Positions 1 through 64,000 of a DNA stretch of 64,000 nucleotides are shown one piece after another. The stretch is from Humidesulfovibrio sp. (GTDB lineage Bacteria; Desulfobacterota; Desulfovibrionia; Desulfovibrionales; Desulfovibrionaceae), in assembly GCA_031292175.1 (NCBI GenBank), contig JARLHQ010000017.1:1-64000 (forward strand), in the 5' to 3' direction. A model generated the notes under the pieces. The model was not told the origin of the DNA. It saw only the letters and a list, made by a program, of their open reading frames with translations, and did no database searches. The translations under genes and the position numbers were made by a program. Numbering within the stretch: position 1 is the first letter of the stretch; each line of letters starts with the position of its first letter.

Positions 1-2811
1 TATCGGCACCTGGGCATCCAAGGCGCCGGAACTGCCGGTTCTGATCTGCCGTGTGGCCTCCACACCATCCATGACGTCCATTTGAATATCCATGAGCACG
101 CAATCGTATGTGCTCCTCCGCAACGCATCCAGGGCTTCCCCGCCATGGCTGACCGCGACAACCTTGTGCCCCATTTTTTCCAAAGCAAGTCTGGTGCTCA
201 AGCGGTTGATCTCATCGTCCTCGGCAAGAAGAACCTGTAGCGGCCTGGAAGAGCCGGTTGCCTGGCGTTGTTCCGACTCTGCGCTTGTGCCTGATTGCTC
301 TGCTATCTCAAACGGGAGCACTAAATATGCAGACGTTCCAATGCCGATTGTGCTTTCGAATGTGAGTGTGCCGTCCATCGCCTTGACAAGATTGCTGACT
401 ATGGAAAGTCCAAGACCAGCTCCTTGCTGGGCACGGGTATAACTTTCGGAAACCTGCATAAAGGGAGCGCTAATCTGGCCAACCTTCTCATCCGGGATTC
501 CAATGCCCGTATCACTGACGACAAAGAGAAGGCGCGCCATGCCTTTCGGGTGGGTCAAGAGTCTTGAAACCTCCAGCTTTACCGCCCCTTGGTTTGTGAA
601 CTTCATGGCGTTGCCAACGAGATTATACAGGACCTGCCTGACGCGAATCTCATCACCGATAAGGGTTGCCGGGACTTCCGGCGCGACGGTGATGGCAAAG
701 GATAAGCGCTTGCTATAGTATGCCGGGGAAAATGTTTCGGAAAGAGCTGTGAAGACGTTTGCCAACACGAAAGGCCGACGGCTTATGAGCATGCGGCCCG
801 CCTCGATGCGGGACAGGTCTAAGATGTCTCCAAGCAAGTTCGTCAATCTTCCACCAGAACGGATGGCCATCTCGACATACGATTCCACCTCGCTGGACAC
901 GCTGCTTGTTCTAATAAGCTGCAGCATTCCAAGCAGACCGTTGAGCGGAGTGCGGATTTCGTGACTCATGTTGGCCAGAAATGCGGACTTCGCCTTGTTG
1001 GCGGCCTCGGCGTTCTGTCTCGCCTCGATAAGCGTACGTTCTGACTGCTTTAACTCATCAATATCGGTGCATGTGCCAAACCACTTAACAACCGCTCCTT
1101 GGGCGTCCCGCACCGACACCGCGCGAATCAACCACCATCTGTAAACGCCATCCGCTCGGCGCAATCGGCACTCACTCGAATAAGGGACATTGTTTGCAGC
1201 CGCCTTTTTCCAGGTATCCCAGGCCTTTTGTTTGTCGTCAGGATGAAAAGGGATATTCCAGCCATCGCCATGGCTTTCCTCAAGCGTTTGCCCTGTGTAA
1301 TCAGTCCACTGTTGGTTGAGGAAAATGTTTTTACCCTCTGGGGAACAGGCCCAGACAATTTGTGGCATGGCATCGGACAACAAGCGGAATTCACGCTCAC
1401 TTGTCCTTAAGGCCTCTTCCTGTTGTTTGCGTTCGGTGATGACGTCGAACACCGCGACAAAACACCCTGGTTCAGGGCAATAGACTGAGATGTAGAACCA
1501 CATTTGCATGGCGGCGAAAAATGTCTCAAAGCGTTCCGCCGTGCCGGTTCTGGAGACACGGCCATAGGTTTCCAACAGCTCCTGGTCAGTCTGCCGGATG
1601 CCTGGAATGACCTCCGAGACCTTTCTGCCCACGACATTGCGCAATCCCGTCAACGTTTCAAAAGAGTTATTCACTGCGAGATACGTAAAATCCGCGGGCT
1701 TGTCGTCCGCATCGAAATGCATTTTGCAATAGGCGAAGCCGTTCAGCATGTTCTCGAACAACGAGCGGTACATATGTTCGCTCTGGCTCACTGCGCCCTC
1801 CGCCTGTTTGCGCACAGTGATATCGTGGACAATAGAGAAGATGAGCTTTTTGCCCCCAAATGGCAGGAAATCCGTATACACTTCCACGTCCCGCACGGAA
1901 CCGTTCGCCATGCGGTGCTTGAATTCGAAGGGCCCCGCCTTGTGGACGCCCGCCTCTATCTCATCCATGCATTGGCGTACGACCTGCGGGGGCGCGGTGC
2001 TGATTTGGCCGATGGTCATGCCCAGCAGTTGTTCGCGGCCGTATCCATAGAAGTCCACGGCCACCTGGTTGGCATCCAGAATGGCCCCGTTTTCCGGGTC
2101 GATCACGAGCTTTACGGCGTTATGCGCCTCAAAAAGACCACGGTAGCGTGCTTCGCTGGCGGCCAAGGCCTGAACCGACTCCTGGCGTGAAAGCGCCAGG
2201 GCGACGCTTTCAGCGAGGCACTCCAAAAAATCAATAAGTTCAGGGCTGAAGCGGCCAATGCATTTGTCGTTGAACTGGAGCAGCCCATAGGTGGTGCTCC
2301 CGCATCGTAGCGGAACCAAGGCGACAGACTCGTAACCGAAGCCGTTGCAGCGGTTGCGTGTGTTCGATTGACGCTCCTTCTCCGTCGTCCCCGCCAGCAG
2401 CACCGTGGTGGTGTTGCTCCAAAAACTGCCGCGCCCGGTAAAGAAGGCCAACTCCGGGTCGTACCGCTTCTGGATGATGTTGCCACACATGCATTCCAGT
2501 TTCGGCTCACCGCGAGCGTCCAACAACGGGTTGCCAGCCTTGTCCCGTGCGCAAAGGCTCCGCTCCAGGCGCACGAAGTCGTCTGGGAATCCATGGGTTT
2601 CGTAATATGGATAGTCGTTGCCTTCCCGCATGCGGATGCCAACCGCCTCGCAGCCGGACCACTTGTGCAATTCGGCGAGGAGGCCTTTCAAGAAGGTCTG
2701 GCGGTCGCCGCCCGCGCTGAACAGGCGCAGGAGCTCAAGGACGTTGCCATGCAGTGCAGAGGACGGAAGGGGTATGCCTTGCCCGCAGGACGGAGGGGGT
2801 ATGTCTTGCAT
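1..2811 (-). CDS. Hybrid sensor histidine kinase, [12 protein letters not shown]-HisKA-HATPase-REC (partial, runs off left edge)
   Basis: Reading the minus strand from an ATG at 2811 gives 937 codons with no stop before base 1, so the 3' end is missing. An in-frame TAG lies upstream and no other start lies between it and the ATG. Visible in order: a GAF-like region (about 30-215), three PAS domains (about 220-590), a HisKA dimerisation helix with FLANMSHEIRTPLNG (phosphoacceptor His617), an HATPase with DTGIGIPDEK and GAGLGLSIV, and a receiver domain with LMDIQMDVMDG (Asp908). There is no membrane segment, so it is probably a cytoplasmic phosphorelay sensor. The signal sensed and the downstream partner are not visible; an Hpt domain may follow beyond the edge. 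Confidence 0.88.
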   Translation of the reverse strand, partial: MQDIPPPSCGQGIPLPSSALHGNVLELLRLFSAGGDRQTFLKGLLAELHKWSGCEAVGIRMREGNDYPYYETHGFPDDFVRLERSLCARDKAGNPLLDARGEPKLECMCGNIIQKRYDPELAFFTGRGSFWSNTTTVLLAGTTEKERQSNTRNRCNGFGYESVALVPLRCGSTTYGLLQFNDKCIGRFSPELIDFLECLAESVALALSRQESVQALAASEARYRGLFEAHNAVKLVIDPENGAILDANQVAVDFYGYGREQLLGMTIGQISTAPPQVVRQCMDEIEAGVHKAGPFEFKHRMANGSVRDVEVYTDFLPFGGKKLIFSIVHDITVRKQAEGAVSQSEHMYRSLFENMLNGFAYCKMHFDADDKPADFTYLAVNNSFETLTGLRNVVGRKVSEVIPGIRQTDQELLETYGRVSRTGTAERFETFFAAMQMWFYISVYCPEPGCFVAVFDVITERKQQEEALRTSEREFRLLSDAMPQIVWACSPEGKNIFLNQQWTDYTGQTLEESHGDGWNIPFHPDDKQKAWDTWKKAAANNVPYSSECRLRRADGVYRWWLIRAVSVRDAQGAVVKWFGTCTDIDELKQSERTLIEARQNAEAANKAKSAFLANMSHEIRTPLNGLLGMLQLIRTSSVSSEVESYVEMAIRSGGRLTNLLGDILDLSRIEAGRMLISRRPFVLANVFTALSETFSPAYYSKRLSFAITVAPEVPATLIGDEIRVRQVLYNLVGNAMKFTNQGAVKLEVSRLLTHPKGMARLLFVVSDTGIGIPDEKVGQISAPFMQVSESYTRAQQGAGLGLSIVSNLVKAMDGTLTFESTIGIGTSAYLVLPFEIAEQSGTSAESEQRQATGSSRPLQVLLAEDDEINRLSTRLALEKMGHKVVAVSHGGEALDALRRSTYDCVLMDIQMDVMDGVEATRQIRTGSSGALDAQVPI

Positions 2812-2856
2812 GGGGTCCGTGCCTGCTAAGGGTTCGTATCGGATAGACTATTTTAC

Positions 2857-2885
2857 GATATGTATTATGTTCCCGGTGATGTCAA
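2857..2885 (-). promoter_or_regulatory. Putative sigma-70 promoter of the hybrid kinase
   Basis: On the minus strand an exact TTGACA (2885-2880) is followed by an AT-rich stretch in which CATATC (2862-2857) lies 17 bases away. The -35 is perfect and the -10 is weak. It lies about 45 bases upstream of the kinase ATG. Confidence 0.45.
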
Positions 2886-3300
2886 GGGACCCCTGACCGG
2901 CTTGGCCCTTTCGGACCCATTGGGACTTGGAAGAGTGGCGCCTTTGCGAAAAGGGGGGGCATGGGGACGGGAAGATTTTCCGGGGAGCAAATGAGACACC
3001 CTGCGCGAGGCCGCCCGGAAACCGTGCAGGCAGCGCTCCCCTCCTCCGTATAGGTCGCGCGGGTGCGACTTTATGCCGAAGCGGCGCCGCAGGTCGAGGC
3101 TGGGGATGACCTTCCCGCGCGGATGGACGCCTCCCGCCACGGTTACAGGGGCGCGGACCACATGCGTGGTTCTCAGGGCGCGGGTGATCCCCGTGGCCTC
3201 CGGGGGCTCCACCCAGAATTCCTCGTGGCCAGGGGCAAAGGCGACACGCGGTGCTTTGCGGATCTGCCCCGCCCTCGGCTGCGGCCTTCGCTCAGGACTC
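2886..3300. other. Intergenic stretch with no recognisable gene
   Basis: About 415 bases between the kinase promoter and the end of the chemotaxis receptor. Open frames exist on both strands (up to 115 codons on the minus strand), but none has a ribosome binding site, recognisable domain or neighbours that support it. No tRNA, clear terminator or repeat was seen. Confidence 0.5.
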
Positions 3301-5065
3301 CTAGCCGCCGCTCTTCAGCCGCTCAATGAGGGCCCGCAGGGTCTGGGTCTGGCGCGCGAGCTCTGTTATGGCCTGGGCGGACTGGGCCATGGCGTTGGCC
3401 GTCTCGCCGGAGATGCGGCTGACCTCTTCAATGCTGCGGTTGATCTCCTCGCTGGCGGCCGACTGCTCCTCGCTGGCGGTGGCGATGCTGCGCACCTGGT
3501 CCGTGGAGACCTCCACCAGCTGCACGATCTCCCTCAGGGCCTCGCCGCTCTTGTTGGCAAGCCCCGTGGCCTCTTCGATGCTGCTCGCCGCGTGTTCCAC
3601 ATTTCCCAGATTCTTCTTCGTGCCGACCTGGATGCCGTGGATGGCGTCCCCGACCTCCTTGGTCGCGGTCATGGTCTTCTCGGCCAGCTTGCGCACCTCG
3701 TCGGCCACGACGGCGAACCCTCGCCCGGCGTCGCCCGCGCGGGCCGCCTCAATGGCGGCGTTCAAGGCCAGCAGATTGGTCTGGTCGGCGATGTCGGAGA
3801 TGACGTTCATGATCTGGCCAATGCCCTCGGCCTGCTTGCCGAGCTCGTCCATATCCAGGCGCATGGTGTTGGACACGCTCTGCACCGTGCCGATGCCAGC
3901 CACCACCTGGCCCACGATCTTGGCGCCGTCCAGGGCCTTGGCCCTGGCGTTCGCGGCCGAATTCGCGGCCTGGGAGGCGCTCTTGGCCACCTCCAGCACC
4001 GTGGCGTTCATCTCCTCCATGGACGTGGACGTGTCGACGAGGCGCTGGGACTCCATTTCGGTGCCCTTGCTCGACTGCTCCACCTGCGCGGAGAGTTCCT
4101 CCGAGGCCGAGCTGATGACCTCCACGACCTTCTCCAACTGCGTGGCCGCAGCGACCATGCCCTCCGCCTTGGCGCGCTCGGCCTGGGCCTTGGCGGCAAC
4201 GGCCTCGTCCGTGGCGATCTTGGCGAGCCGGGCCTGTTCCGCCGCCTCGGCGGTCTTGGCGTCGGCCTCGGCGATCTTGGCCTTCATGGCGCCCACCATG
4301 TCCTGCATGACGGCATAGACGCCGATCTTGAGCTTCTGCGGGCGGAAGGCCACGTCCAGGTCGCCCCCCGCGATCTTGCTGGAGACCTCGTAAAGATACC
4401 AGGGATCCTCGCCCAACTGCCGCGTGACGTCTGTGGTGATGACCAGCCCCAGGCCGATGGAGACGGCAAAACCCAGGGCCATGAGGACATACATCAGCGT
4501 GGCCGCGGCCGCCGCCTGCGAGGAATTGTCCTCCGAGATGCGCTTGCCCTGGTCATTCTTGGCCTTGACCAGCGCGTCTATGGCGTAGCGGACCTTGTTC
4601 GCGTTCTGGCGCACCTCTCCTTGCAACAGGCTGAAGGCCTCATCCGGCTTGCCCTCGTGGACGAGCGTAGCGACCCTGTCCGCCCCCGTAGTCCTCCTGC
4701 GCGGCCCGCAGTTCGCCAAGGGTCTGGCGTTCCTCATCCGTCTGGAGGCTCTTTTCATACTCGGCCAGCTTCACGGGGAACTGGCCCCGGAACAACGTGT
4801 TCTCATCAAGCATCTTCTGCTGCTCTTCGTGCGCCTTCTCCCCCACCAGCACGGCCATGTTCACGCGGTAGCGCTGGAACGTGACGGCGATGTCGCCAAT
4901 ATTGCCCACGGGCACAGTGAGTTTGGAGTACAGAAAAGCGTCGGCGCTATCGAGCTGATGGATTTTTCTGCTGCCGAGAAAACCGATGACCAGGCAGATC
5001 AGGGAGACCAGCAGAAAGCCGGAAATCAGCTTGGTGCGGAGCGTCAACTGGTGGAACAGGTTCAT
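3301..5065 (-). pseudogene. Methyl-accepting chemotaxis protein, interrupted by a frameshift
   Basis: Two minus-strand frames together make one receptor. The first (ATG at 5065, stop at 4640) carries an N-terminal membrane helix (about 12-30) and a four-helix-bundle-like periplasmic domain. The second resumes the same protein through a membrane segment, HAMP-like linker and full signalling domain, with the hairpin-tip motif [18 protein letters not shown] and EVRKLAEKT. The frames meet at a run of five C on the plus strand (4683-4687). Four, or seven, would restore one chain of about 587 residues. No C-terminal CheR-binding pentapeptide is present. This is either a true pseudogene, a slippage-prone site or a sequencing error; the intact remainder favours a recent event. 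Confidence 0.85.
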
Positions 5066-5198
5066 GGTGGCGGCCCCTCGGGTTGTGGTTACTATTTACG
5101 TAGAACGATACACTATTGATACGCATTTGCAATCCGCGGGGTTGAAATAAGCGCACGGCCCTATTCGGAAAATATTTGTCTGTACAGCAAAAGGTCTG

Positions 5199-5212
5199 AA
5201 GCAATATTGCTT
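5199..5212. promoter_or_regulatory. Perfect 14-bp palindrome in the divergent MCP/msrAB intergenic region
   Basis: AAGCAATATTGCTT is a perfect palindrome located 134 bases upstream of the receptor start and 112 bases upstream of msrAB, in AT-rich sequence. It could be an operator for either gene. No regulator is assigned. Confidence 0.35.
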
Positions 5213-5259
5213 GTTTTCGAATCGCGCCAGAGGGATGCGGGAGACGGGAGCCACAGCCA

Positions 5260-5288
5260 TTGACAGATGCGCGGTTCCACATCAAATA
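5260..5288 (+). promoter_or_regulatory. Putative promoter of msrAB
   Basis: TTGACA at 5260-5265 is exact. CAAATA at 5283-5288 lies 17 bases away as a weak -10. The msrAB start codon follows 36 bases later. Confidence 0.4.
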
Positions 5289-5323
5289 GGGTATGGTCGT
5301 GTGAACCCAACAGGAGAACGCTC

Positions 5324-6460
5324 ATGCGCAAGACAATGACGCTTGTGGCCGTGTCTCTGGCCCTGCTGCTTGCTGTGGGAGCTTCCATCGTCCAGGCGGA
5401 TCCGCCGTCGAAAGACCGTGAGCACAAGGAGGCCGGGATGAAGACTGAGACCCTTGCCATAGCCACCTTCGCGGGCGGCTGTTTCTGGTGTGTGGAGTCG
5501 GACTTCAGCCACGTCCCCGGCGTGGCGCAGGTGACCTCCGGCTACGCCGGAGGCGCGGAGCCGAATCCCACCTACAGCCAGGTTTCCGAGGGGCTGACGG
5601 GGCACCGGGAGTCCGTGCAGCTCCACTATGACCCGGCCAAGGTGAGCTACCGGCAGCTCCTGGAGTGGTTCTGGCGGCACCACGACCCCACGGACGTGGG
5701 CGGACAGTTCTGCGACCGGGGCAAGCAGTACCGTCCGGCCATCTTCGTGCACAACGCGGAACAACGCCGCGAGGCGGAGGAGTCCAAGCAGCGCCTCATT
5801 GATTCCAAGGTGCTGGCCAAGCCGGTTCTCACGCCGATCATCGACTACACCACGTTCTATCCCGCCGAGGACTACCACCAACGCTATTTCGAAAAGAACC
5901 CGCTGCGCTACAAGTTCTATCGCTACAATTGCGGCCGCGACCAGACCCTCCGGGGGATCTGGGGCACCGAGGCGGACAAGCCGTTTTCGGCTTACACGGC
6001 GGCGGCGGTCGCGCCGGGCGCCTGGGTCAAGCCGAGCCGCGAGCAGTTGAAGGCCCGGCTCACGCCCATGCAGTTCAAGGTCACGCAGGAGAACGGCACC
6101 GAGCCGCCCTTCACGAACGAGTACGACGCCAACAAGCGCGAGGGCATCTACGTGGACATCCTGTCCGGCGAGCCGCTGTTCAGCTCCAAGGACAAATTCG
6201 ACTCCGGCACGGGCTGGCCCAGCTTCACCCGGCCGCTGGAGCCCGGCAACATCGTGGAGCGTGAGGACAGCTCGCTGTTCTCCACGCGCACCGAGGTCCG
6301 CAGCAGGCTCGGAGACAACCACCTCGGCCACGTCTTCCCGGACGGACCCAAGCCAACGGGCCTGCGCTACTGCATGAACTCCGCGGCCCTGCGCTTCATC
6401 CCCAAGCAGGACCTGGCCAAGGATGGCTACGGCGCGTATCTGAAGCTCTTCGCCAAGTAG
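5324..6460 (+). CDS. msrAB: Bifunctional peptide-methionine sulfoxide reductase MsrA/MsrB, exported
   Basis: Reduces both S- and R-methionine sulfoxide in oxidised proteins. The chosen ATG has CAGGAG 8 bases upstream and gives 378 residues; an in-frame ATG 57 bases earlier lacks such a site. An N-terminal signal peptide (about 1-25, ending IVQA) points to export. The MsrA domain carries GCFWC near residue 52. The MsrB domain carries [10 protein letters not shown] and [11 protein letters not shown] (catalytic Cys about 349). MsrB lacks the two CxxC zinc pairs and has [15 protein letters not shown] at that place, as in the zinc-free PilB-type branch. It opens the arsenosugar-type cluster and is 46 bases from the next gene. 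Confidence 0.93.
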
Positions 6461-6506
6461 GCCCACGCAACGCGGCGCCCCGGACGCCAAACCCAAGGAA
6501 CACCTC

Positions 6507-6836
6507 ATGACCTATTACGACCCGAAGGACCTGGCCAAATTCGGCGAGATCGGCAAGAACGCGCCTGAAGCGGCCAGAAAGTTTTTCGCCTACTATGAGG
6601 AGGTCTTTGCCGAGGGCGCGCTCACGGAGCGGGAGAAATCGCTCATCGCCCTGGCCGTGGCCCATGCGGTGCAATGCCCGTACTGCATCGACGCCTACAC
6701 CAACGCGTGCCTGGAAAAAGGCTCCAACCCCGACGAGATGACCGAAGCCGTGCATGTGGCCGCGGCCATCCGTGGCGGGGCCACCCTGGTGCATGGGGTG
6801 CAGATGCGCAACATCCTGGACAAGAAGACCATCTAG
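6507..6836 (+). CDS. AhpD/carboxymuconolactone-decarboxylase-fold protein, arsenosugar-associated peroxidase-like
   Basis: 109 residues with the AhpD-type redox motif CPYC (Cys57, Cys60) followed by a helix with DAYTNACLEKG. The fold is that of small alkylhydroperoxidase-like thiol oxidoreductases. The gene starts after AAGGAACACCTC and ends 9 bases before the radical SAM gene, so the two are surely co-transcribed. Proteins of this subfamily sit next to ArsS in many genomes and are named arsenosugar biosynthesis-associated peroxidase-like proteins. The real reaction is not established. Given the neighbour, it may supply or recycle reducing equivalents for the Cys/Sec-rich tail of ArsS (inference). 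Confidence 0.85.
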   Translation: MTYYDPKDLAKFGEIGKNAPEAARKFFAYYEEVFAEGALTEREKSLIALAVAHAVQCPYCIDAYTNACLEKGSNPDEMTEAVHVAAAIRGGATLVHGVQMRNILDKKTI

Positions 6837-6845
6837 GCCGCCGCC

Positions 6846-7787
6846 ATGGAAGCGTTGGACTTTGCCGAAACCCTGGCCCGGCAAGGGCTGGAGTTGCGAA
6901 AAGGCCGGGCCGAGTGCCTGCAGGTCAACGTGGGGGCCCTGTGCAACCTCTCCTGCCGGCATTGCCACCTGGAGGCCGGGCCGGAGCGGACGGACGTCAT
7001 GAGCCGCGCGACCATGGACGAGGTCATCGCCCTGGCCCGGCGCGCCCCTTTCGCCACGGTGGACGTCACCGGCGGCGCGCCGGAACTCAACCCGGACATC
7101 GTACACCTGCTTAAAGGCCTGGGCCCGCTGGCGGCCAAGCGCATCTTCCGCACCAACCTGCTGGCGCTGGAAGGCAAAAGCGGCCTCATGGCCCTGCTTC
7201 TGGCAGACGGCTGGAGCATCGGGGCCTCCTTGCCCGCCGTCAACGCGGGGCAGGTGGAGAGCATCCGGGGCGCGGGGGTGTTTGAGAGAAGCCTGGACAT
7301 GCTGCGCCAGCTCAACGCCCTCGGCTATGGACAGGCGGGCGGGCCGGAACTGCACCTGGTGTCCAACCCCGCCGGCGCTTTTCTGCCCCCGGCGCAGCAC
7401 GCGGCCACCAGGACATTTCGCCAGGCCTTGGAGCGCCGGGCCATCAGCTTCAATTCGCTCTTCGTCTTCGCCAACGTGCCCCTGGGCCGCTTCCAGGCCT
7501 GGCTCACGCGCTCCGGCAATCTGGACGCCTACATGCAGCGGCTGCGCCAGGGCTTCAACCCGGAGGTGGTGTGCGGGCTCATGTGCCGCGCCATCGTCTC
7601 CGTGGCCTGGGACGGCGCGCTTTACGACTGCGACTTCAATCTGGCCGCAGGGCTCCCGTCGAACGGCCCCCGGCATCTGCGCGACTATCTGGCCCACCAG
7701 GAGGGCGCGGCCATTCCCGTGGGCGAGCACTGTTTCGCCTGCACCGCCGGGTCGGGCTTCACCTGAGGCGGCGCGGTGGTGGCCTAG
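6846..7787 (+). CDS. arsS: Radical SAM protein ArsS, probable selenoprotein (UGA 7764-7766 read as Sec)
   Basis: Radical SAM enzyme with CNLSCRHC cluster ligands (Cys33, Cys37, Cys40). The C-terminal Cys-rich domain shows CGLMCR, YDCDFN and HCFACTAGSG. The family, placed in arsenosugar formation, normally ends CTAG(A/S)GSSCGG. Here the frame reads CTAGSGFT, then TGA, then GGAVVA and TAG at 7785-7787. The TGA falls exactly where the conserved Cys should be and the conserved GG follows it. A hairpin lies directly downstream. The protein would be 313 residues with Sec307; termination at the TGA would give 306 residues lacking the conserved tail. This family and its two associated transferases are also known as the rSAM/selenodomain group. 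The recoding is a strong inference, not proven by sequence alone. Confidence 0.85.
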
Positions 7788-7799
7788 TTCAGGCCGCGC
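7767..7799 (+). promoter_or_regulatory. Candidate bacterial SECIS hairpin downstream of the arsS UGA
   Basis: Directly 3' of the UGA, GCGCGG (7771-7776) can pair with CCGCGC (7794-7799). Inside, CCU (7783-7785) pairs with AGG (7791-7793) and closes the apical loop AGUUC; UGGUGG is left as a bulge. The loop contains G and U and lies about 20 bases after the UGA, in the range known for bacterial SECIS elements. The final arsS stop TAG lies inside the structure. Confidence 0.5.
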
Positions 7800-7810
7800 A
7801 AAACCCCGTC

Positions 7811-9274
7811 CTAGCCGTCCACAGGCCTTGGCGCGCAGGCCCGGCCCTTGAGGCCGAACGCATAGTGCAGGGCCTTTTGCACCACGGGGGAGAAAAGCTT
7901 CTCGGCCACGACGCGCCCGGCCACGGCCTTGGCCATCTCGGCGCGCGTGGGGTACGGATGGACGATGCCCGCCAGGGTGGCCAGCGAAACCTTGCCGCCC
8001 AGCACCGCCGCCCACTCGCCCAGAAGCTCGCCCGCGCCCTGCCCGACGATCTGCACGCCCAGCGGCTGGCCATCCTCTCCCAGCAGCAGCTTGAGCCAGC
8101 CGCCGGTCTCGCCCTCGGCCCGCGCCCGGTCATTGTCCGCGAACGCCTCCGTGACCACGCGGTACGCGCGCCCCGCACGCGTGGCCATATCCTCGTTCAG
8201 GCCGATGTGCGCCAGGCCCGGCTCGGTGTAGGTGCACCAGGGCAGACGGGTGTAGTCGGCCTTGCGCGGCAGCCGGAACACGGCGTTCGCCACGATGATG
8301 CCCGCCTCGTACCCGGCGGCGTGGGTGAACTGGTACGCCCCGGTGACGTCGCCGCAGGCGAAGATGTGCGGCCTGCTGGTGCGCATGCGCGCGTCGACGG
8401 CGATGCCCTTGCTGGTGTAAGCCACCCCGGCGTTCTCCAGCCCCAGGTCCGAGACGTTCGGCGCGCGCCCCAGGGCCACCAGGAGGGCGTCCCCGGACAG
8501 GGTCACGCCACGGCCGTCCTGCTCAAACAGCACCTCCGCGCGCCCGCTGGCCCCGCGCACGCTCTGCAGCGCCGCGCCCAGATGGAAGCGCACGCCCTCG
8601 GCCGCGAGGCCCCGCTGCACCTCGGCGGCCATGTCCGCGTCGTCGCGGCTCAGGATGCGCTTGCCGCGCTGGATCACGTCCACCTGTGAGCCCAGGCGGC
8701 GGAAGGCCTGGGCCAGCTCCACGGCGATGGGCCCGCCGCCCAGGATGAGCAGGCGCTCCGGCAGGCGGTCCAGGGAGAAGATCTCGCGGTTGGTCAGGTG
8801 CGGAGTGTCCGCGAGACCCGAAATCGGCGGGATCTGCGCGCGCGAGCCCGTGGCGATGACCCACTTGGCCGCACTGACGCGCTTGCCGTCCACCTCGGCC
8901 ACATGCTCGTCCACAAAACGCGCCGCGCCGAAACGCACCTCGGCCCCCAGGCCGCAGAAACGCTCGATGGAATCTTGGCCCCGGATGTCGGCGATGACCG
9001 CCTGGATGCGCGCGCGCACGCGGGCGAAGTCCACGGGCGGCGGATCGACGGACGGCAGGCCATAGGCTTCGGCCCGCGCCATGACATGCCGGGCCTTGGC
9101 CGTGGCGATGAGGGTCTTGCTCGGCACGCAGCCGTAGAACAGGCAGTCGCCGCCGAGGTGCGCCTCGCGCTCCAGGAGCAGGGTGCGCGCGCCCAGGCGC
9201 GCCGTCCCGGCGGCCACGGAAAGTCCGCCCGCGCCGCCGCCGATGATCGCGATGTCGTAGTCGAATGCCGCCAC
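7811..9274 (-). CDS. FAD-dependent pyridine nucleotide-disulfide oxidoreductase (mercuric reductase / lipoamide dehydrogenase family)
   Basis: 487 residues. The start is a GTG at 9274 with AGGAGG just upstream; earlier in-frame codons lie inside the neighbouring gene. An N-terminal FAD-binding site IIGGGAGGLSVAAG is followed by the redox-active disulfide GGDCLFYGCVPSKTL. An NAD(P)H-binding GGGPIAVELAQAF, the second FAD site FACGDVTGAYQFTHAA, and a C-terminal dimerisation domain with HPYPTRAEM complete the class I architecture. There is no N-terminal HMA domain and no C-terminal vicinal Cys pair, so mercuric reductase activity is unlikely. It lies 13 bases after the TVP38 gene on the same strand, a pairing seen often. 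The substrate is unknown. Confidence 0.88.
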   Translation of the reverse strand: MAAFDYDIAIIGGGAGGLSVAAGTARLGARTLLLEREAHLGGDCLFYGCVPSKTLIATAKARHVMARAEAYGLPSVDPPPVDFARVRARIQAVIADIRGQDSIERFCGLGAEVRFGAARFVDEHVAEVDGKRVSAAKWVIATGSRAQIPPISGLADTPHLTNREIFSLDRLPERLLILGGGPIAVELAQAFRRLGSQVDVIQRGKRILSRDDADMAAEVQRGLAAEGVRFHLGAALQSVRGASGRAEVLFEQDGRGVTLSGDALLVALGRAPNVSDLGLENAGVAYTSKGIAVDARMRTSRPHIFACGDVTGAYQFTHAAGYEAGIIVANAVFRLPRKADYTRLPWCTYTEPGLAHIGLNEDMATRAGRAYRVVTEAFADNDRARAEGETGGWLKLLLGEDGQPLGVQIVGQGAGELLGEWAAVLGGKVSLATLAGIVHPYPTRAEMAKAVAGRVVAEKLFSPVVQKALHYAFGLKGRACAPRPVDG

Positions 9275-9287
9275 AGGAACCTCCTGT

Positions 9288-10004
9288 TCAGAGCTGTCTG
9301 CGTCTCCGCAGCCAGGATACCAGCCAACGCGCCGAAAGCGGAAACAGCCCCAGCAAGGCGAAGGCCACGAACAGGCCGGGGGAAAGGATGCCGGACAGGG
9401 AATCCACCTGGGCCAGGCGCGTGCCCGCGTAGACGAAGACCAGGGTGCCGGGGAGCATCCCGGCCTGGGACACCCAGGCATAGGTGCGCACGGGCATGGG
9501 GGTCAGCCCCATGAGCGGATTGATGATGAAGTATGGCAGGGCCGGGATGAGCCGCATGGTGAACAGGTAGAAGGAGCCCTCGCGCGCGATGCCCTGGTTG
9601 ACCGGCGCCAGAAGCGCGCCGAAACGCTCCTGGACCCAGCGGCGCAAGAGGTAACGGGCGGAGAGGCAGGCCAGCACCGCCCCCAGGGTGCTGGCGAAGG
9701 AGGCCAGCAGCACGCCCTCCAGAAGCCCGAACAATGCGCCCCCGGCCGCGGTCAGCACTCCCGCGCCGGGAAGTCCCAGGCCGGAGAGGGCCACATAGGC
9801 CGCGAAGAACCCCGCCGCCGAGGCCCAGGGACGCGCGTCCACCCATTGCCGCAACGCGCCCAGGGAGGCCTTCAGGGCGGGCAGGGTCAGCCGTTCGTGC
9901 AGGCCCAAGGCGAAAAAGGCGACAACGCCCAGGGCCAGCGCGGCGGCCAGGGTGATCCTGGCGGCGGTTCCGCTGCGCGCGGAAGGTGTAAGGAGATGAG
10001 CCAT
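9288..10004 (-). CDS. TVP38/TMEM64 (DedA/VTT-like) family inner membrane protein
   Basis: 238 residues with about five to six membrane segments, the VTT-domain pattern GLPGAGVLTAAGGALFG and a conserved FTMRLIPALPYFIINPLMG stretch. The family acts in membrane lipid handling, probably scramblase-like. The ATG at 10004 is used; longer readings run into the opposite-strand glycosyltransferase. It is transcribed divergently from that gene with an 82-base gap and is followed closely by the FAD oxidoreductase. No transport substrate can be read from the sequence. Confidence 0.85.
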   Translation of the reverse strand: MAHLLTPSARSGTAARITLAAALALGVVAFFALGLHERLTLPALKASLGALRQWVDARPWASAAGFFAAYVALSGLGLPGAGVLTAAGGALFGLLEGVLLASFASTLGAVLACLSARYLLRRWVQERFGALLAPVNQGIAREGSFYLFTMRLIPALPYFIINPLMGLTPMPVRTYAWVSQAGMLPGTLVFVYAGTRLAQVDSLSGILSPGLFVAFALLGLFPLSARWLVSWLRRRRQL

Positions 10005-10086
10005 GGTTCGCAATCTAGCGCATTCCCGCAGCCTCCGCAACGCTGCGCCCTTCCGTTTCGCCTGCGCGCCTGCTAGGATTGTCGGC

Positions 10087-10788
10087 ATGGTCCGCAGCAG
10101 GTTTTCCGTCATCATCCCCGTGTACCGGGAAGAAGCGCGCATCGCCGCGCTGCTCGCCCATGTGGCGGGTCTCCCCGTTCCCGGCGGCGCGGAGATTCTG
10201 GTGGTGGACGGCGATCCGCAGCAACGCACCCTGGCGGCCGTCCCGGAGGGGGCGGCCCTCAGCCTGGCCGCCGCCAAGGGCCGGGCCCGCCAGATGAATG
10301 CCGGAGCCCGGGCCTCGCATGGGGATGTCCTGCTCTTTCTGCATGCGGACACGCGCCTGCCCGCGGACGCCTTCACGCGCGCCACGGCCTGTCTTGCCGA
10401 CCCCGGCATCGGCGGCGGGGCCTTTAGCCTGCGCATTGAGGCCACGGAAGGGGCGGCTGGCCCGGGCCTGCGCTTCATCGCCTGGGCGGCGAACCTGCGC
10501 GCGCGGCTCTCCCGGGCGCCTTACGGCGACCAGGCCATCTTTCTGCGCCGCGACGTCTTCATGGCCCTGGGCGGATTCCCAGACATCCCGCTCATGGAGG
10601 ACCTGGAGCTCATGACCCGCCTGCGCCGCTCCGGGGGGCGCATCCGCATCCTGGACGCCTATGCGGCGACTTCGGCCCGGCGCTGGGAGCGGGAGGGACT
10701 GCTGCGCTGCACCGGCCGCAACGTGCTGCTGCGCACCCTCTACCATCTGGGCGTCCCGGCGCGCAGGCTGGCGGAGTTCTACCGATGA
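10087..10788 (+). CDS. GT2-like transferase, rSAM/selenodomain-associated transferase 2 type (TIGR04283)
   Basis: 233 residues. The family-2 nucleotide-sugar transferase signature SVIIPVYREE is at the N-terminus, with ILVVDGDP and the metal-binding region FLHADTRLP. The acceptor region has GDQAIFLRRDVF and a MEDLELMTRL acidic motif. The family co-occurs with ArsS-type radical SAM proteins and is named in arsenosugar biosynthesis annotations. The start at 10087 was chosen because the conserved fold begins immediately and the longer frame overlaps the divergent promoter region. Its TGA overlaps the ATG of the next gene by 4 bases, so the two transferases are translationally coupled. Confidence 0.87.
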   Translation: MVRSRFSVIIPVYREEARIAALLAHVAGLPVPGGAEILVVDGDPQQRTLAAVPEGAALSLAAAKGRARQMNAGARASHGDVLLFLHADTRLPADAFTRATACLADPGIGGGAFSLRIEATEGAAGPGLRFIAWAANLRARLSRAPYGDQAIFLRRDVFMALGGFPDIPLMEDLELMTRLRRSGGRIRILDAYAATSARRWEREGLLRCTGRNVLLRTLYHLGVPARRLAEFYR

Positions 10789-11456
10789 GACGGATCATCG
10801 TGTTCCTCAAGTATCCCGAGCCAGGGCGGGTCAAGACGCGGCTGGCGGCGGCGGTCGGCATCGAGGCGGCGGCGCGGCTGGCCCGGCATTTTGCCGAGGA
10901 GACCCTGGCGGCGGTCCGGCAACTGGGTCTGCCGGTGGAGATCTGCTTCGCCCCGGCGGAGCGGGAAGCGGAGGTCCGCGCCTGGCTGGGCCAGAGCGGC
11001 ACGTACGCTCCGCAGCATGGGGCGGACCTGGGCGAGCGCATGCGAAACGCCTTTATCGAGGCCTTCCGCCAGGGCGCCGAACGCGTGGTGCTGGTGGGCA
11101 CGGACGCGCCCGACCGCCCGGTGGAATTTCTGAGCGAAGCGTTGGCACGGCTGGCGGACCACGACGCGGTCCTTGGCCCGGCCCTGGACGGCGGCTACCA
11201 CCTCATCGCCATGCGCCGCGCGGGATTCACACCCGCGGCCTTCGCCGGGATCGCCTGGAGCACCCCCCGGGTGCTGGCCCAGACCATTGAGGCGCTGCGC
11301 CGGGCCGGGCGCTTGACCCATGTGCTCCCGCCCTGGCGGGATATCGATGACCGCGCCGGGCTGGACGCTTACATGGAGCGGCATCCCCGGGTGGCGGGCC
11401 TGCTGCGGGATGACGGAACATTCGTCCGGGGGGAGCCATGCCGAATGAAGGCCTGA
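10785..11456 (+). CDS. DUF2064-type transferase, rSAM/selenodomain-associated transferase 1 (TIGR04282)
   Basis: 223 residues with a nucleotidyltransferase-like (GT-A) fold: FLKYPEPGRVKTRLAAAVG at the N-terminus, VLVGTDAPDRP in the middle and LGPALDGGYHLIA. The family pairs with transferase 2 and ArsS. A role in activating or attaching the sugar part of an arsenosugar-like product is inferred from neighbourhood only. The ATG overlaps the preceding stop by 4 bases, and its own 3' end overlaps the hydroxylase-like gene by 19 bases, so these three genes form one transcription unit. Confidence 0.87.
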   Translation: MRRIIVFLKYPEPGRVKTRLAAAVGIEAAARLARHFAEETLAAVRQLGLPVEICFAPAEREAEVRAWLGQSGTYAPQHGADLGERMRNAFIEAFRQGAERVVLVGTDAPDRPVEFLSEALARLADHDAVLGPALDGGYHLIAMRRAGFTPAAFAGIAWSTPRVLAQTIEALRRAGRLTHVLPPWRDIDDRAGLDAYMERHPRVAGLLRDDGTFVRGEPCRMKA

Positions 11457-12220
11457 TACGCCTGAGCGCCTTTCTTGGCGCGGCCCTGGCCCTGATGCTC
11501 TGGGAGGTCCTGGCCCCGCGCCTTGAGCGTCCGGCCTTGCGGGGCCTGCGCTGGCCAGGCAACCTCGCCCTGGTCGCCCTGTCCACGCTGCTCATCCGCC
11601 TGCTCTTTCCGGTTCTGCCCGTCGGTCTTGCGCTCTGGGCGCGGGGCCAGGGCTGGGGGCTTTTGAACGCCCTGCCGCTTCCCGAACCCGTCGGGGGACT
11701 CGCCGCCATTGCGCTCCTGGACCTCGCCATCTACGGCCAGCACGTGGCGGCGCACCGCCTGCGCTGGTTCTGGAGGCTGCACCGGGTGCACCACGCGGAC
11801 ACGGTGCTGGACGTGACCACGGCGGTGCGCTTCCACCCGCTGGAGATGCTGCTCTCCCTGACCTACAAGCTGTGCCTGGTGCTGGCGCTGGGCCCTCCGG
11901 CCTGGGCCGTGCTCGCCTTCGAGCTTCTGCTCAACGCCTTGCCCCTCTTCAACCACGCCAACGTGCGCCTGCCGCTCCCCGTCGACCGGGCCCTGCGCCT
12001 GGCCGTCGTCACCCCGGACATGCACCGCGTGCACCACAGCGTGGACCCGCGCGAGGCGAACACCAACTTCGGCTTCTGCTTCCCCTGGTGGGACAGGCTC
12101 TTCGGCACATACCAGGATCAGCCCGCGACCGGTCACGAGGGCATGGGCATCGGCCTGGGCATCTTCCGTGACAAATCCTGGACCGGGCTGTGGGGACTCC
12201 TGCGCATCCCCTTCCACTGA
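11438..12220 (+). CDS. Fatty acid hydroxylase / sterol desaturase superfamily membrane protein
   Basis: 260 residues with several membrane segments and the histidine clusters of integral-membrane di-iron oxygenases: HVAAHRLRWFWRLHRVHH, HPLEM and HRVHHSVDP, followed by NTNFGFCFPWWDRLFGTY, typical of bacterial members. Enzymes of this superfamily use O2 to hydroxylate or desaturate lipids. It overlaps the upstream transferase gene by 19 bases, which ties it to the arsenosugar-type cluster and hints at a lipid-linked product (inference). A dioxygen-dependent enzyme is notable if the host is an anaerobe, but such proteins do occur in sulfate reducers. Confidence 0.85.
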   Translation: MPNEGLIRLSAFLGAALALMLWEVLAPRLERPALRGLRWPGNLALVALSTLLIRLLFPVLPVGLALWARGQGWGLLNALPLPEPVGGLAAIALLDLAIYGQHVAAHRLRWFWRLHRVHHADTVLDVTTAVRFHPLEMLLSLTYKLCLVLALGPPAWAVLAFELLLNALPLFNHANVRLPLPVDRALRLAVVTPDMHRVHHSVDPREANTNFGFCFPWWDRLFGTYQDQPATGHEGMGIGLGIFRDKSWTGLWGLLRIPFH

Positions 12221-12352
12221 CGCCGCCCTCCCCGGACTCCCTTGACCTTGGTCCGCGCATGGGGCATCCACTGGACCAGGTCCCTGCGCCTTGCGAGGCG
12301 GCGACGCTCATGCCGCCCGCGTCGGCAACGCCAGAGGAGAAGGAGGTCCCCC

Positions 12353-13441
12353 ATGCCCATGCATCCCTCTTTGACAGAACGCGTGGCGGGCGCGGCGGCC
12401 GGAGCCCTCATCGGCGACGCCCTCGGCCTGGGAAGCCACTGGTACTACGACCTGGAGGCCCTGCGCCGCGACCACGGCCCCTGGATCACGGGATACACGG
12501 AGCCCCGGCCCGACCGCTACCACGCGGGCATGAAGGCCGGAGAGCTCTCGCAGACCGGGCTGGTGACGCTGGAGCTGTTGCGCTCCCTCACCCAGCGGGG
12601 CGGCTACGACCAGGACGACTACACGGCGCGGCTGGACATGCATTTCCTGGCGAAAATGGATGGCACGCCCTACTCCGGGCCGGGCGGCTATACCAACCAG
12701 GGTTTCCGCGACGCGTACCAGGCCAGGGCGCGCGACGGAAAGCCCTGGGGCGAAACCGGCGGCTACGCCGACACCACAGAGGCCGCCGAACGCGCGTCGC
12801 TCGTCGCCGTGCGCCATGCCCTGGAGCCCATGCGGGGCGCGCTGCTCGCCAGGGAAAACATCCTGCTCACGCACCGGGACCCCTTCGTGGCGGCCCTGAG
12901 CCTGTCCTTCGACATCGTGGTCGCGGCCATCGTGCGCGGCGAGCCGCTGGACGGGGAGCTGGGGGGAAAGCTCTACGGCATGGTGGAGCGGCGCGAGCTG
13001 CCGTTCACGCATGTGGTCCTGACGGAAAAGGCCGACATCTTCGCCTCCACCCCGCTGCCCACGTCCGCGACGCTTACCGCCCCGGACGGGCTGCTGTTCC
13101 CCTCGCACATCTGGCGGGCCGCGCACGACCCCGAGGTGCGCATCGAACCGGCCTGGAAGGCCAGCCTCGTCTACGGCCTGCCGTGCAGCATCATCTGCCA
13201 GCTTCCGGCGGCCTACTACCTCGCGGCGCGCTTCGAGGACGACTTCGAGTCCGCTGTGCTGCACGCGATAAACGGCGGCGGGCAGAACATGTCGCGGGCC
13301 ATGCTCACGGGGATTCTGGTCGGGGCCAGGTGCGGCATATCGGGTATTCCCAGGCGCTTCCTGGAAGGACTGGCGGACGCGGAAGAGGTGCTGGATCTGT
13401 CCCTGCAGCTCGGCCGCCAGACGGAGGGCGCGGGGGCCTAG
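12353..13441 (+). CDS. ADP-ribosylglycohydrolase-fold protein with non-canonical metal site
   Basis: 362 residues from the ATG at 12353, preceded by GAGAAGGAGG. The N-terminal GALIGDALGLGSHWYYD matches the ADP-ribosylglycohydrolase (DraG/ARH, J1-crystallin-like) family. Enzymatically active members have TDDT and a C-terminal GGDxDT as dinuclear metal ligands. Here the matching positions read GELSQTG and NGGGQNMSRAMLTG, so most acidic ligands are absent. The GGGxNM form appears to mark a distinct subfamily, possibly with another substrate or a non-enzymatic role. It follows the hydroxylase gene by 132 bases and may have its own promoter. Confidence 0.82.
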   Translation: MPMHPSLTERVAGAAAGALIGDALGLGSHWYYDLEALRRDHGPWITGYTEPRPDRYHAGMKAGELSQTGLVTLELLRSLTQRGGYDQDDYTARLDMHFLAKMDGTPYSGPGGYTNQGFRDAYQARARDGKPWGETGGYADTTEAAERASLVAVRHALEPMRGALLARENILLTHRDPFVAALSLSFDIVVAAIVRGEPLDGELGGKLYGMVERRELPFTHVVLTEKADIFASTPLPTSATLTAPDGLLFPSHIWRAAHDPEVRIEPAWKASLVYGLPCSIICQLPAAYYLAARFEDDFESAVLHAINGGGQNMSRAMLTGILVGARCGISGIPRRFLEGLADAEEVLDLSLQLGRQTEGAGA

Positions 13442-13495
13442 CTGTTCCGGCAACGCCCACGGCCCTTTCCGGTGCCGCGCTCAAGCGGGTCCGTT

Positions 13496-13888
13496 TCAGG
13501 CCATCCGGCCCGCGAGGCGCTCCCGGATCCGCGCCAGCAGCGTGGCGGCGTCAACGGGCTTGTAGAACACGTCTTCCGTGGCCATGCCCAGGCCTTCCAC
13601 CAGGGCCTGGGGCAGAAGGAAGTCCACGGAACCCGTGTGCACAAGGAAACGCCGGCAAAGCTTGGCCTCTGAGGCGGCCATGATAAACTCCGCGCCGTCG
13701 ATGCCCGGCAGGCGCAGGTCCACCACACAAAGATCCGCGGGCCGCAGCTGGAGCATCTCCAGAGCGGCCTCGCCGGAGCACGCCCCGCGCAGCTCGAATT
13801 CATCGCACTCGTCCAGGTAGTCGATGAGTAGCTCGCGGACGCGCTCCTCGTCGTCGATGACAATGACGGAATGCTTCTGTTCAGGCAT
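13496..13888 (-). CDS. Single-domain response regulator
   Basis: 130 residues, a CheY-like receiver: acidic pocket VIVIDDEER, phosphoacceptor Asp57 in LCVVDLRLPGIDG, a Thr at HTGSVDF and Lys in VFYKPVD. The ATG at 13888 has GGAGG 8 bases upstream and overlaps the kinase gene by 8 bases, so the pair is translationally coupled. There is no output domain. It probably passes phosphate from the upstream PAS kinase to another protein or acts as a phosphate sink. Confidence 0.9.
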   Translation of the reverse strand: MPEQKHSVIVIDDEERVRELLIDYLDECDEFELRGACSGEAALEMLQLRPADLCVVDLRLPGIDGAEFIMAASEAKLCRRFLVHTGSVDFLLPQALVEGLGMATEDVFYKPVDAATLLARIRERLAGRMA

Positions 13889-16568
13889 GGGGGGCCTCCA
13901 GTTTTTTAGCCGGCAGTTCGATGAAGAAGGTCGTGCCGCGGCCGGGGAGCGAATCCAGCCACATCCGGCCGCCGTGGCCCTTGGTGATGATAAAGTACGA
14001 CACGGAGAGCCCCAGGCCAGTGCCAATGCCTGGCGGCTTGGTGGTGTAGAAGGGCTCGAAGGCCTTGCGCTGGGTCTCCGGCTCCATGCCTGGCCCGTTG
14101 TCGGCCACTTCGATGCGCACGCAGCCCTCCCCGGCGCGCAGGCGGATGCCGATCCTGGGATCCGGCGTGGGAGGCTGGCACATGGACATGGCCTGGGCCG
14201 CGTTGCGCAACAGGTTCAGCAGCACCTGCTCGATCTCCGTCTCCGTGCACAGGCAGGCCGACAAATGCGTCTCAAGGTCGAGCGAGATCTCAATCCGCTT
14301 GAAGTCGTAGGATTTCTTGAGATCGTAGTCCGAGGAGGCCAGGAACACCGCCTGCTCAATGATGTGGCCCAGGTCGCAGACCGTACACTTGGATTCGCTG
14401 CGTCGGCTGAAGTTGAGCATGTTGCGGATGATGCCCGAGGCGCGCTGGGCCGCGACCTGGATGTCCTCCAGGAACACGTCAAGCTTGCGGGCCTTCACGT
14501 ACCGCTGGAGCAGATCCATATCCAGCCCCAGGCTGGCAGCCGTCTCCTGGTTCTTCTTCTGGTCCGGGCTGGTGCGCTGGATGAGGTTCTGCACGGCCTG
14601 GTGCATGATGCCAAGCGGGTTGTTGATCTCGTGCGCGATGCCCGCGGCCAGGCTGCCCACGGACATCATCTTCTCGGACTGTATGAGCAGCTCCTGCATC
14701 CGGCGCTCGTCCGTGATGTCGTGGGTGATGCTGACGTAGCATTGCTCCCCGGCGATGGTCACGAGCTTCGCGGAGCTGACGACACGGCGCAAGGCGCCGT
14801 CCGCGCGTCGCAGCAGAAACTCGAAATCCTTGACGGAGCCGTCTTCCCCAAGCCGCCGCAGGAACTCCTCGCGCGCGGCGGCGTCGTCCCAGGTGACTAG
14901 TTCCTGGACGGAGGCGCCGATGGCCTCTTCCCGGCTGTACCCGGTGACCGTCTCGAAGGCGGCATTGGCGGCGATCCGCACCGAATCGCTGAGGCGCACG
15001 AAAGTGATGCTCTCCGGGGCCATCTCGAAAATGCGCGAGAATTTCTCCTCGCTCTGGCGCAGGTCTTCCTCGGCCTGCTTGCGGTCCGTGATGTCCACGA
15101 TGACGCCGATGAGCCCGCCGGGCGCGCCGTCCATCAGGCGGAAGCCGGTGACGGAGTACAACGTCTGGTGCACCACGCCGTCGGCGAAGGGGATGGGCAT
15201 CTCCTTTTGCACCCGGCCCACGCTGGCGATGACGCCCTCGTCCTCGGCCTGGTAGTTGCGGCGGTCTTCCATCGGGAGGTACTCCAGATCCAACACCCGC
15301 CGGCCGACAAAATCCTCGCGCCGGACACCAAAACACGCCTCATAGGCCTTGTTGCAGCCCAGAAACCGGGTGTCGCGGCCTTTGTAGAACACGGCGTAGG
15401 GAATGGTGTCGAGAAGCGTCTGCTGGAAGGTCAGCTGTTCGGCCAGGAGCTGCTCCAGCGCCTTGCGCTCGGTGATGTCGCGGAACACCCCCAGGACGAG
15501 CCGCTGCCCGTCGAGTTCAAAAAGGCTGCGCTGCATCGCGGCCAGCTTCACCTCTCCGCCAGCGGCCAGCAGCGAGACCTCCCGCGGGGAAGCCGCTCTG
15601 GCCGCGTCGTCGCTGGACGCCTCGGACAGGTCATCCATCAAGGACGCCCCGGAAGGATGCAGCGCGCGCAGCGGCAGCCCGAGGAACTGCTCCCTGGTCC
15701 GGTCGAAGAAGCGTTCCGCCGCCTCGTTGCATTCCACCAGAAGCCCCGTATCCCTGTCGACCACCAGCACGGGGTCGCTCACGGAGCCGAACAGGGCGTG
15801 GTAGCGCTCGCTGGTCTCGCTCAGCGCCTTCTGGGCCTCCATTACCTGGCCGTAAAAGGCGGCAAGCCCCTTCTGCATGGTGTTCACGGCCTGCGTCAGC
15901 ACATCCAGCTCGTCCCCCATGAACGGCCGGTCCAGGGTCAGGGGCAGACTGCGGCCACTCAGGTTGAAGGACTGAAAATGGGCGGCGATGGCGGCGAGGT
16001 GCCTTGAAACCAGCGTGTTCGTGAGCCAGAAGACCAGGGCCGCCACGAGCAGCAGCAGGCCAGCGTTGGACAGCAAGCCCTCAAGGCCGGTCTTAAGGGC
16101 CTGGCGGTCAACCTGCGCAAGATCGACCTGGACATGCAGCGCGCCCACGGTTGCTGGCTTGCCGTCCCGGAAGACCACAAGGGGATATTCCCGGTCCAGG
16201 ACGTCCTTCCCGGCGCGCCGCCCGGAAGTGACCAGCACGCCGAAGGTGTCGTTCACGGCGGCGTAACGGATGTACCGGAAATTGGTGATTCCCTCCACCT
16301 CAAGCTTGATCTGCGGATTGTTGAAGTCCCAGAGGGAGGCGGCCAGGCCCTTGGTCGTGGTGTTCCCGATGACTGTGAGCAGCTCCTGCACGGACTGCAT
16401 CGCGGCATGGTACTCCCACCAGACGCGCCACCCCGCCAACAGCAGGGTGAACGCCACGCAGAACAGCAGGATGCGTTTGAGCAAACGCAGGGTCAGCGAC
16501 GCCCGCACGGTCATGATGGGGCCGTTTGCCGCGCGGTCCTCTCGCGGATGTGCCGATTGCATCGTCAT
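13881..16568 (-). CDS. Membrane-bound PAS sensor histidine kinase
   Basis: 895 residues. A membrane helix (about 27-48) and a second one (about 180-205) flank a roughly 135-residue periplasmic sensor domain. HAMP and several PAS domains follow (about 265-625), then a HisKA of the NtrB-like type with IAHEINNPLGIMHQAV (His646) and an HATPase ending with GIGTGLGLSVSYFI. The start at 16568 has GGGGAG upstream and lies 28 bases after the stop of a periplasmic binding protein gene; the response regulator follows with overlap. The three-gene order suggests that the binding protein feeds a signal to this kinase. Confidence 0.9.
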   Translation of the reverse strand: MTMQSAHPREDRAANGPIMTVRASLTLRLLKRILLFCVAFTLLLAGWRVWWEYHAAMQSVQELLTVIGNTTTKGLAASLWDFNNPQIKLEVEGITNFRYIRYAAVNDTFGVLVTSGRRAGKDVLDREYPLVVFRDGKPATVGALHVQVDLAQVDRQALKTGLEGLLSNAGLLLLVAALVFWLTNTLVSRHLAAIAAHFQSFNLSGRSLPLTLDRPFMGDELDVLTQAVNTMQKGLAAFYGQVMEAQKALSETSERYHALFGSVSDPVLVVDRDTGLLVECNEAAERFFDRTREQFLGLPLRALHPSGASLMDDLSEASSDDAARAASPREVSLLAAGGEVKLAAMQRSLFELDGQRLVLGVFRDITERKALEQLLAEQLTFQQTLLDTIPYAVFYKGRDTRFLGCNKAYEACFGVRREDFVGRRVLDLEYLPMEDRRNYQAEDEGVIASVGRVQKEMPIPFADGVVHQTLYSVTGFRLMDGAPGGLIGVIVDITDRKQAEEDLRQSEEKFSRIFEMAPESITFVRLSDSVRIAANAAFETVTGYSREEAIGASVQELVTWDDAAAREEFLRRLGEDGSVKDFEFLLRRADGALRRVVSSAKLVTIAGEQCYVSITHDITDERRMQELLIQSEKMMSVGSLAAGIAHEINNPLGIMHQAVQNLIQRTSPDQKKNQETAASLGLDMDLLQRYVKARKLDVFLEDIQVAAQRASGIIRNMLNFSRRSESKCTVCDLGHIIEQAVFLASSDYDLKKSYDFKRIEISLDLETHLSACLCTETEIEQVLLNLLRNAAQAMSMCQPPTPDPRIGIRLRAGEGCVRIEVADNGPGMEPETQRKAFEPFYTTKPPGIGTGLGLSVSYFIITKGHGGRMWLDSLPGRGTTFFIELPAKKLEAPHA

Positions 16569-16596
16569 CGTTCTCCCCGGGATCTTCGCCGCCCCG

Positions 16597-17415
16597 TTAC
16601 CGGGGCATCATCACTGCATGTTCCTGGATGCGGCGAAGATGCTTGCGCAACAGCTGCTCCGGGATGCCCTTGCTGTCCAATTCCTTGAGCCTGCGGCCCA
16701 TTTCCTCCACCATCCCGACGCAAGGCGAGGACCGGCTGAACCCGAAATGGATGTCCTGTTCGGAGACGGGCAGGCTCAGACTGACGATGCCGTGCCGCGA
16801 GGGATGGCTGGCGGCATAGGCCTCGCCGACGTACCGGCTGGTTACGAAATAGTCGATGCGCCCCGCGTCGAGCTTCTTGAAATTGTTCTCCATGTCCGGA
16901 GCCTCTTCGATGTTGAGCTCACGCGGCCAGTACTCGTCAAAGCCCCCGCCGAAGGTGTCGCCTGAGCTGATCCCGCCACGCTTGTCCTTCAGATCGGCCA
17001 GGGACTGGAATGGAAAGACGCGGTCCTTGCGGACAAAGACCACGATGGGATTGGGAAAGGCGCGGTGGCTGGTGAAGACGAGGTACCGCGCCCGTTCAGA
17101 GGTGATGCGCAGGCTTACCAGCAGGTCGATTTCCCCTGCCTTGGTCTGGGCCTGGGCCCGCACCCAGGGCAGGACAATGGGTCTGAGCGCCACCCCCGGC
17201 GGGGCCGCCATCGTGAGCAGCTCAATGCTCGCCCCGTCGAAGGCGTCCTCGCCGGTGGCCCAATCGTAGGGCGGGTAATTCGGGTTGGTCGAATACGTCA
17301 GCGTCCGGCACCGGGCCGCCACATCCTGGGCCGCCGCGCCGAGGCAAACAGACGACGGATGAAGCGCCAGAGCCAGCAGGCAGGCCGACAGCATCCGGCT
17401 GAAGAATGTCCGCAT
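16597..17415 (-). CDS. Periplasmic solute-binding protein (SBP family 3), probable sensory partner
   Basis: 272 residues with a cleaved-type signal peptide (about 1-26). The mature part matches amino-acid-type binding proteins: YPPYDWATG, FDGASIELL, EIDLLVSLRITSERARY and FTSHRAFPNPIVVFV. The ATG at 17415 follows GAGGTGGGATC. No permease or ATPase gene is adjacent. Instead a sensor kinase follows 28 bases downstream, so ligand presentation to the kinase is more likely than uptake (inference). A promoter is visible upstream. Confidence 0.85.
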   Translation of the reverse strand: MRTFFSRMLSACLLALALHPSSVCLGAAAQDVAARCRTLTYSTNPNYPPYDWATGEDAFDGASIELLTMAAPPGVALRPIVLPWVRAQAQTKAGEIDLLVSLRITSERARYLVFTSHRAFPNPIVVFVRKDRVFPFQSLADLKDKRGGISSGDTFGGGFDEYWPRELNIEEAPDMENNFKKLDAGRIDYFVTSRYVGEAYAASHPSRHGIVSLSLPVSEQDIHFGFSRSSPCVGMVEEMGRRLKELDSKGIPEQLLRKHLRRIQEHAVMMPR

Positions 17416-17544
17416 GATCCCACCTCGGTAGGCGTGCAGCGGGGCTTGGCGTCCCACAGGCCCGAAAGCGCGGCGATCGGATAGCCCCCCGCGCGAGGGA
17501 GCTCCCGCCCGCCCTGCCTCCAAAAGCAAAAACGAATCCAGTCC

Positions 17545-17574
17545 ACTATAGGCCACACACCGACTTATAGGCAA
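17545..17574 (-). promoter_or_regulatory. Putative promoter of the binding protein/kinase/regulator operon
   Basis: On the minus strand TTGCCT (17574-17569) and TATAGT (17550-17545) are separated by 18 bases. The operon start codon follows about 130 bases later. Confidence 0.5.
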
Positions 17575-17672
17575 GCCTTTTCGCTCCGCGAAGGGGCCTC
17601 ACGCCGCCGCCGGCCGGGACGCGCCCTTTCCCCTTGCCCGCGCCGTCGCTTCGTGCTAGCCGCCATACCCAT

Positions 17673-18344
17673 ATGTCTGATCTCGCCCAATACATCCGCG
17701 AACTGACGGCGCTCCTGGTGCCTCTGCTGCTCACCATCACCTGCCACGAGGCCGCCCACGGCCTAGTGGCGAGCTGGCTGGGCGACCCCACGGCCAAACT
17801 GGCCGGACGCATCACCCTGAACCCCGCCCGGCACCTGGACCCCTTCGGCTTCTTCATCATGCTCGTGCCGCCGCACATCGGCTGGGCCAGACCAGTGCCG
17901 GTGGACGCCCGCTATTTCAAGAACCCGCGCACCGGAATGCTCCTGGTGGCCCTGGCCGGCCCGGCGGCCAACGCCCTCGTGGCGGTCCTGTGCGCCGCGC
18001 TGTTCCACGTCCTGGTGAACCTGCCCGTGGAGGATCCCAACGGCCTGGCCGTGCACCTCCTGGTGCCCCTGGTCACCATGGCCCAGGCCGGCGTGTTCGT
18101 GAGCCTGCTCATCGGCGTCTTCAACCTGCTGCCCATCCCTCCGCTGGACGGCAGCAACATCCTGGCCCGGCTGCTGCCCGAGAACCTGGCCTGGCGCTAC
18201 ATGAGCATGGGCCGCTACGGCATCCTGATCATCATCGGCCTGCTGCTGCTCGGCAACTTCGCCGGGATGAGCCTTTTCGGCACCCTGCTCTTTCCCGTGG
18301 TGAACGCCGGAGCGAACCTGCTGGGCATGGGCTCCCCCTTCTGA
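17673..18344 (+). CDS. Site-2 protease (M50) family membrane metalloprotease
   Basis: 223 residues with about five membrane segments. The zinc motif HEAAHG is in the first helix, and the third ligand motif NLLPIPPLDGSNILARLLP is near residue 155. This is the small rhomboid-like S2P subfamily without a PDZ domain, common upstream of trpS in related bacteria. The ATG at 17673 fits the start of the first helix. The gene is 25 bases from trpS, so the two are probably co-transcribed. The substrate is unknown. Confidence 0.9.
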   Translation: MSDLAQYIRELTALLVPLLLTITCHEAAHGLVASWLGDPTAKLAGRITLNPARHLDPFGFFIMLVPPHIGWARPVPVDARYFKNPRTGMLLVALAGPAANALVAVLCAALFHVLVNLPVEDPNGLAVHLLVPLVTMAQAGVFVSLLIGVFNLLPIPPLDGSNILARLLPENLAWRYMSMGRYGILIIIGLLLLGNFAGMSLFGTLLFPVVNAGANLLGMGSPF

Positions 18345-18369
18345 CACCTCTAAACCAAAAGACACAGCC

Positions 18370-19380
18370 ATGACCGCCAATAAAGAATGCATCGTCTCCG
18401 GCATGCGCCCCACCGGGCCGCTCCACCTGGGCCACCACTTCGGCGTGCTGGCCAACTGGCTGGCGTTACAGGAAGAGCACGACTGCCTGTTCTTCGTGGC
18501 CGACTGGCACGCGCTGACCACCGAATACGCGGAGCCGAAGAAGATCAAGGGCTTCGTGCCCGGCCTGGTCATCGACTGGATCGCCGCCGGGCTGGACCCG
18601 GAAAAGTGCATCATCTTCCAGCAGTCCCAGGTGAAAGAACACGCGGAGCTGCACCTGCTGCTCTCCATGCTCACCCCGGTGGGCTGGCTCGAGCGCAACC
18701 CCACCTACAAGGACGTGGCCCAGGAGCTCGCCGGGCAGAAGGACCTCGCCACCTATGGCTTCCTCGGCTACCCGGTGCTCATGTGCTCGGACATCCTCCT
18801 CTACCGCTCCACGGCGGTGCCCGTGGGCCACGACCAGCTGCCGCACCTGGAGCTCACGCGCGAGATCGCCCGGCGCTTCAACTTCCTGTACTGCCCGGAG
18901 GACAAGCCCTTCTTCCCCGAGCCCAAGGCCATGCTCACCGAGGAGGCCAAGCTGCCGGGCCTGGACGGCCGCAAGATGAGCAAGAGCTATGGCAACTCCA
19001 TCGCCCTGGGCGAGCCGCTGGAGAACATCGCCCCCAAGATCAAGGGCATGCTGACGGACAAGAACCGTCTGCGCAGGTCTGACGCGGGCGACCCGGGCGT
19101 GTGCAACCTCTACCCCTACCACAAGCTTTTGACCGATCCCGAGAAATGCGCGGAGATCCGCGAGGGCTGCGTCAACGCCTCCTGGGGTTGCGTGGACTGC
19201 AAGAAGGTGCTCATGGAGTCGCTCACGCGGTTCTTGACGCCCATCCACGAGCGCAGGCAGGCGCTGGAGAACGATCCGGAGCGCCTGTGGCACATCCTGG
19301 AGCAGGGCAACGCCAAGGCGCGCCAGCGCGCGGACGAGAGCATGGAAGCCGTGCGCAAGGCCCTGAACTTCGATTTCTAG
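18370..19380 (+). CDS. trpS: Tryptophan--tRNA ligase
   Basis: 336 residues, the usual size for bacterial TrpRS. Class I signatures are present: PTGPLHLGHH (HIGH motif) near residue 14 and GRKMSKSYGNS (KMSKS). It charges tRNA-Trp in the cytoplasm. The ATG lies after a short AT-rich leader, and the gene is followed by a rho-independent terminator. Confidence 0.97.
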   Translation: MTANKECIVSGMRPTGPLHLGHHFGVLANWLALQEEHDCLFFVADWHALTTEYAEPKKIKGFVPGLVIDWIAAGLDPEKCIIFQQSQVKEHAELHLLLSMLTPVGWLERNPTYKDVAQELAGQKDLATYGFLGYPVLMCSDILLYRSTAVPVGHDQLPHLELTREIARRFNFLYCPEDKPFFPEPKAMLTEEAKLPGLDGRKMSKSYGNSIALGEPLENIAPKIKGMLTDKNRLRRSDAGDPGVCNLYPYHKLLTDPEKCAEIREGCVNASWGCVDCKKVLMESLTRFLTPIHERRQALENDPERLWHILEQGNAKARQRADESMEAVRKALNFDF

Positions 19381-19393
19381 TCCCGAACCATCC

Positions 19394-19434
19394 GGGGCCG
19401 GAGCCGGGCGGATGGTCCGGTTCCGGCCCTTTTT
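19394..19434 (+). terminator. Rho-independent terminator after trpS
   Basis: GGGGCCGGA (19394-19402) pairs with TCCGGCCC (19422-19429) and is followed directly by T5 (19430-19434). The loop also holds GCCGG/CCGG pairing. Confidence 0.6.
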
Positions 19435-19460
19435 CCGTTCTGAAACCCTGCGAGGCGAAA

Positions 19461-20639
19461 GTGAGCGAGAACGTCTGCGTTTCGAAGCGCGCCAGCGAAA
19501 TCACCCCATTTCTGGTCATGGACATCCTGGAGGCCGCACATAAGCTGGAGGCGAAGGGGCACCGCGTCATCCACCTGGAGATCGGCGAGCCGGACTTCGA
19601 CACCCCGGAGTGCATCAAGGAGGCGGCGAAGAAGGCCCTGGCCGACGGCGAGACGCACTACACCCACAGCCTGGGCCTGCTCCCCCTGCGCGAAGCCCTG
19701 TGCGAGGACGTGAGCGCGCGCTACGGCGTCAGCGTCCACCCGGACCAGATCATCATCACCCAGGGCACCTCGCCCGCCATGCTCCTGCTTTTCTCCACCA
19801 TCCTGGAGGCGGGCGACCCGGTGATCCTCTCCGACCCGGCCTACGCCTGCTACGACAACTTCATCCGCTTCGCCGGGGCCTGCCCCGTGCGCGTCCCGGT
19901 CACAGAGGACGACAAGTTCCAGTACCGGCCGGAAGCCATCGAGCAGGCCATGGCCGACGGCGCCAGGGCCATTCTGCTGAACTCGCCCGCCAACCCGACG
20001 GGCACCCTGCTCTCAGCCGAACGCATGGACAAGATCGCCCGCCTGGCCGATGCCCGCGGCGCGCACGTCATCAGCGATGAGATCTACCACGGCCTGGTCT
20101 ACGGGGAGCAGGAGCACAGCGCGCTGGAGTTCAGCCCCCGCGCCTTCGTGCTGAACGGCTTCTCCAAGCTCTACGCCATGACCGGCTGGCGGCTGGGCTA
20201 CCTCATCGCGCCCCGGGAGTTCATCCGGCCCATGCAGAAGCTTTGTCAGAACTTCTTCATCAGCGCCAACTCCGTGGCCCAGCACGCGGGCATCGCCGCG
20301 CTCAAGGAGTCCGCCCCGGACGTGGCGCGCATGAAGGCCATCTACGACGAACGCCGCACGTTCCTGCTGCCCCGCCTGCGTGCCCTGGGCCTGGGTGTGG
20401 CCAACGACCCCACCGGCGCCTTCTACATCCTGGCCAATGCGCGCGGCTGGGCCGAGAAGTTCGGCGGCAGCTCCCTCAAGCTGGCCTATGATATTCTTGA
20501 GAAAGTCCACGTCGGCGTGACGCCGGGCATAGACTTCGGCCAGGGCGCGGAGGGTTTTCTGCGCTTCTCCTACGCGAATTCCCTGGAAAACCTTGATGAA
20601 GCCATGCACAGGCTTGAGAAATACGCAGCTCAGGCGTAA
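19461..20639 (+). CDS. Fold-type I pyridoxal-phosphate aminotransferase (aspartate aminotransferase family)
   Basis: 392 residues from a GTG at 19461 with GAGGCGAAA upstream. The first in-frame ATG (19519) would remove the conserved start of the family. Signatures: HLEIGEPDFDTPE, NSPANPTGTLLS, SDEIYHGLVYG and the PLP lysine region NGFSKLYAMTGWRLGYL, with a C-terminal Arg in FLRFSYANS. It transfers the amino group between an amino acid and a 2-oxo acid. The exact substrate (Asp, Ala or aromatic) cannot be fixed. Confidence 0.92.
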   Translation: MSENVCVSKRASEITPFLVMDILEAAHKLEAKGHRVIHLEIGEPDFDTPECIKEAAKKALADGETHYTHSLGLLPLREALCEDVSARYGVSVHPDQIIITQGTSPAMLLLFSTILEAGDPVILSDPAYACYDNFIRFAGACPVRVPVTEDDKFQYRPEAIEQAMADGARAILLNSPANPTGTLLSAERMDKIARLADARGAHVISDEIYHGLVYGEQEHSALEFSPRAFVLNGFSKLYAMTGWRLGYLIAPREFIRPMQKLCQNFFISANSVAQHAGIAALKESAPDVARMKAIYDERRTFLLPRLRALGLGVANDPTGAFYILANARGWAEKFGGSSLKLAYDILEKVHVGVTPGIDFGQGAEGFLRFSYANSLENLDEAMHRLEKYAAQA

Positions 20640-20677
20640 GCGGTTGAGAGTGAGAAGTACCAGGGACGTAAAACGCC

Positions 20678-21193
20678 ATGAAACGTCTTTGCTGTCTGAT
20701 TGTTAGCGGACTGCTGTGCCTTGGGCTGCTGGGCCTGGGCCAAGCGACGGGCACGGCCTGGGCTCAAGGCGGCACTGTGACCAAGACCAGCCGCCACCAT
20801 CCAGCCAAGGCCAAACACCCGGCCAAGGCCCCAGCCAAGGTGAAGAAAGCCCGGCGCGTCGGCCAGGCGAACTACGGAGCCACGGAACAGCCGAAGCTGA
20901 CCAAGGAGGAGCTGCTCTCCCCCTACTCCGCCCCGGCGGAGCAGCAGAACGCCAGCCGCTGGTTCTTCGAGCCCGCGCCCAAGACCCGGCCCTTCGCCAC
21001 GCCCCCGGATGACAGCACGATCAACCTGCGCCTGGGCCAGGACAAGATCGTGGACCCCGTCACCGGGCAGGAGATCAAAACCCGCACGGACCTGGAAGGG
21101 GCCAAGGAAGACGCCAAGAACCTGAATCTGAAGGGCGCCATGGACAAGGTCGGCGGCAAGGCCGAGGTCCAGGTGGAAATCCTGAAATTCTAG
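20678..21193 (+). CDS. Hypothetical exported basic protein
   Basis: 171 residues, not recognised. A clear signal peptide (about 1-29, ending GTAWAQ) is followed by a Lys/Ala/Pro/His-rich stretch (about 35-60, with HPAKAKHPAKAPAK) that resembles linker or polyanion-binding segments. A more ordinary C-terminal part holds NLRLGQDKIVDPVTGQEI. The Met start is good although the Shine-Dalgarno is weak. It sits 38 bases after the aminotransferase and 23 bases before the HD gene, so it is probably in the same transcript. No function is assigned. Confidence 0.75.
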   Translation: MKRLCCLIVSGLLCLGLLGLGQATGTAWAQGGTVTKTSRHHPAKAKHPAKAPAKVKKARRVGQANYGATEQPKLTKEELLSPYSAPAEQQNASRWFFEPAPKTRPFATPPDDSTINLRLGQDKIVDPVTGQEIKTRTDLEGAKEDAKNLNLKGAMDKVGGKAEVQVEILKF

Positions 21194-21216
21194 CCCCGCA
21201 GCGGGAGAACACGCCC

Positions 21217-22467
21217 ATGGCCGTCCGCCTCTTCGAGTTCCTCTCCAGCCTTTCCGGGGCGCTCGACCTCATGAGTCCGGAGGTTGTGGGCCACCACAAG
21301 CGCGTGGCGTACGTGGCCGCCAGGTTGGGCAAGCTCTTGGGCGCCAGCCGCGAGGAACGCACCGAGCTCTTCATGGCGGCCCTGCTGCACGACGTGGGCG
21401 GCTTCTCGCGCCAGAGCCGTCTGGCCGCGCTGTCCTTCGAGACCGACGGCGGCCGCCACGCGGAGCTGGGCTACAGGCTGCTGCGCACCAATCCTCTGCT
21501 GGAAAGCACGGCGGTCATCGTGCGCCACCACCACACCGCCCACTCCCGGCTCAGTTCGTTCGATGAGCCGGAGCGCAAGCTGTTCCTGGCCGGGGTGCTG
21601 AATCTGGCCGACCGCGTGGACGCGCTCACCTGCCGGCAGGAGAAAAAGGACCCAGCCCAGGTCATGAGCCGTCTGGGCCAGCGCGCGGGGGAACTGTTCG
21701 ACCCGCTTGCTCTGGAGGCCCTGGGCCAGTTCGTGGGCGACCCTGAATTTTGGGCGCAGCTCGCAGGCGAGGACCCCACAAGCGCCCTTTCCGGCGACAC
21801 GGGCCTGTTCCAGGAGCACGGCATGTCCCGCGCCCAGCTCATGCAGGCCTCCACGGCCTTTTCACAGATCATCGACTTCCGAAGCCGCTTCACGGCCACC
21901 CACTCGCGCGGGGTGGCGGAAACGGCCGTGTGTCTGGCGGAAAAGGCGGGCCTGAGCGCGAACGACCAGACAGCCATGCGCCTCGCGGGGGATCTGCACG
22001 ACCTGGGCAAGCTGGCCGTGCCCACGGAGATCATCGACAAACCGGGGCCGCTCGACGCGGACGAACTGGCCGTCATGCGCCGCCACCCGGAGCTGGGCGA
22101 GGCGATCCTGGCCAGCGTGCCCGGCCTGGGCAGGGTGGCGACCTGGGCTTCACAGCACCATGAGCAGCCCGGCGGCCAGGGCTACCCCCGCCGCATCTCC
22201 GGCAGCGAGCTGTCCCTGGGCTCGCGCATCATGACCGTGGCCGACGTGTTCACCGCCCTGCGCGAGGACCGGCCCTACCGCGCCGGGCTCACCACCAACA
22301 AGGTGATGCGCATCCTGGGCGACCTGGCCCGGAACGCGGCCCTGGATCCGGAGCTGGTGTCCCTGGCCACGCGGCACCAGGACGAGTTGGACCAGCGCCG
22401 GCGGCAGGCCCAGGCCACGGCGGCGGAGGAGTTCCACCAGTTCTACTCCGGCCTGCCCGCGCTGTAA
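21217..22467 (+). CDS. Tandem HD-domain / HD-GYP phosphodiesterase-like protein
   Basis: 416 residues with two HD modules. The first (about 20-160) has HHKRVAYVA, LLHDVGG and RHHHTAH. The second (about 225-400) has HSRGVAE, DLHDLGKLAVPTEIIDKPG, HHEQPGGQGYP and RIMTVADVFTALREDRPYR, i.e. the HD-GYP signature set. HD-GYP enzymes degrade cyclic di-GMP. No receiver or sensor domain is attached, so the input is unknown. It begins with GCGGGAGAACACGCCC upstream and lies 23 bases after the exported basic protein. Confidence 0.88.
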   Translation: MAVRLFEFLSSLSGALDLMSPEVVGHHKRVAYVAARLGKLLGASREERTELFMAALLHDVGGFSRQSRLAALSFETDGGRHAELGYRLLRTNPLLESTAVIVRHHHTAHSRLSSFDEPERKLFLAGVLNLADRVDALTCRQEKKDPAQVMSRLGQRAGELFDPLALEALGQFVGDPEFWAQLAGEDPTSALSGDTGLFQEHGMSRAQLMQASTAFSQIIDFRSRFTATHSRGVAETAVCLAEKAGLSANDQTAMRLAGDLHDLGKLAVPTEIIDKPGPLDADELAVMRRHPELGEAILASVPGLGRVATWASQHHEQPGGQGYPRRISGSELSLGSRIMTVADVFTALREDRPYRAGLTTNKVMRILGDLARNAALDPELVSLATRHQDELDQRRRQAQATAAEEFHQFYSGLPAL

Positions 22468-22513
22468 CCCCATCCCGCCCAGGGTTGCCAACATCCGCCC
22501 GCGTGGCGTACAC

Positions 22514-22539
22514 TGTCCCCATACCGTGTCCCCATACCG
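22514..22539 (+). repeat. Perfect 13-bp tandem direct repeat upstream of the EndoQ-UvrD gene
   Basis: TGTCCCCATACCG occurs twice head to tail (22514-22526, 22527-22539) between the HD gene and the helicase fusion, 41 bases before the start codon. It could be a regulator site or a simple duplication. Confidence 0.6.
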
Positions 22540-22580
22540 TAGCCCTAAGCACAGCGCAGCCATCTGAAGGACTTCCAATT

Positions 22581-25500
22581 ATGCCCAGCTTCGCGGCGGA
22601 TCTGCACATCCACTCGCGCTTTTCACGCGCCACCAGCAAGGGGCTTACCGTCCGCAACCTCGCAGCCTGGGCCGAGGTCAAGGGCATCGGCGTGCTCGGC
22701 ACCGGCGACCTGACGCATCCCGGCTGGCTTGCGGAGATCGAACGCGAACTGGAGGAGGACGGCTCCGGGCTGCTCCGCCTGCGCGACCCCGCCAGCCTGG
22801 ACGGACAGATCCCCGGCCTGCCGCTGAAGCTCTCGGGCGGCGCGCGCTTCATGCTCCAGGGTGAGATCAGCTCCATCTACAAGCGCGGCGGCAAGGTGCG
22901 CAAGGTGCACAACCTCGTGTACATGCCCACGCTGGAGGCCGCCAAAAGCCTCAACGCCAAGCTTTCCCAGGTGGGCAACCTGGCCTCGGACGGGCGGCCC
23001 ATCCTCGGGCTCGACAGCCGCAACCTGCTCGAAATGGTGCTCGAGACGCACCCCGAGGCCTTCCTGGCGCCCGCGCACATCTGGACGCCCTGGTTCTCGC
23101 TCTTCGGCTCCATGAGCGGCTTCGACACCGTGGAGGAATGCTACGGCGACTTAAGTCCGCACATCTTCGCCATGGAGACGGGCCTGTCCTCCGACCCCGG
23201 CATGAACTGGACTCTCTCGGCCCTGGACCGCTACCGCATGATCTCCAACTCCGACGCGCACTCCGGCGAGAAGCTGGGGCGCGAGGCGAACCTCTTCAGG
23301 GGCGAGGCCTCGTTCTCCGGCATCCGAAACGCCCTGCGCGCGCATCTGACCGGCGCGGCGGGCGATTGCCAATTCCTGGGCACCGTGGAGTTCTTCCCGG
23401 AGGAGGGCAAATACCACCTGGACGGCCACCGCAAGTGCAACTGGAGCATGGTGCCCGGCGAAACCCTGGCCCACAAGGGCCTGTGCCCGGTATGCGGCAA
23501 GCCCGCCACCCTGGGCGTCCTGCACCGCGTGCTGGCCCTGGCCGACCGGCCGGAGCCCGTGCAGCCGCAAAACCAGCCCGGTTACGACTCCCTCATCCCC
23601 CTGCGCGAAGTGCTCTCCGAGGTGCTGGACGTGGGCGCGGGCAGCAAGGCCGTGACGGCGGAATACTACCGCCTGCTGGGCCGCCTGGGCCCGGAGCTGT
23701 TCATTCTGCGCGAGGCCCCGCTGGCCGACATCGGCCGCGCCTCCACCGTGCTGGCCGAGGCCGTGGAGCGCATGCGCGCGGGCAAGGTCCTGCGCAGTTC
23801 CGGCTACGACGGCGAGTACGGGGTCATCACCGTGTTCACCCCGGAGGAACGCGCCGAGATGCGCCGGGGCCGCCTGCTGGCGGGGATGCCAGCGCGCCGG
23901 GGCCGCCGTCCCGTGGAGCACTCCGCCGCCTCGGAACCCGAGGGCGAGCCTGGGGCCGACCCCGACCCCGCACCACAAGGACTGAACCCCGCGCAGGAGG
24001 CCGCCGTCTCGGCCGGACTCGGCCCGGCGTCCCCGCCCGGTCCGGTGCTGGTTTTGGCCGGCCCAGGCACAGGCAAAACCCATACGCTGCTCGCCCGCGT
24101 CCTGCGCCTGCTGGAGGCCGGGGTGCCCCCGCAGTCGCTCGCCGTGGTCACCTTCACCCGCCGCGCGGCCAATGAACTGCACGAGCGTCTCGAAGCCCGC
24201 CTGGGGCTGGAGGCCACCCTGCCCGTGGCCGACACCCTGCACGCCCTGGCCCTGGACCTCTGGACCGCGCGCAAGGGCCAGCCCCCGGTGCTGCTCTCCG
24301 AGGACGCGGCCCGGCGCATGTTCCTGGAAGCCCTGCCCGAGTCCATGCCGAAGCGGGAACGTCTGGCGCTGTTCCGCCGCCACGCCCTGGCGCGGGAGAC
24401 CCTTGCGGCCCAGACGGAGGAGGCCGGGCCCGAGGCCGACCTGATCACGGCGGCGGCGGCGCAGGTGGCGGATCAGAAGAGCCTGCGCAACCAAGCGGAC
24501 TTCACGGACCTGCTGGAATTTCTGCTGGAGCTTGTGTGCGGCCCGGAGTTCACCCCGCCCTTCGCCCACGTGCTGGTGGACGAGGTGCAGGATCTCTCGG
24601 CCCTGCAGTTGGAGGCCGTGCTGGGCCTGGTCGGCGGGAGCGGCGCGGGCTTCTTCGCCATCGGCGACCCGGACCAGAGCATCTACGGGTTCCGCGGCGC
24701 GGCGGGCGATGTGCGCGAACGCCTCGCGGCACGCTGGCCGCAGCTCCAGGTGGTGAGCCTGGCCGAGAATTACCGCAGCGGCCAGGGCATTCTGGACATC
24801 AGCGGCGCGCTGCCGCCCCAGGCCCCGGGCTTGAAGGCGCGGCGGGACCGCGACTGGGACGTGGAGTTGCTGGAGGCCCCGGACGCCCGGCACGAGGCCA
24901 GCCTTGTGGCCGCGCGCGTGGCCCGGCTGCTGGGCGGCACCAGCCACACTTTGATGGACGCGGAGTGCGCGAACCTCGCCCCCGGCGATGTGGCCGTGCT
25001 GGTGCGCTTCCGCGCGCTCATCGGGCCGTACAAGGCCGCGCTGGAAGTGGCCGGCGTGCCCTGCTCCGCGCCGGAGGCCGAGGTGTTCTGGGAGGAGCCG
25101 CGCGTGGCGGCCATCCTGCGCGTGGCCGAGCGCCTGTTCGGCCTGCCCGCGCCGCTTGACGTGGAAAAAGGCGGCACGGAAAAAGGCGAGACGGAAGAGG
25201 ACGGAGCCGAGCCGACTGACGCCGCGGGCGTGGTCGACGCCGACCTGCCGGAATTTCTGCTCCTGCAAGGCCCGCGCGTGCTGCCCTCGGCCCTGCGCGA
25301 AACCCCGCCCTTTGACCGCTATTTCTGGGACGGCCCGGCCTTCCGCGACCTCTGCCACGCCTTCGACGCGCAGGGCGGCTGGGTGGGGCTGCTCGACTGG
25401 GTGCGTCTGGAGACGGATTTCGCCAGCATCCGGCAGACGGCCCAGAAGGTGCGCATCCTGACCCTGCACGCGGCCAAGGGCCTGGAGTTCGACGCCGTAT

Positions 25501-25781
25501 TCCTGCCCGCCCTGGAGCAGGGCATCCTGCCCTTCTCCGGATTCGGCGGCGCGCCGCTCACGCCGGAGCAGCTGGCCGAGGAACGCCGCCTGTTCTATGT
25601 GGGCCTGACGCGCGCCAAGAGCCGTCTGTGCCTGTCCTTTGCCCGGCAACGCACCCTGTATGGCAAAACGCTGACCCAGGAGCCCTCGCCCTTCCTGGCG
25701 GACCTGCCGCAGGACCTGCTGCGGCGCACGGTGCTCGCCCCGAAGGTCCAGACCCGCCAGACCCAGCTCAACCTGTTCTGA
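22581..25781 (+). CDS. Endonuclease Q-like PHP domain fused to UvrD/Rep superfamily 1 helicase
   Basis: 1066 residues. The N-terminal part is a PHP domain with ADLHIHSRFSRATSKG (His9, His11), LGTGDLTHPGW and SDAHSGEKLG. A zinc-type Cys set follows: YHLDGHRKC (about 285) and CPVCGK (about 301-304), then GVLHRVLALADR. This combination matches endonuclease Q, which nicks DNA at deaminated bases and AP sites. From about 470 on it is an SF1A helicase: Walker A GPGTGKTH (about 493), VDEVQDLS (about 666), GDPDQSIYGFRG (about 694), LTLHAAKGLEFDAVFLP and VGLTRAKSRL. The ATG at 22581 follows GAAGGAC. Function as a combined nick-and-unwind repair enzyme is inferred. Confidence 0.92.
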   Translation: MPSFAADLHIHSRFSRATSKGLTVRNLAAWAEVKGIGVLGTGDLTHPGWLAEIERELEEDGSGLLRLRDPASLDGQIPGLPLKLSGGARFMLQGEISSIYKRGGKVRKVHNLVYMPTLEAAKSLNAKLSQVGNLASDGRPILGLDSRNLLEMVLETHPEAFLAPAHIWTPWFSLFGSMSGFDTVEECYGDLSPHIFAMETGLSSDPGMNWTLSALDRYRMISNSDAHSGEKLGREANLFRGEASFSGIRNALRAHLTGAAGDCQFLGTVEFFPEEGKYHLDGHRKCNWSMVPGETLAHKGLCPVCGKPATLGVLHRVLALADRPEPVQPQNQPGYDSLIPLREVLSEVLDVGAGSKAVTAEYYRLLGRLGPELFILREAPLADIGRASTVLAEAVERMRAGKVLRSSGYDGEYGVITVFTPEERAEMRRGRLLAGMPARRGRRPVEHSAASEPEGEPGADPDPAPQGLNPAQEAAVSAGLGPASPPGPVLVLAGPGTGKTHTLLARVLRLLEAGVPPQSLAVVTFTRRAANELHERLEARLGLEATLPVADTLHALALDLWTARKGQPPVLLSEDAARRMFLEALPESMPKRERLALFRRHALARETLAAQTEEAGPEADLITAAAAQVADQKSLRNQADFTDLLEFLLELVCGPEFTPPFAHVLVDEVQDLSALQLEAVLGLVGGSGAGFFAIGDPDQSIYGFRGAAGDVRERLAARWPQLQVVSLAENYRSGQGILDISGALPPQAPGLKARRDRDWDVELLEAPDARHEASLVAARVARLLGGTSHTLMDAECANLAPGDVAVLVRFRALIGPYKAALEVAGVPCSAPEAEVFWEEPRVAAILRVAERLFGLPAPLDVEKGGTEKGETEEDGAEPTDAAGVVDADLPEFLLLQGPRVLPSALRETPPFDRYFWDGPAFRDLCHAFDAQGGWVGLLDWVRLETDFASIRQTAQKVRILTLHAAKGLEFDAVFLPALEQGILPFSGFGGAPLTPEQLAEERRLFYVGLTRAKSRLCLSFARQRTLYGKTLTQEPSPFLADLPQDLLRRTVLAPKVQTRQTQLNLF

Positions 25782-25782
25782 G

Positions 25783-26640
25783 CTACTCCCCGAGCCGGAT
25801 CTCGCCGCGCAGCGCCTTGGCCTTGAGGACCAGCTCCGGCCGGTACTCGAAGTGCATGAGGTCGAACGCCGCCCACTTGCCGCCCCAGATGAACCCCTCG
25901 GCCTCGAAGGCCGCCACGATCTCCGCCGGGAAGGCTTGCACGCGCGCGGGGATGGTCTCCGGATGGCGCTCGGTGCGCCAATAGGGCAGACGCGGGTCCA
26001 AGTCGAGGGCGATGCCGAAGGAGTGCATGCTCAGACGCTGCGTGCCCGCGATGACACGCCAGCTCAGGGTGCCGCCAAAGGGCCGCAGCACCTTCCGCCA
26101 TTCCGGGTGCGCGGGCCGCAGGGCCGCAAGGCGTTCGCCCACGCGGGAGAGCGCGGCCGCGGCCCCGTGCCGTTTGCTGAACAGCGCCCCGTGCCCATCG
26201 AAGCGCACGTTTTCGCAGTCCCGGCGCACCTCGGCCTCGCTGTGGCCATACAGCGCGGTGAAGAAGGCCTGCACCCGGCGCCGGCCGGGGTCGAAGTCCT
26301 TGGCGGGCCGGGAACTCGCCGCGTCCGCCGGGCCCAGGGGATAGACCTGGGCCAGCATGGTGCGGATGTCCGGATTCGTTTCCGCCTCCTCAGGCGTGCG
26401 CACCTTGCCGTCGTCGTAGACGAGCCGCTCGCCGTCCGCGAGCACCAGCGCGAGGCGCCCGTCCGCTCCGTGCGCCATGCCGGAAACAACATCCGGGTAC
26501 GCGGCGCGCAACACGGCCAGATCCAGCCGGGCCTCTGGCGGCAGGTCCTTGGGGGAAAGCAGGCCGGAAGCTTCCAAGCGCCCCGCAAAGAGGCAGAGCG
26601 CAAAAGCCGCGAGGGCCAGCAGACGGAGGTATTTTTTCAT
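25783..26640 (-). CDS. M15-like peptidase (D-Ala-D-Ala carboxypeptidase/VanY fold), exported
   Basis: 285 residues with a signal peptide (about 1-24, ending LEAS). The C-terminal domain has SMHSFGIALDLD and GGKWAAFDLMHFEY, the zinc-ligand pattern HxxxxxxxD and H of M15 peptidases. It therefore probably cleaves peptidoglycan peptide cross-links. The ATG at 26640 starts a Lys-rich signal sequence; one 30 bases upstream is possible. Its stop lies 1 base from the stop of the convergent helicase gene, with no terminator between. Confidence 0.85.
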   Translation of the reverse strand: MKKYLRLLALAAFALCLFAGRLEASGLLSPKDLPPEARLDLAVLRAAYPDVVSGMAHGADGRLALVLADGERLVYDDGKVRTPEEAETNPDIRTMLAQVYPLGPADAASSRPAKDFDPGRRRVQAFFTALYGHSEAEVRRDCENVRFDGHGALFSKRHGAAAALSRVGERLAALRPAHPEWRKVLRPFGGTLSWRVIAGTQRLSMHSFGIALDLDPRLPYWRTERHPETIPARVQAFPAEIVAAFEAEGFIWGGKWAAFDLMHFEYRPELVLKAKALRGEIRLGE

Positions 26641-26974
26641 GACATGCGGATACGCCCGCCCCGGATACACGTCAATCCCGCCGGGTCAGCCGCTCCGGAC
26701 CGGATCAAGATCCAGTGCTGCGCGCGGGCTGGGAAATTCCCGGTTCCCGCCTTCACAAGGCCCGCCTTTCGTGATATGGGACAAGAGATTCCAACCGCTC
26801 GCACGCCATTCCAGCGCGGTTCCGTCGGCGCAGCACCAAGGAGGCCTTAAAGACCACGGCAACGGCAGGCGCACAACCGGCGCGTTTTTCGGCAACCCGC
26901 AAACCAACGCCTTCCCGCGTCTGCGCCCTCCCCAGGGCCAAACGCAAATGCCAAGCGCTCAAAGGAGTCTTACC
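26641..26974. other. Divergent intergenic region upstream of the membrane protein pair
   Basis: 334 bases without a gene. A possible plus-strand promoter is TTCACA (26752-26757) with TATGGG (26775-26780) 17 bases away. That would leave a leader of nearly 190 bases before the next start codon. No known riboswitch fold was recognised in the leader. Confidence 0.4.
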
Positions 26975-27430
26975 ATGACGCTTGCTATTCTGATGCTGCA
27001 CGCCTTGCTGGGCATGCTATTCATCCTGGCCGCGGGGTTCGTGTATGTCGACGTGTTGAACGTCAGCGAGGGAAACCTGCCGCGCATCCGCTGCATAAGC
27101 CGCCTCACGGCGGTGCTCATGTGGGCGGCCTTTTTCATCGGCGGGTATTGGTACGTGGTGCACTACGGGCCGGAAAAGGGCTACATTCTCAAGGGGCCGT
27201 GGCCCTTCGCCCATGACTTCTTCATGGAGACCAAGGAACACGTGGTCATGGGCCTGCTCCTTCTGGCCACCTTCCTGCCCATCGCCGCCACCAACGACCT
27301 CGTCGGCTCCAAGACCGCGCGGCGGCTGATGCTGTGGATAGCGGCCCTGCTGGTGCTCACGGGAGTGGGCATGGAAGGCGCAGGGGCGATTATCAGCATG
27401 GGGGCCAAGGTTGCCCTGCTCCCGCACTAG
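26975..27430 (+). CDS. Hypothetical four-helix inner membrane protein
   Basis: 151 residues, not recognised. Four hydrophobic segments (about 3-23, 41-60, 86-103 and 115-135). Polar marks between helices include YWYVVHYGPEKGY and WPFAHDFFMETKEHVVMG, whose His residues could bind a metal or haem (speculation). AAAGGAG lies 8 bases before the ATG. It is 9 bases from the following small membrane protein gene, and a strong terminator follows that gene, so the two make a two-gene operon. Confidence 0.78.
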   Translation: MTLAILMLHALLGMLFILAAGFVYVDVLNVSEGNLPRIRCISRLTAVLMWAAFFIGGYWYVVHYGPEKGYILKGPWPFAHDFFMETKEHVVMGLLLLATFLPIAATNDLVGSKTARRLMLWIAALLVLTGVGMEGAGAIISMGAKVALLPH

Positions 27431-27439
27431 GAGGCGCAT

Positions 27440-27760
27440 ATGAGCACATCCACTCTCAATGCCCAGACCCGCGGCTTTGGCCTGTCCGTCGCCATCACCA
27501 GCATCGTCAGCGCGCTTCTGGTCCTCGCCAAGGAGGCCAACCCGGGCCTGGTCACGTTCATGAAGGACCTCACCGTGCACCACTGGGTGACCCACGCCAT
27601 CTTTGACGTCATCGTCTTTGTGGCTGTCGGCTTCCTGCTGGCCAAGAGCAACAACGGCCAGGGGCCGGCCATCGGCGACGAGAAGCTCATCCAGATCATC
27701 GTCGGAGGCTTCCTGCTCGGTTGTGTCATCATTGCCGGATTCTATCTCATCACAGGCTGA
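27440..27760 (+). CDS. Hypothetical small inner membrane protein
   Basis: 106 residues, not recognised. Three hydrophobic segments (about 12-30, 50-70 and 83-104) separated by short loops with LTVHHWVTHAIFD and KSNNGQGPAIGDEK. TAGGAGG sits directly upstream and overlaps the stop region of the preceding gene, so translation is probably coupled. A partner role with the four-helix protein is likely from this arrangement. Confidence 0.76.
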   Translation: MSTSTLNAQTRGFGLSVAITSIVSALLVLAKEANPGLVTFMKDLTVHHWVTHAIFDVIVFVAVGFLLAKSNNGQGPAIGDEKLIQIIVGGFLLGCVIIAGFYLITG

Positions 27761-27815
27761 CAGAAGCCCTGGCCGCCTTGGGACGGCCAGGACGAAAGCA
27801 GAGGAACACGCCAGA

Positions 27816-27858
27816 CCAGGCCGGGACAGAAGACGTTGTCCCGGCCTGGGTATTTTTT
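27816..27858 (+). terminator. Rho-independent terminator with 13-bp perfect stem
   Basis: CCAGGCCGGGACA (27816-27828) pairs perfectly with TGTCCCGGCCTGG (27837-27849) around an 8-base loop, followed by a T-rich tail to 27858. It closes the membrane protein operon. Confidence 0.85.
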
Positions 27859-27995
27859 CGCGTGGCTGGCGGCCACCGCGCCTCTTGCCCCCTGACCCCG
27901 AGGGGCTTATCTCTACGCCCGTGACTTGAGCGCGCCGCCCCGGCGGGAACCAACACCCCGGCCCGCGCAGATCCCCACAAACGTTAGGAGTTCCC

Positions 27996-30749
27996 ATGCG
28001 CCGCATCCTGTCCTGGCTCCTCATCACCCTCATCACCTTCACCTCCGCCAGCGCCCTGGCGGCTAAAAAGCACACGCCCAAGATCGCGCGGCAGGTTCCA
28101 GCCACGGCGGTGCAGGGCGCGCCCGTCCAGGTGCAGGCCGACCAAGCGGAAGAATCCGCCTTGCCCGACAGCCGCATCGACGGCGTGCGCTTCGTGCGCC
28201 TGAAAAACGGCCTGCAGGTGCTGGTGAAGGAGGACGACCGCTTTCCCCTGGCGCACATCCGCATGTTCGTGCACGCGGGCTCGGCCTATGAGACACGCGC
28301 CCAGGCGGGCATCAGCCACGTGCTGGAGCACATGGTGTTCAAGGGCGCGGGCGACATGAAGCCCGGGCAAGTGGCCCGGCGCATCGAGGACGTGGGCGGC
28401 AGCCTGAACGCCGCCACCAGCTTCGACGACACCGTGTACCACGTGGAGGTGCCCAACGCCTCCTGGAAGCTCGGCCTCGCGGTGGTGGCCGACATGACCT
28501 TCAAGCCCAGCCTCATCCCGGCCGAGCTCAAAAGCGAAAAAGAGGTGGTGCTGGCCGAACTCAAGCGCGGCGAGGACACCCCGGGAAGCATGCTCTTCGA
28601 GACCCTGCAGGGCATGGTCTTCAAGGGCACCAGCTACGAGTGGCCTGTCATCGGCTTCCGCGACACCGTGCGCGCCGTGACCAGCGATTCGCTGCGCGAA
28701 TACATCAAGCCCCTGTACCAGCCGCAGAACATGCTGCTCTGCGTGGTGGGCCGGGTGAAGACGGACGAGGTGGTGGCCGAGGCCGAACGCCTCCTTGGCG
28801 GCATCCCGAACACCGCGCGCCTCAGCCCGCCCGCGCCCTTTGCCCTGCAAAAGACCGGCGGACCGCGCCTCACCGTGGTGCCGGGCATGTGGAACAAGGT
28901 GCACCTGGGCCTGGCCTTCCCGGCCCCGGATTTCCTCTCCGGCAAGATGGCCGGGCTGGATCTGCTCTGCCAGATCCTGGGCGGTGACGAGACCTCGCGC
29001 TTCTACCGCAAGTTCAAGTACGAACTGGGCCTTGTCGACAGCATCGGCGTGGGCGAGAGCAACCTGCAGCGCGGCGGCGTCATCATGATCTCCGCCGTGC
29101 TCGACGCGGACAAGCTGCCCGCATTCTGGGACGCTCTGACGGGCGAACTGGCCTCCTTCGACCCGAGCAGCATCACCGACCAGGAAATGAAGCGCGCGCG
29201 CACCAACATCGAGGCCGGCCTGTTTCTCTCGCGTGAGACCATCGGCGGCTTGGCCTCCAAGCTGGCCCAGCAGTACGCCTTCGAGAACGGCCAGCAGGGC
29301 GAGGCCAACTACCTCTCGGCCCTGGCGGCCACGAACCGCCGCGAACTGGGCTCCCTGTACCACGGATTCTTCCGGCCCGAGGCGCTCTCTGCCGCCATCC
29401 TGAGCCCCAAGGGCGTGACCATCGACAAGGCTCCGCTGCTGGCGACCCTGAACCGGCGCTGGCCCGCGGGCACGGCCGCCAAGGCTGAAACGGCGGCCAA
29501 GACCGGCGGCGCGGTGCGCCAGATCAGCCTGCCCGGCGGCAGCATCCTGGTGCTCCTGCCCGACGACACCCTGCCCTACACCGCCATGAGCCTGGCCTGG
29601 ACCGGCGGCGACAGCCTGCTCAAGCCCTCGGAGCAGGGCCTGGGCGCGCTCACGGCCTCGCTGCTCACGCGCGGCACCACGACCCGCGCGGCCAACCAGG
29701 TGGAGGACTTCCTCTCCGACCGCGCGGCCAGCATCGGCGCCAGCACCGGCACCGAGACCTTCAGCCTGGGCGTCAAGTTCCCCAGCCGTTTCACCACGGA
29801 CATGCTGGGCCTGCTGCGCGAAACGCTTGTCAGCCCCGCCCTGGCCGACGTGGAGCTGGCCCGGACCAAGGAGGACCAGCTGAACGCCATCAAGCGCGGC
29901 GAGGACCAGCCCCTGGGCCTGGCCTTCCGCAACCTGCCGGGACTGCTCTTCGCCTCGGCACCGCACAACTACCTGCGCCTGGGCAAGCCGGAACAGGTGG
30001 CGGCCTTCACCCGCGCCCAGGCTCAGGACTTCTGGAAGCGGCAGACGGCGCGGCCCTTCGTGCTCTCCGTCTGCGGCCAATTTGACGAGGCCGCCATCAC
30101 CGCCTTCGCCAAGGACCTGACGCAGAAGCTGGGCCTGTCTGGCAAGGCCCCCCAGGAAAGCGTCCCCGCCGCCATCCCGGCCCCGGAGTGGAAGCCCAAG
30201 GGCACGGCCACCCTGCATCTGCCCGGCCGCAACCAGTCCCACCTCTTCGTCATCTTCAAGGCTCCGGGACGCGAAGACCAGGACATGAGCGCGCGGCTCT
30301 CGCTCCTGCGCGCCGCGCTGGCGGGGCAGAGCGGCCTGCTCTTCCGCGATATGCGCGACAAGCAGGGCCTGGGCTATACGGTGACGGCCTTCCTCTGGCA
30401 GCTCAAGGAGGCGGGTTTCCTGGCCTTCTACATCGGCTCCGACCCGGATAAGCTGCCCCAGGCCATGGAGGGCTTCCGCAAGGCCGCGGCGAATCTTGTG
30501 GCCAAGCCACTGCCCGAGGCCGAACTCGCACGCGCCAAGAACATCCTCGCGGGCGACTACTACCAGGGCCGCCAGGCGCTCATGGCCCGCAGCGGCGAGG
30601 CCGCCGGGGCGCTGGTGCAGGGTTTCGAGCGCGACGCCGAGCTCAAGCTTGTGGAGCGGGCCAAGAGCCTGACCCCCGAGGATGTGCGCCAGGCCGCCGC
30701 CAGCGTGCTCAAGTGGGATACGGCCTCCGTGCTGGAGGTGGAGCCGTAG
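27996..30749 (+). CDS. M16 family zinc metalloprotease (pitrilysin/insulinase type), exported
   Basis: 917 residues with a signal peptide (about 1-23). The N-terminal M16 domain has the inverted zinc motif HVLEH (His108, Glu111, His112) and a downstream Glu-rich ELKSEKEVVLAELKRGED. A second M16 half (about 490-900) lacks HxxEH and carries the R/Y motif DKQGLGYTVTAFLW, the usual active/inactive pairing. It probably degrades peptides in the periplasm. TTAGGAG lies 6 bases before the ATG. Confidence 0.92.
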   Translation: MRRILSWLLITLITFTSASALAAKKHTPKIARQVPATAVQGAPVQVQADQAEESALPDSRIDGVRFVRLKNGLQVLVKEDDRFPLAHIRMFVHAGSAYETRAQAGISHVLEHMVFKGAGDMKPGQVARRIEDVGGSLNAATSFDDTVYHVEVPNASWKLGLAVVADMTFKPSLIPAELKSEKEVVLAELKRGEDTPGSMLFETLQGMVFKGTSYEWPVIGFRDTVRAVTSDSLREYIKPLYQPQNMLLCVVGRVKTDEVVAEAERLLGGIPNTARLSPPAPFALQKTGGPRLTVVPGMWNKVHLGLAFPAPDFLSGKMAGLDLLCQILGGDETSRFYRKFKYELGLVDSIGVGESNLQRGGVIMISAVLDADKLPAFWDALTGELASFDPSSITDQEMKRARTNIEAGLFLSRETIGGLASKLAQQYAFENGQQGEANYLSALAATNRRELGSLYHGFFRPEALSAAILSPKGVTIDKAPLLATLNRRWPAGTAAKAETAAKTGGAVRQISLPGGSILVLLPDDTLPYTAMSLAWTGGDSLLKPSEQGLGALTASLLTRGTTTRAANQVEDFLSDRAASIGASTGTETFSLGVKFPSRFTTDMLGLLRETLVSPALADVELARTKEDQLNAIKRGEDQPLGLAFRNLPGLLFASAPHNYLRLGKPEQVAAFTRAQAQDFWKRQTARPFVLSVCGQFDEAAITAFAKDLTQKLGLSGKAPQESVPAAIPAPEWKPKGTATLHLPGRNQSHLFVIFKAPGREDQDMSARLSLLRAALAGQSGLLFRDMRDKQGLGYTVTAFLWQLKEAGFLAFYIGSDPDKLPQAMEGFRKAAANLVAKPLPEAELARAKNILAGDYYQGRQALMARSGEAAGALVQGFERDAELKLVERAKSLTPEDVRQAAASVLKWDTASVLEVEP

Positions 30750-30856
30750 GCGCTCCGTGAGGCCCTTGCCTGCAAGGCCGCAGATGCGCTAGAAGAAATG
30801 TTGCGCGCGCCCTTTCGGCGCGTCAGGCGACAAGACCACGACGACAAGGAGAGAGC

Positions 30857-31189
30857 ATGGCCATATTCAAAGGCGCCAAGACCAAACCCGTGGAGGAGGA
30901 CGCCAAGCCTGAGCCGCGCGTGGTCCAGGCCAAGGACGTCTACATGGCGGGACGCTTCAAAATCGTCACCCTGGACGCCATCCACGGACGCGAGGTGCTG
31001 GGCACCTTCGGCCTCATCGTGTGCCGCAGCTACAACTTCGACAACGCCTTCTACGGCCTCATCGCCCAGGCCCTTGAGGTCAACGCCGACGCTGTCCTGG
31101 GCTACCACGAGAGCGTGGCCTTCCACCCGGAGGGCGAGAAATACTACACCTGCTACGGCACCGCCGTACGCCTGAAACCTATAAAATAG
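30857..31189 (+). CDS. YbjQ/UPF0145-like (heavy-metal-binding-domain family) protein
   Basis: 110 residues. After a charged leader (about 1-25), the body shows GLIVCRSYNFDNAFYGL, ADAVLGYHESVAFHPEGEKY and TCYGTAV, in line with small YbjQ-like proteins that form pentamers. Their function is not known. The start follows AAGGAGAGAGC, and a strong terminator follows the stop, so it is a single-gene unit or the last gene after the M16 protease. Confidence 0.7.
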   Translation: MAIFKGAKTKPVEEDAKPEPRVVQAKDVYMAGRFKIVTLDAIHGREVLGTFGLIVCRSYNFDNAFYGLIAQALEVNADAVLGYHESVAFHPEGEKYYTCYGTAVRLKPIK

Positions 31190-31201
31190 CAAAGAAACGG
31201 A

Positions 31202-31237
31202 AAGGCCCGGAGCGTCAGCGCCCCGGGCCTTTTTTTT
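31202..31237 (+). terminator. Rho-independent terminator
   Basis: AGGCCCGG (31203-31210) pairs with CCGGGCCT (31223-31230), followed by T8 (31230-31237). It lies between the convergent YbjQ-like gene and cobT. Confidence 0.85.
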
Positions 31238-31254
31238 GCCGCGCCGGAGGCGCG

Positions 31255-32322
31255 TTAGTCCGCCGTGCTCACGCCCGCGGAGGCGAAGGAGGCCATGTCG
31301 TTGTACATGGCGCTGGCGCAACGCAGCAGGAACATGGCCACCGCCGCGCCCGTGCCCTCGCCCAGGCGGAAGCCCAGGTCGAGCAGGGGCTTCTTGCCCA
31401 TCTGCTCCACGGCGTACTTATGCCCCGGCTCGGCCGAGGCGTGGGAGAGCACGGTGTAGTCCGCCGTGGCCGGGCAGAGTTTCCACGCGGCCACGCAGGC
31501 CGCGGTGGAGATGAAGCCGTCCACGCAGACGAGTTGGCGGTTCTTCGCCCCGCCCAGGACGAGCCCGGCCAGGCAGGCGATCTCCAGGCCGCCGAGCGCC
31601 GTCAGAATGTCCAGGGCGTCGCCCCCGGCCACAACGGCGGCGTGGGTCTTGAGGGCCTCGCGGATGACCTGGGTCTTGCGGCTCACGCCGGTCTTGTCCA
31701 GGCCCGTGCCAGGGCCGGTCATGTCCGCCGGGTCCAGGCCCAGATAGGCGCAGTAGAGCGCCGTGGAGGGCGTGGTGTTGCCAATGCCCATGTCACCGGT
31801 GCCCAGCACCTGCACGCCATCGGCCAGGGCCCGGTCGGCTAGTTCCACGCCCAGAAGCAGCGCCTTAAGGCACTGCTCGCGCGTCATAGCCGGAACCTTG
31901 GCCAGATTGGCCGTGCCCTCGGCCACCTTGGCGCGGATGAGGTTCGGGTGCGCTTCGAAGTCCGGGCCCAGGCAGCCCGCGTCCACCACGAACAGCTCCA
32001 CCCCGGCCGTTTTGGCCAGCACGTTTATGCCAGCGCCGCCATTCAGGAAATTGAGCACCATCTGGCGCGTAACCTCTTGCGGGTACAGGCTCACGCCCTC
32101 GGCCACCACGCCGTGGTCGCCCGCGACGGTGTAGACGCGCGCGGGATCGGCCTTGGGAGGCTTGCCGCCCTGGATCAGGTACAGCTGCAGGGCCAGCTCC
32201 TCCAGGCGGCCCAGGCTGCCCTGGGGCTTGGTCAGGTTGTCCAGGTGGGCCTGGCCCGCCGGGGCCAGGGACTGGTCAACCGGGGAAATGGTGGACAAAA
32301 CAGCGTCGAGTTTGGCGCGCAT
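31255..32322 (-). CDS. cobT: Nicotinate-nucleotide--dimethylbenzimidazole phosphoribosyltransferase
   Basis: 355 residues, normal length. It activates the lower-ligand base of cobalamin to alpha-ribazole phosphate. Signatures: LDNLTKPQGSLGRLEELA, the glycine-rich GMGTG-like VLGTGDMGIGNTTPS, and a C-terminal LDLGFRLGEGTGAAVAM containing the catalytic Glu. The ATG at 32322 has AGGAG upstream; a longer frame starts 48 bases earlier without a site. A cobalamin riboswitch and an intrinsic terminator lie upstream, so it is repressed when B12 is plentiful. Confidence 0.96.
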   Translation of the reverse strand: MRAKLDAVLSTISPVDQSLAPAGQAHLDNLTKPQGSLGRLEELALQLYLIQGGKPPKADPARVYTVAGDHGVVAEGVSLYPQEVTRQMVLNFLNGGAGINVLAKTAGVELFVVDAGCLGPDFEAHPNLIRAKVAEGTANLAKVPAMTREQCLKALLLGVELADRALADGVQVLGTGDMGIGNTTPSTALYCAYLGLDPADMTGPGTGLDKTGVSRKTQVIREALKTHAAVVAGGDALDILTALGGLEIACLAGLVLGGAKNRQLVCVDGFISTAACVAAWKLCPATADYTVLSHASAEPGHKYAVEQMGKKPLLDLGFRLGEGTGAAVAMFLLRCASAMYNDMASFASAGVSTAD

Positions 32323-32368
32323 GGGGGCTCCTGTGTTTGGAAGTACGTATTTTGTCTGGGCAAACGAC

Positions 32369-32404
32369 AAAAAAAGGCCCGGCGGGCGCGCGAGCGCCTA
32401 CCGG
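32369..32404 (-). terminator. Expression-platform terminator of the cobT riboswitch
   Basis: On the minus strand CCGG-TA-GGCGC-TCGC-GCGCC-CG-CCGG forms a stem-loop followed by GCC and T7. It lies between the riboswitch and the cobT start, where it can act as the ligand-controlled terminator. Confidence 0.65.
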
Positions 32405-32434
32405 AACCTTTTGCCATCACGTTCCTGAAAAACA

Positions 32435-32600
32435 GCCATTGCGGACAGGTCTTCCGGCTTCCGGATCAGCCCAGTGAAGACGGCCTTCCCGCGGGGTTCC
32501 CCCCACAGTGGCTGGGCCCCGAAGGCCCCGCGTCTCCCCAGTCCCCGGTTACGGCGATGGGATCGCCACGGAATCGCACCGTGTTCCGGGATGTCCGCCC
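32435..32600 (-). ncRNA. Cobalamin (B12) riboswitch
   Basis: Read on the minus strand, the element shows GGGAACACGGTGCGATTCCG, then GTAACCGGGGAC, GCCACTG, GGGAAGGCCG and the B12 box AAGCCGGAAGACCTGTCCGC near 32441-32465. These follow the conserved order of the cobalamin riboswitch. It sits 113 bases upstream of cobT with a terminator hairpin between. Confidence 0.93.
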
Positions 32601-32708
32601 GGTTTTTCGAAGCTAGCTCAAGCCGCATGTTTTTTCAAGTCCCAGCGGGGGCAGAGCCGGGACAAGGACAGAGGAGCCTGACGGCACGGGGCTTGCAAAC
32701 TTTCGCAC

Positions 32709-33530
32709 GTGGAAAAACGTCCCGCCATACTGCACGCCAATTGCCAAGGCGCCCCCCTGGCCGAGGCCCTCCGGGCCAGCCCGGAGTTCGACGCGTCCTT
32801 CGCCTCGCGCGTCTACCTGAACTACGCCCGGCAGCCCATTCCCCACGCCGAGCTCGACGCCTGCGGCCTGTTTCTGTACCAGCACCTCGGCCCGGAATGG
32901 GGAGAGTTGGCCTCGGAAGCGCTGCTGCGCCGCCTGCCTTCCGGCTGCCGCAGCCTGTGCATCCCGAACATGTTCTTCCGCGGCCCCTGGCCGCTGTGGT
33001 CCGGCGCGCCGGGCTTCGACTACCGTGACGTGCTCCTGGACCATCTGCTGGACATGGGTTTGCCGCGCCGCGACATCCTGCACCTGCATCTGCGCACGCC
33101 GCTGGCCGCCAAGTACGACCTCGCGGCCAGGCTTGATGAAACCACCGCCCTTGAGCGCGCGCGCCAGGCGCACACGCCGGTGCCCTATCTGGACTATGTG
33201 CTCGACAGCTTCCGCTCCCGGTCCCTGTTCCACACCATCAACCACCCGCGCGCGGAGTTGCTCGCCCACGCCGCTTCCGGCATCCTGTGCGCCCTGGGCC
33301 TGCAGGCCCCGGACCCGGCGCGGCTCGCGGCCCTGTCCACGGATTACGAGGAGTTCAGCCTGCCCATCCACCCCCAGGCGGCTGAATTCTATGGGCTTGC
33401 GTACGCCGACGCGGACACGCGCTATCCGGTCTATGGCAAAACCAAAACGTTCGAGGACTATGCGGCGGCCTATGTGGATTGCCGCCTGGCGGGCATCGAA
33501 GACTTCATCAGCTACCTGCAGGTGGCCTGA
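32709..33530 (+). CDS. WcbI-type polysaccharide biosynthesis putative acetyltransferase
   Basis: 273 residues from a GTG at 32709. The N-terminal ILHANCQGAPLAEAL and later LFLYQHLGPEW, CIPNMFFRG and LFHTINHPRAELL fit the WcbI family of SGNH-like proteins found in capsule or cell-surface polysaccharide loci. The Shine-Dalgarno is weak. It is 9 bases from a glycosyltransferase gene, which supports a joint role in glycan modification. Confidence 0.75.
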   Translation: MEKRPAILHANCQGAPLAEALRASPEFDASFASRVYLNYARQPIPHAELDACGLFLYQHLGPEWGELASEALLRRLPSGCRSLCIPNMFFRGPWPLWSGAPGFDYRDVLLDHLLDMGLPRRDILHLHLRTPLAAKYDLAARLDETTALERARQAHTPVPYLDYVLDSFRSRSLFHTINHPRAELLAHAASGILCALGLQAPDPARLAALSTDYEEFSLPIHPQAAEFYGLAYADADTRYPVYGKTKTFEDYAAAYVDCRLAGIEDFISYLQVA

Positions 33531-33539
33531 GGACGCGCC

Positions 33540-34538
33540 ATGACCAGCACGACACGCACCATCGCCTGGGTTGGCGGCCAATTCTTTGAACCGCAGATGG
33601 CGGCGCACGGCTTTCATACCGTGCGCATCCCCATGGTTCAGCCCGGAGCCTTCACCTGGCCTGAGCTTGTGGAGCGCTGCGGCGGCGCGCCGGACGCCGT
33701 GGTCTACGCCGACCGCAGCCTGCCTCCGCCGCTGCTCGGCGTGGAGCGCTTCCCCTGCCTCACGGCCTTCTATTGCATCGACTCGCACATCCACGGCTGG
33801 TACGCCGCGTACGCCGGAGCCTTCGACCTCTGCGCCGTGAGCCTGCGCGACGACGTCCCGGCCTTCGCCCGCGAGCTCTCGCCCCGGCGCGTGCTGTGGC
33901 TGCCGCCCTTCGCCGAGGACCGCTACCAGCCCCGCCCGGCGGACAAGGATTTCGACCTGCTGTTTGTGGGCACGGTGAATCCGGAGACCACGCCCCTGCG
34001 GCACGAGTTTCTGGTCCGGCTGGCCGCACTATTTCCCGGTCTGGCGGTGCGCCAGGGCGACTTCACCCAGCTGCTGCCCCGCGCGCGGGTGGTGCTGAAC
34101 ATCGCCGAGCGCGGCGACCTGAATTTCCGCGTGTTCGAGGCCCTGGCCTGCGGCTCCTGCCTGCTGACGCCGGCCATCGCCAACGGACAAAACGAGCTGT
34201 TCCGCGCTGGGGCGCACCTTGCCGTCTATGCGCCGGGCGACGCGGCCGACGCGGCGGCCCTGGCCCGCGCCTTGCTTGCGGACGACGATCGGCGCGCAGC
34301 CTTGGCCCTGGCCGGGCTTTCCCAGGTCGATGCGGCGCACCGGCCCGCGCACCGCGCGGCGACCTTTGCCGCGCATCTGCGCCAAGGTTTTGACGAAGGG
34401 TTGGCGTTCAAGCGCCTCGCCCAGCCGAAAGCCGCGCGGCGCAAGCAGTTGCGCCTGCTCTTCCTGCACTGGGCGGAACAGTGCGGCGACGCGGCCCTGG
34501 CCGCGCGCTATCTGACCGAGGCGAAAACGCACGGCTGA
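33540..34538 (+). CDS. CgeB-like glycosyltransferase
   Basis: 332 residues. Rossmann-type GT-B features: IAWVGGQFFEPQ at the N-terminus, FDLLFVGTVNPETTPLRHEFL in the linker, then VVLNIAERGDLNFRVFEALACGSCLLTP, the typical donor-binding region of CgeB/GT1-like enzymes. A charged C-terminal tail (about 285-332) follows. It lies 9 bases after the WcbI-like gene, so the pair is co-transcribed. Neither donor nor acceptor sugar can be told. Confidence 0.8.
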   Translation: MTSTTRTIAWVGGQFFEPQMAAHGFHTVRIPMVQPGAFTWPELVERCGGAPDAVVYADRSLPPPLLGVERFPCLTAFYCIDSHIHGWYAAYAGAFDLCAVSLRDDVPAFARELSPRRVLWLPPFAEDRYQPRPADKDFDLLFVGTVNPETTPLRHEFLVRLAALFPGLAVRQGDFTQLLPRARVVLNIAERGDLNFRVFEALACGSCLLTPAIANGQNELFRAGAHLAVYAPGDAADAAALARALLADDDRRAALALAGLSQVDAAHRPAHRAATFAAHLRQGFDEGLAFKRLAQPKAARRKQLRLLFLHWAEQCGDAALAARYLTEAKTHG

Positions 34539-34651
34539 AGCGGACCGGCTGGCATGGAATCTGCTTTGCGCAGGCCAAAGGCCCGGCCCGCCACCCGACG
34601 CATCTGCTTTACAATGCGCCCGGCAACGGCTTCCGGCCCAAGGAGCGCAGC

Positions 34652-35875
34652 ATGTCCCCCCGCCCGAGCTTCCATACTCCCGATACATCTGGCCCGTCCA
34701 ACCGGATGGGCCCTCTTCCCCGCGCCTGCGCCCTGCTCCTGGCCGGGTGCTGCCTCTTGACCTCCTGCACGACCTCGGACGCCGTGAGCCTCGCCCGCGT
34801 GGCCAGCGGCGACACCGGCGCGGCCGTCGGCTTTGCCCGCAACAAGGCCATCCACTACGCCGTCAGCCCCAACTCCATGCTCGCGGACTACCGGCGTTTC
34901 CGGCACATCCTGGCCAGCTTCCGCAGCGCCGTGGGCGGCACCTGGGGCAAGAACGACGTCCGAGAGGCCCAGCCCAAGGAGTACGTGAAGTACACCGACA
35001 ACTACCTTTCCCGCGCCAGCGTGGATTTCGAGCACGGACGCATCACCGTGGAGACCCTGGACCAGGAGGCCCCGCAAAAGAGCCTGCGCGAGGCCATCGT
35101 CACCACCCTCCTGACGCCCTATGACCCGCGCGCGGTGGACATGTACTCCAGCGGTCCGGTGAAGCTCGGCGGCACGCCCTTCCTGCTGGGCGAGGTCAAG
35201 GACGGCCATGGCCGCGACATTGAGACCGAGTCGCAGGCCGAGGCCTTCGCGCGGCTGCTCCTGGAGACAAGCGTGCACGAGCGCCCCAGCGACAGCCAGG
35301 GCAAGACCGTGCGCTTCGTGGTCATTCCCATGGTCACCGACCACCTGTACGTGCGCGCGGTCAAGTTCAGGCCCCTCGTCGAGGAGGCGGCCCGGCGCTT
35401 CAACATGTCCCGCAGCCTCATCTACGCCGTCATCCGCGTGGAGAGCGATTTCAACCCCTACGCCATCAACAGCGTGCCCGCGGTGGGCCTCATGCAGGTG
35501 GTGCCCCATACCGCCGGGGCCGAGGTCCAACACTATCTGACCAACAAGAGCGGCGAACCCAGCAAGGTCTTTCTTTTCGAGCCCGAAAACAACGTGCTCT
35601 ATGGCACGGCCTACTTAAGTCTGCTGGAAAAGCGCCATCTTTCCGGCGTGGCCGATCCAGTGAGCCGCGAGTACTGCGTCATCGCCTCCTACAACGGCGG
35701 CTCCGGGGCCCTCCTGCGAACGTTCAGCCGCGACCGGAACAGGGCTGTGGCCGACATCAATAGCCGCTCGCCGCTCGCCGTATACGAAACCATCACCCAG
35801 AGCCACGCGGCGCTGGAAACGCGCGAATACCTGCGGAAGGTGCTGGCGGCGAAGAAACAGTTCGTGGGGCTGTAA
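34652..35875 (+). CDS. MltC-like membrane-bound lytic murein transglycosylase (lipoprotein)
   Basis: 407 residues. An N-terminal signal with lipobox LLTSC (about residues 32-36) marks a lipoprotein. A DUF3393-like region (about 70-220) precedes the SLT domain with IYAVIRVESDFNPYAINSV (catalytic Glu), GLMQVVPHTAG and YNGGSGALLRTF, the three motifs of family 1 transglycosylases. It cleaves glycan strands of peptidoglycan with 1,6-anhydro ring formation. The start ATG at 34652 follows AAGGAGCGCAGC. Its end converges with the phosphoesterase gene. Confidence 0.9.
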   Translation: MSPRPSFHTPDTSGPSNRMGPLPRACALLLAGCCLLTSCTTSDAVSLARVASGDTGAAVGFARNKAIHYAVSPNSMLADYRRFRHILASFRSAVGGTWGKNDVREAQPKEYVKYTDNYLSRASVDFEHGRITVETLDQEAPQKSLREAIVTTLLTPYDPRAVDMYSSGPVKLGGTPFLLGEVKDGHGRDIETESQAEAFARLLLETSVHERPSDSQGKTVRFVVIPMVTDHLYVRAVKFRPLVEEAARRFNMSRSLIYAVIRVESDFNPYAINSVPAVGLMQVVPHTAGAEVQHYLTNKSGEPSKVFLFEPENNVLYGTAYLSLLEKRHLSGVADPVSREYCVIASYNGGSGALLRTFSRDRNRAVADINSRSPLAVYETITQSHAALETREYLRKVLAAKKQFVGL

Positions 35876-35893
35876 GCGGGTGGCGGTGGAAGG

Positions 35894-36373
35894 CTAGAGG
35901 TCCACGAACCGGCAGTCCATGGCGCCGTCGTCCGCGATGTCGAGCAGGGCGAGGGAGCCTTCGGCCAGACTGCCGGGATTCAGGATGTGCGCGCCCTGGT
36001 GCTGGGCGAAGTGGCGGCGGTGGGTGTGTCCGAAGCACACCAGGTCATGGCCGGGGAACAGCTCGGCCACGCGCTGCCACACGCTGCTGCGCTCACCCCA
36101 GCCATGGGCCATGCCCACCCGGATCTCGCCAGCTGGCGTGGGAAGCACGCGGCTCAAGGTCTGGGGCACCTCGTGGTCCAGAATGAAAAGATCGCAGTTG
36201 CCGCGCACGCAGAGAAAACGCGGATGCTGGCACAGGTAGTAGTACAACTGCGCGCCCACCATATCGCCGCAGTGCAGCAGCGCATCGGCGGGCGCGAGGT
36301 GCTGGTCATAGAGCGAGCAGAAGTGCTCGTCGGGGCCGGTAAGGTGCGTGTCGGAGATGACGGCCAGACGCAT
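35894..36373 (-). CDS. YfcE/MJ0936-like metallophosphoesterase
   Basis: 159 residues with all calcineurin-like motifs in order: VISDTHL, LLHCGDMV, VRGNCD, GMAHGWGE and CFGHTHRR, then LNPGSLAEG. It binds two metals and cleaves phosphodiesters of unknown identity. The ATG at 36373 is 30 bases after the mlaA stop on the same strand, so it is probably the last gene of the Mla operon. Confidence 0.88.
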   Translation of the reverse strand: MRLAVISDTHLTGPDEHFCSLYDQHLAPADALLHCGDMVGAQLYYYLCQHPRFLCVRGNCDLFILDHEVPQTLSRVLPTPAGEIRVGMAHGWGERSSVWQRVAELFPGHDLVCFGHTHRRHFAQHQGAHILNPGSLAEGSLALLDIADDGAMDCRFVDL

Positions 36374-36403
36374 GAAGCTCCGCTGGGCGGCCCAGCGCGG
36401 GCC

Positions 36404-37276
36404 CTAGTCGTTCATCTTCTTGAAGCGCATGCGCAAGTAAGCGTCACGCACGGCCTCGTAGGGGTCGACCGACGCGTCCTTCAGGGTCTCGTAATCGCCG
36501 ATGCGCAAGGAAACCCCGTTGATCTTGTCGTAGCCATCGGCGGCTATGGACCAGTACCACGGGTTGATATAGCTGGTCGGGGTCAGGAAGTAGTCGCCCA
36601 CATAGCCCACCGTGTCGCGCCCGGTGGAGGGGCCGAGGACGGGCCACACGAGGTAGAAACCGTTTCCCGCCCCCCAGTAGCCGAAGGTCAGCCCCAGGTC
36701 CTGCTCGGTGGAGGGGATGGGCTTGTAGGGTTTGAGATCCCCGGTCACGTCTCCTAAACCGCCCAGGCCGAAGGCCGTGTTGCCGATGAAGCGCGAGGTT
36801 TCCACGGCGGCGGCGCCGAACTTGGCCTGCAGGATGAGACTGGTGAAGCGCACCGGGTACATGAGATTGTGGAAGAAATTATGCACCCACAGGCGCGGGC
36901 GCTCGGGGATGACGGTGGAGTAGCCCTGGGCCACGGGCTTCAAGGCCCAGAAATACAGCTTGTCGTTGAAACCGAACCACATGCGGTTCCAGCCTTCCAG
37001 CGGGTCCGGGGTTTCGGCCACCGTATCGGCGACGCTCATCTTCTGCGCGACGCCGGGGCGCTTGATGACCTGCCCGTTCTCGTCCCAGATGTCCTCGTCG
37101 CCATAGGCCAGGAGCACGCCCCCGATGGACTTGACCGTGGGAGCGTTTTCCGCTGCGGACTTGTCCGGAGCGGCGTCCGCAGCAAGAGCCACGCCGCCGC
37201 AAAGCACGGTCAAGGCAACAGCGGCCAGCAATGAGGCAAACCAGCCCCGCATTGAAGCTCTCGCGCGAACACTCAT
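36404..37276 (-). CDS. mlaA: MlaA-family outer membrane phospholipid-removal protein
   Basis: 290 residues. MlaA/VacJ signatures: DPLEGWNRMWFGFNDKLYFW, VHNFFHNLMYPVRF, FIGNTAFGLGGLGDV and GAGNGFYLVWPVLGPSTGRD. MlaA takes phospholipids out of the outer leaflet and hands them to MlaC. The N-terminal signal ends near GVALA and has no clear lipobox, so it may be cleaved by signal peptidase I rather than lipidated. It follows mlaC by 9 bases in the operon. Confidence 0.93.
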   Translation of the reverse strand: MSVRARASMRGWFASLLAAVALTVLCGGVALAADAAPDKSAAENAPTVKSIGGVLLAYGDEDIWDENGQVIKRPGVAQKMSVADTVAETPDPLEGWNRMWFGFNDKLYFWALKPVAQGYSTVIPERPRLWVHNFFHNLMYPVRFTSLILQAKFGAAAVETSRFIGNTAFGLGGLGDVTGDLKPYKPIPSTEQDLGLTFGYWGAGNGFYLVWPVLGPSTGRDTVGYVGDYFLTPTSYINPWYWSIAADGYDKINGVSLRIGDYETLKDASVDPYEAVRDAYLRMRFKKMND

Positions 37277-37285
37277 GGATTCCCC

Positions 37286-37912
37286 CTACTTGCCGACAAC
37301 GTCGTCGACGTTCTTGCCTTCATCCAGGGACTTGATCTTGTCCTTGATGCGCTGGAGCAGCGCGTCCGAGGTTTCCCTCGACAGGATCTTGGAGAACTGG
37401 GTGCGGTAGTTCTTGACCAGGCTCACGCCCTCAATGACCACATCGTAGACCATCCACTGGTCGTGCTTGATCATGATGTAGTTGATGGGCACGGTCTTGT
37501 CCTTCATGAGCACATGGGTGCTGATAAAGGCCTGGTCCCCGTCGACCTGTTCCTTGACGTATTCAACCTTCTCGTTGTTGAACTTCTCAAGCTTGCGCAC
37601 GTAGGTCTTCTGCAACAGCTCGGAGAAAATGGTCACAAATTCTTCCTGCTGCTTCGGCGTATATTTGCGCCAGGACTCGGCCAGGGCGCGCCTGGAGAGC
37701 TCATGCCAGTCGAAAAAGCCATCGGCAACGGCGCGCAGCCTGCGCTGCCTCTCAAGATGCTTGGCCGGTCCCTTCATGGCGGGGTCGGACAAAATGGCAA
37801 TAACCTTGTCGATCCCCGCCTTGAGGCGATTCTCGGGCTCGCCAGCGAAGGCCGCAGTGGAGACGGCGAGGGCAACAAGCAATACTCCAAAAACAAAAGC
37901 TATTTTTTTCAT
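37286..37912 (-). CDS. mlaC: MlaC periplasmic phospholipid carrier
   Basis: 208 residues with a signal peptide (about 1-23, ending AAFAG). The family marks are visible: VADGFFDWHELSRRALAESW, YTPKQQEEFVTIFSELLQKTY and WMVYDVVIEGVSLVKNYRTQF. It shuttles phospholipid between MlaA and the MlaFED complex. The ATG at 37912 starts at the signal peptide. It lies 36 bases after mlaD. Confidence 0.93.
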   Translation of the reverse strand: MKKIAFVFGVLLVALAVSTAAFAGEPENRLKAGIDKVIAILSDPAMKGPAKHLERQRRLRAVADGFFDWHELSRRALAESWRKYTPKQQEEFVTIFSELLQKTYVRKLEKFNNEKVEYVKEQVDGDQAFISTHVLMKDKTVPINYIMIKHDQWMVYDVVIEGVSLVKNYRTQFSKILSRETSDALLQRIKDKIKSLDEGKNVDDVVGK

Positions 37913-37948
37913 CCAGGCTTCCTGCCAAAAAAGAATTGGGCGCACTTG

Positions 37949-38392
37949 CTACACGCCTCCAAACACATATTTACTGATTAATTCTTCCAGGTCAATAGAC
38001 GATTCCGTGTCACGCAGGACGGCGCCGGGCTTCAAAGGGTCACCGCCACCGAGCGAAATCTTCACGTACTTGTCGCCGATGAGTCCGCTGGTCTTCACGG
38101 AGGCGATCGTGTCGTCCGTCAGCTTCACGTCCTTGCGGATGCTGAGCGTCACAACACTCATGCCGGACTTCTGGTCGATGGCGATGTTCCGCACAAAGCC
38201 CATTTCGACGCCGTACATCTGCACCGGGGCATCCACCTTGAGTCCGGTCACGTCGTTGAACATGGCCTTGACGGTATACTGGTCGCTCGAAAACAGGTGC
38301 ACGTTGCCCAGCTTAATGCTCATGTAGGCGATGGCGAGAAAGCCCACCAGCACGAACAAGCCCACCTGCGTTTCCTTGGAGTATTTCTTCAT
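37949..38392 (-). CDS. mlaD: MlaD (MCE-domain) substrate-binding subunit
   Basis: 147 residues. One N-terminal membrane helix (about 8-28) is followed by the MCE domain with VKAMFNDVTGLKVDAPVQMYGVEMG cut here into its parts: FNDVTGLKVDAPV and GLIGDKYVKISLG. The MCE ring is docked on MlaE and passes lipids. It is 52 bases from mlaF. Confidence 0.94.
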   Translation of the reverse strand: MKKYSKETQVGLFVLVGFLAIAYMSIKLGNVHLFSSDQYTVKAMFNDVTGLKVDAPVQMYGVEMGFVRNIAIDQKSGMSVVTLSIRKDVKLTDDTIASVKTSGLIGDKYVKISLGGGDPLKPGAVLRDTESSIDLEELISKYVFGGV

Positions 38393-38444
38393 CCCTCACC
38401 TCGTTTGTGTGGCCCCGTTGCGTATCGGGGCCGCTCGGCAACGG

Positions 38445-39284
38445 CTACGACTGCTGCTCGTCCAGATACCCGGAGCAGTCGCGCTTCATCAATTTGAAAT
38501 CAAGCGGCGGCATGGTCAGCCGGGGCGTCGTCCGCGCGAGCGCCTGGCGGTCCAGGAAACGGCGCAGGTACTCGTCCTGCGTGGCCTCAAGCTCCGCAAG
38601 CCCGCCCTGGAACAGCACCCGGCCATCGCCGAGCACCAGCACATGGTCGGCAATGGTGCGCATGCTGTCCAGGTCATGGCTCACCACCACGAGCGTCATG
38701 TCCGAACGCCGCTTGAGTTCAAGCAGCAGTTGGTCCAGTTCGGCCGCCGTCACCGGGTCCAGGCCGCTGGTGGGCTCGTCGCAGAAAAGCAGCGGTGGGT
38801 CCATGACCATGGCCCGGGCAAGACCGGCGCGCTTGCGCATGCCGCCGGAGAGCTCGTTCGGAAAATAGTCGTGGAAATCGGCCAGCCCCACTAGGCCAAG
38901 CTTGGCCAGCACGCGTTCGCGCACGTCCTTTTCGGACAGCCGCGTGTGTTCGCGCAGGGGCAGGGCCACGTTGTCGCCCAGGGTCAGCGAACCCAAGAGC
39001 GCGCCGTCCTGGAACAGCACGCCCATGCGCTGGCGCAGGCAGTGCATCCCCCGGCGGTCCAGCTTGGCCATGTCGTGCCCGCCGATGACAATGCGTCCGG
39101 CCAGCGCCGGGTGCAACCGCAGGATATGCTTGAGCAGCGTGGACTTACCGCAGCCCGAGCCGCCCAGGATCACCGAAATCTTTCCGCCCGGCAACACCGC
39201 GTCGATGCCGCGCACCACGACGGTTTCACCGTAGCCGATGGTGAGCCCTTCCAGGCTGATGTCCGGGGTTGTCTGCTGGGTCAC
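38445..39284 (-). CDS. mlaF: MlaF ABC transporter ATP-binding protein
   Basis: 279 residues from a GTG at 39284 with GGAG 6 bases upstream, placed over the mlaE stop. Walker A GGSGCGKSTLLKHI, ABC signature LSGGMRKRAGLARAM and Walker B LLFCDEPTSGLD are intact. It powers MlaE. The C-terminal extension (about 240-279) is longer than the core ATPase. Confidence 0.95.
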   Translation of the reverse strand: MTQQTTPDISLEGLTIGYGETVVVRGIDAVLPGGKISVILGGSGCGKSTLLKHILRLHPALAGRIVIGGHDMAKLDRRGMHCLRQRMGVLFQDGALLGSLTLGDNVALPLREHTRLSEKDVRERVLAKLGLVGLADFHDYFPNELSGGMRKRAGLARAMVMDPPLLFCDEPTSGLDPVTAAELDQLLLELKRRSDMTLVVVSHDLDSMRTIADHVLVLGDGRVLFQGGLAELEATQDEYLRRFLDRQALARTTPRLTMPPLDFKLMKRDCSGYLDEQQS

Positions 39285-39293
39285 ATCCGTCTC

Positions 39294-40100
39294 CTAAAAC
39301 AAGAGCGAGGTCAGCACATAGTCGGCCAAAAGGATGAGCACGCAGGAGGTCACCACGCCCGCGGTGGTGGCCTGGCTCACGCCCTCCGGGCCCACGGCGT
39401 CGCGCCGCGTGTGCGTGTAGTAGCCCATGTAGCAGCACACCGTGCACACCACCACGCCGAACACCAGGGACTTGATGAACCCGCCGCTGATGTCGTTCAT
39501 CTTGAGGTACGCGCTGACGCGGTACCAGTACACGCCAGAGTTGCCGCCCAAAAGCAGCACGCCCGTGAGGTAGCCGCCCACGATGCCCACGAGGTCGAAA
39601 AAGGCCGTGAGGATGGGGAAGCAGATGATGCTGGCGGCCAGCTTCGGGCTCACCAGGTAGCCGATGGGGTTGATGTCCATGACGCGCAGGGCGTCCACCT
39701 GCTCGGAGATGCGCATGACGCCGATCTCGGCGGTCATGGAGGAGCCCGCCCGGCCGGTGATCATGATGGCCGTGAGCACCGGACCGAGTTCGCGCACGAG
39801 CGAAAGGCTGACCGCGGCGCCCAGGAAGCCGTCGGCCCCGAACTTGGCCAGGGCGTAGTACATCTGCAGGCCGATGACCATGCCCGTGAACAGGCTGATG
39901 AGCGTGATGACGCTGATGCTTTTGACGCCGATGAAGTAGATCTGGCGCACGGTCTTGGGAAACTGGCCCCAGGACCGGAAGATGCGGCCAAAGGATTCCA
40001 GCAGGAACAGAAACATGGCTCCCGTATCACCCACAAGGCGCAAGGCGGCGTCGCCCAGCTGGGCAATGGGTGAAAGTTGGGCGCGTCTTTCCTGGGTCAT
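39294..40100 (-). CDS. mlaE: MlaE permease
   Basis: 268 residues with about five to six membrane segments and the MlaE signatures RELGPVLTAIMITGRAGSSM, EIGVMRISEQVDALRVM and GVVVCTVCCYMGYYT. The ATG at 40100 follows GGGGAGCCGCAAACG; the longer reading frame upstream has no site. It heads the operon mlaE-F-D-C-A, which lacks an mlaB gene. Confidence 0.94.
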   Translation of the reverse strand: MTQERRAQLSPIAQLGDAALRLVGDTGAMFLFLLESFGRIFRSWGQFPKTVRQIYFIGVKSISVITLISLFTGMVIGLQMYYALAKFGADGFLGAAVSLSLVRELGPVLTAIMITGRAGSSMTAEIGVMRISEQVDALRVMDINPIGYLVSPKLAASIICFPILTAFFDLVGIVGGYLTGVLLLGGNSGVYWYRVSAYLKMNDISGGFIKSLVFGVVVCTVCCYMGYYTHTRRDAVGPEGVSQATTAGVVTSCVLILLADYVLTSLLF

Positions 40101-40208
40101 CGTTTGCGGCTCCCCTTCTTGACCAGCGCGGCTGCTGCTCAGGCCCCGCGCATTGCTCACAGCAGACCTGGCGCGAACATTTTTATGCAGCGGCCGGGCA
40201 ACGGTGGA

Positions 40209-40237
40209 CAACTAGCACATGCGGTAGCCCCCCGCAA
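40209..40237 (-). promoter_or_regulatory. Putative promoter of the mla operon
   Basis: On the minus strand TTGCGG (40237-40232) and TAGTTG (40214-40209) are 17 bases apart, about 108 bases before the mlaE start. Confidence 0.45.
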
Positions 40238-40309
40238 GGCGTGGACGTTGCCGGGGCTGCATTTTAAACGTGCGGGGAGACCGGAGAAAAACAGCTGCGG
40301 ACCTGGAAC

Positions 40310-40981
40310 TTACTGTCCGTCCTCATTTTCCGTGTCGGCGACGGAGCTGTCCGAAACATCGATTTTGGGAAGTTCCTTGCGCGAACCGTTTTTGCGCTCC
40401 CACCAGGCCTGGTCCGGCCCAAGAAACCACCAGTCCGTGTGGTCGGTCTCCATGATCACCCGGCCCAGCTCCCGGCCCTCCGGCGTGCGCAGGCGCTCCT
40501 TGGCCGCGTCGAGCCACTTGTCCGCGTAGCGGTTGCCCAGATCGGACTCTTCCTTCAGGTTCAGCATCAGGTCCAGCTGGTCCGCGTCCTGAGCCAGCTG
40601 GGCCTCCTGGGTGGCGGTCTTCTCCAGCTCCTCCCACAGAGGCATGACTGCCCCCCCGAGGCCCGTGCCGGACAGCGCATCCGCCAGGGCCTGCGTGCGC
40701 ACGCTCGTGTTGTAGATGCGGTTCACGTAGTTGAAGTCGCCGGTGCGCGCCTCGTGCAGGTCATGGAACAGGCACATGAGCGCCGTGCGCTCCATGTTCG
40801 CCCCGGCCATCTGCGCCAGCACGAAGCCGATCACCGCCGTGCGGAAGCTGTGCTCGGCCACGTTCTCCTGGCCGGTGCCCAGGAACTGGTAGCCGGTGCG
40901 CGGGGTCTTGCGCAGCATGCCGCATTCGAAGAGAAAATCCGCCAGGCGGGTGAGGCGCGAACGGGAGTCGAGACGGGACAT
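40310..40981 (-). CDS. HD-domain phosphohydrolase, YfbR/HDDC2-like 5'-nucleotidase
   Basis: 223 residues. HD signatures: QENVAEHSFRTAVIG, LFHDLHEARTGDFNYVN and a distal DADQLDLML. This pattern is that of the YfbR/HDDC2 group, which removes phosphate from deoxynucleoside monophosphates. The ATG at 40981 lies in the gap after argJ. The acidic C-terminal tail (last 20 residues) is not part of the domain. Confidence 0.85.
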   Translation of the reverse strand: MSRLDSRSRLTRLADFLFECGMLRKTPRTGYQFLGTGQENVAEHSFRTAVIGFVLAQMAGANMERTALMCLFHDLHEARTGDFNYVNRIYNTSVRTQALADALSGTGLGGAVMPLWEELEKTATQEAQLAQDADQLDLMLNLKEESDLGNRYADKWLDAAKERLRTPEGRELGRVIMETDHTDWWFLGPDQAWWERKNGSRKELPKIDVSDSSVADTENEDGQ

Positions 40982-41109
40982 AATGGGAGTGCCTCCAGCG
41001 GCAAGGAAGGGACGAGCCCTCCCTGAACCATCCCCGCCGGAAGGACGTTGTCCCCCGGTCCTCCCATAAATGGGCCCCGTAGATGGGGAGGATGGAAAGC
41101 CGCAAACAA

Positions 41110-42294
41110 TTATGTGCGGTAGTCCGCGTTGATTTCCACGTAACGCTTGGTCAGGTCCGAGGCCAGAAGCGTGAAGGAGCCGTGCCCGGCGCCCAGATCC
41201 AGGGAGATCTCCACGTCCTGGTGCCGCATGGACGGCGCCAGCAGGGCGTCCAGGTCCTCCGGCGAGGGCTGGCCTTTTTCGAAAACAAGGATGCCGCCGA
41301 TCTTGAGCACCACGGCCTCGGGCTCAAAATCCGCGCCGCTGCGGCCCAGGGCGGCGATGATGCGCCCCCAGTTGGGATCGCAGCCAAAGAGCGCGGTCTT
41401 GACCAGCGGCGAATTGCCGACGGCGCGCGCTGCCAGCTCGGCCTGGGCGGCGCTTTTTGCGCCGCTGACCGCGATGTGCGCCACCTTGGTGCCGCCCTCG
41501 GCGTCCTGCACGATGCGGTAGGAGAGCTCCTGGCAGACCTTGGTCACCTGGTCGCGCAGCAGCCTGAGCGATCTCGCGTCGCGCGCGGCCACGCCGGAGG
41601 CCCCGTTGGCCAGGGCCAGCACGGTGTCGTTGGTGCTGGTGTCGCCGTCCACGGTAAGCGCGTTGAAGGAGCGGTCCGCCGCGTGGGACAAAATCCGCCG
41701 CCAGTCCGCCGGGTCCACGTCCGCGTCGGTGAGCACGAAGCCGAGCATGGTGGCCATGTTGGGCGAGATCATGCCCGCGCCCTTGCACATGCCGAGCACG
41801 CGGACCTCGCCTCCGGGCAGGTCCAGGCTCTTGACCACCAGCTTGGGAAAGGTGTCCGTGGTCATCATGGCCTTGGCGACATCCACGGGCGAGGCTTGGC
41901 CCAGGCTCTGGCCCAGCTGCGGGATCGCCGCGGCCCACTTGTCCATCTTGAGCTGCGCGCCGATGACGCCGGTGGAGGTGGGCAGCACCTCGCCTGGGGA
42001 AATCCCCGCCTGGGCGGCCACGAGCTGAAGCGTGGCGCGGCAGTTGGCCAGGCCTTCCGCGCCGGTGCAGGCGTTGGCCTGGCCGGAATTGACGAGCAGC
42101 GCGCGGGCCTGGGGGCGCGCGGACAGAAGCTCCTTGCACACCAGCACGGGCGCGGCCTGAAAGCGGTTCTTCGTGAACACCCCGGCCGCGGCGGCGGGCC
42201 CCTCGCTCACGATGAGCCCCAGGTCATTGCGGTCGGGCCTTTTAAAGCCAGCGGCGGCCACGGCAAAGCGGAATCCCTTGGGCACGGTGGTCAT
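41110..42294 (-). CDS. argJ: Bifunctional ornithine acetyltransferase / N-acetylglutamate synthase
   Basis: 394 residues. It transfers acetyl from N-acetylornithine to glutamate in the cyclic arginine pathway. The self-cleavage site is in GAGMISPNMATMLGF (between Ala and Thr), and VDGDTSTNDTVLALANG and GCDPNWGRI are conserved. The ATG at 42294 with GCGAGG upstream is favoured over one 15 bases earlier. No other arg genes are adjacent. Confidence 0.95.
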   Translation of the reverse strand: MTTVPKGFRFAVAAAGFKRPDRNDLGLIVSEGPAAAAGVFTKNRFQAAPVLVCKELLSARPQARALLVNSGQANACTGAEGLANCRATLQLVAAQAGISPGEVLPTSTGVIGAQLKMDKWAAAIPQLGQSLGQASPVDVAKAMMTTDTFPKLVVKSLDLPGGEVRVLGMCKGAGMISPNMATMLGFVLTDADVDPADWRRILSHAADRSFNALTVDGDTSTNDTVLALANGASGVAARDARSLRLLRDQVTKVCQELSYRIVQDAEGGTKVAHIAVSGAKSAAQAELAARAVGNSPLVKTALFGCDPNWGRIIAALGRSGADFEPEAVVLKIGGILVFEKGQPSPEDLDALLAPSMRHQDVEISLDLGAGHGSFTLLASDLTKRYVEINADYRT

Positions 42295-42405
42295 GGGCGA
42301 ACCTCGCAACTAAAATTCGTCGCAACGCCCAAACCGGCGCTGCGCGGTTTAAAAACCTAGCACAGGCCGTTCCGGGTTTCAAAGGGTCTTTGGAAGGGGG
42401 CGGCC

Positions 42406-43680
42406 TCAGGCCAATCCGGCGGGATCGTCCCCGGCCCGGTACAGGGTCACGCGGTTGCGGCCCGCGCTCTTGGAGCGGTAGAGCATCCGGTCCGCGATGC
42501 GCAACATGCCCTCCAGGGGCAGTCCGGATTCACAGCACAGGCCGATGCTCACGGTGTAGTGCACGGTGTCCTCGCCGAAATGCAGGGGCGTCGTCTCGAA
42601 GACCTTGCGCAGGTCCTCGAACAGCAGCATGGCCTGATCGGCGGCGATGTCCGAGGCGAGCACGCAGAACTCCTCCCCGCCCAGGCGCGCCACGATGTCC
42701 GAGGTGCGGAAGCGCGAGGCCAGCTGTTGGGCCATCTGCCGCAGCACGGCGTCGCCCGCCTCGTGCCCCAGGGAATCGTTCACGCCCTTGAAGTGGTCGA
42801 CATCGAGCATGGCCACGGTGAGCGGCTGCCCCCGGCGTGTCAGAAGCGCGTGCAGCTGCGTGCCGGCGGAGAAGAAGTAGCGGCGGTTGTACACGCGGGT
42901 CAGGTAGTCGCGCTCGGCCATGTCGCGCACCAGGGCGATGTGGTCGAGCATCTCCAGATTCTGGGTGATGCGCGTGTAAAATTCCTCGACCAGAAACGGC
43001 TTATGCAGGTAATCGTTGGCGCCGCTCTTGATGAAGCGGGGGGAGAGCCTGGCGCCGCTTTCACAGGAAACACCCACGATGGCCAGCGTATCCTTGCCGT
43101 AATTCCTGCGGATTTCGCGGGTCAGGGCGAAGCCGTCCATGCCCGGCATGTTGTAGTCCACCAGCACCATCCGCGTGTCCGGGTGCTGTTCCAGCACCTC
43201 GAGGGCCTCCTCGCCGCTGCCCGCCTCCAGCACGTTGTAACGGTGGGCGGTCAGAAGCCGTTTTACGGCGTGGCGGTAGCTGCGGGAGTCGTCGACCAGG
43301 AGGATCTTGGTCTGCGGATTCTTCGCCAGCCGCGAAAGCAGGGCCACCACATAGTCCACGTTCTCCATGCTGTCCTTCAGCACGTAGTCCACGATGTGGC
43401 GGTTCCAGAAGCTTTCGCGCAGGCTTTCGGAAAACTTTCCGGTGAAGACGATGGCCGGGATCTTGTGGGCGATGGCAAGGTCCACGCACTCGCCGTTGGG
43501 AGCGTCGGGCAGGTCGATGTCCAGGAGCGCGGCCAGATAGTCCGTCCCCTGTTCAAGGATGCCCTTGGCCGCGGCCAGACTGGATGCGACGACGACCCCG
43601 AAACCGAGATCCTGGCGGATATGTTTGGATACAAGGGCGGCGAAAGAGCGGCTGTCCTCGACGATGAGCACCTTGAGCAT
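42406..43680 (-). CDS. PleD-like diguanylate cyclase with two receiver domains
   Basis: 424 residues. Receiver 1 (about 1-115; phosphate site near Asp54 in LDIDLPDA), receiver 2 (about 125-245; VLVDYNMPGMDG) and a GGDEF domain (about 260-420) with the active motif GGEEF. RTSD five residues before GGEEF is a product-inhibition I-site. It makes cyclic di-GMP under phosphorylation control. The ATG at 43680 has GGAGAG upstream. No partner kinase is adjacent. Confidence 0.93.
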   Translation of the reverse strand: MLKVLIVEDSRSFAALVSKHIRQDLGFGVVVASSLAAAKGILEQGTDYLAALLDIDLPDAPNGECVDLAIAHKIPAIVFTGKFSESLRESFWNRHIVDYVLKDSMENVDYVVALLSRLAKNPQTKILLVDDSRSYRHAVKRLLTAHRYNVLEAGSGEEALEVLEQHPDTRMVLVDYNMPGMDGFALTREIRRNYGKDTLAIVGVSCESGARLSPRFIKSGANDYLHKPFLVEEFYTRITQNLEMLDHIALVRDMAERDYLTRVYNRRYFFSAGTQLHALLTRRGQPLTVAMLDVDHFKGVNDSLGHEAGDAVLRQMAQQLASRFRTSDIVARLGGEEFCVLASDIAADQAMLLFEDLRKVFETTPLHFGEDTVHYTVSIGLCCESGLPLEGMLRIADRMLYRSKSAGRNRVTLYRAGDDPAGLA

Positions 43681-43761
43681 GAACTCTCCAAAACGACGCG
43701 CGCCACCAGGGCGCAAGAACAAGGGCGTGGCCCCCGCGCACACTGCTGCGGAAGCCACGCC

Positions 43762-43790
43762 CAACTAGCATATCGTCCTTAAGGCATCAA
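43762..43790 (-). promoter_or_regulatory. Putative promoter of the diguanylate cyclase gene
   Basis: On the minus strand TTGATG (43790-43785) and TAGTTG (43767-43762) are 17 bases apart. The 8-bp palindrome CCTTAAGG (43777-43784) lies in the spacer. Confidence 0.45.
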
Positions 43791-43827
43791 GTAATTCAAT
43801 ACTTATATTACAAATGACCGAACAAGG

Positions 43828-46374
43828 CTATTTGCCGCAGCAATTCTTATGCTTTTTCCCCGAGCCGCAGGGACAGGCGTCGTTGCGGCCGACCTTGGCG
43901 GCGCGCTTCACCGGCTGTTTTTTCTTGGGCTCCTGATCCGTGGAGGGCCCCTGGTATTCCAGGTCGGAGACGGTCTCCTTGTGCTGGAACTCCTCCTCCC
44001 GCACCTCCTTCTGGATGCGCAGGCGGCAGATCAGGCTCATGGACTTCTCGGCGATGGTGTAGAGCATGCCCCGGAAGAGCTCGAAGCCCTCGCGTTTGTA
44101 CTCTTGCTTGGGATCCTTCTGGCCGTAGCCACGCAGGCCGATGCCGTCGCGCAGATGGTCCATGGAGAGCAGATGGTCCTTCCAGTTGCGGTCCAGCGTC
44201 TCCAGGATGAAGTAGCGCAGGATCTCCTGGTGGTTGTCCGGCGCGGCGGCCTGCAGGTTGTCCAGGATCTCCTGGATCCAGGCCTCGGACTGCTCGCGGG
44301 TCGGCATGGCGCTGGCGAAGCTGGGGAAGCGGGAGAGGTCGAACACCTCGTCCAGGCGGGAGGAGACGATGCCCTCGGTCTCCTCGTCCACCGGCCCGCG
44401 CGCGTCCTCCACCATGGCGTAGATGTCGCCCATCAGCTCGTCGGTGTAGTCCGCGACGATCTCGTCCAGGGTCTCGGCGTACATGATCTCGCGGCGGCGG
44501 GTGTAGATGACCTCGCGCTGCTGGTTCATGACGTTGTCGTAGTCGAGCAGCTGCTTTCTGATCTCGAAGTTGTGGGCCTCCACCCGCTTCTGGGAGCCCT
44601 CGATGGCCCGGCTCACCATGCGGTTCTCAATGGCCTCGCCGTCCTCCAGGCCCAGCTTGTTCATGAGCCCGGCGATGCGGTCCGAACCGAACAGGCGCAT
44701 GAGATCGTCGTCGAGCGCCAGGTAGAAGCGGGAGCTGCCGGGGTCACCCTGGCGGCCGGAGCGGCCGCGCAGCTGGTTGTCGATGCGCCGGGATTCGTGG
44801 CGCTCCGTGCCCAGGATGTGCAGACCGCCCAGTTCCTTCACGCCCTCGCCCAGCACGATGTCCGTGCCGCGGCCTGCCATGTTGGTGGCGATGGTGACCC
44901 GACCCGCGTGCCCGGCCTGGGCCACGATCTCGGCCTCCAGCTCATGCTGCTTGGCGTTCAGGACGTTGTGCGGCACGCCGCGCTTTTTGAGCATCTCCGA
45001 GACGAGCTCGCTCTTCTCAATGGACACCGTGCCCACAAGCACCGGCTGGCCGGACTTGTGGCATGCGGCGATCTCGTCGGCGATGGCGCGGTACTTCTCG
45101 GCCTGGGTCTTGTAGATCATGTCCGGGGCGTCAAGACGCACCATGGGGCGGTTGGTGGGAATCGCGCAGACGTCGAGATTGTAGATCTCCTTGAACTCCA
45201 CGGCCTCGGTGTCGGCCGTGCCGGTCATGCCGGAGAGCTTGTCGTACATGCGGAAATAGTTCTGGAAGGTGATGGAGGCGAGCGTCTGGTTCTCGGCCTC
45301 GACCTTCACGTTCTCCTTGGCCTCCAGGGCCTGGTGCAGGCCGTCGGAGAAGCGGCGGCCGGGCATGAGGCGGCCCGTGAACTCGTCAACGATGATGACC
45401 TGCTCCTCCTTGACGATGTACTCGACATCGCGGCGGTACAGGTGGTGGGCCTTCAGCCCCTGGAGCACGTGGTGCTGCAGGGTGGCGTTGGCCGGATCGT
45501 AGAGGTTCTCCACGCCGAGCAGCTTCTCGCACTTGGCCACGCCGGCCTCGGTCATGGCGATGCTCCGGGCCTTCTCGTCCACCTCGAAGTCGCCCGTGGG
45601 CTCGGAATCCTCGTTTTTGGCCTTCTCCCCGCGCACGAGCATGGGGATGATGGCGTCCACCTTGCGGTACAGATCGGTGGACTCCTCGCTCGCGCCGCTG
45701 ATGATGAGCGGGGTGCGCGCTTCGTCGATGAGGATGGAGTCCACTTCGTCGACGATGGCGTAGTTGAGCGGCCGCTGGACGAGCGACTCCTTGTAGAATT
45801 TCATGTTGTCGCGCAGGTAGTCGAAACCGAACTCGTTGTTCGTGCCGTAGGTGATGTCCGCGGCGTAGTTCACCTGCCGCTCCTCGTCGGTGAGGCCGTG
45901 CACGATGACGCCGACCGAAAGGCCCAGGAAATTATAGAGCTTGCCCATCCATTCGGCGTCGCGCTTGGCCAGGTAGTCGTTCACCGTCACCAGGTGCACG
46001 CCCTTGCCGGAGAGCGCGTTCAGCACCACGGCCAGCGTGGCCACGAGCGTCTTGCCTTCACCGGTCTTCATCTCCGCGATGCGGCCCTGGTGCAGCACGA
46101 TGCCGCCGACCATCTGCACGTCGTAGTGGCGCATGCCGAGCACGCGCTTGCCGGCCTCGCGCACCAGGGCGAAGCATTCCGGCAGCAGATCGTCCAGGGC
46201 GCGGCCACCGGCCACCTCCTCCTTCCAGGCATTGATCCTGGCCGGGAAATCGGCGTCGTCCAGGGCCTGCATCCGCGGCTCAAAGCTGGCGATGTTCACC
46301 ACGATGGGCTCCAGCCGCTTCAGGTAGCGCTCGTTGCTCGAACCGATGATCTTTTTCAGAATGGAGGTGAACAT
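43828..46374 (-). CDS. secA: Preprotein translocase subunit SecA
   Basis: 848 residues, normal size. Walker A region [18 protein letters not shown]-like [28 protein letters not shown] and the two-helix-finger region are intact. The C-terminal zinc site reads [13 protein letters not shown]. It is the ATPase that drives protein export through SecYEG. The start at 46374 was chosen from MFTSILKKI, which is typical of the family. Confidence 0.98.
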
Positions 46375-46550
46375 GGGCGAAGGCTCCTCATCCGGCGGCG
46401 GGCCGAACCCTGCCGGTGAATTTCATCGTGTCGTAACAGGCCGTTGGGACGAAGCCCCCAAGCCATCCGGGCGCGCAGGGGGACTGCCCCCCGGCTCACG
46501 CGCACGCGGTGTTCTCGGACATTTCCGGGGCCGCGTCAAATATTCGTGTG

Positions 46551-46578
46551 GAGATAACCCCGGCTGGCGTTTCGTCAA
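46551..46578 (-). promoter_or_regulatory. Putative promoter of secA
   Basis: On the minus strand TTGACG (46578-46573) and TATCTC (46556-46551) are 16 bases apart. It lies about 180 bases upstream of secA, immediately after glcF. Confidence 0.4.
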
Positions 46579-46623
46579 CCCGCGGGCGGCCTTTTTCGTC
46601 TTGCAAAAATGACCGCCATCCAC

Positions 46624-47829
46624 TCATTTCCGCAGTATAATCTCCAACCAGTGGCCCACCTGCGCGCCTCGCGGCGCCGTGGCGGAAAGCTGCATGGCGC
46701 AGCCGCTGCACCCGGTGAGCACGTAGGCGGGCGTCACCTCCGGCGCGGCGGAAAAACCCAGCGCGCCGTCCAGGCTGGTCCAGCAGCCCCGCCCCACCTT
46801 GAGCGAAAGCTCCGGCGCGACCAGTTGCAGGATGCCGCCGAACCCGCAGCAGCCGCCCTTGGCCGGGGTGCGCAGCCGCAGGCCCAGCAGGCCGGAAAGC
46901 AGCGCGAGGTCGGCGTCCCCCGCACCATCGTTCAGATCCGCGTGGCAGGGCTGGTGGTAGCCCACAATCGCCGGGGCGCCCCTCCCGGTCTTCGCGGCCG
47001 CCCCGGCAAGCAGCGCGGCCAGCGGCGTCACGGCGGCGCGCCAGAGCGCCGCCTCGGCCTCGTCGGCAAAGAGTCCGCCCGCGATCCCCCCGGCGGCATA
47101 TTCCGCCAGTCCCTTGCGGCAGGTGGCGCAGTAGGTGGCGAGCAGCGGCCGTCCGGCCCCGCGCCAGGCCGCGATGTTCGCGCGGCGCGCGTCCGCCTGG
47201 GCCTCCGGCAGTCCGGCCATGCCCAGGGTGGAGCCGCAGCAGGAGAATTTCGCCTCCACAATTTCCGCGCCGAGCCCGCGCAGCAGAAAACGCGCCGTCT
47301 CAGCCCAGGCCGCGCGCGGCCCCTGGCCCACACAGCCGTCGAATACCGCCACGGCGCGCCCGGCATGTTTCGCGGCAAAGGCCTGGGCCGGAAATCTCGT
47401 GATGCTGAGCCAGGGCGCGAGCCCCTTGCCCGGCCGCAGGCCCTTGAGCCCCTTGAGCGCCAGGCCCAGGGAGCCCGGCACGAAGGCCTCCGGCGCCAGC
47501 GCCGCGCCGCGCGCGGCCAGAGACCAGAACGGCCCGAGCTTGGTGATCCACTGCTTCCAGAGCCACTGTTTGAAATCGGGATGTCCGGCGCGCATGGCCG
47601 CCATGAGGACGGGCACCCGCACGCCCTGGGGACAGAGCTTTTCGCAACGGCCGCAGCCCAGGCACAGGCCGGTCAACGCGGCCACATCGGTCTCGGGCAG
47701 TTCCCCGGCGTTCCACTTGGACGGCCCGGCCAGGAGCGCCTTGGCGCGGGGCGAAAGCTCCTCGCGCCCGGTGGCGGCGAGCAGCGGGCAGCCCTCCAGG
47801 CAGCAGCCGCACAGCACGCAGTCGGCCAT
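46624..47829 (-). CDS. glcF: Glycolate/lactate oxidase iron-sulfur subunit (GlcF-like)
   Basis: 401 residues. Two 4Fe-4S motifs, CVLCGCCLEGCP and CLGCGRCEKLCPQGV, are near the N-terminus. Two CCG domains follow with FSCCGSTLG and GGCCGFGG, and TGCSGCAMQL at the end. It passes electrons from the FAD subunit GlcD. Its ATG overlaps the glcD stop as TAATG, so the two are translationally coupled. Whether the substrate is glycolate or D-lactate cannot be told. Confidence 0.9.
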   Translation of the reverse strand: MADCVLCGCCLEGCPLLAATGREELSPRAKALLAGPSKWNAGELPETDVAALTGLCLGCGRCEKLCPQGVRVPVLMAAMRAGHPDFKQWLWKQWITKLGPFWSLAARGAALAPEAFVPGSLGLALKGLKGLRPGKGLAPWLSITRFPAQAFAAKHAGRAVAVFDGCVGQGPRAAWAETARFLLRGLGAEIVEAKFSCCGSTLGMAGLPEAQADARRANIAAWRGAGRPLLATYCATCRKGLAEYAAGGIAGGLFADEAEAALWRAAVTPLAALLAGAAAKTGRGAPAIVGYHQPCHADLNDGAGDADLALLSGLLGLRLRTPAKGGCCGFGGILQLVAPELSLKVGRGCWTSLDGALGFSAAPEVTPAYVLTGCSGCAMQLSATAPRGAQVGHWLEIILRK

Positions 47830-49247
47830 TACCCCCACCCCTTGCCGGGATTCAGGATGCCGCTGGGATCGAACACGTTCTTGATGCCCGCCATGAGCGC
47901 GCGCTCCGTTTCGCCCAGCTGCCAGGAGACATACGGCCCCTTGGTGATGCCCGTGCCGTGCTCACCGGAGAGCGTGCCGCCAAGGGCAAGCGTCAGCCGG
48001 AACACGGCCTCCTTGCAGGCCTTGGCCCGCGCCGCCTGGTCCGGGTCCGCGGCGTCAAAAATGATGTTCACATGGGTGTTGCCGTCGCCCAGGTGCCCGT
48101 AGCAGACCACGTGGATGCCCTGCTCCCGGCCGATGGCCTGGAAGCCCTCCACGGCCTCGGCGGTCTTGCCGCGCGGCACGGCCACGTCCTCGCCCAGCTT
48201 GTCCGGCCCCAGGTGGAAGCAGGCCGGGCTGACGAGCCGGCGCATCTCCCACAGGGGCTCCTCCTCCTGTGCGCCCAGGCCCTTGAACAGGCACAAAGGG
48301 TTCGCGGGCTCAAGCGCCGCCTCCAGGCGTGCAAGCTCCGCGGCCAGCGCGGCCTTGCTGCCGTCCACCTTGAGCACCAGCACGGCCTGGGTCGCGGCCT
48401 CCCCGTTCGCCCCGGTCGGCCAGGGCACGTCCCTGATCTGGCCGATGGCCCAGCAGGCCTTGGCGTCCAGGAACTCCATGGCCGTGGGCAGGATGCCCGC
48501 GCGGAACACCCCGCGCGCGCCCGCCAGGGCCTCCTGGAGCGAGCCGAAGGCCCCCAGCACCGTGGCCGAGCCTTCCGGCAGGGGCAAAAGCTTGAGCGTG
48601 AGCCGGGTGAACAGCCCGAGCGTGCCGCAGGAGCCCACGAAGAGCCGCGTCAGGTCGAGGCCCACCACGTTCTTGTGCGTGCGGCCCCCGGCGTTGACGA
48701 TGCGTCCGCCGGGCAGCACGGCGCGCACGCCGAGCACGTAGTCGCGCGTGACCCCGTATTTGACCGCGCGCATGCCGCCCGCGCAGGTGGCCACGTTGCC
48801 GCCCAGGGTGGAGATCTTGAGGCTGGCCGGGTCCGGCGGATAGAAAAGCTTCTGCTTCTGCACCCGGGCCTGGAACTCCGCCGTGACCACGCCGGGCTCC
48901 ACGTCCGCCGCGAAGTCGTCGGCGTCCACATTGAGCACCTGATCCAACCACAGGCAGGACACGACGATCCCGCCAAAGGCGGGCACGGCGCCGCCGCTCA
49001 TGCCCGTGCCGCGCGCCCGGGGCACCAGGGGCACGCGCTCGGCCTCGGCCCACTTGAGCAGCTCCACGATCTGCTCCTCGCTCCTGGGGCGCACCACGGC
49101 CCAGGGCATGGCCGAGCGGCGGCTGGAATCCGCGCCGTACACGGCCATTTCCACGGGCGCGGTGACGAGCCCCTCGCCGGGGAACAGGTCTTCCAGGAAG
49201 CGCAGGTGCGCCGGCGTAAGCGCGCCGGCAAGGGAGGTGCTGGTCAT
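47829..49247 (-). CDS. glcD: FAD-linked oxidase subunit of glycolate / D-lactate dehydrogenase
   Basis: 472 residues of the VAO-type FAD family: the FAD-binding PRARGTGMSGGAVPAFGG and LGGNVATCAGGMRAVKYG, then GHLGDGNTHVNIIF and GGTLSGEHGTGITKG in the substrate domain, ending with DPSGILNPGKG. It oxidises a 2-hydroxy acid and feeds electrons to the iron-sulfur subunit GlcF that follows in overlap. The ATG at 49247 is 43 bases after the smpB stop. D-lactate oxidation would suit a sulfate reducer. Confidence 0.9.
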   Translation of the reverse strand: MTSTSLAGALTPAHLRFLEDLFPGEGLVTAPVEMAVYGADSSRRSAMPWAVVRPRSEEQIVELLKWAEAERVPLVPRARGTGMSGGAVPAFGGIVVSCLWLDQVLNVDADDFAADVEPGVVTAEFQARVQKQKLFYPPDPASLKISTLGGNVATCAGGMRAVKYGVTRDYVLGVRAVLPGGRIVNAGGRTHKNVVGLDLTRLFVGSCGTLGLFTRLTLKLLPLPEGSATVLGAFGSLQEALAGARGVFRAGILPTAMEFLDAKACWAIGQIRDVPWPTGANGEAATQAVLVLKVDGSKAALAAELARLEAALEPANPLCLFKGLGAQEEEPLWEMRRLVSPACFHLGPDKLGEDVAVPRGKTAEAVEGFQAIGREQGIHVVCYGHLGDGNTHVNIIFDAADPDQAARAKACKEAVFRLTLALGGTLSGEHGTGITKGPYVSWQLGETERALMAGIKNVFDPSGILNPGKGWG

Positions 49248-49290
49248 GCGGATGGTCCGGGTCTGGCCCGCCGCGCGGGCGGGGCGGGGT

Positions 49291-49773
49291 TTAGGAGCGT
49301 TTGTAGTCCGCCAGCTGTCTCGCGGTGTCGCGGTTCAGGTCGCGCTCTTTCAGGTCGTCGCGGCGGTCGTGCACGTTCTTGCCCTTGCCCAGGGCGATCT
49401 CGAGCTTCACGCGGCCGTTCTTGAAGTACAGGCGCACGGGGATGACGGTGAGTCCCTTCTGCGCGGCCAGGGCCTGCAGCTTGTCGATCTCGCGGTGGTG
49501 CAGAAGCAGCTTGCGCTCACGCACGGGATCGTGCGGGTCCATGCCCGCGTTGGCGTAGGGCGCGATGTGCACCCCGGTGAGCCAGGCCTCGTCCTTGCTG
49601 AAGCGCACGTAGCCATCCATAAAGTTCACGCGGCCTTCGCGCAGGCTCTTCAGTTCCGAGCCCATGAGCACAAGCCCGGCCTCCAGCACCTCCAGGAATT
49701 CATAGAGGCGCCGCGCCTGCTTGTTTGTGGCGATAAGTTTTTCGCCCGCGTGGCGATTGGGATTCTGGCTCAT
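49291..49773 (-). CDS. smpB: SsrA-binding protein SmpB
   Basis: 160 residues, usual size. Conserved core: [41 protein letters not shown] and a C-terminal basic tail with [15 protein letters not shown]. It binds tmRNA and brings it to stalled ribosomes. Its ATG is 3 bases from the ptsI stop on the same strand. Confidence 0.97.
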
Positions 49774-49776
49774 GCG

Positions 49777-51561
49777 CTAGCCGCCAAGATCGTCGTTGTC
49801 CAGAAGTGAAGCAAAGAAGTTCAGCTCCTCAGGATACTTGTGGAAGATTGTGTCACGCACCAGACGGTTGATCTTGCCCACGGTGCGGCAGGCCAGCACA
49901 TCGCGCAAGAGGGCCTTGCACTCGCTCATGCGGGCTTGCCGGATGATGCGTTTGATGCCGGGAATGGCTTGGGGCGAAAGGGAAATGCAGTCGATCTGCA
50001 TGCCCATGAGGATGGGTACGCAAAAGGGGTCGCTCGCCACCTCGCCGCAGAGGCTGGCCTCGATGCCCGCCTGGTGCGCGGCGTCCACCACGTGTTTGAT
50101 GCTGCGCAGGATGGCCGGGTGCAGCGGCTGGTACAGATAGCTCACGTGGGCGTTGGTGCGGTCGATGCCCAGGCTGTACTGAATCAGGTCGTTGGTGCCG
50201 ATGCTGAAGAAGTCCACTTCCTCGGCCAGCATGCTTGCCATCATCACGGCCGCGGGCAGCTCGATCATGATGCCCACGGGCATGTCCGGGTTGAAGCGCT
50301 TGCCCTCGGCGCGCAGCTCCTCCTGGGCCTCCCTGAGTTTGGCCTTGGCCCGGCGCACCTCGCGCAGGCCGGAGATCATGGGGAACATGAGCGAGACGTT
50401 GCCGTAGGCGCTGGCCCGGGCGATGGCCTTGAGCTGCGTCTTGAACAGCTCCGGGTGCTGCATGCAGAAGCGGATGGCGCGCAGGCCCATGGCCGGGTTG
50501 GCCTCGTCCAGCGCGCCGAAGCTGGCGATGAATTTGTCCGCGCCCAGGTCCAGGGTGCGGAAGATGACCTTGCGCGGGCTCATGATGGCCGCCAGATCGG
50601 CGTACTTGTCCGCCAGCTCGTCCTCGCCGGGCAGGTCCGTGCGGTTAAGATAGCTGTATTCCGTGCGGTACAGGCCAATGCCCTCGCCGCCGTTGTCCAG
50701 CACCGTCGCCACTTCCTCGATAAGCTCGATGTTGGCCTGCACCTGCACGCGGTAGCCGTCGATGGTCTCCGCCGGGAGCTGGCAGCCGCGGTAGATGCGC
50801 CGCTGGTAGTCCTCGAACTGGGAGGCCAGCTCGTTGAACTCGGCCAGTTCGTCCTCGTCGGGGTCCACCAGCACGCGGCCGCCCACGCCGTCGATGATGA
50901 CCAGGTCGCCGTCGTTGACGGCCTCCTCCAGGTCGCCCGCGCCGACAAGCGCAGGAATGCCCAGGGTGCGGGCCATGATGCCGGTGTGCGAGGTCTTGCC
51001 GCCCTGGGCCGTGGCGAAGCCCATGATCTTGCCCACCTCAAGCATCACCGTGTCGGCCGGGGTCAGGTCGTGGGCCATGATGATGACCCGGCCCTCCACG
51101 GCCAGAACTTCGCGCACTGTGCCGAGCAGCCGGGCCATGACGCGGTCGCTCATGACGCGCACGTCCTGCAGGCGCTCGCGGATGTACAGGTCCTCCAGCA
51201 GGCCGAAGGCCTTCTCCAGCTCGGCCACGGCCTTTTCCAGCGCCCACTCGGCGTTGACGCCCAGTTCGCGGATATGCTTCCCCGCCGCGCCGCAGAGCTT
51301 GGGATCCTTCAGGATCATCAGGTGTGATTCGAGGATGTGCCGGTGCTCGGCCAGCTCGGCCGGAATGCGGTCGCGCGCGCTCGCCAGGTCGTTCTCCACG
51401 TCGGTGAAGGCCTGGCGCAGACGCGCCTCCTCGGCCGCCACCAAGGTGGGGGCGATGGCCTGACGGGGCACCTCCGCGTGGTGCCTGCGGTTGACGAACA
51501 CGGCCTTGCCGATGGCGAAGCCCGTGGACACCGAAATACCGCGAACGATGGTTCTGGCCAC
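49777..51561 (-). CDS. ptsI: PTS enzyme I (phosphoenolpyruvate-protein phosphotransferase)
   Basis: 594 residues. The phosphorylated His is in GGKTSHTGIMART. PEP-binding and catalytic parts include RTEYSYLNR, MGLRAIRFC, MFPMISGLREV, FFSIGTNDLIQYSL and LCGEVASDP (the catalytic Cys). Autophosphorylates from PEP and passes the phosphate to HPr. The start is a GTG at 51561 that overlaps the HPr stop by 1 base (TAGTG). Confidence 0.95.
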   Translation of the reverse strand: MARTIVRGISVSTGFAIGKAVFVNRRHHAEVPRQAIAPTLVAAEEARLRQAFTDVENDLASARDRIPAELAEHRHILESHLMILKDPKLCGAAGKHIRELGVNAEWALEKAVAELEKAFGLLEDLYIRERLQDVRVMSDRVMARLLGTVREVLAVEGRVIIMAHDLTPADTVMLEVGKIMGFATAQGGKTSHTGIMARTLGIPALVGAGDLEEAVNDGDLVIIDGVGGRVLVDPDEDELAEFNELASQFEDYQRRIYRGCQLPAETIDGYRVQVQANIELIEEVATVLDNGGEGIGLYRTEYSYLNRTDLPGEDELADKYADLAAIMSPRKVIFRTLDLGADKFIASFGALDEANPAMGLRAIRFCMQHPELFKTQLKAIARASAYGNVSLMFPMISGLREVRRAKAKLREAQEELRAEGKRFNPDMPVGIMIELPAAVMMASMLAEEVDFFSIGTNDLIQYSLGIDRTNAHVSYLYQPLHPAILRSIKHVVDAAHQAGIEASLCGEVASDPFCVPILMGMQIDCISLSPQAIPGIKRIIRQARMSECKALLRDVLACRTVGKINRLVRDTIFHKYPEELNFFASLLDNDDLGG

Positions 51562-51908
51562 TATTTCTCCCCGAACCGTGTGGCGAACAGCTGCGAAATT
51601 CTCTCCACGGCCGCCTCGGCGTCCTCGCCGCTGGCGCGTATCTCAATGGTGCTGCCGGGCCCGGCCGCCAGGGTCAGCACGTCCAGGATGCTCTTGGCGT
51701 CCACGGTCTGTCCCTGGCCCACCAGGCTGATGCTGGCCAGGAAGCCCTGGGCCTCCCGGGCGATCTGGCTGGCGGGCCGCGCGTGCAGGCCGAGCTGGTT
51801 GGCCACCAGCACCTGCCGCACGCAGTCCTCTCCGGCGCTGGCCTCGGATTGGGATGTGCCGCTCGTCTCCGTCATGGTCTCCAACCGCTGTCTTTGTCCG
51901 TCTCGCAT
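51561..51908 (-). CDS. ptsH: HPr-family phosphocarrier protein
   Basis: 115 residues, or 104 from an ATG at 51875. The phosphohistidine is in NQLGLHARPASQIA (His42), and the regulatory serine is in VDAKSILDVLTLAA, both conserved. The longer start has AAGG 8 bases upstream, in the stop region of the EIID gene. The shorter one has GGAG only 3 bases away. HPr carries phosphate from enzyme I to EII domains or to regulators. Translation is coupled to ptsI. Confidence 0.92.
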   Translation of the reverse strand: MRDGQRQRLETMTETSGTSQSEASAGEDCVRQVLVANQLGLHARPASQIAREAQGFLASISLVGQGQTVDAKSILDVLTLAAGPGSTIEIRASGEDAEAAVERISQLFATRFGEK

Positions 51909-51918
51909 AGTCCGCGCC

Positions 51919-52707
51919 TTAGGGCATGCCCACCGGGGGCAGGCCGCTGGCGCGCTGCATCAGCCAGGGAATAGCCATCAACACGGCCAGCACGACCCCC
52001 GCCAGCACCCAGCGGGGCAGCACGGGCCGTATGGAAAGCAGCCCGGCAAGGCCCAGCGCGCCCATGCCCCAGCCCCAGGCCCGGGCATCCCCGGCCGGGA
52101 ACAAGAGCGCCCACAGGCACAACAGCAGGGCCGCGTTCAAGAACTTGATGCGCCGGCCCCAGTTGATGAGATCCCAGCGCTTCAGCGCCGTGAGAAAGCT
52201 GAAGCCCCGGCGGAGGCCACCAAGAAAAGTGTACACGCGGAAGCCTTGCAATCCAAGAAAAAAGAAAAGCCCTATTGCAAAAGGCAACACCCGCTGCCCC
52301 AGCAGCAGCAGACAGGAGGTCGTCAGGGCCCAGAAAATCAGCAGACTGCCCGCGAACACCGAGTCGCCGATGGCGGAGAGGGTATAGCTGGTGGTGTTCT
52401 TGACCTTTTCCAGCGCCTCCGGCGGGAGCCTGCGCCCAGCGATGTCCGCTTCCACGGAGAGAAAGATGCCCACGAGGCACGGCACCCAGAAGGGGTGGGA
52501 GCTGAAGTGCCGCGCGTAACGCTTGAGGGCCTGCTCGCGGGCCTTGGGCTCCTTGTGGATGATCCACAGTCCGGGCAGCATGGCGTAGAGCAGGCCCACG
52601 CTCATGAGCCCGCGCGGGTTCATGGACCCGCCCACGAGATAGGTGCGTAGAAAACAGCGCAGGTAGGCCTTGCCCCGCTCGCTCCAGAACTTATCCCGAA
52701 GCATCAT
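51919..52707 (-). CDS. Mannose-type PTS EIID-like membrane protein
   Basis: 262 residues with several membrane segments. The EIID pattern is seen: FLRTYLVGGSMNPRGLMSVG, YAMLPGLW, HPFWVPCLVGIFLSVEAD and TTSYTLSAIGDSVFAG. It is the membrane partner of a mannose/fructose/sorbose-type EIIC. No EIIA, EIIB or EIIC gene lies in the window, so the transporter is incomplete here. The ATG at 52707 has GGAGG in the end of bioB; a second ATG follows at once. Confidence 0.85.
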   Translation of the reverse strand: MMLRDKFWSERGKAYLRCFLRTYLVGGSMNPRGLMSVGLLYAMLPGLWIIHKEPKAREQALKRYARHFSSHPFWVPCLVGIFLSVEADIAGRRLPPEALEKVKNTTSYTLSAIGDSVFAGSLLIFWALTTSCLLLLGQRVLPFAIGLFFFLGLQGFRVYTFLGGLRRGFSFLTALKRWDLINWGRRIKFLNAALLLCLWALLFPAGDARAWGWGMGALGLAGLLSIRPVLPRWVLAGVVLAVLMAIPWLMQRASGLPPVGMP

Positions 52708-52711
52708 GGGC

Positions 52712-53779
52712 CTACGCCTCCTGTCCCGCGTCAGCGGCCGCGAGGGTGAAGCCCATGCTCCGCGCCAGCGCAAGGTCGGCCTCGGGCGGCGCGCCCGCGA
52801 TGGTCAGATAGTCGCCGATCATGAGCCCGCTCGCGCCGGAATCAAAGAGCGCGCGCTGGCCCTCGCCCCCGGCCGGGCCGAACACCGTGCCCCGCCCGCC
52901 GCACACGCGCAGCTGCGCCAGAGGCAGCATGAGCCGGAACAGCGCCACGGTGTGCAAAGCCTCTGCCGGGGAAAGCACCGGCCGGTCGGCCATGCGCGTG
53001 CCGGGGATGGGGATGAGGAAATTCATGGGCACGTTCGTCACGCCCAGCCCGCGCAGGGTCTCGGCCAGTTCGGCCCGCTGGGCGAAGCTCTCGCCCAGGC
53101 CGAAGATGCCGCCAGAGCACACGAAGAGCCCCTCGGCCAGGGCCAGGCGCACGGCCTCGACGTCGTCCTCGTAGTCGTGGGTGGTGCAGATCCGCGGGAA
53201 GAAGCTGCGCGCCACCTCCAGGTTGTGGTGCACGCCGGAGAGCCCGGCGGCCTTGAGGCGCAGCAGCCGTTCGCGCGTCAGCACGCCCACGGAGACGTCC
53301 GCGGCGAGGCCCGCCCCGCGCACCAGGGCCACGGCCCGCAAAAGCTTCTCGAACTCGGCCTCGCTGGGGGCCAGGCCGCTGGCCACGATGCCAAAGCGCG
53401 CCGCGCCGCGCGTCTTCATGGCCGCGGCGGCGCGGCCGATCTCCGCCGGGTCCAGGAAGGCGTGGCGCGGGCTGTCGGTCTTGTGCCGGGAGGACTGGGC
53501 GCAGAAGGCGCAGTCCTCGCTGCAGGCGCCGCTCTTGGCGTTGATGATGGCGCAGAGGGAAAGAGTGCGCCCCAGGTGCCTGCGGCGCACGGCGCGCGCA
53601 CCCTCAAGCAGGCGCGGCAGGTCGGCGGCGGCGCAGTCCGTCACGGCGCGCACGGCGTCCGAGTCCAGGGCGCGGGCGTCCAGGGCCAGGGCGATGGCCC
53701 GGTCCAAAGGATCGCCCAAGGGATCATCCTGGTGATCGCCCTGACGGTCGCGGGGCGCTTCAGCGCTTGAGCAGCTCAT
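52712..53779 (-). CDS. bioB: Biotin synthase
   Basis: 355 residues. It is a radical SAM enzyme that inserts sulfur into dethiobiotin. The CxxxCxxC motif GACSEDCAFCAQS is intact, with INAKSGAC before it. VHHNLEVARSFFP, the conserved Arg/Asn region and GLGE are further marks. It overlaps the rsmI end by 20 bases. The N-terminal 30 residues are variable. No other bio genes lie in the window. Confidence 0.95.
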   Translation of the reverse strand: MSCSSAEAPRDRQGDHQDDPLGDPLDRAIALALDARALDSDAVRAVTDCAAADLPRLLEGARAVRRRHLGRTLSLCAIINAKSGACSEDCAFCAQSSRHKTDSPRHAFLDPAEIGRAAAAMKTRGAARFGIVASGLAPSEAEFEKLLRAVALVRGAGLAADVSVGVLTRERLLRLKAAGLSGVHHNLEVARSFFPRICTTHDYEDDVEAVRLALAEGLFVCSGGIFGLGESFAQRAELAETLRGLGVTNVPMNFLIPIPGTRMADRPVLSPAEALHTVALFRLMLPLAQLRVCGGRGTVFGPAGGEGQRALFDSGASGLMIGDYLTIAGAPPEADLALARSMGFTLAAADAGQEA

Positions 53780-54647
53780 AAATTTCCTTCACGCCCATGC
53801 CGGGAATCCGCTCGGCCACGCGGCGGGCCACCTCGCGCGGCTTGCCGCCGCGTGCGCGCTCTTCGGCCAGCACCGTCTGCAACTGGGCCTCCGGGTCCAC
53901 GCTTTCTCCCGCCGCGCCGATGGCGGCGGCCGGCCCCAGGGCTTCCGGCCCGATGACCACCGTCACCTCGCCCAGCACGTCCAGATCGACGGCGGAAAGC
54001 GCGCCCAGGCGGCCCAGAATAAACTCCTCGTATTGCTTGGTCAATTCCCGGCAGATGGCAAACTCGCGATCGCCCAGCACGCCGGCCGCCAGGGCCAGGG
54101 TGGCGGCCAGGCGGTCCTTGCGCTCGAAAAAAATCAGGCTCGCGCCCGTGGCTCCGTGGCGGGAGAGCAGCTTCTGGGCCTGGCCCTTCTGTCGGGGCAA
54201 AAAGCCCAGGAAGGTCATGGGCGCGGGCGGCAGGCCGCAGGCGGAAAGGGCCACGGCCGGGGCGAAGGGCCCGGGCAGCGAGGTGACGCGAAGCCCGCCC
54301 TGGCGACAGGCGCGCACCAGCCGGTAGCCGGGGTCGGAGAGCACCGGGGTTCCGGCGTCGCTGATGAGCGCCACGGCCTGGCCCCCCAGAATCATCTCCA
54401 TGACCTGGGGGATGCGCCCGGCCTCATTGTGCTCGTGCAGGCTGAAAAAGCCGGAGCGGCCGGCCTGGCGCACAAGCCCCTGGCGGCGGAAGAACAGCCC
54501 GGCCCGGCGCGTGTCCTCGGCCAGCACCACGTCGGCGCGGCTGAGCGCGTCCGCCGCGCGCGGCGAAAGATCGCCCGCGTTGCCGATGGGCGTGGCCACC
54601 ACGTAAAGACCGGGGGCCAGGGGGGATGCGTCGTCCTGCGGCGGCAT
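53760..54647 (-). CDS. rsmI: 16S rRNA 2'-O-ribose C1402 methyltransferase
   Basis: 295 residues. Tetrapyrrole-methylase-fold methyltransferase: GLYVVATPIGNAGDLSPRA at the N-terminus, LAEDTRRAGLFFRR, SLHEHNE, LISDAGTPVLSDPGY and FFERKDRL are the usual RsmI landmarks. It methylates C1402 of 16S rRNA using SAM. The ATG at 54647 follows 4 bases after the stop of the HD gene. A longer frame upstream is a shadow of that gene. Confidence 0.95.
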   Translation of the reverse strand: MPPQDDASPLAPGLYVVATPIGNAGDLSPRAADALSRADVVLAEDTRRAGLFFRRQGLVRQAGRSGFFSLHEHNEAGRIPQVMEMILGGQAVALISDAGTPVLSDPGYRLVRACRQGGLRVTSLPGPFAPAVALSACGLPPAPMTFLGFLPRQKGQAQKLLSRHGATGASLIFFERKDRLAATLALAAGVLGDREFAICRELTKQYEEFILGRLGALSAVDLDVLGEVTVVIGPEALGPAAAIGAAGESVDPEAQLQTVLAEERARGGKPREVARRVAERIPGMGVKEIYELLKR

Positions 54648-54651
54648 GGCG

Positions 54652-55896
54652 TCAGTCAAAGTCCGCCAAAAGCGCGCCCACCTGGATGCCCATGACCTCG
54701 GGCCGGTGTTCGTACATCTGACGGATGCGCCAGCGGGCCTGGTGCAGCTGCTCGTTGTTGATGCCGTTTCTGAGCGCCGTGTCCGCCTCAATGAACGCGG
54801 CCAAGCGGTCGCACATCTTGAGCAGCGGGCCGTCCTTGGGGTCCAGCTCGTCGCGGTTCATGGGACCGCGCAGGTCGGCCTCGGTGACGTTGTGCGCCTC
54901 GCCGTTCTCGCGCACGGTGGCGATGAACTCCGAGCCCACGTCCAGCCCAAGCAGGTACGACAGGCGCGCGGCCAGATCCTCGCACTGGCCGTTTTTCAGC
55001 GGGCCGAGGATCTTGCGCTCCAGTTCCTGGTTCTCGTACTGCTTGATGAGCTCGCCGATGGAGGCGTCCGCGCTCTTCACGGGCGAGATGATGTCGCGCG
55101 TCAGGAGTTCCGGCAGGTCGTGGAACAGGCCGGTGAAGAAGTTGTTCTGCCGCCGGGCCTGGCAGGCGCCCGCCTCCACGCTGAAGAACCAGGCGTACGT
55201 GGCCACCAAAAACATGTGGCCCAGCACCGTGGTTTCCGGCACGCGGGGGGTCTGCGACCAGCGCTTCTGGAAGCGCAGCTGGCCCGCGCGCGCGGCGAAG
55301 CGGCCGAATTCGTTGTTCCCGGCGAGCAGGTCGGCCACGCCGGGGATGTCCACCAGGCCGCTGAGCCGCGTGCGGAAGCTCTCCTCGATCTCCGGCATCT
55401 CCTCGTCGTGCGGATTCAGAGGCTTCAGCACCCGAAACTCGGAATAGGAGGCGTACAGGTGCGCGGCCATGAGGATGCGCCGGGAGAGCGTCTTCTCCTC
55501 CGGCTCCATGAGCGCCGCGGTCATGCGCTCCCAGAAGGCCTGCCCCAGGGGGGCGAGGCGGGGCTTCAGCTGCGGCAGCACCCACTGGGTGAGCTTCTGG
55601 TAGTCCTCGCGGTTGGCCTTGATCTTGTAGAACACGGGCGGCTTGATGTCCGTGATGACCAGACGGAAGAAGTAGTCGAAGATGCCGCCTTCGATGACCT
55701 CCTCCACCAGGGCCAGGCGCTCCTCCATGTCCATGTGGGCGGTGATGCGGGTCAAGAGCATCCAGGCCACGATCATCTTGTGGGCCTGCTTGTCCACCTC
55801 CATAAGCTCCATGGGGCGCAGGCGGTCGTTCCAGCGCTTCATGAACGCGCCGGAGAACACCAGTTGCAGCAAACTCTTGCGGATTATCGCCGACAT
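54652..55896 (-). CDS. HD-domain protein (YfbR-like superfamily), function unknown
   Basis: 414 residues. The HD region is in the middle: PRVPETTVLGHMFLVATYAW, then GLFHDLPELLTRDIISPVK and GPLLKMCDRLAAFIEAD for the distal Asp. The long N-terminal part (about 1-210) is helical and has no recognised domain. HD proteins of this group hydrolyse phosphate esters of nucleotides. The ATG at 55896 starts the gene after a 90-base gap from rlmD; rsmI follows after 4 bases. Confidence 0.85.
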   Translation of the reverse strand: MSAIIRKSLLQLVFSGAFMKRWNDRLRPMELMEVDKQAHKMIVAWMLLTRITAHMDMEERLALVEEVIEGGIFDYFFRLVITDIKPPVFYKIKANREDYQKLTQWVLPQLKPRLAPLGQAFWERMTAALMEPEEKTLSRRILMAAHLYASYSEFRVLKPLNPHDEEMPEIEESFRTRLSGLVDIPGVADLLAGNNEFGRFAARAGQLRFQKRWSQTPRVPETTVLGHMFLVATYAWFFSVEAGACQARRQNNFFTGLFHDLPELLTRDIISPVKSADASIGELIKQYENQELERKILGPLKNGQCEDLAARLSYLLGLDVGSEFIATVRENGEAHNVTEADLRGPMNRDELDPKDGPLLKMCDRLAAFIEADTALRNGINNEQLHQARWRIRQMYEHRPEVMGIQVGALLADFD

Positions 55897-55987
55897 GTGC
55901 CGTCCCTCCCGGAATGCTGACTACAACAAAAGCCTAATGCGCTTCCGCGCGAGCGGCAAGCGGGCGGGCGGCTCCCGCGCAAGCCAA

Positions 55988-57484
55988 CTACCTTGGCCGG
56001 AACAGGGCCACGCATTCGGCGTGGGCCGTGTGCGGGAACAGGTCCACGGCGCGCACGGCGGCGAGCGTGAAGCCCTCGGCCAGGAGCCCGGCGTCGCGCG
56101 CCAGGGTGGCCGGGTTGCAGGAGACGTACACCAGGCGCGAGGGCCGCACGCGGTTCAGCCAGGCCGCCACACCCGCGTCCAGGCCTTCGCGCGGGGGGTC
56201 CACGACGACCACGTCCGCCTTGGCGAAGCCGTCCGGCAGACGTTCCGGCACGGCGCTGCCGCCGGTCAAATCCGCGCGCAGGAAACGGCAATTGGCCACG
56301 CTGTTGCGCTTGGCGTTGGCCTCGGCGTCGGCCACGGCCGACGGGTTCATTTCAAGCCCGAGCACGCGCGCGCAGGTCGGCGCGAGAAAGAGCGTGATGC
56401 CCCCGCCCCCGCAGTACAGGTCGTACACCACATCCGTGGGGGCCAGGTCCGCCAGCTCGCGCGCGGCGCGATACAGCGCCAGCGCCCCGCCGGTGCTGGT
56501 CTGGAAGAAGGCGTCGGCGCTGATGGAATAGCGCGCGTCCTCCAGGGTCTCGATGAGGGCGCTTTCGCCCAGGGCCAGCAGGGTGCGCTCGGACTGGGCC
56601 AGGCCGTCGGCCTTGGCGCGCTCCGCGTGCACGAAGCCGGAAAGCTCGGGAAAACGCCGCAGCAGGTCCTGGCCCAGGGCCAGGATGGCCAGCGCCGGGG
56701 CGCTGTCCGCCGGGACGGGCGCGGTGATGAGCTGGGCCAGGTACTTGTTCTGGTGCACGCTGTGGCGCAGCACCAGATGGCGCAGAAGCCCCTGCCCCGT
56801 GCGGCGCTCATAGGCCGAAAGCCCGGCCTCGCGGCAGGCCGCGCGCACGGCGTCCAGGATGGCGTAGCCGCCCGCGGGGAAGATCGGGCAGGCCTCCAGG
56901 TCGAACACGCGGCCGGTGTCGGCCTTGCTGTAGAGCCCCAGGCGCAGGGAAGCGCCCAGACCCTGGAAGGCGAACTCCATCTTGTTGCGGAAGCCCGTGG
57001 AGTCGGGCGCGCTGACCGCAGGCAGAATGGTCCCCGGCTCCACCCGACCGATGCGCCTGAGCGCGTCCACGATCTGCCGCTCCTTCCACTCAAGCTGGCG
57101 CGCGGGGTCCAGGTTCTGCAGCGAACAGCCGCCGCACACGCCGAAATGCGGGCAGAACGGCGTCGCGGCGTCGGGCGAGGGCGTGCGCACCTCGGCCACC
57201 ACCGCCTCGGCGTGGCGACGGTGCATCTTGGTGATGCGCGCCGAAACCAGGGAGCCCGGCAAGCCGCCTGCGACGAACACGGCCATGCCCGCGCCCTGGA
57301 CGCCCTCGGGCATGCGGGCCACGCCCGCGCCGCCCAGGGCCAGGGATTCGATGGCGAGGTCCATGGTCTGGCCTTCCAGCGGATGCGCCTCGCGCACGGG
57401 CCTAGGCGCCTGGCGCGCGGGACGGTGGGGACGGGAACCGGGATGCTGGGACTTGGTGGATTTGCCGGAACGGGAGTTTTTCAA
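55988..57484 (-). CDS. rlmD: 23S rRNA (uracil-5-)-methyltransferase RlmD/RumA family
   Basis: 498 residues from a TTG at 57484 that overlaps the previous stop by 4 bases; an ATG at 57364 with GGAAGG upstream gives 458. Codon use in the extra 40 residues is coding-like, so the longer form is kept. A basic leader is followed by the TRAM domain (about 40-100). The 4Fe-4S ligands are in CPHFGVCGGC. The methyltransferase core has YDLYCGGGGITLFLA and DPPREGLD, with catalytic Cys in YVSCNPATLARD. Confidence 0.9.
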   Translation of the reverse strand: MKNSRSGKSTKSQHPGSRPHRPARQAPRPVREAHPLEGQTMDLAIESLALGGAGVARMPEGVQGAGMAVFVAGGLPGSLVSARITKMHRRHAEAVVAEVRTPSPDAATPFCPHFGVCGGCSLQNLDPARQLEWKERQIVDALRRIGRVEPGTILPAVSAPDSTGFRNKMEFAFQGLGASLRLGLYSKADTGRVFDLEACPIFPAGGYAILDAVRAACREAGLSAYERRTGQGLLRHLVLRHSVHQNKYLAQLITAPVPADSAPALAILALGQDLLRRFPELSGFVHAERAKADGLAQSERTLLALGESALIETLEDARYSISADAFFQTSTGGALALYRAARELADLAPTDVVYDLYCGGGGITLFLAPTCARVLGLEMNPSAVADAEANAKRNSVANCRFLRADLTGGSAVPERLPDGFAKADVVVVDPPREGLDAGVAAWLNRVRPSRLVYVSCNPATLARDAGLLAEGFTLAAVRAVDLFPHTAHAECVALFRPR

Positions 57485-58245
57485 TGGGCCGCCTTGTTTT
57501 TCGGGGGGGTATACCCCGTGAGTTCCATGGAGAAGTGGCCCACCACGACCTTGCTTTGCACGCGCACGGGGATGCGCCGCTCGTCGTTGGTGATCCAGAC
57601 TTGCAGGGTTGCGTCCGGGCTCTTGCGGAACACGCCGCCGATGTCGCGGACGTCGGGCTCCACAAGCAGGGTGTCGAACTCGCCCGCCTTGGTTTTGATG
57701 GTTTCGCGCCGCACCACCCTGGCCGTGCCGGTGATGCTCTTCTCGCCGTCGGTGACGGGCGCGGCGAACTCCATGCCCACATGGAGATCCTTGGTGCGGA
57801 ACAGGAAAAGCATGGACAGCGGGTCGAAGGTGCCGAAGGGGATCAGCACCGCGTTCTTGAGCGCGCCCTTGCTGTAGCGGTAGGCCACGTTGCCGTTCCT
57901 GTCGAAGCGCACCAGATAGTGCCGCACGTAGTCGCCCTCGTTTTGGTCCTTCTTGTACAAGAGGGCGCGGGTCACGCCAGGGTCCACCCAGGACTCGATG
58001 GAGTCGCGCACCTTGTAGAATTTGTCCACAAAGGGCAGACTTTGCGCCAGGGCCCGGAAATGCAGGGCCGGATGCCCCTCCACCTGTTCCTGGTCCAGGG
58101 TTTCCAGCGTGGCGCTGCCCGCCGGGACGAAGGTCCAGTAGAGGTCGTAGCTGAGCTTCTCGCCGGGTCCGAAGGGATTGTCCGCCCTGGCGGGCGCACT
58201 GGTGAAAAGGAGCAAGATGGCCGCGAGGGCCAGGACGCGCTTCAT
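57481..58245 (-). CDS. DUF3108 domain-containing exported protein
   Basis: 254 residues with a signal peptide (about 1-21, ending ARA). The body matches DUF3108: GEKLSYDLYWTFVPAGSATL, FRALAQSLPFVDKFYKVRD, DPGVTRALLYKKDQNEG and VWITNDERRIPVRVQSKVVVG. Function is unknown; it is a periplasmic or outer-membrane beta-rich protein. The ATG at 58245 starts the signal; the longer frame is non-coding. It is the first gene of the downstream operon. Confidence 0.85.
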   Translation of the reverse strand: MKRVLALAAILLLFTSAPARADNPFGPGEKLSYDLYWTFVPAGSATLETLDQEQVEGHPALHFRALAQSLPFVDKFYKVRDSIESWVDPGVTRALLYKKDQNEGDYVRHYLVRFDRNGNVAYRYSKGALKNAVLIPFGTFDPLSMLFLFRTKDLHVGMEFAAPVTDGEKSITGTARVVRRETIKTKAGEFDTLLVEPDVRDIGGVFRKSPDATLQVWITNDERRIPVRVQSKVVVGHFSMELTGYTPPKNKAAH

Positions 58246-58398
58246 GGTCCGCAGAGTGCGGTCTGTCAAGGGGATTGTCAAGGCCCGCCGCAGGACCGGC
58301 TCCTCTTGCCTACCGCCGCCGGGCCGCGTTATAGGTTGGACAACCGCCCGGCGTTGTTCCTCCTCCCATGGGCGAAAGACACAAATCAGGAGTGCCGC

Positions 58399-58896
58399 AT
58401 GCTGTTTCGCAAAAGAGCCTGGGATTTGATGCGCGAGGATTTTGCCGCCGTGGACGAACACGCCAGCCTGTCCGAGGCCGTGCGGGTGCTGCGCGAAAGC
58501 CAGAAGAAGGCCCCGGAGAACAACGTGGTGCTCGTGCTGGGCAAGGATGGCCACCGCGAGGGCGCGCTCAAGGGCGCGGTCACCATCTGGAGCGTTCTGG
58601 CCGCGCTGGACGAATGCGTGCTGCGCGATCCCGAGCTCAAGGTGGCGCAGGAGGCGGACTTCGACAAGGCTTTCGCCCGGGCCAGCGCCGTGTGCACCCA
58701 CACGGGCCTTGCCCGCCACATGGACCCGGACGTGCCCATGCTCAAGCCCACAGACCCCCTGCCCGTGGTGCTGGAGCTCTTTCTGCGCAAAAAGCGCGGC
58801 TGGGCCGTGGTGACGGAAAACGGCATGGTCCTGGGCGTGGTGCTCGTGGCCGACCTGTACCGCGCCCTGTCCGACGACATGGTGGCCGCTTTTTAG
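58399..58896 (+). CDS. CBS-domain pair protein
   Basis: 165 residues. Two CBS repeats (about 8-75 and 95-160): AWDLMREDFAAVDEHASLSE, then LPVVLELFLRKKRGWAVV and GMVLGVVLVADLYRAL. CBS pairs bind adenine nucleotides and act as energy sensors. No other domain is attached, and the target is unknown. The ATG at 58399 follows CAGGAG. Confidence 0.88.
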   Translation: MLFRKRAWDLMREDFAAVDEHASLSEAVRVLRESQKKAPENNVVLVLGKDGHREGALKGAVTIWSVLAALDECVLRDPELKVAQEADFDKAFARASAVCTHTGLARHMDPDVPMLKPTDPLPVVLELFLRKKRGWAVVTENGMVLGVVLVADLYRALSDDMVAAF

Positions 58897-58919
58897 CGGA
58901 CAGCGGAGCCAGGGGCCGT

Positions 58920-59588
58920 CTAGAGCCCGTTGACGATGCGGCCCTCGTCCAGGGTCAGCACCCGGTCGGCGCAGGACGAAAGCCAGGTCAGGTCGTGGCT
59001 CACGATGACCAGGGTGGCCCCATGGTTCTCGCGCGCACCCAGAACGGCGCGCTTCACGTGCTCCGTGCTGGCGCGGTCCAGGCCGCTCGTGGGCTCGTCC
59101 AGCAGAAGCGCCAGGGGATCAAGCGCCAGGCGCGCCGCCAGGGCCACGCGCCTGGCCTCCCCGCCGGAGAGCTGCCGCCAGGGCCGCGCGCCATACTGCG
59201 CGTAGTCGAGCCCCACTAGGCCAAGCGCCCGGGCCAGCAGCTCCTTGGGCGCGGGCAGGCCGCGCAGCTTCAGCCCATAGGCCACGTTGGCCGCCACGCT
59301 GCGCTTGAGCAGGCAGGTCTCCTGCCCCAGCAGCACGGCCTTGCGGCGCAGGAGATGCCCGGAGCGCAGGGCCGCGCGGTCCACCAGCGCCCCGTCGAAG
59401 GTCAGGCTGCCCGCTCTCGCCTCCAGCAAAAATCCCAACAGCTTCAGCAGCGTGCTCTTGCCGCTGCCGTTGTGGCCCGCCAGGCCCAGGATCTCCCCGC
59501 GCGCGATGTCGAGCTGTGGCACGTGGAGCACGTTCTCGCCCTTCTCGTACGCGGCCTCGATGCCGCGCAGTTCATAGAGCGCGCTCAT
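58920..59588 (-). CDS. tupC: Tungstate ABC transporter ATP-binding protein
   Basis: 222 residues. Walker A AGHNGSGKSTLLKLLG, signature LSGGEARRVALAARL and Walker B LALLLDEPTSGLD are intact. It energises tungstate uptake with TupB. Its ATG overlaps the tupB stop by 4 bases. Substrate is assigned from the TupA neighbour. Confidence 0.9.
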   Translation of the reverse strand: MSALYELRGIEAAYEKGENVLHVPQLDIARGEILGLAGHNGSGKSTLLKLLGFLLEARAGSLTFDGALVDRAALRSGHLLRRKAVLLGQETCLLKRSVAANVAYGLKLRGLPAPKELLARALGLVGLDYAQYGARPWRQLSGGEARRVALAARLALDPLALLLDEPTSGLDRASTEHVKRAVLGARENHGATLVIVSHDLTWLSSCADRVLTLDEGRIVNGL

Positions 59589-60280
59589 GACCCGGCCCTG
59601 CGCCGCAAGAGCGCCACAAAAAGATTCACCACAAGCGCCACCAGCATGAGCACGATGCCGAGCGCGATGCCCGTGGCGAACTCGCCCCGGCCGGTCTCAA
59701 GCGCGATGGCCGTGGTGATGGTGCGCGTCTGCCACTTGATGTTGCCGCCGACCATCATGGCGATGCCCACCTCGCTGACGATGCGGCCGAAGGCCGAGGC
59801 CGAGGCCAGCGCCATGGCGAAGCGCGCCTCGGAAAGCGTGGCGAAAAGCAGCTGCGTCCGGTCCGCCCCAAGGGAGAGCAGGGTCTCGGTGAGGCGCACG
59901 TCCGTGGACTCCACCGCCGTGGCGGTCATGGTGAGGATGATGGGCAGGCCAAGCAGCGTGAGCCCCACGGCCATGCCGGGGATGGTGAACAAGAAGCCCC
60001 ACTCGCCGAGCGGCCCGCGCGTGGTGAACAGGGCGTAAACGATGAGCCCGATGACCACCGTGGGCAGCGAGAGCATCCAGTCCATGAACAGCCGCACGGC
60101 GCGGCGGCCGGGAAAACGGAAATGCCCCAGGGCAAAACCCAGGGGCAATCCCATGATGAGGCTTCCGGCCAGGGCCAGGGCCGTCACCTCCGCCGTGGCC
60201 CACACCGCCGAGAAGGTCTCGGGGTCCAGGCTCAGGAGCAGTTGGACGGCCTTGGCCAGGCCCTCGCTGAAGTAGTCCAC
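59585..60280 (-). CDS. tupB: Tungstate ABC transporter permease
   Basis: 231 residues with about five membrane segments and the permease loop EVGIAMMVGGNIKWQTRT. Other marks are LPLGFALGHFRFPGRRAVR and LSLPTVVIGLIVY. The start is a GTG at 60280, 22 bases after tupA. It forms the channel of TupABC. Confidence 0.9.
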   Translation of the reverse strand: MDYFSEGLAKAVQLLLSLDPETFSAVWATAEVTALALAGSLIMGLPLGFALGHFRFPGRRAVRLFMDWMLSLPTVVIGLIVYALFTTRGPLGEWGFLFTIPGMAVGLTLLGLPIILTMTATAVESTDVRLTETLLSLGADRTQLLFATLSEARFAMALASASAFGRIVSEVGIAMMVGGNIKWQTRTITTAIALETGRGEFATGIALGIVLMLVALVVNLFVALLRRRAGS

Positions 60281-60302
60281 CGCGGTGCTGCGCTGCCCCG
60301 GC

Positions 60303-61121
60303 CTACTTGGCCGCGTTGGGGGTGAAGAGCTGCTTGCCCTGGAGCTTGAAGTCCGCGATGGCCTTCTGGCCCACCGGGGACAGGAACCAGGCCTGGAGCT
60401 TCCGGGCCGCTTCGTGCTTGATCTTGGAGCAGGTGGGCGGCAGCAGGATGATGCTGTACTGGTTGCGCAGGGCCTGGTCGCCCTCGGAGAGGATCACCAG
60501 GCCGGACTTGCCCTGCTCCTTGGCCTCGTAGGCGATCCAGGTGCCGCGGTCGGTGAGGGTGTACGCGCCGCGCTCCGCGGAGATGCGCAGGGTCATCATC
60601 ATGCCCTGGCCCACCTGGATGTACCAGGGCGCCTTGTCCGGCACGACGAGGCCCGCGTTTTTCCAGAGGCTCTTCTCGCGCTTGTCCGTGCCGGAGTCGT
60701 CGCCACGGCTGGCGAAAAAGGCCTGCTTGGCCTCGACGGCCTTGAGCGCTTCGGCCGCGCTCTTGCCCTTGATGTTCGCGGGGTCCTTGGCCGGTCCCAC
60801 CAGCACGAAATCATTGAACATGAACTCCGTGCGGTTCAGGCCATGGCCCTCGGCGATGAATTTCTTCTCCGCCGCGGGTGCGTGGACCATGAGGATGTCC
60901 ACGTCGCAGTTCTTGCCATGCTCCAGGGCCTGGCCCGTGCCGACGGCGATCCAGCGCATCTCAAGGCCGGTGTCTTTCAGGATTTTCGGCGCCAGGTAGT
61001 CCAGCAGGCCGGTATCGGCGGTGCTGGTGGTGGTGCCCACCAGGATGCTCTCGGCGGCGGCCGCGCTGCCGGCGAAAACCAGCAGGGCGATCAAGGTCAG
61101 GACAAGGGAAAACTTGCGCAT
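60303..61121 (-). CDS. tupA: Tungstate-binding periplasmic protein
   Basis: 272 residues with a signal peptide (about 1-23). The oxyanion-binding motif TTTSTADTGLLDYL at the N-terminus of the mature protein is the mark of TupA. DILMVHAPAAEKKF, SRGDDSGTDKREKSLW and YTLTDRGTW are further TupA marks. It binds tungstate for use in enzymes such as formate dehydrogenases. The ATG at 61121 has GGAGGAAC upstream. Confidence 0.95.
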   Translation of the reverse strand: MRKFSLVLTLIALLVFAGSAAAAESILVGTTTSTADTGLLDYLAPKILKDTGLEMRWIAVGTGQALEHGKNCDVDILMVHAPAAEKKFIAEGHGLNRTEFMFNDFVLVGPAKDPANIKGKSAAEALKAVEAKQAFFASRGDDSGTDKREKSLWKNAGLVVPDKAPWYIQVGQGMMMTLRISAERGAYTLTDRGTWIAYEAKEQGKSGLVILSEGDQALRNQYSIILLPPTCSKIKHEAARKLQAWFLSPVGQKAIADFKLQGKQLFTPNAAK

Positions 61122-61172
61122 GGATTGTTCCTCCAGCTTGGTCAAAAGTGGCAGATTCTTAGGGGGGGCACA

Positions 61173-61186
61173 TGTCACAAATGACA
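61173..61186. promoter_or_regulatory. Inverted repeat upstream of tupA, candidate operator
   Basis: TGTCA-CAAA-TGACA (arms 61173-61177 and 61182-61186) lies 52 bases upstream of tupA. It is well placed to be an operator for a tungstate- or molybdate-responsive repressor. No regulator gene is in the window. Confidence 0.45.
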
Positions 61187-61232
61187 CAGCTGCCGTCCCC
61201 GTGTAAAGCCCCGGCGCGCCTGGGCCGTCACC

Positions 61233-62207
61233 CTAGCCGACGCCATTGACCACGTTCCGCGGCTGGCCGGAGAGAAACGCCCGCAGGTTCTGCGCGGTGA
61301 TGCGCAAAAGCCGCGTGCGCGCCTCGCGGCTGGCCCAGGCCACGTGCGGCGTGAGGAGGCAGTTCGGCGCGCAGAGCAGCGGATCGTCCGGCCGGATGGG
61401 CTCCTCACGCACCACGTCGAGCGCGGCCCCGGCGATGGTTCCGGCCGTGAGCGCCTGGACCAGGGCGGCCTCATCCACCAGCTGCCCGCGCGCGGTGTTC
61501 ACCAGATACGCCGTGGGCCGCATGCGAGAGAGCAGGCGCGCGCCGACCAGGTTCTCATTCTCCGGCGTGAGCGGGCAGTGCAGGCTCACCACGTCGGAAT
61601 CGGCGAAGAGCTCGTCCAGGCCCGCGAAGGCGAAGGGCCCGTAAGGCGGTTGCGCCTTGGGACGCGGCGCGTACGCCAGCACGTTCATGCCGAAGGCGTG
61701 GGCCAGCTCGGCCACGCGGCTGCCGATGGCGCCGAAGCCCACCACGCCGAAGGTCTTGCCCGCCAGCTCCACGATGGGCTCGTCCCAGAAACAGAAATCG
61801 GGCTGGGCGCTCCAGCGGCCCTCGCGCACGGCGCGCGCGTGCTGCGAAACGTGGGAGAACAGCTCCAGCACCACGGCCATGACGTGCTGGGCCACGGCGG
61901 GTGGCGAATAGCCCGGCGCGTTGCACACCGGGATGCCGCGCGCGGCCGCCGCCTCGAGGTCGACGACATTGTAGCCAGTGGCCAGCACGCAGACGCACTG
62001 CAGGTCCGGAAGGGCTTCGATGGCCGCGCGGCTGAGCACGGCCTTGTTGGTGAAGAGCACCTGCGCGCCCCGCGCGCGCTCCAAGAGCTGGCCGGGCGCG
62101 GTGCGGTCGTAGAGATGCAGCTCGCCCTGGCTGGCGATGGCCTCCCAGGAAACATCCTGGCCCATGGTGAACGCGTCGAGCACCACGATGCGCGGTTTGT
62201 CTGTCAT
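61233..62207 (-). CDS. D-2-hydroxyacid dehydrogenase (NAD-dependent; glycerate/hydroxypyruvate type)
   Basis: 324 residues. NAD site GVVGFGAIGSRVAELAHAFG, then LHCPLTPENENLV, LVNTARGQLVDEAAL and the catalytic His in LLTPHVAWAS. These fit the family that reduces 2-oxo acids such as hydroxypyruvate or glyoxylate. The exact substrate cannot be settled. The ATG at 62207 has AGGAGG upstream; the earlier one lacks a site. Confidence 0.9.
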   Translation of the reverse strand: MTDKPRIVVLDAFTMGQDVSWEAIASQGELHLYDRTAPGQLLERARGAQVLFTNKAVLSRAAIEALPDLQCVCVLATGYNVVDLEAAAARGIPVCNAPGYSPPAVAQHVMAVVLELFSHVSQHARAVREGRWSAQPDFCFWDEPIVELAGKTFGVVGFGAIGSRVAELAHAFGMNVLAYAPRPKAQPPYGPFAFAGLDELFADSDVVSLHCPLTPENENLVGARLLSRMRPTAYLVNTARGQLVDEAALVQALTAGTIAGAALDVVREEPIRPDDPLLCAPNCLLTPHVAWASREARTRLLRITAQNLRAFLSGQPRNVVNGVG

Positions 62208-62303
62208 GTGCGCCTCCTTGGCGGAATCCTGCATGCGAATGGTAGCGCGCCAGCCGCCTGGCTGGCAAGGGCCCTCCCCCTCTCCTCAAGGCCGGAAACC
62301 CCC

Positions 62304-62332
62304 TTGACATTTCCGGGCGATCGCGTGAAATA
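62304..62332 (+). promoter_or_regulatory. Putative promoter of the 47-residue membrane protein gene
   Basis: TTGACA (62304-62309) is exact and GAAATA (62327-62332) lies 17 bases away. The small gene starts 51 bases later. Confidence 0.55.
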
Positions 62333-62382
62333 GAGGCGCTTCGGCTTGCACAAGCCGGAAAGAAAACCTGGAGGATTGATCC

Positions 62383-62526
62383 ATGCTCGGCGAACTTTTG
62401 AAAGATATGGCCACCAGCAGCAGTCAGGGAACCGTCGGCGTTTCCCTTATCTTCATCTACTTGGCCTGGATCATCACCGTGGCCTTCATCCGCATCCACC
62501 AGGGCAAGAAGGAAGGCCACCACTAG
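62383..62526 (+). CDS. Small single-pass membrane protein (47 residues), function unknown
   Basis: A short open frame from ATG 62383 to TAG 62524-62526, with GGAGG 8 bases upstream. It reads MLGELLKDMATSSSQGTVG, then a hydrophobic helix (about 20-37, VSLIFIYLAWIITVAFI) and a basic tail ending GKKEGHH. A TTGACA promoter lies before it and a strong terminator follows, so it is its own transcription unit. It is not recognised; the layout and ribosome site argue that it is real. Confidence 0.75.
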   Translation: MLGELLKDMATSSSQGTVGVSLIFIYLAWIITVAFIRIHQGKKEGHH

Positions 62527-62572
62527 GCCGTCACGCCGGAGTCCGCTCCGGCCCGCCCACCGTTAAGATGGC

Positions 62573-62611
62573 TGTCCGGGTCGCCGCGCGCGACCCGGGC
62601 GGTCTTTTTTT
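62573..62611 (+). terminator. Rho-independent terminator after the small membrane protein gene
   Basis: CCGGGTCG (62576-62583) pairs with CGACCCGG (62591-62598), followed by GCGGTC and T7 (62605-62611). Confidence 0.8.
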
Positions 62612-62640
62612 GTTCCCCGCCTCCCTTGCGCCACAACACA

Positions 62641-62673
62641 AAAAAAAGCCCGGAATCGCTTCCGGGCTTTTTT
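62641..62673. terminator. Bidirectional rho-independent terminator
   Basis: A7 then GCCCGGAA-TCGC-TTCCGGGC then T6 (62641-62673). With A-run before and T-run after, it can stop both the plus-strand small gene and the minus-strand methyltransferase gene. Confidence 0.85.
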
Positions 62674-62712
62674 CTCGCACACCGCGCCGCTGGGCGCGGC
62701 GGCCTGCCAGGG

Positions 62713-63303
62713 CTACCTGTCGCTCCAGTCGAGCTCCAGGGCCTCCAGGTCCGCGGGCGGGAGGGCCGGGGTGTCCAGAAGCCCGGCGCGCCGGCGCTGG
62801 GAAAACATCTCGTAGAGGATGACCGCCGCGGCCACGGACACGTTCAGGCTCTGCACCATGCCCTGCATGGGGATGTAAAGCTCTTCGGTCACCTGGTCGA
62901 TGAGTTCGGGTGAGGCCCCGCGGTGCTCGTTGCTCAGGATCACCGCCGTGGGCTTGGTGAAGTCGAAGTCGAACAACGGCTTGGCCGTGGGCGAAAAGCC
63001 GGTGCGGATGACCTGGACGCCCGCCTTCGCAAAGCCCCCCAGCATGTCCGGGGCGGAGGAGTGCTCCGTGCGCTCCACCCATTTCTTGGCCGAGGCCGAG
63101 GACTTGGTGCCCAGCTCCGGCCACTTCTCGCTGGTGTAGTAGAGGTGCACGCGGAACAGGCCGAAAGCGTCGCAACTGCGCAGGATTGCAGAGACGTTGT
63201 GCGGGTCCCAGATGTTGTCCATGACCAGGGTGACGTCCGTCTGGCGGCGGGAGAGCACGCCGTGGATGCGCGCAGTGCGTTCGGGTGTGATGAAGCCTCG
63301 CAT
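62713..63303 (-). CDS. TrmH-type RNA 2'-O-methyltransferase (SpoU family)
   Basis: 196 residues. SPOUT-fold motifs: LVMDNIWDPHNVSAILRSCD (motif 1 with Asn/Arg), LSNEHRGASPE (motif 2) and IPMQGMVQSLNVSVAAAVIL (motif 3, knot). It resembles tRNA Gm18 methyltransferase TrmH. The ATG at 63303 starts the conserved region; AGAAGG lies upstream. An N-terminal extension in a longer frame is not coding. Confidence 0.9.
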   Translation of the reverse strand: MRGFITPERTARIHGVLSRRQTDVTLVMDNIWDPHNVSAILRSCDAFGLFRVHLYYTSEKWPELGTKSSASAKKWVERTEHSSAPDMLGGFAKAGVQVIRTGFSPTAKPLFDFDFTKPTAVILSNEHRGASPELIDQVTEELYIPMQGMVQSLNVSVAAAVILYEMFSQRRRAGLLDTPALPPADLEALELDWSDR

Positions 63304-63370
63304 GGGCGGCCTTCTACCCGACACGGCCGCCCGGCGCAACCCCGGCGCCAGGAAGGGCCTTTTTCCCCGG

Positions 63371-63401
63371 TTGACTTTTTTTCTCGTTGCGCGAATAAAC
63401 T
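63371..63401 (+). promoter_or_regulatory. Putative promoter of the response regulator gene
   Basis: TTGACT (63371-63376) followed by AT-rich AATAAACT (63394-63401) about 17-19 bases away, 38 bases before the start codon. Confidence 0.5.
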
Positions 63402-63438
63402 TTATATCAAGTAGTTTGTCCGCAGCCGGAGGAAATGT

Positions 63439-63834
63439 ATGCGCGCACTTGTCGCCGAGGATGAATTTCTGGGTCGGAAGGTGCTCACGGTCTTTCTGCA
63501 CACGCTGTTCGAGGTGGATGTGGTCGTCAACGGCGCCGAGGCCCTGGAGGCCTTCAAGCTCGCCCACGGCGAGGGACGCCCCTACGATCTGCTGCTCATG
63601 GACATCATGATGCCGGAGATGGACGGAATCGAGGCCCTGCGGCGGATACGCGCGTACGAGCAGAGCCTGCCCGGACGTCCCAACGTGAAGGTGCTCATGA
63701 CCACAGCCCTCGACGACCCGAAGACCGTGATCCGCTCCTTCCACGACGGCGAGGCCTCGGGCTACATCGTGAAGCCCGTGAGCAAGGACAAGCTTTTCGA
63801 GGAACTGAAGAAACTCGGCTTCGTCGTGGCCTGA
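63439..63834 (+). CDS. CheY-like single-domain response regulator
   Basis: 131 residues. Receiver with AEDE acidic pocket (Glu7-Glu9), phosphoacceptor Asp55 in LLLMDIMMPEMDG, Thr in LMTTALDD and Lys in GYIVKPVSKDKL. The ATG at 63439 follows CGGAGGAAATGT. It has no output domain. An Hpt-type gene starts 22 bases after its stop, so the two probably exchange phosphate. Confidence 0.92.
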   Translation: MRALVAEDEFLGRKVLTVFLHTLFEVDVVVNGAEALEAFKLAHGEGRPYDLLLMDIMMPEMDGIEALRRIRAYEQSLPGRPNVKVLMTTALDDPKTVIRSFHDGEASGYIVKPVSKDKLFEELKKLGFVVA

Positions 63835-63856
63835 GGCCGCGAATAAGGAATCCCCA

Positions 63857-64000
63857 TTGAGCGACGCCCTGTCCGAGGAATTCTTCGCCGAAGTCGGCGA
63901 CAAGTACTACCCTCAGGTGCTGGAAGGCCTGGAGCGCCTCAGTTCGGGCGATGTGGCCGGAGGCATTGAAATCCTGGCCCGCCCCCTGCACACCATCAAG
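63857..64000 (+). CDS. Hpt-domain protein (partial, runs off right edge)
   Basis: Open from a TTG at 63857 (AAGGA upstream) to the end of the window, 48 codons. It reads EEFFAEVGDKYYPQVLEGLE and then LARPLHTIK. The LHTIK is the phosphoryl-accepting His motif of Hpt/CheA P1 domains. It may be a stand-alone Hpt protein or the N-terminus of a larger CheA-like kinase; the edge hides this. Confidence 0.65.
   Translation, partial: MSDALSEEFFAEVGDKYYPQVLEGLERLSSGDVAGGIEILARPLHTIK

Follow-up and report, generated by a model that had tools for sequence, protein, structure and literature searches.

Radical SAM proteins of the family TIGR04167 (rSAM_SeCys, ArsS) have been counted among the predicted prokaryotic selenoproteins (PMC9312934), and a list within PMC13188914 gives the family as a prokaryotic selenoprotein with the motif GxxU. 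The passages on SECIS elements in PMC13188914 describe the bacterial form as a hairpin just 3' of the UGA codon whose first two loop nucleotides include a G. As for the chemistry, PMC12159101 attributes the adenosylation of arsenic on the way to oxo-arsenosugars to radical SAM enzymes.

The stretch of DNA analyzed here (the window; 64,000 nucleotides from Humidesulfovibrio sp.) carries an arsS gene that shares with TIGR04167 (example AAR34688.1, GxxU) both a full-length match and the Sec motif, here GFTU. We found no difference of substance from that family, AAR34688.1 being compared by its listing. Because Sec in some ArsS proteins had already been predicted, the window gene is very probably a well-supported but ordinary new example. 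The Cys-containing proteins of the GSSC subfamily belong to the same family and carry Cys at the same column, but those that we aligned are only about 38–50% identical to the window protein. With the general bacterial SECIS model the window hairpin shares its placement just after the UGA and a G among the first two nucleotides of the loop. It departs from that model in that the border of its loop falls on the stop codon and its 3' arm lies past the coding sequence, whereas the SECIS passages of PMC13188914 have these elements in coding regions.

The TGA codon at position 307 of ArsS

The original prediction held that arsS appears to be a selenoprotein gene whose frame ends in CTAGSGFT, crosses a TGA and continues through GGAVVA to a nearby TAG. 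All of these elements are present in the sequence, where the frame 6846–7763 ends in CFACTAGSGFT (Table 1). In a profile search the open reading frame up to the TGA (6846–7766) matched TIGR04167 with 325.6 bits and ended at model position 297 of 303. Read through the TGA, with C in place of U, the protein scored 336.1 bits and covered positions 2–303 of 303 (curated cut-off of 300 bits). Read-through thus completes the model from 297 to 303, which argues that the codons 3' of the TGA belong to the ArsS family. A scan of the window for further TGA read-through candidates listed 58 frames, most of which look like shadow frames on inspection.

Table 1. Positions in the window of arsS, its recoding signals and the neighboring arsenosugar-associated genes
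Feature	Position	Strand	Basis or description
TIGR04169 arsenosugar-associated peroxidase-like (CMD/AhpD) gene	6507..6836	+	193.6 bits, cut-off 120
arsS, predicted arsenosugar-biosynthesis radical SAM selenoprotein	6846..7787, including TAG stop	+	313 aa with Sec307; TIGR04167, Pfam, homologues
Predicted Sec codon TGA, position 307	7764..7766	+	codon comparison across 110 loci
TAG, real stop codon	7785..7787	+	straddles the stem-loop border of the putative SECIS hairpin
Putative SECIS hairpin	7779..7797	+	7-bp stem, loop AGUUC at 7786–7790, 19 nt 3' of the TGA
TIGR04283 arsenosugar biosynthesis glycosyltransferase	10090..10788 (start as scanned; ORF opens at 10003)	+	231.7 bits, cut-off 182
TIGR04282 arsenosugar biosynthesis glycosyltransferase	10785..11456	+	200.1 bits, cut-off 134

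ArsS is present in 39 of the 297 genomes of the window's order, the window's own genome included. In this order-wide search, 15 copies from 14 genomes had one TGA within the match and 26 copies from 25 genomes had none. We compared codons across 110 loci, comprising 30 of the 41 order matches and the best 80 of at least 591 relatives among named genomes; because only the best 80 were taken, the set is biased to near relatives. Codon 307 was TGA in 29 loci, TGC or TGT in 80, and unreadable in one (L122, at a contig end), so that TAA, TAG or any other residue occurred at this position in none of the 109 readable loci. For two of the 29 TGA loci (L091 and L094), which have altered tails, position 307 was assigned by hand and not by motif. 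L094 has apparently lost the CxxC that precedes its Sec codon (at about 3813–3975), possibly through decay or an assembly error.

The alignment places the TGA exactly on the Cys column of the family, as predicted. The family ending CTAG(A/S)GSSCGG given with that prediction needs correction, since it is the Cys subfamily that ends in GSSCGG, while the window's own subfamily reads GFT-U-GG. Beyond position 307 the tail is similar in the Sec and Cys forms: the first residue is Gly in 25 of the 29 TGA loci and 65 of the 80 Cys loci, and the second is Gly in 109 of 109. A gene caller that halts at the TGA loses the very residue at which all 109 readable loci have either Sec or Cys.

One alternative is that the TGA is an ordinary stop, that the protein ends at Thr306, and that the next six codons reflect decay or coincidence in a lineage without Sec decoding. 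The use of stop codons speaks against this. Final stops are TAG in 18, TAA in 31 and TGA in 31 members of the Cys group, and TAG in 14, TAA in 2 and TGA in 13 members of the Sec group. Because true gene ends use all three stops, a column 307 in which 29 of 29 stops are TGA is unlike ordinary termination, although common descent makes the counts of TGA loci non-independent and would leave a formal probability for the all-TGA column without meaning. The conserved tail is likewise at odds with an ordinary stop. The final stop lies exactly 6 codons past position 307 in 22 of the 29 TGA loci, which places it at the apical loop of the hairpin in its usual form. In the 13 TGA loci (of 29) with UGA also as the final stop, two UGA codons would have to be read differently within one short tail.

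Within the window's order, the TGA form occurs in 14 genomes under four family codes, and named records under the titles Desulfobacterales, Desulfarculaceae, Syntrophaceae and Nitrospirae carry it as well. Two contigs from a viral collection (L158 and L159) encode partial ArsS relatives.

The downstream hairpin and the Sec and Cys clades

We coded published rules for bacterial SECIS elements (PMC13188914) as a set of constraints: a loop of 3–9 nt, a stem of 4–16 bp, a G in the first two loop nucleotides, a spacing of 16–37 nt and a minimum free energy of at most -7.5 kcal/mol, with a strict version that asks for GG or GU in the loop. The window hairpin satisfies them, with its AGUUC loop, a spacing of 19 and -13.3 kcal/mol when folded with flanks (the 19-mer gives -10.6 kcal/mol). 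A hairpin with this loop had been predicted at 7771–7799; it can form, but its 7-bp stem (7779–7785 paired with 7791–7797) is shorter than that interval implies. A search of Rfam returned no match at 7500–8100, up to an E-value of 1.

The strict constraints were satisfied by 22 of the 29 TGA loci, by only 10 of the 80 Cys loci (Fisher p 7e-10 for TGA versus Cys loci) and by 20 of 145 shuffled tails. A looser loop rule weakens the contrast to 22 of 29 TGA versus 20 of 80 Cys loci. Seven of the 29 TGA loci failed the automatic test, and in L012 and L017 the hairpin that passed differs from the hand-anchored one. The usual core of the hairpin is CCUGAGUUCAGG, and that of the window's group is CCUAGUUCAGG.

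In order to assess whether the two arms vary together, we counted pairing at the flanking positions in registers of 18–20 nt. On average 6.1 of 7 positions are paired in TGA tails, compared with 4.3 in Cys tails. When the 3' arms were exchanged among the TGA sequences, the mean was 5.0 (sd 0.13) and the observed 6.1 was reached in 0 of 2000 exchanges. A covariation count in a single register covered 10 of the 29 TGA tails, namely the ones in which the loop is a 4-nt AGUU and the spacing is 20. Here 90% of cells were paired compared with 75.8% in shuffles, and 11 cells had changed on both sides compared with 4.1; pairs changed on both sides numbered 3 versus 2.3 (one of five measures, not above the shuffles). 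Hand-chosen hairpin registers lean toward pairing, and the arm-swap and 10-tail counts are the controlled ones. A gap-free alignment of 25 loci (without L012 and L018–L020, for their spacing) was left out of the counts because two registers were out of step in it.

The fold of the window sequence itself is ordinary, and this weakness is one of the points in favor of an ordinary stop. Folding of 7764–7804, which had been suggested as a check of the prediction, did not set it apart from shuffled sequences (z -0.34; 69 of 200 shuffles were as good), and we rejected single-sequence folding as SECIS evidence. The minimum-energy fold of this segment is a different pairing, at -13.2 compared with -10.6 kcal/mol for the AGUUC hairpin, whose probability is 0.94 in a 60-nt context that starts at the TGA and 0.07 in one that starts 12 nt later. 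Across the TGA loci, the anchored hairpin has a probability of at least 0.5 in 22 of 29 with the context from the TGA and in 27 of 29 with the context 12 nt later. Because the stem covaries among relatives while the window fold is ordinary, the hairpin is supported by comparison and not by the window fold alone. Such covariation is not expected of a decaying or coincidental tail.

A tree of ArsS, computed from 86 of the 110 loci with the tail excluded and by a quick method without bootstrap (L023 and L128 fall at zero distance), places 24 of the 26 Sec members and 2 Cys members in one clade (support 100, starred). The Cys members fall mostly into a separate clade (100, starred), in which 58 Cys members are joined by 2 Sec members, L134 and L153, and the tree needs four changes of state between Sec and Cys. 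The two Cys members within the Sec clade (L080 and L088, with GFTC) appear to be changes from Sec to Cys; by eye, no obvious SECIS remnant was found in either.

The window gene groups with genes of its own genus that are 67–78% identical to it, all with TGA, while Cys-type ArsS in other species of the genus is about 49–50% identical. Within the genus, the Sec type occurs in G111, G192 and G251, and the Cys type in G084, G212 and G005; five further congeners that were searched gave no ArsS match. Replacement or horizontal transfer likely explains the occurrence of the Sec type and a distant Cys type across congeners.

Selenocysteine machinery in the assembly and its relatives

The prediction that arsS encodes a selenoprotein would be weakened by a genome without sel genes, and on its face this is partly the case here. 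selD is present and itself has an in-frame TGA, but searches of the window's assembly (2.6 Mb in 32 contigs, 81% complete) brought up no selA, selB or tRNA-Sec. The seven matches to the tRNA-Sec model are tRNAs for Trp, Ser (three), Gly, Tyr and Leu according to ARAGORN, including the top match (47.3, gathering score 47), which is a tRNA-Trp. The best SelB match scored 195 bits, below the cut-off of 242, and was not accepted as SelB. This absence counts in favor of the TGA being an ordinary stop in a lineage that has lost Sec decoding.

Against this, we searched 44 genomes for the Sec machinery, consisting of the window's own, 38 further genomes that carry ArsS and five congeners that gave no ArsS match. 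tRNA-Sec was found in 43 of the 43 relatives, selB in 41 and selA in 41, and all three are present in 33 of 33 high-quality relatives. Among the 14 genomes with the TGA type, the searches missed selB in the window's own and in G050, selA in the window's own, G293 and G047, and tRNA-Sec in the window's own only. A 20-kb stretch around the tRNA-Sec of G111 has a partial or whole match in each of the 10 other congeners, over about 5.7 kb or more, and no match anywhere in the window's assembly. Similarly, the selAB stretch of G111 is 77–81% identical to that of G192, while the window's assembly has only scattered matches to it of 64–75%; for scale, the window and G111 share 81% identity over the ArsS region. 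Both the tRNA-Sec and the selAB stretch are thus absent together with their flanks. Entire blocks have dropped out, as happens when an assembly is incomplete, and not just the sel genes. The absence of selA, selB and tRNA-Sec is probably an assembly gap.

The assembly retains three formate dehydrogenase (FdhA) genes as well as selD, each with one in-frame TGA, although the TGA of L067 rests on one line of evidence. In two of the FdhA genes and in SelD, the TGA lies at what we take to be known Sec sites. Given that the sel blocks are missing along with their flanks and that four other genes with in-frame TGA codons are kept, we infer that the window organism decodes Sec. Together with the stop usage, the conserved tail and the covarying hairpin, the same two observations make it very improbable that the TGA of arsS is an ordinary stop. 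That the UGA is instead read as Cys or another residue, through suppression or a changed code, is suggested by the Cys that relatives carry at position 307, but is extremely improbable in view of the TGA that also ends 13 of the 29 TGA loci, the tRNA-Sec of all 43 relatives searched, the SECIS-like hairpin 3' of the TGA, and the TGA codons of two FdhA genes and SelD at presumed Sec sites.

Taken with the position of the TGA on the Cys column, the conserved tail and the comparative evidence for the hairpin, these results bear out the claim that arsS is a selenoprotein gene, and on this comparison of sequences we consider it highly probable that the UGA at 7764–7766 is decoded as selenocysteine. 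SelB, Sec-tRNA and the SECIS hairpin, with its apical loop 19 nt downstream, would let the ribosome read this codon as selenocysteine. The ribosome would then add GGAVVA after Sec307 and halt at the UAG.

Gene neighborhood and the possible role of Sec307

The window arsS lies in an arsenosugar neighborhood, with TIGR04169, TIGR04283 and TIGR04282 genes within 4 kb. The TIGR04169 gene ends 9 bp before arsS, and an MsrAB gene lies upstream. The original prediction drew support from the "selenodomain" name of the neighboring transferases. We do not count this as independent evidence: NCBIfam now calls them arsenosugar biosynthesis glycosyltransferases, and the older name presumably arose from association with the same ArsS family. 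TIGR04282-like genes were found near 27 of the 80 Cys loci and TIGR04283-like genes near 21. Elsewhere in the window's own assembly there is an ArsM (321 bits, cut-off 263). The end of the TIGR04282 gene is overlapped by a fatty-acid-hydroxylase-like gene (11438–12217) with a weak match to OlsE (68.6 bits, cut-off 475); a link of this gene to arsenolipids would be speculation.

The protein has Radical_SAM (PF04055) and DUF3641 (PF12345) domains in Pfam. C33, C37 and C40, which form the CxxxCxxC radical SAM site by motif, do not vary in either of two alignments (30 of 30 and 57 of 57 rows), and C247, C262, C296 and C299 are invariant as well. The predicted structure has a mean pLDDT of 94.3, with a weakly predicted tail (63 for residues 301–310 and 41 for residues 311–313). 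Structures similar to it include radical SAM enzymes, SkfB among them (best TM-score 0.60 by query and 0.50 by target, rmsd 6.5), and several of the structural matches are, as we understand them, SPASM/twitch enzymes. The four C-terminal cysteines may bind an auxiliary cluster. The product would thus be a radical SAM enzyme with the CxxxCxxC site, a domain with these four cysteines, and a tail that carries Sec307.

ArsS was reportedly the subject of a study by Cheng et al. in 2021 (Angew. Chem.), and a partial search of the literature brought up none that addresses what Sec does in ArsS. Most likely, the window ArsS adenosylates dimethylated arsenic made by ArsM. On this same most likely reading, the selenol of Sec307 would hold or activate the trivalent arsenic that the 5'-deoxyadenosyl radical attacks, a thiol taking this part in Cys-type relatives. 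The high probability that we assign to Sec decoding does not extend to this arsenic chemistry.

Alternatively, Sec307 could be non-catalytic, acting as a redox switch or as a docking tail through which the enzyme is re-reduced, for instance with the neighboring CMD/AhpD-like protein. This concerns the role of Sec and not its decoding, and we regard it as a real, if minority, possibility. A TIGR04169-like CMD gene flanks 24 of the 28 other TGA loci, and the low pLDDT of the tail may mean mobility. However, the presence of Cys or Sec in every readable locus is stricter than one would expect of a docking tail, and the CMD gene, which flanks 47 of the 80 Cys loci, was undetected near the other 33 (with short flanks and incomplete detection).

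A specific form of the catalytic role, which we consider rather unlikely as it stands, is that Sec307 serves as an arsenic handle. Its selenolate would bind dimethylarsenous acid, presenting Se-AsMe2 on a mobile tail; homolytic substitution at the arsenic by the 5'-deoxyadenosyl radical would then release a selanyl radical, to be reduced via an auxiliary Fe-S cluster or the CxxC. If true, this would place selenocysteine directly in radical carbon-arsenic bond formation, with the Cys lineages as the natural comparison. The ArsS family is thought to form carbon-arsenic bonds, and the occurrence of GFT-Sec and GSS-Cys clades in one genus allows Sec and Cys to be compared directly.
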